20,187 nucleotides of DNA from a virus, in IMG/VR virus record IMGVR_UViG_3300042444_000343, positions 1 through 20,187 of that record, one strand, 5' to 3'. Position numbers and translations under genes: made by a program. Each line of letters starts with the position of its first letter. Position 1 is the first letter of the stretch. Positions 1 to 20,187 of the stretch are shown in pieces. The notes below the pieces were generated by a model, which saw only the letters and a program-made list of their open reading frames with translations, was not told the origin of the DNA and ran no database searches.

Positions 1-28
1 CCAGCAACACCCGCCAGGCCTCTCAGCG

Positions 29-271
29 ATGCCCAAACAGGCGGGTCACTCTTCAAGCGGCGGCATGACCAGAAAACGTTTGCGATGGGCTGTCATCGCG
101 TGGAAGATGCCGCTGGTGATGCTGCCGCTGCTGCCGCTGGCCTTGCTCCTAGAGATGGCTACGACGGTGATGTGGTTTTTCTATTGCGTGGCGGACAAGG
201 CAAGGGATCAGTTCGAAGAGTGGTGGCGCGACCTGGACAGTCGGCTGCCTGACTCGTGGGAGCGGTACTAA
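29..271 (+). CDS. small single-pass membrane protein, function unknown
   Basis: An 80-codon ORF. It has a basic N-terminal part, one hydrophobic segment at about residues 28-52 (runs of Leu/Met/Pro, then VMWFFY), and an acidic, Trp-rich tail ending in WERY. This suggests a small inner-membrane protein with one helix and a cytoplasmic tail. The start is uncertain. ATG 29 has no ribosome site. ATG 65 (MTRKRLRW...) follows a CACTC element 13 nt upstream, as at several other uncoupled starts here, and would give 68 aa while keeping the whole membrane segment. No family recognised. It ends just before the tRNA-like element. Confidence 0.5.
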   Translation: MPKQAGHSSSGGMTRKRLRWAVIAWKMPLVMLPLLPLALLLEMATTVMWFFYCVADKARDQFEEWWRDLDSRLPDSWERY

Positions 272-275
272 GCCT

Positions 276-349
276 CACCCAGTCCGAGCCAACGGATAGG
301 GCGGCTCCGCTGCTGCGGGGCGATGCAGGTTCAAATCCTGCCTGGGTGC
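276..349 (+). tRNA. tRNA-like element, degenerate (possible tRNA pseudogene)
   Basis: A perfect 7-bp acceptor stem (276-282 with 342-348) and a perfect 5-bp T stem with loop TTCAAAT (325-341) are present. A D-arm-like stretch with GG in the loop lies at 288-302. The middle does not fit a normal tRNA: five bases instead of two separate the acceptor and D stems. The best anticodon stem (304-308 with 317-321) closes an 8-nt loop that would read GCT (Ser), but there is no long variable arm, and the variable loop is only about 3 nt. CCA is not directly encoded after position 349. A decayed or truncated tRNA, or an attachment-site remnant, is likelier than a working tRNA. Confidence 0.38.
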
Positions 350-1408
350 TCACCAACTCCCCCCAGCAGCAGCGACCCGCAGCCGATCGCCGAGACAGAC
401 CCAGTTCCGAGGGAATCCCCCAACCCTGCGCAGCGCCGGGGACGTGGGCTTCACCCTTTCGACCGGCACCAGCACCAGCTGATCAGGCCGCTCGCGGCGC
501 CGCCTGCTCCGATCCTTCGGCTCCACCGTCCCCCGTTCCACCGCCACCAGCACCAACTGCACCGACTGCGACGCCAGGGCCGCCTGCAGGCGTGCAAGCC
601 GCACCTCAAGCGCCCGTGTGCTGAGGCCTTCCTGCTGGGCCAGCTCGCCCCAGGGGATCTCCACCCCGTCAAGGCCCCAGGCCAGGGACAGCAGCCGCTG
701 ATCCTGCGGCGCCAACCTGGCGATCAGGCCCCGCAGCTGCTCCGCCTGGCGCCAGCGCTCGCGCTGCTCTTCCTCATCCTCTGGCGTGCGGTCGTAGGTG
801 GCGCACAGGCTGCCCAGCTCTAGCCCGTCATCCGTCACCACTTGGTCGAGGCTGGCGACCGATCGGCCGTTCTCAACCACCTGCTCCAGCACCTTCACGC
901 TGACGCCCAGCTCTGCGGCGATCTCCGCCTGCGTTGGCGTGCGGTTCAGCTCCAGCTCAAGCCGCCGGGTGACGGCCTGCAGCTTCGCTAGATGCTGGCA
1001 ATGGCTGCCGGGGATGGCGATCGCCCTGCTGTACTGATCAATATGACGGTTCACCCCCTGCCGGATCCACCACCAGGCGTAGGTAGAGAACCGATAGCCC
1101 TTGGCCGGATCGAACCGCTCTGCTGCCGTCAGCAGGGCCATGTTCCCGGCCTGAATCAGATCCTCGCGATCCTGCCCGGCGAACAGGCGGCTGCGGCGAC
1201 TGATGAACGCCACCACCAGCCGCAGATTCGCTGAGACGAAGCGATCCCGCGCCCGCATGCCCCGGCGCCTAATGCCTGGCGGGCATGGGTCGGGATGGGT
1301 CTGCCACCGCTGGATTGCCGTGCCGAGTTCGATCTCTTCGGCTGGCGTGAGCAGGGGTATGCGCCCGATGCTGTCAAGCCACCAGGACTGGTTGGAGCTG
1401 GCTGGCAC
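350..1408 (-). CDS. RNA polymerase sigma-70 family factor (group 2-like) with C-terminal extension
   Basis: 352 aa. Region 1.2 is at about residues 10-33 (DSIGRIPLLTPAEEIELG), region 2 at about 57-125 (ANLRLVVAF, DLIQAGNMAL, FSTYAWWWIRQ), region 3 near 145-180, and region 4 at about 225-280 with an HTH (SLAWGLDG, GLSTRALEVRLARL). It would direct RNA polymerase to a promoter subset. The region 2.4 Thr after IRQ(A/G)(I/V) is Asn, and the region 4.2 recognition helix departs from the TRERIRQIE type, so promoter specificity may be altered. About 70 residues follow region 4, with a duplicated QLVLVxVER motif and an Arg-rich linker; sigma factors usually end soon after region 4. Start is GTG 1408, six nt after CACTC. 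The stop overlaps the 3' side of the tRNA-like element. Confidence 0.85.
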   Translation of the reverse strand: MPASSNQSWWLDSIGRIPLLTPAEEIELGTAIQRWQTHPDPCPPGIRRRGMRARDRFVSANLRLVVAFISRRSRLFAGQDREDLIQAGNMALLTAAERFDPAKGYRFSTYAWWWIRQGVNRHIDQYSRAIAIPGSHCQHLAKLQAVTRRLELELNRTPTQAEIAAELGVSVKVLEQVVENGRSVASLDQVVTDDGLELGSLCATYDRTPEDEEEQRERWRQAEQLRGLIARLAPQDQRLLSLAWGLDGVEIPWGELAQQEGLSTRALEVRLARLQAALASQSVQLVLVAVERGTVEPKDRSRRRRERPDQLVLVPVERVKPTSPALRRVGGFPRNWVCLGDRLRVAAAGGSW

Positions 1409-1434
1409 CGGGTCGAGTGTGACGATTTGCCCCC

Positions 1435-1440
1435 ATCATA
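1435..1440 (-). promoter_or_regulatory. -10 box for the sigma factor gene
   Basis: The minus strand reads TATGAT, about 27 nt upstream of GTG 1408. No convincing -35 hexamer lies 16-18 nt further upstream. The rightward motif at 1453-1471 is back to back with it. Confidence 0.4.
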
Positions 1441-1452
1441 GGGTGCGAAAGG

Positions 1453-1471
1453 GGTTCCGATCCGGTATGGT
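1453..1471 (+). promoter_or_regulatory. promoter-like motif GGWWCC-N7-TANNNT, copy A
   Basis: GGTTCC, then gatccgg, then TATGGT. The same arrangement recurs at 7352-7370, 14148-14166 and 14858-14876, always shortly before the first gene of a unit. The TANNNT end suits a -10 box; transcription would start near 1478, about 20 nt before ATG 1499. No TTGACA-like -35 is present. Confidence 0.6.
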
Positions 1472-1498
1472 GTGGGGGCGTTCACCACTCGCTACGCC

Positions 1499-1840
1499 AT
1501 GGAACAGAACACCGCCACCCCGCAGTCCGACTGGGCAGCGCTGGGATGGATCACGCACCGCCAGCCGGGCCTCATGGATGCGGATGCGGCTGAGGACGTA
1601 TGGATTCCGCGCGAAATCACATCTACCCCCACTGGAAACACCACCTTTGTCAACTACCGGTTGATCGCTCCTGGCCAGCCGTGGTGGAGCTCTCATGTGC
1701 CGGAAATGCAGGACAGCGAGCCCGCCCCCACCGAGCCCGACCGCATCGCCGCGCTGGAGCAGCGGGTGGCGGAGTTGGAGGCCGCCATGCGCCAGCTGCT
1801 GCACGGGTCCCGGTTCCGCCTTGTTGTGGAGCCTCGCTAA
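1499..1840 (+). CDS. hypothetical phage protein with C-terminal coiled coil
   Basis: 113 aa, first gene of the rightward cluster. The N-terminal half is Trp/Pro-rich and of unknown fold. The C-terminal third (IAALEQRVAELEAAMRQLL) has a clear heptad pattern and should form a short coiled coil, suggesting an oligomer. ATG 1499 is preferred over GTG 1472 because it lies about 20 nt after the expected transcript start and eight nt after a CACTC element; GTG 1472 would touch the promoter motif. The stop overlaps the next start (TAATG), implying coupled translation. Function unknown. Confidence 0.6.
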   Translation: MEQNTATPQSDWAALGWITHRQPGLMDADAAEDVWIPREITSTPTGNTTFVNYRLIAPGQPWWSSHVPEMQDSEPAPTEPDRIAALEQRVAELEAAMRQLLHGSRFRLVVEPR

Positions 1841-2493
1841 TGACCACCTTCATAACAAAAGACGGCATTTCAATTGATCCCGAAATCCCGCAGACATGGG
1901 AAGAGGGCGAAAAAATGGCCGCCGATCAGCACACTCCGCCCCCAGCGATGACCACCACCCTCTACGCCCTAACCGGCGACGCTCTCAGGCTCCAAAACCA
2001 GATCGACGAGGCCGCCGCCGATCTGTTCTCTGATGACCCCGCAGTGGTGGCCGCGGCCACTGCCACGCTGGAAGGCCTGATCTCCGCCGAGGCCGACAAC
2101 AAGCAGGCCATCCTCGCCAAGGCCGACGCCTGGTGCTGGGTGATTGACAGCCTCAGGGCCCGGCACGCTGCCCGCAAGGCCCGGGCCGATGCCCTGCGCG
2201 AGCTGGCCGCTGCCGATGAGCAGCAGGCCGATGCGCTGCAGGATCGGCTGATTCAGGCGCTGCAGAAGGCCATCCCTGATGAGACCTCCTATCAGTTGCC
2301 CGAGCACAAGATCAGCAGCAGGAAGTCCACGGTCCTTGAATTGGATCCTGAATTAGAGCCTTTAGATCTTTGGGACCGATACCAGCGAACCAAGGTGGAG
2401 TTCGACAAGCCGGCAATCAAGACTGATCTCAAGAATGGCCATTTCATCGACGGCTGCTCCCTGGTGGAGCGGCGCAGCTGGAGTATCAAATGA
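1840..2493 (+). CDS. siphovirus Gp157 family protein
   Basis: 217 aa. The core starts at about residue 37 with LYALTGDALRLQNQIDEAA, followed by TLEGLISAEADNKQ, a long Ala/Arg/Gln-rich helical middle, and a C-terminal SSRKSTVLELD stretch. This order matches the siphovirus Gp157 family (Pfam PF05565), found in early regions of many phages and named after an S. thermophilus phage protein associated with phage resistance. Its biochemical role is not established. About 36 extra residues precede the core; ATG 1840 is chosen because it overlaps the previous stop, but ATG 1948 (MTTTLYAL) is possible. The end overlaps the next gene by ATGA. Confidence 0.8.
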   Translation: MTTFITKDGISIDPEIPQTWEEGEKMAADQHTPPPAMTTTLYALTGDALRLQNQIDEAAADLFSDDPAVVAAATATLEGLISAEADNKQAILAKADAWCWVIDSLRARHAARKARADALRELAAADEQQADALQDRLIQALQKAIPDETSYQLPEHKISSRKSTVLELDPELEPLDLWDRYQRTKVEFDKPAIKTDLKNGHFIDGCSLVERRSWSIK

Positions 2494-2663
2494 AAGCAAC
2501 CATCAGCACAGACGGCGCACTGTCCGTCATTCCAGAGTCAGAACTAGAGGCCTACGCCCTGTCTCGGTGGTGGGCCAATTACCAGCAAGGCGACAACTGC
2601 AGCGAGCTTGGGATCTTATTTAACAAGCTGTGCATTGAGCCCCCTATCAGTGATCACTCCTAA
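2490..2663 (+). CDS. small hypothetical protein
   Basis: 57 aa, beginning MKATISTDGALSVIPESE and containing a Trp-Trp pair (ALSRWWANYQ). Its ATG overlaps the Gp157 stop codon (ATGA), which supports translation. The start resembles small proteins I recall beside Gp157-type genes in cyanobacterial phage clusters, but no function is known to me. It has no membrane segment or metal-binding motif. After its stop there is a 13-nt gap before the next gene, the first break in the coupled run. Confidence 0.6.
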   Translation: MKATISTDGALSVIPESELEAYALSRWWANYQQGDNCSELGILFNKLCIEPPISDHS

Positions 2664-2676
2664 CACTCGCCCCACC

Positions 2677-2988
2677 ATGCAAACCCTCAACCCCACCCAA
2701 CCCCTCGAATGCCCCGGCGCCCTGTCGGACCTGATCCTGCAGGCCGCCCGCCAGGCGCTGCCAACTAACCCGCAGCAGCTGATCCGCCTCCCCGACTGCG
2801 GCGAGCGCAATCAGCCGCTGATGCCCCTGCTGGTGGGGCTGATCGATGCGGTGAAGGTCACGGCCACGGCTGTGGCGGACAACGCCTGGGACGCTGGCCC
2901 GGCGCTGCCCAAGGATCTCACGGACAGCCTGCTGGCTGATCTGCGGTTCATTTCTCAACAGATTCAGGCCGCCAACAATGCCTTCTAA
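2677..2988 (+). CDS. hypothetical protein
   Basis: 103 aa, probably all helical (SDLILQAARQALPTN, LLVGLIDAVKVTATAVADNAWD, SLLADLRFISQQIQAANNAF). ATG 2677 is preferred over ATG 2608 because the longer form would overlap the previous gene by 56 nt, and because ATG 2677 follows a CACTC element with an 8-nt gap, the same distance as at ATG 1499. No Shine-Dalgarno is visible. No family recognised. Confidence 0.6.
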   Translation: MQTLNPTQPLECPGALSDLILQAARQALPTNPQQLIRLPDCGERNQPLMPLLVGLIDAVKVTATAVADNAWDAGPALPKDLTDSLLADLRFISQQIQAANNAF

Positions 2989-2991
2989 CCA

Positions 2992-3153
2992 ATGGCCTAC
3001 TACATCACCTACACCAAGGACAATGAAACCCACGACCTTGAATGGATCGCCGGCAACGGCTGGACCATCCCTGCCATTCGGCAATGTTTCGAGCGCAGGT
3101 TCTCGGGCGCTGAAATCATCTCTATCCACGAACGGCCATGCTGCTCCATCTGA
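2992..3153 (+). CDS. small hypothetical protein
   Basis: 53 aa starting MAYYITYTKDNETHDLEW and ending with an IRQCFERRFSGAEIISI stretch before a Cys pair. It is separated by only 3 nt from the gene before it, which supports co-translation. The 'phage FE.R..GAEI.SI' pattern is familiar to me from small proteins of cyanobacterial phages, but no function is assigned. It overlaps the start of the next ORF by 16 nt. Confidence 0.5.
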   Translation: MAYYITYTKDNETHDLEWIAGNGWTIPAIRQCFERRFSGAEIISIHERPCCSI

Positions 3154-3239
3154 TCACCGCCTGGCTGCTGTGCTCCGCCAGGACCAGGCCCACCGCGCTC
3201 AGGCTGCTGCCCAGGCCGCTGCCGGTCGCCGAGCCGTGA
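3138..3239 (+). CDS. possible tiny hydrophobic/basic ORF
   Basis: 33 codons from ATG 3138, with a hydrophobic N-terminus (MLLHLITAWLLC) followed by an Arg/Pro/Leu-rich tail. It fills the space between its neighbours: it overlaps the gene before by 16 nt, and its stop overlaps the next start as GTGA. The support is positional only. A longer ORF in another frame (2978-3334) crosses the same stretch but would lie inside both neighbours. Confidence 0.33.
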   Translation: MLLHLITAWLLCSARTRPTALRLLPRPLPVAEP

Positions 3240-3334
3240 TTGCCGCCGCGCTGGCCCTGCTGGGCATGGTGGCTGGCGCCGTGGTGCTGGTTCAGGAGGT
3301 GGGGATTCAGCAGGTGGAGGTGCGCCGTGGCTAA
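3236..3334 (+). CDS. small single-pass membrane protein
   Basis: 32 aa from GTG 3236, almost entirely one hydrophobic helix (IAAALALLGMVAGAVVLVQ) followed by a short polar tail ending VEVRRG. The start overlaps the preceding stop (GTGA). The tail codons carry the GGAGG ribosome site for the next gene. The same last six codons end the next gene at 3584, through a 19-bp direct repeat. Possibly a holin-like or regulatory peptide, but size and one helix are the only evidence. Confidence 0.5.
   Translation: MIAAALALLGMVAGAVVLVQEVGIQQVEVRRG
3314..3332 (+). repeat. 19-bp direct repeat at gene junction, copy 1
   Basis: Identical to 3564-3582. It encodes the VEVRRG end of the upstream protein and carries GGAGG plus the GTG GCT start of the downstream one. 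The two copies flank exactly one gene (3327-3584). Confidence 0.85.
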
Positions 3335-3584
3335 GCCAGTTTTTACCAGATCAGTTGAAATCAGCGTTGGCCCGACCATTGAAGAATTGGCCAAGGCCAT
3401 AATTCACCTAGGCAGCGACGAACAGGCCGAGTTGATTTCCAAGATGGCCGAATTGGCTGACTTTAACGTTCCCATGCAACTTCAATACGTCACTGACGAC
3501 CCTGGGCTTACACGTCAAGGCCGTGCATTGATGCAATTGATTGGCGACTACTCGGGAGAATTTGTGGAGGTGCGCCGTGGCTGA
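3327..3584 (+). CDS. hypothetical protein in a repeat-flanked cassette
   Basis: 85 aa from GTG 3327 (MAKPVFTRSVEISVGPT...). It has an acidic helical middle (IEELAKAIIHLGSDEQAELI) and ends VEVRRG. GGAGG lies 6 nt before the GTG. It overlaps the preceding gene by 8 nt and the following gene by 8 nt, with the same junction sequence on both sides. That suggests this gene was inserted or duplicated as a unit between two copies of one start signal. Its AT content looks a little higher than its neighbours. No function is recognised. Confidence 0.65.
   Translation: MAKPVFTRSVEISVGPTIEELAKAIIHLGSDEQAELISKMAELADFNVPMQLQYVTDDPGLTRQGRALMQLIGDYSGEFVEVRRG
3564..3582 (+). repeat. 19-bp direct repeat at gene junction, copy 2
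   Basis: Perfect copy of 3314-3332, again joining a VEVRRG end to a GTG GCT start with GGAGG six nt upstream. Confidence 0.85.
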
Positions 3585-3939
3585 TCATCCTGTGAAGGTG
3601 CCGCCGGAGTTGGTGAAGGAGTGGATCAACGATGGGCCACCCTTGGACCAGCCCAAACACGTTGCCCATTTTATTGCTGATCGCGCCGCCCAGTGGGGCG
3701 CAGATCAAGAGCTGAGGGTGTGCTGTGATGCGATTTATTTGCACGAAGGGCGACCACTCTGCGGCGGCACTGCCGAATGGCTCCGCGCCACCCGTCGCCC
3801 TAAGCCGTTGTCGCTGGCGGAGCGTGCGCTGGAACAGTACGAACGGGTTGAGGACATTTTGCTCAATCACGACGTCATCCCCGCTGGCTGCATCCGCACC
3901 GCCCTCACCCGCCTCGCCGAACTGGAGGCCCAGCAATGA
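3577..3939 (+). CDS. conserved cyanobacterial phage/prophage hypothetical protein
   Basis: 120 aa from GTG 3577 (MADHPVKVPPELVKEW...). The middle contains ADQELRVCCDAI and then LRATRRPKPLSLAERALE, a pattern I recall from small hypothetical proteins scattered through Synechococcus-type phage and prophage regions; it ends in a Leu/Glu-rich helix. Function unknown. GGAGG precedes the start, and the first 8 nt overlap the previous gene. The last codons carry an AACTGGAGG stretch that serves as ribosome site for the next gene, whose ATG overlaps the stop. Confidence 0.7.
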   Translation: MADHPVKVPPELVKEWINDGPPLDQPKHVAHFIADRAAQWGADQELRVCCDAIYLHEGRPLCGGTAEWLRATRRPKPLSLAERALEQYERVEDILLNHDVIPAGCIRTALTRLAELEAQQ

Positions 3940-4163
3940 AACTCAGATTCCCCCCGACCCGTTACCGCGTGGTGCGGGATTCTTACCTCGGCTACGAGGC
4001 GCAGTTTCGCCCGTGGTGGTCTCCGTTTTGGTGGCAATGTAATTTCGTCAACACCAACAGAAGTATTAGGCAAGCGCGTCAAGTTTGTGTTAATCATGCA
4101 AGCGGCCGTGGTGCTGCAGTTGTCGCCCAATTCTCCACCCGCGAACTGGAGGTCCATCAATGA
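3936..4163 (+). CDS. conserved hypothetical protein
   Basis: 75 aa. The N-terminus holds YRVVRDSYLGYEAQFRPWWSP and then FWWQC, a Trp/aromatic-rich core that looks like a small beta domain, followed by a helical NRSIRQARQVC stretch. The pattern is familiar from cyanobacterial phage clusters without known function. ATG overlaps the previous stop (ATGA), with GGAGG 8 nt upstream. The C-terminal codons (ELEVHQ) repeat the junction sequence of the previous gene (ELEAQQ) in 20 of 22 bases, again with GGAGG ahead of the next ATG. Confidence 0.65.
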   Translation: MKLRFPPTRYRVVRDSYLGYEAQFRPWWSPFWWQCNFVNTNRSIRQARQVCVNHASGRGAAVVAQFSTRELEVHQ

Positions 4164-4393
4164 CCTTCCTCCCCGACGACGACGCCTGCTTGAGTGCCGG
4201 CGAGGGCATCACCAGGACCAGCGAGCCCGGCGCCAGGTTCTGGCCGGTGCAGATCCACTGGCCCGGCTGCCGGCCGATGCGCTGCACCATCCGCGCCACC
4301 TGCAAACAGCAGGCCTACCAGTTCGCTGAGCGCCGGCATCCTGATGCCAGCTCAATTGAAATCCTGTCTCGGAGATCCACACCATGGCTTTAA
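4160..4393 (+). CDS. hypothetical protein
   Basis: 77 aa with several Cys (positions about 10, 37, 42, 48) but no regular CxxC pair, and a WPVQIHWPGCRPMRC segment. ATG 4160 overlaps the preceding stop and has GGAGG about 8 nt upstream. It overlaps the next gene by 10 nt. No family recognised; cysteine pairing or metal binding is possible but not shown. Confidence 0.55.
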   Translation: MTFLPDDDACLSAGEGITRTSEPGARFWPVQIHWPGCRPMRCTIRATCKQQAYQFAERRHPDASSIEILSRRSTPWL

Positions 4394-4596
4394 GGACTAC
4401 TCGCGCTGAGCACCCCTGGCAATTCGCCCCAGGGGATCACGTCTACATCGCCGGTCGCCCTCAGGAACCGGCGATCCTCACCGGCAAAGTCCGGCGTAGC
4501 CGCGCCAACTGGCCGCACTACTACCTAGTGGATGCCGATGGTCACGAATGGCTTGTGCCGCAAATCCACCTCTCCAGCGCACTGATTCAGGCATGA
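4384..4596 (+). CDS. small SH3/KOW-like protein (hypothetical)
   Basis: 70 aa. The central part reads FAPGDHVYIAGRPQEPA, a gap, and then YYLVDADGHEWLVP. A 'GD.V.I' strand, a turn and a later strand pair resemble small SH3-like barrels (KOW/Tudor type) that bind nucleic acid or protein; this is pattern-level inference. A GGAGA lies about 9 nt before the ATG. It overlaps the gene before by 10 nt and the gene after by ATGA. Confidence 0.55.
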   Translation: MALRTTRAEHPWQFAPGDHVYIAGRPQEPAILTGKVRRSRANWPHYYLVDADGHEWLVPQIHLSSALIQA

Positions 4597-4862
4597 ACTC
4601 CGACTGCAACCCGATCGAACAGTCAGCCCGCCAGGACCGGCTGGAGGAGCTCTACACCGCCGATGGCCGGCATGATCCGGCGCACCCGATGCACGGCACC
4701 TACACCGGACTAGCGGAGGCTGAGCGTGAGCAGCAGCGCGATGAATTGATCAGCGCTGCATTTTCCGCCTGGTGGCGGGACAGCTACGGCCAGCCGCCTG
4801 GCACCCATGCCGTGATGACACACACGGCGTTTGCGAAACACGTACTGGAGACTCTGAAATGA
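4593..4862 (+). CDS. hypothetical protein
   Basis: 89 aa. Features seen are RLEELYTADGRHDPAHPMHG, then YTGLAEAEREQQRDE and a Trp-Trp pair, with a helical C-terminus. The 'R.E.LY..DGRH...HP.H..YTGL' pattern is one I recall in cyanobacterial phage hypotheticals; no activity is known. ATG 4593 overlaps the previous stop (ATGA), so it is preferred over the longer frame beginning at 4548. Its own stop overlaps the dCTP deaminase start. Confidence 0.6.
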   Translation: MNSDCNPIEQSARQDRLEELYTADGRHDPAHPMHGTYTGLAEAEREQQRDELISAAFSAWWRDSYGQPPGTHAVMTHTAFAKHVLETLK

Positions 4863-5371
4863 TCCTCGCTGATTGGCAGATCCGCAGCCGCTGCGAAGGC
4901 GGCATGGTGGTGGGATGGGATCCGGCGCTGGTCAACCCGGCCAGCCTTGACGTGCGGCTGGGCGACCTGCTGCTGATCGAGTCGGCGCAGTCGCCGGAGC
5001 TGGTGCCGTATCCGCTGGGCCGGCATAGCCAGGATGATCCCTACGAGCTGAAGCCGGGGCAGTTTGTCCTGGCCCAGACGGTGGAAGTGTTCAACCTGCC
5101 GGATGACATCGCCGCGCAGTTCATGTTGAAGTCAAGCCGGGCCCGTGAAGGCCTGGAGCACCTTATGGCGGGATACTGCGACCCCGGCTGGCATGGATCT
5201 GTACTCACCCTGGAGCTGCACAACTCCCGCCAGCTGTGGCCCGTGTGGTTGTGGCCAGGGATGAAGATCGGGCAGGTTGTATTCAAGTTGATGGCTGAGC
5301 GGCCAATCAATAGCTACGCCGTGACTGGCCGCTACAACGGCGACACCACTGTTCACGCCAGCAAGGGCTGA
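4859..5371 (+). CDS. dcd: dCTP deaminase family protein
   Basis: 170 aa. The dCTP deaminase/dUTPase fold is indicated by KSSRAREGLE (91-100, the SS.aR.Gl substrate motif), then CDPGWHGSVLTLELHN (107-122), where Glu119 matches the catalytic Glu of Dcd, and GMKIGQVVF (134-142). The enzyme converts dCTP to dUTP, feeding dTTP synthesis; whether it also hydrolyses dUTP (bifunctional type) cannot be read here. Length is close to bacterial Dcd (about 190 aa), slightly short at the C-terminus. ATG 4859 overlaps the previous stop (ATGA) and the stop overlaps the next ATG (TGATG). With the dNMP kinase at 10762-11289 it forms a phage nucleotide-supply set. Confidence 0.88.
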   Translation: MILADWQIRSRCEGGMVVGWDPALVNPASLDVRLGDLLLIESAQSPELVPYPLGRHSQDDPYELKPGQFVLAQTVEVFNLPDDIAAQFMLKSSRAREGLEHLMAGYCDPGWHGSVLTLELHNSRQLWPVWLWPGMKIGQVVFKLMAERPINSYAVTGRYNGDTTVHASKG

Positions 5372-5724
5372 TGCTCCCCTGCCAGTGGTGCAACGGGACC
5401 ACCCGCGTAATTAATACCGAGCTGCACCCTGAAGGCCAGCGACGCTGGCTGCGGTGTCAGAACTGCGGCCAGCTCACCCGATCAATCGAAACCTATGAAA
5501 GCGGTCGCCGGATGCCGGGGCCGCTTCCTGGTGTCAGGCGCCGGCGACCGGCCCGACAAGGGGCCAGCAATGGGCGATCGGTGCTCACCGATGCCGACAT
5601 TCGCCGGCTCAGGGAGCAGGCCGCGGCAGGGACGCCCAGAGCCGTGCTGGCTAAGCGGTATGGGGTGACGCCCAACCACGTCACTCGGATCGTGCGGCGG
5701 CGGGCCTGGCGGCACGTAGCCTGA
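5371..5724 (+). CDS. zinc-ribbon plus HTH DNA-binding protein
   Basis: 117 aa. The N-terminal half has two CxxC pairs (Cys4/Cys7 and Cys29/Cys32) in a zinc-ribbon layout. The C-terminal half (about 70-115) reads LTDADIRRLREQAAAGTP, then AVLAKRYGVTPNHVTRIVRR, a resolvase/homeodomain-type HTH, with a very basic linker between. A DNA-binding regulator is likely, perhaps controlling this cluster; the target is unknown. The start overlaps the dCTP deaminase stop. CxxC-HTH pairs like this occur in phage early genes. Confidence 0.72.
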   Translation: MLPCQWCNGTTRVINTELHPEGQRRWLRCQNCGQLTRSIETYESGRRMPGPLPGVRRRRPARQGASNGRSVLTDADIRRLREQAAAGTPRAVLAKRYGVTPNHVTRIVRRRAWRHVA

Positions 5725-5727
5725 GCC

Positions 5728-5937
5728 ATGGAGCACCTCCCCACCACCGAACTGGTCATCCGCGACGGGATCCCCGTTTGGCTGATCCAAGGGTGGGGAG
5801 TCGAGGCCGTCAGTGCCAGCCGTCACGCGGCGTTGCGGTCGTTTCGCTGGAAATGCCAACGCCGCGGACTGCAGCTCCCAGCAGGGAGTGAGCAGCCGCG
5901 GCGGGGGCCTTCGGAGTGTGATGAGCCGGGGGTTTAG
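5728..5937 (+). CDS. small hypothetical protein, end of rightward cluster
   Basis: 69 aa, starting 3 nt after the previous stop (MEHLPTTELVIRDGIPVWLIQGWGVEAVSASRHAALRSF would be the folded part). The N-terminal 45 residues look like real coding sequence with a beta-alpha pattern; the last 20 are low complexity. It runs 4 nt into the convergent gene at 5934-6239. No family recognised. Confidence 0.5.
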   Translation: MEHLPTTELVIRDGIPVWLIQGWGVEAVSASRHAALRSFRWKCQRRGLQLPAGSEQPRRGPSECDEPGV

Positions 5938-6239
5938 CAAACCACTGGCATGGTGCCAGCGCGCAATGAAAACAACTCGTCGCCCTCTTCCTTGATCAAA
6001 AGCTGCACATCGGACGGAAACGCCCAGTTTGCGCTTTTTACAGCTTTAACAAACTCGGGAACATCAAGCCAGTTGTAAGCTCCCGCCCAAATCTCGTGCT
6101 CTACGGCTTTTGTTCCGCCTGCAAACCCGTCAATCTGGTTCAAAGGAAACGCACCAGCACCTGACAGCCACAACTGTACGTTTTTGATTCCTGGATCTTC
6201 AATAAAGGTCAGCAGTATGACGTTGGAAACGCAGCTCAT
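5934..6239 (-). CDS. small hypothetical protein
   Basis: 101 aa. It contains NVQLWLSGAGAFPLNQIDGFAG and EIWAGAYNWLDVPEFVKAVKSANWAFPSDVQLLIKEEGDE, suggesting a compact alpha/beta protein. Its base composition is visibly richer in A/T than the neighbours, which hints at recent acquisition. It is convergent with the rightward cluster and divergent from the small ORF at 6287. On its own strand a CACTC element lies 13 nt before ATG 6239. No family recognised. Confidence 0.6.
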   Translation of the reverse strand: MSCVSNVILLTFIEDPGIKNVQLWLSGAGAFPLNQIDGFAGGTKAVEHEIWAGAYNWLDVPEFVKAVKSANWAFPSDVQLLIKEEGDELFSLRAGTMPVVC

Positions 6240-6286
6240 GTTAGCGTGGGGTGAGTGGATAGAATGAACAGAACAGCATCACGATC

Positions 6287-6352
6287 ATGCCCAAAGGCAA
6301 GGGATACGGAAAAGGCGGCGGGAAGAAGAAGTGCGGCGACTGGGAGATCTGA
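6287..6352 (+). CDS. possible 21-aa Gly/Lys-rich peptide
   Basis: The frame from ATG 6287 encodes MPKGKGYGKGGGKKK, then CGDWEI and a stop. Tiny Lys/Gly-rich proteins of this kind do occur in phages. A TAGAAT at 6260-6265 could be its -10 box, giving a short leader. It ends 4 nt before the convergent gene at 6356-6499. Too short to prove coding. Confidence 0.35.
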   Translation: MPKGKGYGKGGGKKKCGDWEI

Positions 6353-6355
6353 GCG

Positions 6356-6499
6356 TCACCACTCCCCCTCCCGCCACACCCTGAGCACTCTGGCGCCAGG
6401 ACCAGCCAGCTCCAGGGCAGATGCGATGGCCTGGGCCTGGGTGACGGCGTAGAGCTCGATAGGGCCGGTGGTGAGCTGGACGTGGTAGAGGCGGGGCAT
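6356..6499 (-). CDS. small conserved hypothetical protein
   Basis: 47 aa: MPRLYHVQLTTGPIELYAVTQ followed by AQAIASALELAGPGARVLRVW. A short beta hairpin, a helix and a strand are predicted by eye. The 'ELYAVT.AQAIASALEL' pattern is familiar from small proteins in Synechococcus phage clusters, function unknown. ATG 6499 overlaps the stop of the upstream gene (TAATG), so it is preferred over the longer frame from 6583. Last gene of the 7311-6356 unit. Confidence 0.62.
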   Translation of the reverse strand: MPRLYHVQLTTGPIELYAVTQAQAIASALELAGPGARVLRVWREGEW

Positions 6500-6756
6500 T
6501 AGTTGCGGAGTTGGGCGGCGATGGAGAGGATCTTGAGCCGCGTTACGCAGCATGCTTGGCTGTAAGTAGATTGGCCAATCCATTCCTCTTGATCAACTGG
6601 ATCGCACACGCTTTCCGGTGCCACCTGATTTGCCAGTTCTTCAATGGCGGCAGCAAGACAGGATGGATCTCCAAGGATTCGGCCGCCTTTTTCGCTGGCA
6701 AGCCAAACGTCAAGCACAGCTTGCGCTGACTGAGCGGCGGGGAAGAGGTCAGCCAC
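6499..6756 (-). CDS. hypothetical protein
   Basis: 85 aa from GTG 6756 (MADLFPAAQSAQAVLDVWL...), including a LAAAIEELANQVAPESVC helix. The start is inferred from the junction: the last 8 nt of the upstream gene (GTGGCTGA) form this start, exactly as at 3577. A longer frame to 6915 would lie inside the upstream gene. It is coupled to the next gene by TAATG. Function unknown. Confidence 0.55.
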   Translation of the reverse strand: MADLFPAAQSAQAVLDVWLASEKGGRILGDPSCLAAAIEELANQVAPESVCDPVDQEEWIGQSTYSQACCVTRLKILSIAAQLRN

Positions 6757-7126
6757 GCCCCACCTCCTGCCGCAGCACCTTGGCCGCCTGCGCATACTCG
6801 CCGGAGCCGTGGAGGGCGAACCGGTCGAGCCAGGTGGCGACCTCACAGATTGCGGCACTGGCTGTGCTGGCAGCTGCCACCCTCTCCACCAACCCAGCAG
6901 GCTGGGCCTCAGCACTGCCGGCGCGGAGTTCGGTCATGGCGGGATCGGGAGTCGGATCGGCGGCGTCCAGCGCAATCAGCCGGTCGAGCTTGTCTTGCTG
7001 GGCGGCCTCTAGGGCTTCGATGCGGGCGCGGAGTTCGAGGAGGCAGGATGCGGTGCTGCGGTGTTCTCTGGTCCAGTGATCCTGATGCGCCCACTGCTCA
7101 GGCGTGGCGCGGTGCTGGTCGGTCAT
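6749..7126 (-). CDS. conserved cyanobacterial phage/prophage hypothetical protein
   Basis: 125 aa. The N-terminus (ATPEQWAHQDHWTREH, then SCLLELRARIEALEAAQ) forms a Trp/His-rich stretch leading into a coiled-coil helix. The C-terminus has a second helical unit (AICEVATWLDRFALHGSGEYAQAAKVL would be the core). This two-part layout is one I recall from Synechococcus-type phage genomes, function unknown. ATG 7126 overlaps the stop of the HTH membrane protein (ATGA). Confidence 0.68.
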   Translation of the reverse strand: MTDQHRATPEQWAHQDHWTREHRSTASCLLELRARIEALEAAQQDKLDRLIALDAADPTPDPAMTELRAGSAEAQPAGLVERVAAASTASAAICEVATWLDRFALHGSGEYAQAAKVLRQEVGRG

Positions 7127-7311
7127 GCCCCCACCCCCACCAACCGGCGAGCGGTGGTCTGTGAGCAGCCCAGCCGCTCAGCGATCACCCGATAGGTGAG
7201 CCCATCGCGGCGCCAGCGGCGGGCGCGTTGCTGACGGGATTCCGTCAGCCACAACAGGAACAGCGCGGGCAATAACAGCAGCACCAAGAAGGTGCAGAAA
7301 ATCGTGGTCAT
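7123..7311 (-). CDS. membrane-anchored HTH protein
   Basis: 62 aa. Residues 2-22 (TTIFCTFLVLLLLPALFLLWL) are one hydrophobic helix; residues 26-36 are strongly basic; residues 37-57 (GLTYRVIAERLGCSQTTARRL) are a resolvase/homeodomain-like HTH. The likely topology is an N-terminal anchor with a cytoplasmic DNA-binding domain. ATG 7311 is preferred over 7455: the longer form would start inside the glycosyltransferase gene and include the promoter motif, whereas ATG 7311 lies downstream of that motif and 13 nt after CACTC. First gene of a four-gene unit; membrane placement of the helix is inferred. Confidence 0.68.
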   Translation of the reverse strand: MTTIFCTFLVLLLLPALFLLWLTESRQQRARRWRRDGLTYRVIAERLGCSQTTARRLVGVGA

Positions 7312-7351
7312 GGCAAGCAATGGCGAGTGGCGGGCCTGTGCCCGTGGTGGA

Positions 7352-7370
7352 ATCATACCGCAGCGGTTCC
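7352..7370 (-). promoter_or_regulatory. promoter-like motif GGWWCC-N7-TANNNT, copy B
   Basis: Minus strand: GGAACC, gctgcgg, TATGAT. A second GGAACC (7371-7376) sits directly upstream. It lies in the 76-nt gap between the glycosyltransferase and the membrane-HTH gene. TATGAT is one base from the ideal -10 box. Confidence 0.6.
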
Positions 7371-7387
7371 GGTTCCGCACCCCCCGG

Positions 7388-9760
7388 TCAGTAATGGAAC
7401 CAGTCCACCACCGACTCCAGGCGACTGGCCCAGCTGTGGCGGCGGATGATCTCAAGGATCTCCTCAGCCTCCATCTCGGCTCCCGAATTCAACGCCCTGC
7501 GGACGTTTTTCGTAAACCCGCCCTGACTGCGCGTCACTTTCAGCTGCGGCAGATCCTCCGGCAGGTTGGGGATGTCGGTGCTGATGATCGGGATCCCCAG
7601 CGTGGCGTACACCCAGCATTTCAGCGGGTTCATCGCCGCCGTGAGATTCGTTTTCAGGTGCGGGATGATCGCCACGTCAAACGTCGCCAGGTAGGCGCGC
7701 AGCTCGTCATAGGGGACCGGGCCCACGTAGCGAATGTTCCGCCGCTGTGGCAGCTGGGTGGCCACGTGCGTGCTGCCGATCAGAAGCACCAGGTCGTCAG
7801 GGTTTTTGGCTGCCACGTGTTCCACCAATGGCCAGTCCAGTTTCGACTCCAGGTTTCCGGCATAGCCGATGATCCCCCGGAAATTGCCGGGCGCTACCAA
7901 TTGCTCCCGCAGGTCAGCCACCTCTGCCGCGTCCGGTGCGCCGGTGAAATCCACGCCATTGGCCACCACCTGCGCCTTCGTGGGGCTGAGTCTGCCGATG
8001 CTCTGCAGCGTGTGCCGGCAGTTGTAAATGCCCATGTCGGCCAGATCCAGGATGGCGCGGTAGTGCTCCGTAAGTTCTGTTTTCCGCTCGGCGGATGTGT
8101 TGGGCCATGCCCTGTGATCGTCTACCACGTCGGCGATCACGTAATCGGTGGGTAGGGCTGCGGCGATCCGCTCGGCGTGGCGGTAGTACGGATAGACCCA
8201 GAGGCCCACCTTGGCGCCGGGGAATCGCGCTAGGGACTGCTCCACCAGCCCTTGGCAGTACCGCTCAATGAAGTCGCCCTGTTCAGCCACGCTCAGCCCT
8301 GCAGGCATCACCGGCGTGCGGATGGCAAGTTTGCCTTTGTCCAGCAGCCCGACCTTTTTCCGCTGCGCGTAGCGATGCAACAGCCGGTGATGCCGGTTCT
8401 GGCTCTGTTCCAGCTTGCGCAGGTCCAGCGTGCTGACCGGTTTCTCCACCAACAGCACCTGGTCCACGTCATCGCGGCTGGCCAAATATTTCGCCACCAT
8501 GTCCACCCTTCGGCCGAACACTCCAGCGTCGTTCTGTTTCCAGAGCATCAGGATGATCCGCCGGCCAGGTTCAGGCAGCCCGATCAATGATCTGGCGGCG
8601 TAACTGATCGCCCGGCGGCTGGGCTGGGACAGGAGGTGGCGCATGGTGGTAGCTCCAGAGGCATAGGACAGGTGCTGGTGCGCGAGGCGCTGATTCACCT
8701 CCCGATCGGCAGCGCTCAGTGGCTGCAGCTGGCGGATCGCGTCGGGCAGTTCGGCGGGCGACTCCACAAACGAAATCCCCCGAAACCCCCAGTCCGCCAG
8801 CATCTGCAGCGGCGGGGTAGGTGTGGCGATCAGCCTGATGCCGGCCGCCAGCGCGTCGCAGGCCTTGGCCGGCAGCTGATACCGGCTGGCCTCGCGGGAC
8901 TGGTCTTGCAGCAGCACCGCCGCATCAGCCAGCGCGAGGCAGGCGGGCATAGCCGCGAATGCCACGCTGTCAATCATCGCGGCCTGATCGCCGGCTGCGC
9001 GGGTGATGTCGTTCACAATCCCTCGGTCGGGAATGCGGCCGATGAATGCCGCGCCAGCACCTGGCACCTGGGCCACGGCCTGGGCGATCACGTCAAGGCC
9101 CTTGTGCCGCTGCGGCGTGCCTAGGAACATCACCAGCGGGGTGCAGCGGCGGCGGATCTCCAGCAGCTCAGCGGGCGGATCAGCCTGCGGCGACTGGAAC
9201 GCCTCCAGGTCGCGCAGGTGGGCGATGATCTCCCCGCCGTGCAGTGCCTGCAGCTCGGAGTTGCAGGTGATGATGTGATCAGCGGCCTTGGTGAGCTGCT
9301 GTGCCGCCAGCGTCCAGAACGGTGAGTAGGGGGCCTCGCCGAGCCGTTCGGGGAACTGCTGCTGCAGCGCCAGCGGCGAGAGCGGGGCATCGTTCGGATC
9401 GATGAACGCCAACTCGTGATCATCGATGTCAACGATCAGCCGGGCGCCGTTGCGCTCAGCGATGGCAATGCCCAGCAGCACTGACGGCAGCCGGGCTTTG
9501 CAGGCGATCACCACGTCTGCATCGGTGGCCGCGGCGACGCGGCGGCAGCGATTGATCAGCGCTGAGACGGTTTTGGGCTCAGGGATGACGGTGATCGGCT
9601 CACCTCGCAGTGGCGCCCACACCTCACGGCCTAGGTGGGAGAACCCGAAGGCGATCAGCTGGACCTCAGAGAATGCCAGCGCGGCGGCACGGGCGATCAG
9701 ATGGGCCCGGCCGATGCAGTTGTGGTGGGCGTCCCACCCAATGACGATGCAGCGAGTCAT
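7388..9760 (-). CDS. fused double GT-B glycosyltransferase
   Basis: 790 aa, about twice a normal GT4-type enzyme (350-400 aa), made of two glycosyltransferase modules. Module 1 (about 1-395) opens with CIVIGWDAHHNCIGRAHL and has FLGTPQRHKGLDVIAQAV and a donor-site-like SREASRYQLPAKACDALAAG. Module 2 (about 410-790) opens with ILMLWKQNDAGVFGRRVDMV and has IGYAGNLESKLDW and NPLKCWVYATLGIPIIST, typical of GT4 C-terminal donor domains. Substrates are unknown: glycosylation of phage DNA, of virion protein or of the host surface is possible. ATG 9760 overlaps the previous stop (ATGA); the longer frame to 9874 would lie inside that gene. Last gene of the ten-gene operon. Confidence 0.82.
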   Translation of the reverse strand: MTRCIVIGWDAHHNCIGRAHLIARAAALAFSEVQLIAFGFSHLGREVWAPLRGEPITVIPEPKTVSALINRCRRVAAATDADVVIACKARLPSVLLGIAIAERNGARLIVDIDDHELAFIDPNDAPLSPLALQQQFPERLGEAPYSPFWTLAAQQLTKAADHIITCNSELQALHGGEIIAHLRDLEAFQSPQADPPAELLEIRRRCTPLVMFLGTPQRHKGLDVIAQAVAQVPGAGAAFIGRIPDRGIVNDITRAAGDQAAMIDSVAFAAMPACLALADAAVLLQDQSREASRYQLPAKACDALAAGIRLIATPTPPLQMLADWGFRGISFVESPAELPDAIRQLQPLSAADREVNQRLAHQHLSYASGATTMRHLLSQPSRRAISYAARSLIGLPEPGRRIILMLWKQNDAGVFGRRVDMVAKYLASRDDVDQVLLVEKPVSTLDLRKLEQSQNRHHRLLHRYAQRKKVGLLDKGKLAIRTPVMPAGLSVAEQGDFIERYCQGLVEQSLARFPGAKVGLWVYPYYRHAERIAAALPTDYVIADVVDDHRAWPNTSAERKTELTEHYRAILDLADMGIYNCRHTLQSIGRLSPTKAQVVANGVDFTGAPDAAEVADLREQLVAPGNFRGIIGYAGNLESKLDWPLVEHVAAKNPDDLVLLIGSTHVATQLPQRRNIRYVGPVPYDELRAYLATFDVAIIPHLKTNLTAAMNPLKCWVYATLGIPIISTDIPNLPEDLPQLKVTRSQGGFTKNVRRALNSGAEMEAEEILEIIRRHSWASRLESVVDWFHY

Positions 9761-10371
9761 GGCGTTGGGGTGGGTAGTGGCAGGTCGTGGGGGGGGAGCA
9801 GCCAGCCGCCGTAGACCATTGCTGGGTTGGCCATCTGCCAGTAGAACGGGCCGTCTGGTGGGCACCACCAGCATTCGCCATCAAGATCACGCCACCCTTT
9901 CTCGCGCTCCCAAGGCCGCTCCGCCACGGGCACCGGCTCGATGGTGGGGCGGCCCCAGCGGGCGAGAGCGGCGCGGATGAAAGCAGGCGCATCTTCAACA
10001 GCGATGCCAACACCTAAATCGCCGATCTCGCAAGTGTGCCTCCATGTCAGTTCTTCTATGGCCTCATCCGTCAGCACCTCAGACACCGGCTCGATAGCGG
10101 GGCGGCTTATGCGTTCTTGCACGAAAAAAGCACCACTCTTAAAGGCTCTGTATTCATCATCGGAGTCTGCATTTTTAAGGGCTTCCCGTTCAATCTCCTC
10201 ATCAGTCACCCCCTCCGGCTCGGACTGGGCCAGGGCGGTGCGGGTCTGGGATACATGCTCGCGGCACTCCATCAGGGCGACGGGATCGCAGCAGTCATGA
10301 TCAACGCAGTCAATCAGATAACAGACATCTTCAATTAGCTCCGCACACAACGCGCGGTAATCAGTGCTCAT
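9757..10371 (-). CDS. conserved cyanobacterial phage hypothetical, DUF551-like C-terminus
   Basis: 204 aa with two related 'TDE.IE' units: GVTDEEIEREAL...ERISRPAIEPV and VLTDEAIEEL...ALARWGRPTIEPV. The C-terminus reads RDLDGECWWCPPDG, then YWQMANP, and ends GGWLLPPHDLPLP, resembling the small Trp/Pro domain of DUF551-type phage proteins. Such 'ALARWGRP.IEPVPV' proteins are, as I recall, common in Synechococcus phages and prophages; function unknown. It is translationally coupled on both sides by ATGA. Confidence 0.68.
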   Translation of the reverse strand: MSTDYRALCAELIEDVCYLIDCVDHDCCDPVALMECREHVSQTRTALAQSEPEGVTDEEIEREALKNADSDDEYRAFKSGAFFVQERISRPAIEPVSEVLTDEAIEELTWRHTCEIGDLGVGIAVEDAPAFIRAALARWGRPTIEPVPVAERPWEREKGWRDLDGECWWCPPDGPFYWQMANPAMVYGGWLLPPHDLPLPTPTP

Positions 10372-10646
10372 CGTTCATCTCCAGTGTGTGTGAATCCATC
10401 CAACCAGTCCGCCACCGAACTGGACCCGCCGTGGCGCTCCCGAAGGATTTGCCCCAGCTCACCGGCAACGCTGCGGGCGACGTTGGTGCATGTCTCGCAC
10501 GGCTTAGAGCACCGCGCCGGCATGGGGCAGGCGGCCAGGGATAACCGGGTGGATGGTGTTGGTGGGCGCTGGGCCTGATCGCTGGTGACAGGCGCGGTGG
10601 CGATGCGGGCCATGGCCTGCAGGGTGGGGGTGGTGTAGGTGATCAT
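10368..10646 (-). CDS. hypothetical Cys-rich small protein
   Basis: 92 aa. The middle contains CPMPARCSKPCETC, four Cys within 14 residues that could bind metal, followed by a helix (NVARSVAGELGQILRERHG). The N-terminal 35 residues are Thr/Pro/Ala-rich and probably disordered. ATG 10646 overlaps the preceding stop (ATGA) and the stop overlaps the next start. Unknown family; zinc or Fe-S binding is only suggested by the cysteines. Confidence 0.6.
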   Translation of the reverse strand: MITYTTPTLQAMARIATAPVTSDQAQRPPTPSTRLSLAACPMPARCSKPCETCTNVARSVAGELGQILRERHGGSSSVADWLDGFTHTGDER

Positions 10647-10765
10647 CGGGAAGTGGGGTTGTGGATCCGGTCGTTCACGATCCGCCGCAGCAGATCGTTC
10701 ATCCCCTCGCCAGGCCGGAGCTGGCGGCGGAGGGACTCAATCTCGGGGAGGGGGCTGCCGATCAC
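10643..10765 (-). CDS. tiny RHH-like protein, paralogue of 11286-11426
   Basis: 40 aa from GTG 10765: MIGSPLPEIESLRRQLRPGE, then GMNDLLRRIVNDR and a TSR end. It matches the 46-aa protein at 11286-11426 over LRxxLxPxEGMNxLLxR, but lacks that protein's N-terminal strand (RRLTVVLTV). The pattern resembles the helical half of a ribbon-helix-helix protein. GTG overlaps the dNMP kinase stop (GTGA) and its stop overlaps the next ATG; these overlaps are why it is called. A longer frame to 10894 is a shadow of the kinase gene. Confidence 0.55.
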   Translation of the reverse strand: MIGSPLPEIESLRRQLRPGEGMNDLLRRIVNDRIHNPTSR

Positions 10766-11289
10766 TGCAGTTTGACCTCCAGCTGATCGATAGTGCCGTC
10801 GTTGATGATCACCCGATCGAACGTCACCCCAGGCAGTCCGGCCTCTGAGCGGTGGCCGCTGGCGTCCGCATAGCCAGGTCGCACCACAGACCACAGCTCG
10901 CCGCCAATCTCACGGATTACCGCTGCCTCGTTGGGCATGCGCACGTCATCAGCGACCACCTTGGGCAGCCGCAGGGCTTGCCGTTTCCGCACCTCAACCC
11001 ATAGATCAGGGTGGACGTGATCACGGCCCCATTCGGTGCCCAGGGTGCGCAGCAGGTGGCGCATTGTTGGAGCGCCAGGCAGCCGGTCGAGTGGTGTTTC
11101 CTTGTCGTGGAAGAGAATGCGGCGGGCATCAGCGCTGCTATAGCCAGCTGCGTCAAGAAGCTGTTGCAGCATCCACTTCATGGGATCAGCAAACGCCAGC
11201 CGCGTATAGCCATGGAGCAGCTGAGCGACGGTGGATTTGCCGCAACCTGGAGCTGGGCTCCACAGGCCGACGATAATTGGTGTGGTCAT
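10762..11289 (-). CDS. deoxynucleoside monophosphate kinase
   Basis: 175 aa. The P-loop is PAPGCGKST (12-20). Later LLRTLGTEWGRDHVHPDLWV and VVADDVRMPNEAAVIREIGG match the phage dNMP kinase family (T4 gp1-like), which phosphorylates dNMPs to dNDPs using ATP. It lies in the same operon as the methyltransferase and glycosyltransferase, and works in the same pathway area as the dCTP deaminase at 4859-5371. Such kinases in phages can accept modified dNMPs, which is relevant if the DNA is hypermodified; that is inference. ATG 11289 overlaps the previous stop (ATGA), and the stop overlaps the 40-aa gene. Confidence 0.85.
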   Translation of the reverse strand: MTTPIIVGLWSPAPGCGKSTVAQLLHGYTRLAFADPMKWMLQQLLDAAGYSSADARRILFHDKETPLDRLPGAPTMRHLLRTLGTEWGRDHVHPDLWVEVRKRQALRLPKVVADDVRMPNEAAVIREIGGELWSVVRPGYADASGHRSEAGLPGVTFDRVIINDGTIDQLEVKLQ

Positions 11290-11426
11290 GATGTCAATTT
11301 CTGTTGTAAGCGTTCCATCATCACCCGCTTAAGCAGCTCGTTCATGCCCTCATCGGGCTTGAGCAGCGGCCGCAGCTTGGCCACTTCGGCGACGGTGAGC
11401 ACAACCGTTAGGCGGCGGGTTTCCAT
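11286..11426 (-). CDS. small RHH-like protein
   Basis: 46 aa: METRRLTVVLTVAEVAKLRP, then LLKPDEGMNELLKRV and a short basic tail. A strand (RRLTVVL) followed by two helices fits a ribbon-helix-helix DNA-binding protein (CopG/Arc class), although it is short. It is a paralogue of the 40-aa protein at 10643-10765; the pair flank the dNMP kinase gene. ATG overlaps the methyltransferase stop (TAATG), and the TGA overlaps the kinase start. Possible autorepressor of the operon. Confidence 0.62.
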   Translation of the reverse strand: METRRLTVVLTVAEVAKLRPLLKPDEGMNELLKRVMMERLQQKLTS

Positions 11427-12316
11427 TAGGCGGCCTCCAGGTCGAAGAGGGATGCAGCGCTGCCCTCGGCCTGCTCCAAAAACTTGGCAGCCTGGCGGGC
11501 GTACTCCGGCTTCAGCTCGATGCCAACGTACTTGCGGCCCATCTTCACGGACTGGTAGCCGGTGCTGCCGATGCCGTTAAACGGGTCCAGCACAACGTCG
11601 CCAGGGTTGCTGTAGAGGGTGATGCAGCGTTCGATCAAGTCCAACGGCATAGGGCAGATGTGCTTTTCGTCTTTGTCGCCTTTAAACCGGGAGTTGAGCA
11701 CCTTGGTCTGCATCGTGTCCATCCACACTGGCGATGCCCACTGCTGCCACTGATCCAGCGAGAACTCATCACGGCTGTGAGTAACCGGCTCTCCGACATT
11801 CTTGCCCCGTGAATCCTTGCGCATCACCAAGATGTATTCAGGCATTCCCATGGCGCTCACCCGGCTGTTCTCGCGGATGTTCTTGTAAAGCAGTCGCTCA
11901 TGCTTGGTTTTCTGCATCTCGCGCACTGGATCACGCCAGATTGTCACCCGTGCCCTCAGACAGAATCCAACCTCCCGGTAGTTTGCACTGGCGGCATCGC
12001 TGAACGGAAACAGTCCGCCCTCTCCTGTCTCTGATGAGTTTTGGTAGAAAACCGTATCCTTCACGTGATCACAGATCACGGCGCCAGGCTTCATCACGCG
12101 GAACAGCTCACGTGCCATCCACTGATGATGCTCCAAGAACTCGTCATGAGAGGCCGAGTTGCCCATGTCTCGCTCGGAGTCGCTGTAGATGTAGAGAGAG
12201 CTGAACGGCGATGAAAACACGGCGCAATCAACGCTCTCATCAGGCAGTCCCGAGAGAATCTCAACACAATCGGCGTTGTAAATGGCCCAGTTGTTGCCTT
12301 CGTGAGTCGGTTTCAT
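11426..12316 (-). CDS. DNA methyltransferase (N4-cytosine/N6-adenine class)
   Basis: 296 aa. The catalytic region is at 33-40 (VFSSPFSS) and the SAM-binding region at about 244-262 (DPFNGIGSTG then KYVGIEL), the catalytic-first order of beta-type DNA methyltransferases (Pfam N6_N4_Mtase). The usual SPPY/SPPF motif reads SSPF: the first Pro is Ser. The SLYIYSDSERDMGNS stretch after it matches phage methyltransferases I recall beside SNF2-type helicases. No endonuclease partner is visible, so a solitary protective or regulatory enzyme is likelier than restriction-modification. ATG 12316 overlaps the helicase stop (ATGA). Confidence 0.85.
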   Translation of the reverse strand: MKPTHEGNNWAIYNADCVEILSGLPDESVDCAVFSSPFSSLYIYSDSERDMGNSASHDEFLEHHQWMARELFRVMKPGAVICDHVKDTVFYQNSSETGEGGLFPFSDAASANYREVGFCLRARVTIWRDPVREMQKTKHERLLYKNIRENSRVSAMGMPEYILVMRKDSRGKNVGEPVTHSRDEFSLDQWQQWASPVWMDTMQTKVLNSRFKGDKDEKHICPMPLDLIERCITLYSNPGDVVLDPFNGIGSTGYQSVKMGRKYVGIELKPEYARQAAKFLEQAEGSAASLFDLEAA

Positions 12317-13692
12317 TTCAGGAATGATGGAAGGATGATTGAAGTAGCCGATCCGTAGGCGCGTCGCAGTGTTGCCTCTTGCTGCATCGCCACCATTGAG
12401 CCGGCCATGGCGCGCTTCATGCGCAGGTGATCAGCAGCCTTGCGCTGGACGTTGTTCCAGATGCTGGTTTCCGTGTCGCTGATGATCACGTGGCAGGTGA
12501 CGGGCTTGGCCTGCCCAAACCGCCATGCACGGCGCACGGCCTGGTAGTGCTGCTCATAGCTGTGGCTGACGCTGGCAAAGATCACGGTGTTGGCGTGCTG
12601 CCAGTTCAACCCCAGGCCGGCCAGCTTGGGCTTCGACACGATCACCCGGCGATCACCAAACGTGAACGCATCCAACGCGGCCACCTTCTCATCAAGGCTC
12701 ATGGAGCCGTACACCTCGATCGCATCAGGGATGGATGCGGCCAGTGCCGATGATTCGTCGTTGGTTTCGCACCACACGATCACCGGCCCGGTTTCAGCGT
12801 TGGCGATTGCTGCAGCCTTGGCTACTCGATCTTCCATCGTGAGGCGTTTCTCACGGTGAATGGTGGTAGCGCTGCCATCGGGGATCCTGAACAGCAGCCC
12901 CTCGGGAACCTCTTGGGTTATGTCGGCGCTGATCGTGTGCAGTTCGTAGTTGAGCGGCGGTAGGATGAATCCGTCGTCATCGCCCCCAAGATCAGATGGG
13001 AGCGTGGCGGCCCTGGCCCAGCTGGCGACCCACCGCCAGAACGACTCCTGAGCGTGCCCCTTGAGGCGATAGCCGCCCATGGTGGTTTGATCGGAAATAA
13101 ACCACCGGGACAGCATCTCTGGGCCTGGCATGACGCCCAGGAACTCGGCGTGCTGGCCGATCTCCATGTGATCGTTCGGCGCCGGTGTTGCGGTGGCCGC
13201 CAGCCGGTAGGGCGTCTCGCTAAACGCCTCGCACAGCATCCGCTTGGTGGGGCCGGTGAATGCCTTGAGGATGCTGGATTCATCCAACACGACACCACCG
13301 AACACAGATGGGTCCAGCTTTGGCAGCCGTTCGTAGTTGGCGATATTCACGCCAGGGCCAACGTCCGACTGCTCCCGCACAATGCGGGCCTCAATGCCGA
13401 TTGCTGCGCACTCCCGCACCATCTGGCGAGCGACCGCCAGTGGGGTGAGGATCAGCGAGGGCCGACCACTGGCAGCGGCGAACTCAGCAGCAGCGGCGGC
13501 CTCCACGCGGGACTTGCCCAGTCCGGTGTCGAGGAACGCAGCCGATCGGCCTTTCTCGCAGGCGAACTGCAGGGTTGCTTGTTGATGGGGGAACAGATCC
13601 CATTGGCCTTGCGGCTGGAACCCGTAGGACTGGGCAGCAGTGCCCTTGGATGCGATGAATTCGCGGTAACGATGCAGGGTGTTGTCAGGCAT
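12313..13692 (-). CDS. SNF2-family DNA helicase/ATPase
   Basis: 459 aa from ATG 13692. Walker A is DTGLGKS (55-61), motif II VVLDESS (134-140), motif III ATATP (166-170), and motif VI QAVRRAWRFGQ (about 384-394), the QxxRxxRxGQ signature of SNF2-type translocases. It is shorter than typical SNF2 enzymes but normal for phage versions. It should use ATP to move along or remodel double-stranded DNA in replication or recombination. It is paired by overlap with the methyltransferase downstream, a common phage arrangement. ATG 13692 overlaps the TGA of the 41-aa gene (TGATG); GTG 13695 is an alternative start. Confidence 0.87.
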   Translation of the reverse strand: MPDNTLHRYREFIASKGTAAQSYGFQPQGQWDLFPHQQATLQFACEKGRSAAFLDTGLGKSRVEAAAAAEFAAASGRPSLILTPLAVARQMVRECAAIGIEARIVREQSDVGPGVNIANYERLPKLDPSVFGGVVLDESSILKAFTGPTKRMLCEAFSETPYRLAATATPAPNDHMEIGQHAEFLGVMPGPEMLSRWFISDQTTMGGYRLKGHAQESFWRWVASWARAATLPSDLGGDDDGFILPPLNYELHTISADITQEVPEGLLFRIPDGSATTIHREKRLTMEDRVAKAAAIANAETGPVIVWCETNDESSALAASIPDAIEVYGSMSLDEKVAALDAFTFGDRRVIVSKPKLAGLGLNWQHANTVIFASVSHSYEQHYQAVRRAWRFGQAKPVTCHVIISDTETSIWNNVQRKAADHLRMKRAMAGSMVAMQQEATLRRAYGSATSIILPSFLK

Positions 13693-13817
13693 CACTCCCC
13701 CTCCCCCACCAACCGCTCACACAGCGCCCACCACAGCGACGTGGCCAAGGTGGCGGTGCCGACAATGACCAGCACGGCGATGATCTCGACCATGCCGGCG
13801 AGGATGGCCAGGGTCAC
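13692..13817 (-). CDS. 41-aa single-pass membrane peptide
   Basis: From GTG 13817: MTLAILAGMVEIIAVLVIVG, then TATLATSLWWALCERLVGEGE. One hydrophobic helix with a Trp pair near its end and an acidic tail. GTG overlaps the preceding stop (GTGA), and its TGA overlaps the helicase start (TGATG). Because every gene in this operon overlaps the next, the fit of this ORF to both neighbours is good evidence that it is translated. Function unknown. Confidence 0.6.
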   Translation of the reverse strand: MTLAILAGMVEIIAVLVIVGTATLATSLWWALCERLVGEGE

Positions 13818-14122
13818 GACTGAACCTCCCTCACCTGCTGCCGCAGCGCCCGCAGCAGCACCGCCGTGGGCGATTCCCTGAGCATCCCCAGCTGGTGGTC
13901 AATCAGCATCAGCACCCGGCCGCGCATCAGCTCCTGGCCCTGGGATAGGGCAGCCTGCAGCGCCGGGGATTCGTGCAGCGCTTCAGTGGCACGGGCGACG
14001 GCGGCCTGTTCGGCGGCGAGAGCCTGTTGGTCGGTTTCGATTTGGGCCAGTAGGTCGTCGAGCTGCTGGCGGATGGTGTTGATTGACGGGGGCGGCGCGC
14101 AGGGCGCCTGATGGTGGCCCAT
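13814..14122 (-). CDS. coiled-coil hypothetical protein, first gene of the ten-gene operon
   Basis: 102 aa. Residues 15-50 (INTIRQQLDDLLAQIETDQQ and on) and 75-100 are long helices with heptad spacing, indicating a coiled-coil dimer. ATG 14122 (MGHHQAPC...) is preferred over 14176 because the longer form would start upstream of the promoter motif at 14148-14166. ATG 14122 lies about 20 nt after the predicted transcript start and 11 nt after a CACTC element. No catalytic motif; function unknown. The stop overlaps the GTG of the membrane peptide. Confidence 0.65.
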   Translation of the reverse strand: MGHHQAPCAPPPSINTIRQQLDDLLAQIETDQQALAAEQAAVARATEALHESPALQAALSQGQELMRGRVLMLIDHQLGMLRESPTAVLLRALRQQVREVQS

Positions 14123-14147
14123 TGGTGCATGGCGAGTGGTCTCCACC

Positions 14148-14166
14148 ACCCTACCGCAACGGTTCC
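14148..14166 (-). promoter_or_regulatory. promoter-like motif GGWWCC-N7-TANNNT, copy C
   Basis: Minus strand: GGAACC, gttgcgg, TAGGGT, in the 57-nt gap before the ten-gene operon. Spacing is identical to copies A, B and D. TAGGGT is a poor standard -10 box, which argues that the whole 19-bp motif, rather than a normal sigma-70 site, is what is recognised. Confidence 0.6.
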
Positions 14167-14179
14167 CCATTTGCACCCA

Positions 14180-14647
14180 TCAGCAGCCAGATTCGTGATC
14201 CCATGGACTGCCTGCCACCTGCCAGCGGCCTTTCATCGTGCGTTGGTGGCCGCCAAGAAAGCTCTGCATCGTTGCCCGAGGGATCCCCTGGCGCTCCGCC
14301 CATTGCCACCTGCCGCGGATCGTGACGCGAATGACTCTGCCGCGCTGAAGATCGCGCAGCCTCCACGCCGGCTCGGCGTCTGGACACGGCTGGTCATCCT
14401 CGCAACGCTTGACCCACCAAACCCAGTTCCCGCCGGTGTTGCTGATCCGCTCGCGCCTGATCAATCCCATCGCCTCCAGCTTGGTCAGCGACCGATTCAG
14501 GGATGCGCGATCGGTGCCTAGCTGCTGGGCCATCTCGCTGAGGTCAGCCCACCAGCTAGGGCACAGCTGCTCTAGCTGCACCATCGTCAGCAGTAGTTCA
14601 CAGCGCACCTGATGACGCAGTGCTGCCAGGTAGGCGGGTTCAATCAT
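14180..14647 (-). CDS. winged-HTH protein with NUMOD-like C-terminal unit
   Basis: 155 aa. Residues 34-80 (ADLSEMAQQLGTDRASLNRS, then LTKLEAMGLIRRERIS) are a MarR-like winged helix, followed by a Trp-rich wing. The C-terminal part (GRWQWAERQGIPRATMQSFL, then GGHQRTMKGRW) resembles the modular DNA-binding repeat of phage homing nucleases (NUMOD1-like: helix, turn, helix, then a G.rW strand). It is a likely DNA-binding regulator or replication accessory. A weak promoter-like GGTTCC-N7-TAAGGC lies near 14690-14710 on the same strand. No CACTC element precedes ATG 14647. Confidence 0.62.
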   Translation of the reverse strand: MIEPAYLAALRHQVRCELLLTMVQLEQLCPSWWADLSEMAQQLGTDRASLNRSLTKLEAMGLIRRERISNTGGNWVWWVKRCEDDQPCPDAEPAWRLRDLQRGRVIRVTIRGRWQWAERQGIPRATMQSFLGGHQRTMKGRWQVAGSPWDHESGC

Positions 14648-14904
14648 GGCGCGGAATAGGAGCCACCCGCTCGTTGCTTGCTGCCGCCCTGAGCCTTACA
14701 AAGCCGGAACCAGCGGCAGACCTCGACGGGTCCAGTGACAGGCGAGAGGCCGAGCCAGGCGGCTTCTACTCCGCAAGGCACCCACCACCTGGCCCGGGCA
14801 GTGGTCGGCATCGCCATGGAGCAGCGTGTGCGGATGGCCCCAGTACCCTACCTCATAGGTTCCCATCCGGTACCCTCTAGAGTGGATTCACTGAACAGAG
14901 CGCG
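14648..14904. other. 257-nt divergent intergenic region
   Basis: It separates the leftward winged-HTH gene from the rightward RHH gene. It holds promoter motif copy D at 14858-14876, and a weaker GGTTCC-N7-TAAGGC on the minus strand near 14690-14710. It also holds the 8-bp palindrome CTCTAGAG at 14875-14882, which overlaps the expected transcript start of the RHH gene and could be its operator. No convincing ORF or RNA was seen in the rest. Confidence 0.45.
14858..14876 (+). promoter_or_regulatory. promoter-like motif GGWWCC-N7-TANNNT, copy D
   Basis: GGTTCC, catccgg, TACCCT; ATG 14905 follows 28 nt later. The block, the CGG and the spacing match copies A-C. TACCCT is far from TATAAT. The palindrome CTCTAGAG (14875-14882) starts in its last two bases. 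Confidence 0.55.
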
Positions 14905-15096
14905 ATGCCCAGCTGGCCCCTGAAACCCGGACACCGGCAAATCTCCGTCGAACTGCCCGCCGAGCAGGTGGAGCACCTCGACCGCGAGGCCGAACTGCGG
15001 GGGCTCGGCAGGGTCGGATACCTGCGGCAGCTCCTCTTCGAGGACATGCGCCGGCAGGCTCGCGCTCAGCGTCAAGCCGCACGCAAGGCGGGGTGA
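14905..15096 (+). CDS. ribbon-helix-helix DNA-binding protein
   Basis: 63 aa. HRQISVELPAEQVEHLDREA, then ELRGLGRVGYLRQLLFEDM: one strand (QISVEL) and two helices in Arc/CopG order, with a basic Arg/Gln/Ala tail. RHH proteins dimerise and bind short direct or inverted repeats, commonly repressing their own promoter. The palindrome at its predicted transcript start is a candidate site. It is the only rightward gene in the right half and its end overlaps the end of the convergent nuclease gene by 25 nt. This suggests a control gene opposed to the recombination operon. Confidence 0.75.
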   Translation: MPSWPLKPGHRQISVELPAEQVEHLDREAELRGLGRVGYLRQLLFEDMRRQARAQRQAARKAG

Positions 15097-15935
15097 TCGC
15101 TGCCCAGCAGCTGCGCCACCGTCCACGCCCCATGTCCTGATGGTGGTGTGGCCAGCTCCAGCGCTTCAGGGTGGAGCTGCAGCACATGCGCCAGCGCACC
15201 GGCGGCAGCAGCATCACCGCGCACCCCCTTGACGGCATGGGCCCAAGCGACGTGGCCGATGTAGCGGCGCCGCAGCTCGGCCATCTTCTCTGGCGGCCAG
15301 AACACTTCCTCACAGCCGCCTGGCCACACCATCAGATTCATCGCCCCATCCAAGCGGATGCCGTAGCGCTCTTGGGCCAGCAGGTCGTAGCCCGCCAGCT
15401 GCAGCGGCCATGCCTGATCGGGCTTCGCCTTTTCTTGGCTGACCTTGCTCTTCCAATCCACGATCAGCCATTGCCCGGCGACGCGGGCGATTAGATCCGG
15501 CGTGCCGGTGTAGAACAACTGCAGCGAGGCCAGCGGCGACTCGCAGGCAATGACCTCCTCGATCTGCGGCAGGAACAACCGCCGCCAGGTGGCCAGCAGC
15601 ATCAGCGACTCGGCAAACTGCACCGGCGGCGCAGCGGCGCCCAGCAGCTCCTGGCGGATCAGGGCGTGGAGCTCGGTGCCGATGTCGGCCCGGCCGTTGC
15701 GATGCAGCTCCATGTAGGCCTCGGCCTCATTCGGCCGCATGCCTTCCTTGTTGATCAGCTTGCGGCGCCAGTGCTCGGGGTTGAAGCCCTTGGCGCCAGA
15801 GAGGCCGAGCACCTGTGAGCAGCTGGGCGGCTGCAGCCACCGCCCACGGCGCTGCGACCACACCCAGTAGCGATGGCTGGGCTCATCGAAGCAGATGCTC
15901 TCTTGCTTTGGCAAAAGAGCAACGCGCGGAGTCAT
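15072..15935 (-). CDS. PD-(D/E)XK (RecB/Cas4-like) nuclease
   Basis: 287 aa. Motifs in order: GTELHALIRQ (86-95, conserved His), YTGTPDLIA (142-150, Asp147), IVDWKSK (158-164, Asp160 and Lys162) and QLAGY (179-183). This is the RecB-like nuclease layout used by phage exonucleases that resect DNA for annealing proteins. Together with the Erf-like protein upstream it makes a two-component phage recombination system. ATG 15935 overlaps the HNH gene stop (ATGA). It is the last gene of the leftward recombination unit and meets the RHH gene tail to tail. Confidence 0.85.
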   Translation of the reverse strand: MTPRVALLPKQESICFDEPSHRYWVWSQRRGRWLQPPSCSQVLGLSGAKGFNPEHWRRKLINKEGMRPNEAEAYMELHRNGRADIGTELHALIRQELLGAAAPPVQFAESLMLLATWRRLFLPQIEEVIACESPLASLQLFYTGTPDLIARVAGQWLIVDWKSKVSQEKAKPDQAWPLQLAGYDLLAQERYGIRLDGAMNLMVWPGGCEEVFWPPEKMAELRRRYIGHVAWAHAVKGVRGDAAAAGALAHVLQLHPEALELATPPSGHGAWTVAQLLGSDHPALRAA

Positions 15936-16534
15936 TTAGTGCTTTTGCGCAGATTATCTGCAGCCCATAAGGGTTGCAAATTCGTATAGTGAAAGCACTT
16001 TTGCTGCTGCGCTGGGTCTAGAAGGTCAAACGCTGCGCAAGGAATGATGTGATCAACGTGCCACTCAGATCGATTGTCCCATGACATTCCAGGAAGAAAC
16101 TGCGCCTCAATGTGGGCGGCCAGTTGCTCACTTGTGCAGCTGACCAGTTGCATCGTAGAGGCCGATTTACCTGCCCCACATCGACTAAGGGCGTTGCCAA
16201 GCCTAGATCGGAGGCGCTCCATCATTGCATAAGCAGGTTCATTTGCTTTGCGGGCTTTTTCGTAGTTTCTCTTGCGAGCAGCAACAGCGTCTCTATTGGC
16301 CTTGCGGCGTGCGTTCCTGCTGGCACGGATAGCGTCTTTATTAGCTTCGTACCAGGCTTTTTTGCGAGCAAGGATTAGCTCTTTCTCAGCTTCGTATTTG
16401 GCCTTGTTGCGAGCGATTACAACATCTTTATTGGCTCCGTACCAAGCCTTGCTGCGGGCGAGGGCAGCATCTTTATTGGCTTCATACCAAGCACGCTGAT
16501 AGGCCTTTTTTTCTTCCGGGTGTTTGTAAGGCAT
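15932..16534 (-). CDS. HNH endonuclease with five 15-residue repeats
   Basis: 200 aa. The N-terminal 90 residues contain five 15-residue repeats at 15-29, 30-44, 45-59, 60-74 and 75-89, of the type AWYEANKDAALARSK, highly charged and helical. The C-terminus is an HNH nuclease: WHVDHIIPCAAFD (158-170, Asp161/His162), TNLQPLW (184-190, Asn185) and ADNLRK (192-197, Asn194). The enzyme should cut DNA with a metal ion; phage roles include packaging, homing and recombination. ATG 16534 (MPYKHPEEKKAYQRAWY) is the usual start of this family; the frame to 16816 is a shadow of the proline-rich gene. It is coupled to the RecB-like nuclease by ATGA. Confidence 0.83.
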   Translation of the reverse strand: MPYKHPEEKKAYQRAWYEANKDAALARSKAWYGANKDVVIARNKAKYEAEKELILARKKAWYEANKDAIRASRNARRKANRDAVAARKRNYEKARKANEPAYAMMERLRSRLGNALSRCGAGKSASTMQLVSCTSEQLAAHIEAQFLPGMSWDNRSEWHVDHIIPCAAFDLLDPAQQQKCFHYTNLQPLWAADNLRKSTK

Positions 16535-16550
16535 GATTGTTGTCAAGAAT

Positions 16551-16583
16551 GGCATTGAATGCCCCCCTGCTGCGGCAGGAGGG
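16551..16583 (-). terminator. dyad and hairpin between the ssDNA-binding-like and HNH genes
   Basis: GGCATT-C-AATGCC forms a 13-bp dyad at 16551-16563. Directly beside it, 16562-16583 can fold into a hairpin: a 5-bp stem (16566-16570 with 16575-16579), one mismatch and three more G-C pairs. No U-run follows on the minus strand, so it may attenuate transcription, protect RNA ends or bind a repressor rather than terminate. Confidence 0.35.
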
Positions 16584-16608
16584 CGATCCGTGGGCGATCG
16601 GTGGTCAA

Positions 16609-17115
16609 TCAGCCGCCCCATCCGCCGGGGGCAGGCTGTCCCCACTGCGGCGGTGCTGCTGCTGGCGGAGCAGCTGCCGGAGGCGCCGCAGGGTAGCCCG
16701 CTGGCGGCCCGGCAGGTTGCGGCGCTGCTGCTGGCGGATACCCAGCAGGCGCAGGCTGTTGGGTGGGCTGACCATAGGCGGGCGGCTGGGATGGGGCTGT
16801 GGGAGCTGCACCCCACTGCCCGCCGCCCTGCTGCTGTGCCTTTTGCGCCAGGTACTGGGCCCGCTCAGAGGGGCTTTCGATCTGGCCGTTCAACACCGGA
16901 GCATTGTTCTCGCCGGTGCCGCGCCAGACGCTGAGGCGCAGCTTGAAGAACTGCTCCCCGGTTTGCTGGTTGACTTCCAACCCTTGGCCCTGCTGCATCG
17001 CTTGGGACAACTCCCAGATCAGCTGGGCGGGAAGCTCGACAGCACCGTTCAGGATCGGGGCCTTGGGGTTCTGGGACGGCTGGGCGTTCCAGAGGTTGAC
17101 ACGTGCGCTCTTCAT
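16609..17115 (-). CDS. probable ssDNA-binding-like phage protein with disordered tail
   Basis: 168 aa. The first ~90 residues form a compact domain with two similar elements, KAPILNGAVELPAQL (18-32) and NAPVLNGQIESPSER (71-85), flanking FFKLRLSVWRG. Residues ~95-168 are Pro/Gly/Ala/Gln-rich and end GGWGG. Ordered N-terminus plus such a tail is the SSB layout, but neither a recognisable OB motif nor the acidic DDxPF tip is present. The assignment rests on architecture and on its place directly after the Erf-like gene (2-nt gap). ATG 17115 (MKSARVNLWN) is preferred; the frame to 17325 lies inside the Erf-like gene. Confidence 0.6.
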   Translation of the reverse strand: MKSARVNLWNAQPSQNPKAPILNGAVELPAQLIWELSQAMQQGQGLEVNQQTGEQFFKLRLSVWRGTGENNAPVLNGQIESPSERAQYLAQKAQQQGGGQWGAAPTAPSQPPAYGQPTQQPAPAGYPPAAAPQPAGPPAGYPAAPPAAAPPAAAPPQWGQPAPGGWGG

Positions 17116-17117
17116 GG

Positions 17118-17795
17118 TCAGACGTATGCGGAGGGATCGGTTGGGGTGGGCTGATACTGCAGCGCGTTGGGCTGCTGTTGGGCAGCAGCGACAGCGGCGG
17201 CGATTTCGTGCTGAGGGATCGCCCGGGTCATGTCGTACCCGCCCTGTGGAGCAGGGGCGGCCCAGGGCTGCTGCTGGGGCGGTACTGCCATCGGCTGTGC
17301 GTAGGGAGGTGCGGGAGGCTCCCATGGGGCGGATGCTGCAGCAGGCGCCGCGTCATGCGCTGCATCCTCATCGGAGGCGCAGATGCCCAAGAGCAGCTGC
17401 AGATTCACCCTGAAGCCGCTGGTGGCCGCAGCGCTGATCGCGCTAGAGCTGGTCAAGCTGAGCACCGGGAACTGGGACAGTCGCCAGCCGCCGCCGCTGT
17501 GCCGCAGCATGGTGGACACCACGAACCCACCCGGCACGATGCTGATGGTGTTGGCGATGATCACCTGCTGCGCCATCAGGGCAGGGCGGACGGCCTCCAG
17601 CAGCCCTGGCAGGTTCAGGTAGGCGTGGCGCCGACCTTTGATGTCGGCTGCGTCGTTCGGAGCCAGGCTGCCGAACGCAGGGAAGGCGGCAGCCACTGCC
17701 GCATCGAGCGCGGCCAGTTGCTGGCCAGTGGGGCCGCAGTTGGGCGGCAGCAGTTCATCAATCGGGGCGGCATCAGCCCCGCGTGCAGTGGGCAT
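17118..17795 (-). CDS. erf: Erf-like single-strand annealing protein
   Basis: 225 aa. Residues 55-150 match the ERF superfamily: HAYLNLPGLLEAVRPALM, VSTMLRHSGGGW, then SAISAAATSGFRVNLQLLLG and a DED acidic patch, corresponding to the 'gsaiTYarRYaL..llgi..eDdD' core. The TYARRY element is degenerate here (AAATSGF), so it is a divergent member. The C-terminal 75 residues are Pro/Ala/Gln-rich and ERF proteins often carry such tails. It anneals complementary single strands during phage recombination, working with the RecB-like nuclease at 15072-15935. ATG 17795 lies 54 nt after the RHH stop. Confidence 0.8.
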   Translation of the reverse strand: MPTARGADAAPIDELLPPNCGPTGQQLAALDAAVAAAFPAFGSLAPNDAADIKGRRHAYLNLPGLLEAVRPALMAQQVIIANTISIVPGGFVVSTMLRHSGGGWRLSQFPVLSLTSSSAISAAATSGFRVNLQLLLGICASDEDAAHDAAPAAASAPWEPPAPPYAQPMAVPPQQQPWAAPAPQGGYDMTRAIPQHEIAAAVAAAQQQPNALQYQPTPTDPSAYV

Positions 17796-17849
17796 GGTCA
17801 GTGTCGAGCGGTAGGACGGCCAGATTGGGCACGGCTCTGGCGGGCCGGG

Positions 17850-18029
17850 TCAGCTGCGGCGATCAAGCTCAGCCTCAAGCAGCAACGCTGCCATGCTGTT
17901 CATTGATCGCCGGTCATCAGCTGCTGCCGCCCGTAAGCGGTCAAACAGTGGAACAGGCAGCCGCAGCGTGATGCTGCGCGCCTCAGTGGTTGCTGCTGGC
18001 ATCATCGCGGGCGCAGTTGGGGGCATCAT
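17850..18029 (-). CDS. ribbon-helix-helix protein
   Basis: 59 aa: a Pro/Ala-rich start, then ARSITLRLPVPLFDRLRAAA and ADDRRSMNSMAALLLEAELD. One strand (SITLRL) and two helices match Arc/CopG-type repressors. It begins 3 nt after the stop of the 170-aa gene, so it is part of the operon. It is one of at least three RHH-class proteins in the window, and a candidate to bind a repeated target such as the pentamer array upstream; that link is speculative. Confidence 0.72.
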   Translation of the reverse strand: MMPPTAPAMMPAATTEARSITLRLPVPLFDRLRAAAADDRRSMNSMAALLLEAELDRRS

Positions 18030-18032
18030 ACG

Positions 18033-18545
18033 TCACCATTTCAGGATGACGCTTTCCGCCTGCCCCAAAAGCCGCTCCGCCCGCTGGCAACGATCAGCTT
18101 CAGGGCGACGCTCACGGCGGGCCACCTGCTGCAGCTCGGCGAGGGCGCGCTTAGCGCCGGCCACCCTGGCGCAGGCCTGGCCAAAGGCGATCTCGAACAT
18201 GTCCGGGGTGTTCACCACTTTCGTCATCGGCTCATACGCCGAATCCTTGGTGCTGACGTTGACGTACACCGGCTCAGGCTCTGGCTCGTCGTTGCGGATC
18301 ACTTGGACGGTCTTGATCAGGCTCCGTGCCTGCTCGCGCCGGTACAACTCGGCGGCCACAGGATCATCCCACTCAAAAGCAGGATGCAAAAGCGCCTCGT
18401 CAGGCCTTGCCTCGTCTACGACAGTCTCGGCCTTCAGCGTGCCGTGCTCTTCATGGATCCGAGCAAGCTCTTTGCCGGCAGTTTCAGGCGTGATCGCCCG
18501 ATCATTGAACCGGCGGAATGAATCACGAAAGGAATAAGTCATCAT
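18033..18545 (-). CDS. conserved phage protein of unknown function
   Basis: 170 aa. It contains HPAFEWDDPVAAELYRREQA, then RSLIKTVQVI, a Glu/Pro linker (DEPEPEPVYVNVS) and a long C-terminal helix rich in Arg/Ala/Glu. The 'HPAFEWDD..AAE.YR..QAR..I' signature is one I recall from many phage proteins near recombination genes; its function is not known to me. The leader upstream is AT-rich (CACTTTTTT just before ATGATG) with no Shine-Dalgarno, and follows the hairpin at 18567-18584. The ATG pair gives two possible starts one codon apart. Confidence 0.7.
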   Translation of the reverse strand: MMTYSFRDSFRRFNDRAITPETAGKELARIHEEHGTLKAETVVDEARPDEALLHPAFEWDDPVAAELYRREQARSLIKTVQVIRNDEPEPEPVYVNVSTKDSAYEPMTKVVNTPDMFEIAFGQACARVAGAKRALAELQQVARRERRPEADRCQRAERLLGQAESVILKW

Positions 18546-19188
18546 AAAAAAGTGTTAATTGAAAGAGGGGTGATTGCTCACCCCCTGCTACCACGTCGAG
18601 GCTTGCCGCAGCTTGTCTCGCCGGACCCCGACTTGCGTAGCCGGACCTGCCGTAGCTCGCCGTAGCTCGCCGCGACTCGCCTTGGGATGCCTGCCATACC
18701 AAGCCCAGCCCAGCGATGCCAGGCCATGCCTGCCAGTCCCTGCGCGGCCGAGCCGTGCCGCGCCGATCCATGCCTGCCATGCCGCGCTCGGCCGTTCCCG
18801 GCCAAGCCATGACTCGACTTGTCGCGCCATGCCTGCCGGGCCAATCCGCGCCGCGCCAGTCCGCACCTCTCCGGTCCGTGCCTGCCGCACCAGGCCGGGC
18901 CGTGCCCAGTCCGGCCTCGCCACGCCGTGCCTGCCAGTCCGCGCCGCGCCAAGGCGTGCCTGAGCGGGCCGCGCCTTGCCTGCCACGCCACACCTCGGCC
19001 ATCCGTGCCGGGCCGCGCCATGCCTGCCGCACCAAGCCTCGACACTCCGCAACTTGACTCGCCACGCCTGCCAGTCCAGTCCTGGCCGGGCCTCGACTGG
19101 CCACGCCATGCCCCACCATGCCTGCCAGTGCGGACCGGGCCGTGCCCTGCCGTGCCTGTCCTGCCAATCCGTGCCTAATTCTTTCCAT
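18523..19188 (-). CDS. low-complexity ORF across the pentamer array (doubtful gene)
   Basis: 221 codons, stop-free, Gly/Arg/Ala/Trp-rich with a 5-residue rhythm. The ATG overlaps the stop of the upstream gene (TGATG), as for real coupled genes here, and the end overlaps the next gene by 23 nt. Against coding: two other minus frames (155 and 173 codons) and plus frames are also open. A GGNNN repeat seldom makes stops, and the TGCC slips move the frame. Ribosomes may enter it, but the DNA pattern, not the peptide, appears to be what is kept. Confidence 0.25.
   Translation of the reverse strand: MERIRHGLAGQARQGTARSALAGMVGHGVASRGPARTGLAGVASQVAECRGLVRQAWRGPARMAEVWRGRQGAARSGTPWRGADWQARRGEAGLGTARPGAAGTDRRGADWRGADWPGRHGATSRVMAWPGTAERGMAGMDRRGTARPRRDWQAWPGIAGLGLVWQASQGESRRATASYGRSGYASRGPARQAAASLDVVAGGEQSPLFQLTLFYDDLFLS
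18567..18584 (-). terminator. strong hairpin with GCAA tetraloop, 3' of the array
   Basis: On the minus strand GGGGTGA-GCAA-TCACCCC: a perfect 7-bp stem closed by a GNRA-type tetraloop. It is followed by TCTTTCAATTAACACTTTTTT just before the ATG of the 170-aa gene. The U-richness right after the stem is poor for an intrinsic terminator, so it could be an attenuator, an RNA processing or stability element, or the boundary of a non-coding RNA from the array. Confidence 0.5.
18593..19175. repeat. phase-shifted degenerate pentanucleotide array (NNGCC)n with TGCC slips
   Basis: 583 bp parse exactly as 107 pentamers and 12 TGCC tetramers. 82 pentamers end in CC, 102 end in C, and most have G third (NNGCC). 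The tetramer follows RTGCC in 8 of 12 cases and always precedes a purine. Tetramer ends are spaced 39, 44, 49, 54 or 59 bp apart, always 4 mod 5, so 7-11 pentamers separate them. On the transcribed minus strand it reads GGNNN repeatedly, giving many potential two-tier G-quadruplexes. It lies between two leftward phage genes. Confidence 0.92.
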
Positions 19189-19817
19189 CACACGATCTGA
19201 AACAAGCCGAAGCCCAGCCCTGCCGACTGCTTCGAGTCGGGCCGGCCTTCGCCAACGCCAACCTGCAGGCCAACGCGGGAGATCAGGTTCACGATGTCGT
19301 CAGCAGTCAGCATCCCGGCGTCGAAACGAATCCGCAGCAATGCAGACCACTCCCGGTACATCGGGCGAACCCGCAGGTCAACAACACCGGTAGCGTTCCG
19401 AGTGGTGGCTACCCACGGCTCGGCAGTGCCAGTGGTGAGCTTGACCAATGGAGCACCGTCCACCCGGTCGAAGCCGTCCTGCATCACCATGAAGGCGAGC
19501 TTGGCGTGCGTCATCTTGAACCCGCAAGCACGGCAAGCGCTGATGGCAGCGTTGCGGAATGCCGCAGCGTGGATGCCCTCCCATCCTTCGTCGCTGATGT
19601 GCTTGGCGTTTTCGTAGAGCGCGTCAAAGTCCTTTGCCTCGCGCACCTTCTTAGAGCTGGACGTGCTGCCGGCCTCTTGCTTCTGGCGCATCTGCTCCAT
19701 CGCCTTAGCGCTGAATCGGTTGATCACCAAAGGCGCCGTGCCCTTGATGTTGATCTGAAGGTGCCGGAAATCAGGCGGAGTGATGTTCACCGCTTTGGTC
19801 GCTGTAGTGGTAGCCAT
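19188..19817 (-). CDS. conserved phage protein of unknown function (early recombination unit)
   Basis: 209 aa from ATG 19817. Recognisable stretches are INIKGTAPLVINRFSAKAME, AKDFDALYENAKHISDEGWE, AAFRNAAISACRACGFKMTH, NATGVVDLRVRPMYREWSAL and the Gly-rich end GVGEGRPDSKQSAGLGFGLF. I recall this family as common in phages near recombination genes, function unknown; the Gly-rich end recalls the glycine loop of RAMP/Cas7-type RNA-binding folds, an impression only. The start is set by the promoter at 19878-19906: the longer frame (19910) begins upstream of it. CACTC lies 10 nt before the ATG. Its stop overlaps the ORF across the array. Confidence 0.75.
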   Translation of the reverse strand: MATTTATKAVNITPPDFRHLQINIKGTAPLVINRFSAKAMEQMRQKQEAGSTSSSKKVREAKDFDALYENAKHISDEGWEGIHAAAFRNAAISACRACGFKMTHAKLAFMVMQDGFDRVDGAPLVKLTTGTAEPWVATTRNATGVVDLRVRPMYREWSALLRIRFDAGMLTADDIVNLISRVGLQVGVGEGRPDSKQSAGLGFGLFQIV

Positions 19818-19877
19818 AGCCCGTATTGAGTGGGAATGCCGCCGATGGATGGCCCGGCTGGGCCCGGCGACCTCCAC

Positions 19878-19906
19878 ACAATACCCCACAATGGGGGCAA
19901 CTGCAA
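19878..19906 (-). promoter_or_regulatory. sigma-70 promoter of the leftward recombination unit
   Basis: Minus strand TTGCAG (19906-19901), exactly 17 nt, TATTGT (19883-19878). It is the only good -35/-10 pair I found at a unit start, unlike the GGWWCC units. Transcription would begin near 19870, leaving about 55 nt of leader before ATG 19817. Confidence 0.65.
19884..19896. promoter_or_regulatory. palindromic operator candidate inside the promoter spacer
   Basis: CCCCA-CAA-TGGGG, a perfect 5-bp inverted repeat that begins next to the -10 box and lies wholly in the 17-bp spacer. A repressor here would block RNA polymerase. No second copy was noticed in the window. Confidence 0.5.
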
Positions 19907-19916
19907 CCACTCCTCA

Positions 19917-20187
19917 TCAGATCGCCCCACCCCACGACCGCTGCAGCCGCTTCGTGGCCGCCAGCCGCTGCGCAGGGCTCAGCAGCATCCTCAGCATCAT
20001 CTGCCCTTGGGCCCAGCCAGGCTGCAGCCCTAGCGCTGGTTCCAGCACCTTCAGGGTTTCATCCTCCAGCACGTCAAGGTAGTTCAGCCAGCGGCGCAGG
20101 TCCGGGGCCCGCTGCTCCACCTCCAAGCGGCACCGCTCATTCAGCAGCCGCCGCGCGACCACAGGATGCGACTGGGCCAGCAGGTCG
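19917..20187 (-). CDS. hypothetical protein, partial (N-terminus beyond window)
   Basis: The frame is open to the window edge. The visible 89 codons read DLLAQSHPVVARRLLNERCR, RWLNYLDVLEDETLKVLEPA and LSPAQRLAATKRLQRSWGG: Arg/Leu-rich helices ending in a basic stretch. GTG 20162 could be a start, but the sequence upstream looks equally coding, so the gene probably continues. It ends just before the promoter of the next leftward unit. No family recognised. Confidence 0.55.
   Translation of the reverse strand, partial: DLLAQSHPVVARRLLNERCRLEVEQRAPDLRRWLNYLDVLEDETLKVLEPALGLQPGWAQGQMMLRMLLSPAQRLAATKRLQRSWGGAI

What the first reader, a model, noticed from the sequence alone, without database searches (positions are those of the whole stretch)
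18593..19175. A 583-bp array of 107 degenerate pentamers with 12 TGCC phase slips
By hand the segment divides without remainder into 107 five-base units and 12 four-base TGCC units. 82 of the 107 end in CC and 102 end in C, and slip spacing is always 4 mod 5 (39-59 bp). Units vary freely at the first two bases, so neither simple slippage nor protein coding explains it: the 5-bp rhythm and the CC are what is kept. Ordinary tandem repeats and CRISPRs keep a unit sequence; this keeps a period. On the transcribed strand it is GGNNN repeated, suited to a repeat-binding protein (compare heptad arrays bound by RHH proteins such as plasmid omega repressor), to G-quadruplex/R-loop formation, or to acting as a decoy rich in NGG. 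All functions are speculation.
Basis: partly seen in the sequence, partly recalled or inferred. Interest (0 to 1): 0.9.

Follow-up and report, generated by a model that had tools for sequence, protein, structure and literature searches.

The report
Guide-RNA array of phage VIPR system
The odd five-base rhythm is a bank of about a dozen RNA guides in a virus of freshwater cyanobacteria: read two letters per five, some guides spell pieces of essential genes of rival viruses, in the code published in 2026 as 'VIPR'.

Summary
The array is real: on the minus (coding) strand, window 18588-19175 parses into GGYNN pentamers broken by twelve exact GGCA tetramers. It starts 12 nt after the stop of gene 19188-19817. 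That protein matches the solved 'SUSP1 Vipr protein' (36pp, E=2.6e-42) and is predicted to fold like CRISPR RAMP/Cas7 subunits. A blind DNA-pattern scan for GGCNN runs recovered the same protein family next to most such arrays. It is therefore a VIPR system (PMC13142463, 2026 preprint): the array encodes vrRNA guides whose NN pairs base-pair with DNA under a one-base skip.

Decoding supports this. The last guide matches only one gene: large terminase, at 22 sites in 21 IMG/VR contigs and 29 contigs from 84,980 prokaryote species. All the species contigs are cyanobacterial, nearly all picocyanobacteria, and the skip always falls on the wobble base. A second guide matches the start codon of an SSB-like gene, with 12 sites in 6 of 8 of those genomes, about 0.01 expected.

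New here: GGCA slips bound modular guides that are swapped whole between near-identical phages. How guides are acquired is open.

The parts
19188..19817 (-). vipr gene (phrog_4652 family; RAMP/Cas7-like guide-RNA-binding protein). The mechanical ORF starts further upstream at 19910 (GTG).
   Evidence: phrog_4652; profile matches PDB 36pp 'SUSP1 Vipr protein' E=2.6e-42; AlphaFold2 pLDDT 91.9; Foldseek best hits Csm3/Cas7-type RAMPs
18588..19175 (-). vrRNA array: GGYNN pentamers in 12 blocks plus a 2-pentamer leader, blocks opened by the tetramer GGCA
19166..19175 (-). leader GGCAC GGATT, identical in the sibling phages L004-L007
18779..18837 (-). guide block 8; its first 8 NN pairs (18794-18833) decode to ATxGCxAAxGAxATxTTxCGxAC = start codon onward of an SSB-like gene (MAKDIFRT) of cyanobacterial (pro)phages; an 8-unit copy bounded by GGCA on both sides is in L007
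18652..18695 (-). guide block 11; 15/16 match to a Rad52-like gene (IKEAETDA) of the same target phages, sense strand, wobble register (suggestive only)
18588..18651 (-). last guide block 12; first 10 NN pairs (18598-18647) decode to large terminase (PYKGPEDA[K/N]S); 1 of 20 bases mismatched in the window copy, 0 of 20 in the L007 copy
18566..18585 (-). 3' hairpin (stem with GCAA loop) ending the array; a hairpin of other sequence sits in the same place in L007 and L009
   Evidence: window z = -2.6
18033..18545 (-). candidate vipr-accessory gene (phrog_15946 family, 170 aa), co-occurring with Vipr and array in many loci
   Evidence: homologue in 51 loci; AlphaFold2 pLDDT 88.8, no PDB fold match

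Best explanation
The array is the guide-RNA (vrRNA) array of a VIPR (Viral Interference Programmable Repeat) system carried by a phage of freshwater picocyanobacteria. Inferred working: the G-rich strand is transcribed with the vipr operon; Vipr subunits (single-domain RAMPs) coat the RNA with each GGY held by the protein; the two free bases of each pentamer pair with double-stranded DNA, skipping one target base per unit; the bound complex represses the target gene. Shown here: Vipr family and fold, array anatomy, linkage, modular guides bounded by GGCA slips, the one-base-skip code by natural targets, and the nature of those targets (terminase and SSB-like genes of cyanobacterial (pro)phages). 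Taken from the paper, not shown here: RNA production, Vipr binding, transcriptional repression. Inferred: the benefit is suppression of resident or co-infecting rival phages.
For: Adjacent protein = Vipr: PDB 36pp E=2.6e-42, RAMP fold. Blind linkage: of 120 contigs fetched only by a GGCNN DNA pattern, 60 of 72 with a strong array carry a Vipr homologue against 2 of 16 with no array; 58 of 60 on the same strand, median gap 31 nt. NN pairs fit codon positions 1+2 best: sense in 70 and antisense in 23 of 101 arrays. Last guide: 20/20 match in contigs fetched with a different guide; exact 8- to 10-unit matches there only under skip 1. All 22 IMG/VR sites and all 29 genome-contig sites are the same terminase motif, sense, wobble register, and all genome hits are cyanobacterial. 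Block 8: 12 sites in 6 of 8 of those genomes, 0 for the reversed pattern.
Against: No targets recognised for most of the twelve guides: block 6 has no exact match in IMG/VR, and blocks 2, 3 and 9 give scattered, chance-like hits. The window copy of the terminase guide has one mismatch. Interior guides have no 3' tail of their own, unlike SUSP1 vrRNAs. Some units are GTC/GAC/GCT rather than GGY. No RNA or binding data for this phage.
Confidence: 0.96

Rival explanations
1. A DNA or RNA landing array for a repeat-binding protein (RHH-type repressor, TRAP-like ring, replication or partition protein) whose NN bases carry no information.
For: Strict GGY rhythm and a linked small protein.
Against: NN pairs have the composition of codon positions 1+2, and decoded NN strings of two guides hit one gene each in the expected host clade. 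The linked protein is a RAMP, not RHH.
Confidence: 0.02
2. A protein-coding repeat gene (ORFs of 155-222 aa run through the array in all three sense frames).
For: Open frames on the minus strand.
Against: GGYNN repeats rarely contain stops in any frame, so openness is automatic. Siblings with 97-98% identical Vipr differ in array length by non-multiples of three (588, 363, 329 bp) and replace whole blocks. No Pfam match.
Confidence: 0.01
3. A neutral or structural G-rich tract: quadruplex or R-loop element, or slippage product.
For: GG every five bases; RNA folds slightly better than shuffles (z = -1.9).
Against: Conserved C after GG and the exact GGCA slip are not needed for quadruplexes. Slippage would copy NN along with GGY, but NN varies. 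Linkage to Vipr and gene-specific decoding are unexplained.
Confidence: 0.01

Closest known systems
VIPR systems (Vipr + vrRNA; Escherichia phage SUSP1 and Pseudomonas fulva prophage types), PMC13142463
   Same: Vipr homologue with RAMP fold, GGY/NN pentamer RNA array beside it, one-base-skip code with the skip on the wobble base, targets in competing (pro)phages.
   Different: Guides lie head to tail in one continuous array, separated only by a GGCA phase slip; one hairpin at the array end instead of a tail per vrRNA; blocks of 7-12 units (paper: 9-16); host clade picocyanobacteria. May be the 'staggered arrays with overlapping vrRNAs' of their fig. S18, which could not be read here.
Class 1 CRISPR-Cas (Cas7/Csm3 RAMP backbone)
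   Same: RAMP fold, RNA-guided DNA recognition with periodic unpaired bases, modular guide turnover between near-identical strains.
   Different: No Cas genes, no palindromic repeats or contiguous spacers, single RAMP, noncontiguous code.

Membership tests
VIPR | Vipr protein (small single-RRM RAMP) | tested here: met
   36pp_D E=2.6e-42, full-length alignment; all 73 family members match only phrog_4652
VIPR | RAMP fold with RRM core and glycine-rich loop | tested here: met
   AF2 pLDDT 91.9; Foldseek top hits Csm3 and other RAMPs, E 1e-4, TM 0.35-0.53; invariant G186, G190, R195, G207. The thumb was not examined separately.
VIPR | Intergenic RNA array of alternating GGY/NN beside vipr | tested here: met
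VIPR | Noncontiguous target recognition with 1-nt skip, skip mostly on wobble base | tested here: met
   skip 1 only; all 51 terminase records sense/wobble; codon signature of NN
VIPR | Targets in competing phages or prophages | tested here: met
   terminase and SSB-like genes of cyanobacterial (pro)phages; none of TerL, SSB, Rad52 found in the VIPR-carrying contigs held (contigs incomplete)
VIPR | Guides of 9-16 repeats | tested here: inconclusive
   window blocks have 7-12 pentamers; pooled blocks peak at 8-11
VIPR | Accessory (vap) gene | tested here: inconclusive
VIPR | vrRNA is expressed and co-purifies with Vipr | not testable with these tools
   needs RNA-seq and pull-down
VIPR type II (SUSP1-like) | Each vrRNA ends in an invariant structured 3' tail | tested here: not met
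   only one hairpin, after the last block; interior blocks abut through GGCA
VIPR staggered-array type (paper's fig. S18) | Overlapping vrRNAs in a staggered array | not testable with these tools
   supplement not readable; named only in the main text
Class 1 CRISPR-Cas | Repeat-spacer array with cas genes | tested here: not met
   no cas genes among the searched neighbours; no constant repeat longer than GGY
RHH-protein operator arrays (omega repressor type) | Constant heptad operators bound by an RHH protein | tested here: not met
   period 5 with free NN; linked protein is a RAMP

The most novel reading that the evidence does not exclude
The GGCA phase slip is the punctuation that defines individual guides in a tail-less, continuous VIPR array, and this phage lineage has an active way of gaining and losing whole guides: siblings with 97-98% identical Vipr keep the leader and last guide but carry almost entirely different middle guides. 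As a guide must insert GGY where the target has one wobble base, it cannot be a plain copy of target DNA, so an unknown acquisition or selection process would be needed.
Probability: 0.35. Interest if true: 0.9.

Novelty: new member of a known kind. Interest (0 to 1): 0.78.

Why it matters
It independently confirms, from sequence alone and in a distant host clade, a brand-new RNA-guided DNA recognition code, and names natural targets: conserved terminase and SSB-like sites in cyanobacterial (pro)phages. It suggests the 1-nt slip is the guide boundary, letting arrays be cut into guides by eye, and shows CRISPR-like guide turnover without any known acquisition machinery. The same kind of locus sits in isolated Mycobacterium smegmatis phages (Saal, Donkeykong, Quico), giving a ready laboratory system.

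Tried and rejected
Coding gene, quadruplex, RHH operator array: see rivals. A TRAP-like ring was considered (5-nt register) but block sizes vary within one array and decoding explains NN. Chi-like or annealing-protein hot spot was dropped once the RAMP match appeared. Target search of 278 guides in the first 1.2 Mb of VIPR loci: no skip rule above chance. Blocks 2, 3, 6 and 9 gave no convincing target. An L004 guide matching 16/16 in L208 is off the terminase wobble frame and could be chance. 15/16 matches are near chance level overall, so the Rad52 hit is only suggestive. First literature queries on pentanucleotide repeats found nothing.

Full report
1. The observation. The segment is as described. 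On the minus strand 18593-19175 parses into 107 pentamers and 12 tetramers; all tetramers are GGCA and the pentamers are GGYNN (G 102/107, G 86/107, C 78/107). The array extends to 18588. A profile score of 191 against a shuffle maximum of 17.9, and lag-5 identity of 0.51 against 0.315 +/- 0.018, rule out chance. Open reading frames cross it in all three sense frames, which is automatic for GGYNN repeats.

2. Surroundings. The window is an IMG/VR virus record with an early phage operon on the minus strand: phrog_4652 gene, array, phrog_15946 gene, Erf-like annealing protein, endonuclease VII-like gene, exonuclease, methyltransferase, helicase. The array starts 12 nt after the stop of the phrog_4652 gene.

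3. Related loci. Twenty-three IMG/VR loci encode relatives of the phrog_4652 protein; nearly all have such an array, most of them right behind the gene on the same strand. Of these, 60 of 72 with a strong array encode the same protein family, against 2 of 16 with no array; 58 of 60 are on the same strand. Pooled over all loci, pentamers are G93 G90 C81 N N, tetramers are mostly GGCA (325/517), and blocks peak at 8-11 pentamers. Isolated Mycobacterium phages Saal, Donkeykong and Quico, Gordonia phage Pipp and Cyanophage Cy-LDV1 carry arrays too; the phrog_4652 family was confirmed by profile in Saal and Cy-LDV1.

4. The protein. A profile of 73 members matches one solved protein, 36pp 'SUSP1 Vipr protein', E=2.6e-42 over the full length. 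AlphaFold2 gives pLDDT 91.9, and Foldseek's best hits are Csm3 and other CRISPR RAMPs (TM-scores modest, 0.35-0.53). The literature search then found the 2026 preprint describing VIPR: Vipr plus vrRNAs of alternating GGY/NN, DNA recognition with a one-nucleotide skip, action against competing phages (PMC13142463).

5. Guides are modules. Siblings L004-L007 (Vipr 91-98% identical) share the leader GGCAC GGATT and a related last block; the penultimate block recurs in part and window block 8 recurs in L007. The remaining blocks differ completely, and all boundaries fall at the tetramer. Array lengths differ by non-multiples of three. The tetramers therefore look like guide boundaries. A hairpin closes the array.

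6. The code. NN pairs in GGY units fit the dinucleotide make-up of codon positions 1+2 best: sense in 70 and antisense in 23 of 101 arrays, as expected if the skipped base is the wobble base. Composition near GGC (few CN pairs) also departs from codon usage, so this test alone is not proof.

7. Targets. Block 8 (AT GC AA GA AT TT CG AC), read with one skip, hits 16 IMG/VR stretches; six are the start of one gene, MAKDIFRT..., in phage contigs, one from the same metagenome as sibling L006. Those contigs were then fetched in pieces and all 74 clade guides scanned under skips 0-3. Under skip 1 the last block matches 20/20 in two of them; the other skips and unrelated controls give nothing comparable. 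Searched alone, the last-block pattern hits 22 sites in 21 IMG/VR contigs, every one the terminase motif IIDD-PYKGPEDA[KN]S, sense strand, wobble register. In 84,980 prokaryote species it hits 29 contigs, all cyanobacterial and nearly all picocyanobacteria (Cyanobium, Synechococcus), the same motif every time. The window's own copy of this guide has one mismatch (GACAA for GGCGA). In eight genomes chosen by the terminase guide (25.8 Mb), block 8 finds 12 exact sites in 6 genomes where about 0.01 are expected, and the reversed pattern finds none. Guides from blocks 2, 3, 6 and 9 behaved like chance patterns, a useful negative control. Target contigs resemble Synechococcus phage S-LBS1 weakly. 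TerL, SSB and Rad52 homologues were not found in the VIPR-carrying contigs held, which are incomplete.

8. What is shown and what is inferred. Shown: membership in the Vipr family, array anatomy, modularity, decoding of two guides (a third suggestive). From the paper: RNA production, RNP formation, repression. Inferred: that this phage uses the system to silence terminase and replication genes of rival phages of its cyanobacterial host, that GGCA is a processing or phase mark, and that phrog_15946 is its accessory protein. Whether the continuous array is the paper's 'staggered' type could not be checked, as the supplement was not readable.

9. Verdict. It belongs to a system announced in April 2026, so it is a new member of a known kind, with an array layout and guide turnover that deserve follow-up.

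Noticed in passing
window 10-46 (+): abiF RNA (Rfam RF03085, 50.9 bits against cut-off 37), a small RNA normally found with Abi-type abortive-infection genes; the contig end cuts off the neighbourhood.
   Followed up: no
window 16323-16489: 45-bp tandem repeats inside the endonuclease VII-like gene (15932-16816), giving lysine-rich ANKDxxxARxKAWYE repeats.
   Followed up: no
L038 6311-7026; L062 62-312; L078 3920-4170; L095 5660-6013: GGYNN arrays with no tetramer slips at all (142 pentamers in L038) or with hexamer insertions instead of tetramers: other array layouts within the Vipr-linked set.
   Followed up: no
L221, L222, L225, L231, L234, L245: One Cyanobium genome (Cruz-8D1) carries the targeted terminase motif on at least six contigs, suggesting many related prophages in one host.
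   Followed up: no
L003 1797-3260 (Saal), L369 6886-8440 (Donkeykong), L370 7302-8756 (Quico): VIPR-like arrays in isolated Mycobacterium smegmatis phages next to genes annotated as hypothetical; the last block is constant and the middle blocks differ between them.
   Followed up: partly
window blocks 8, 11 and 12: Guides with decoded targets contain eroded scaffold units (GTC, GAC, GCT, CCC instead of GGY) whose NN still match, so the second G may be dispensable or these are old guides.
   Followed up: no
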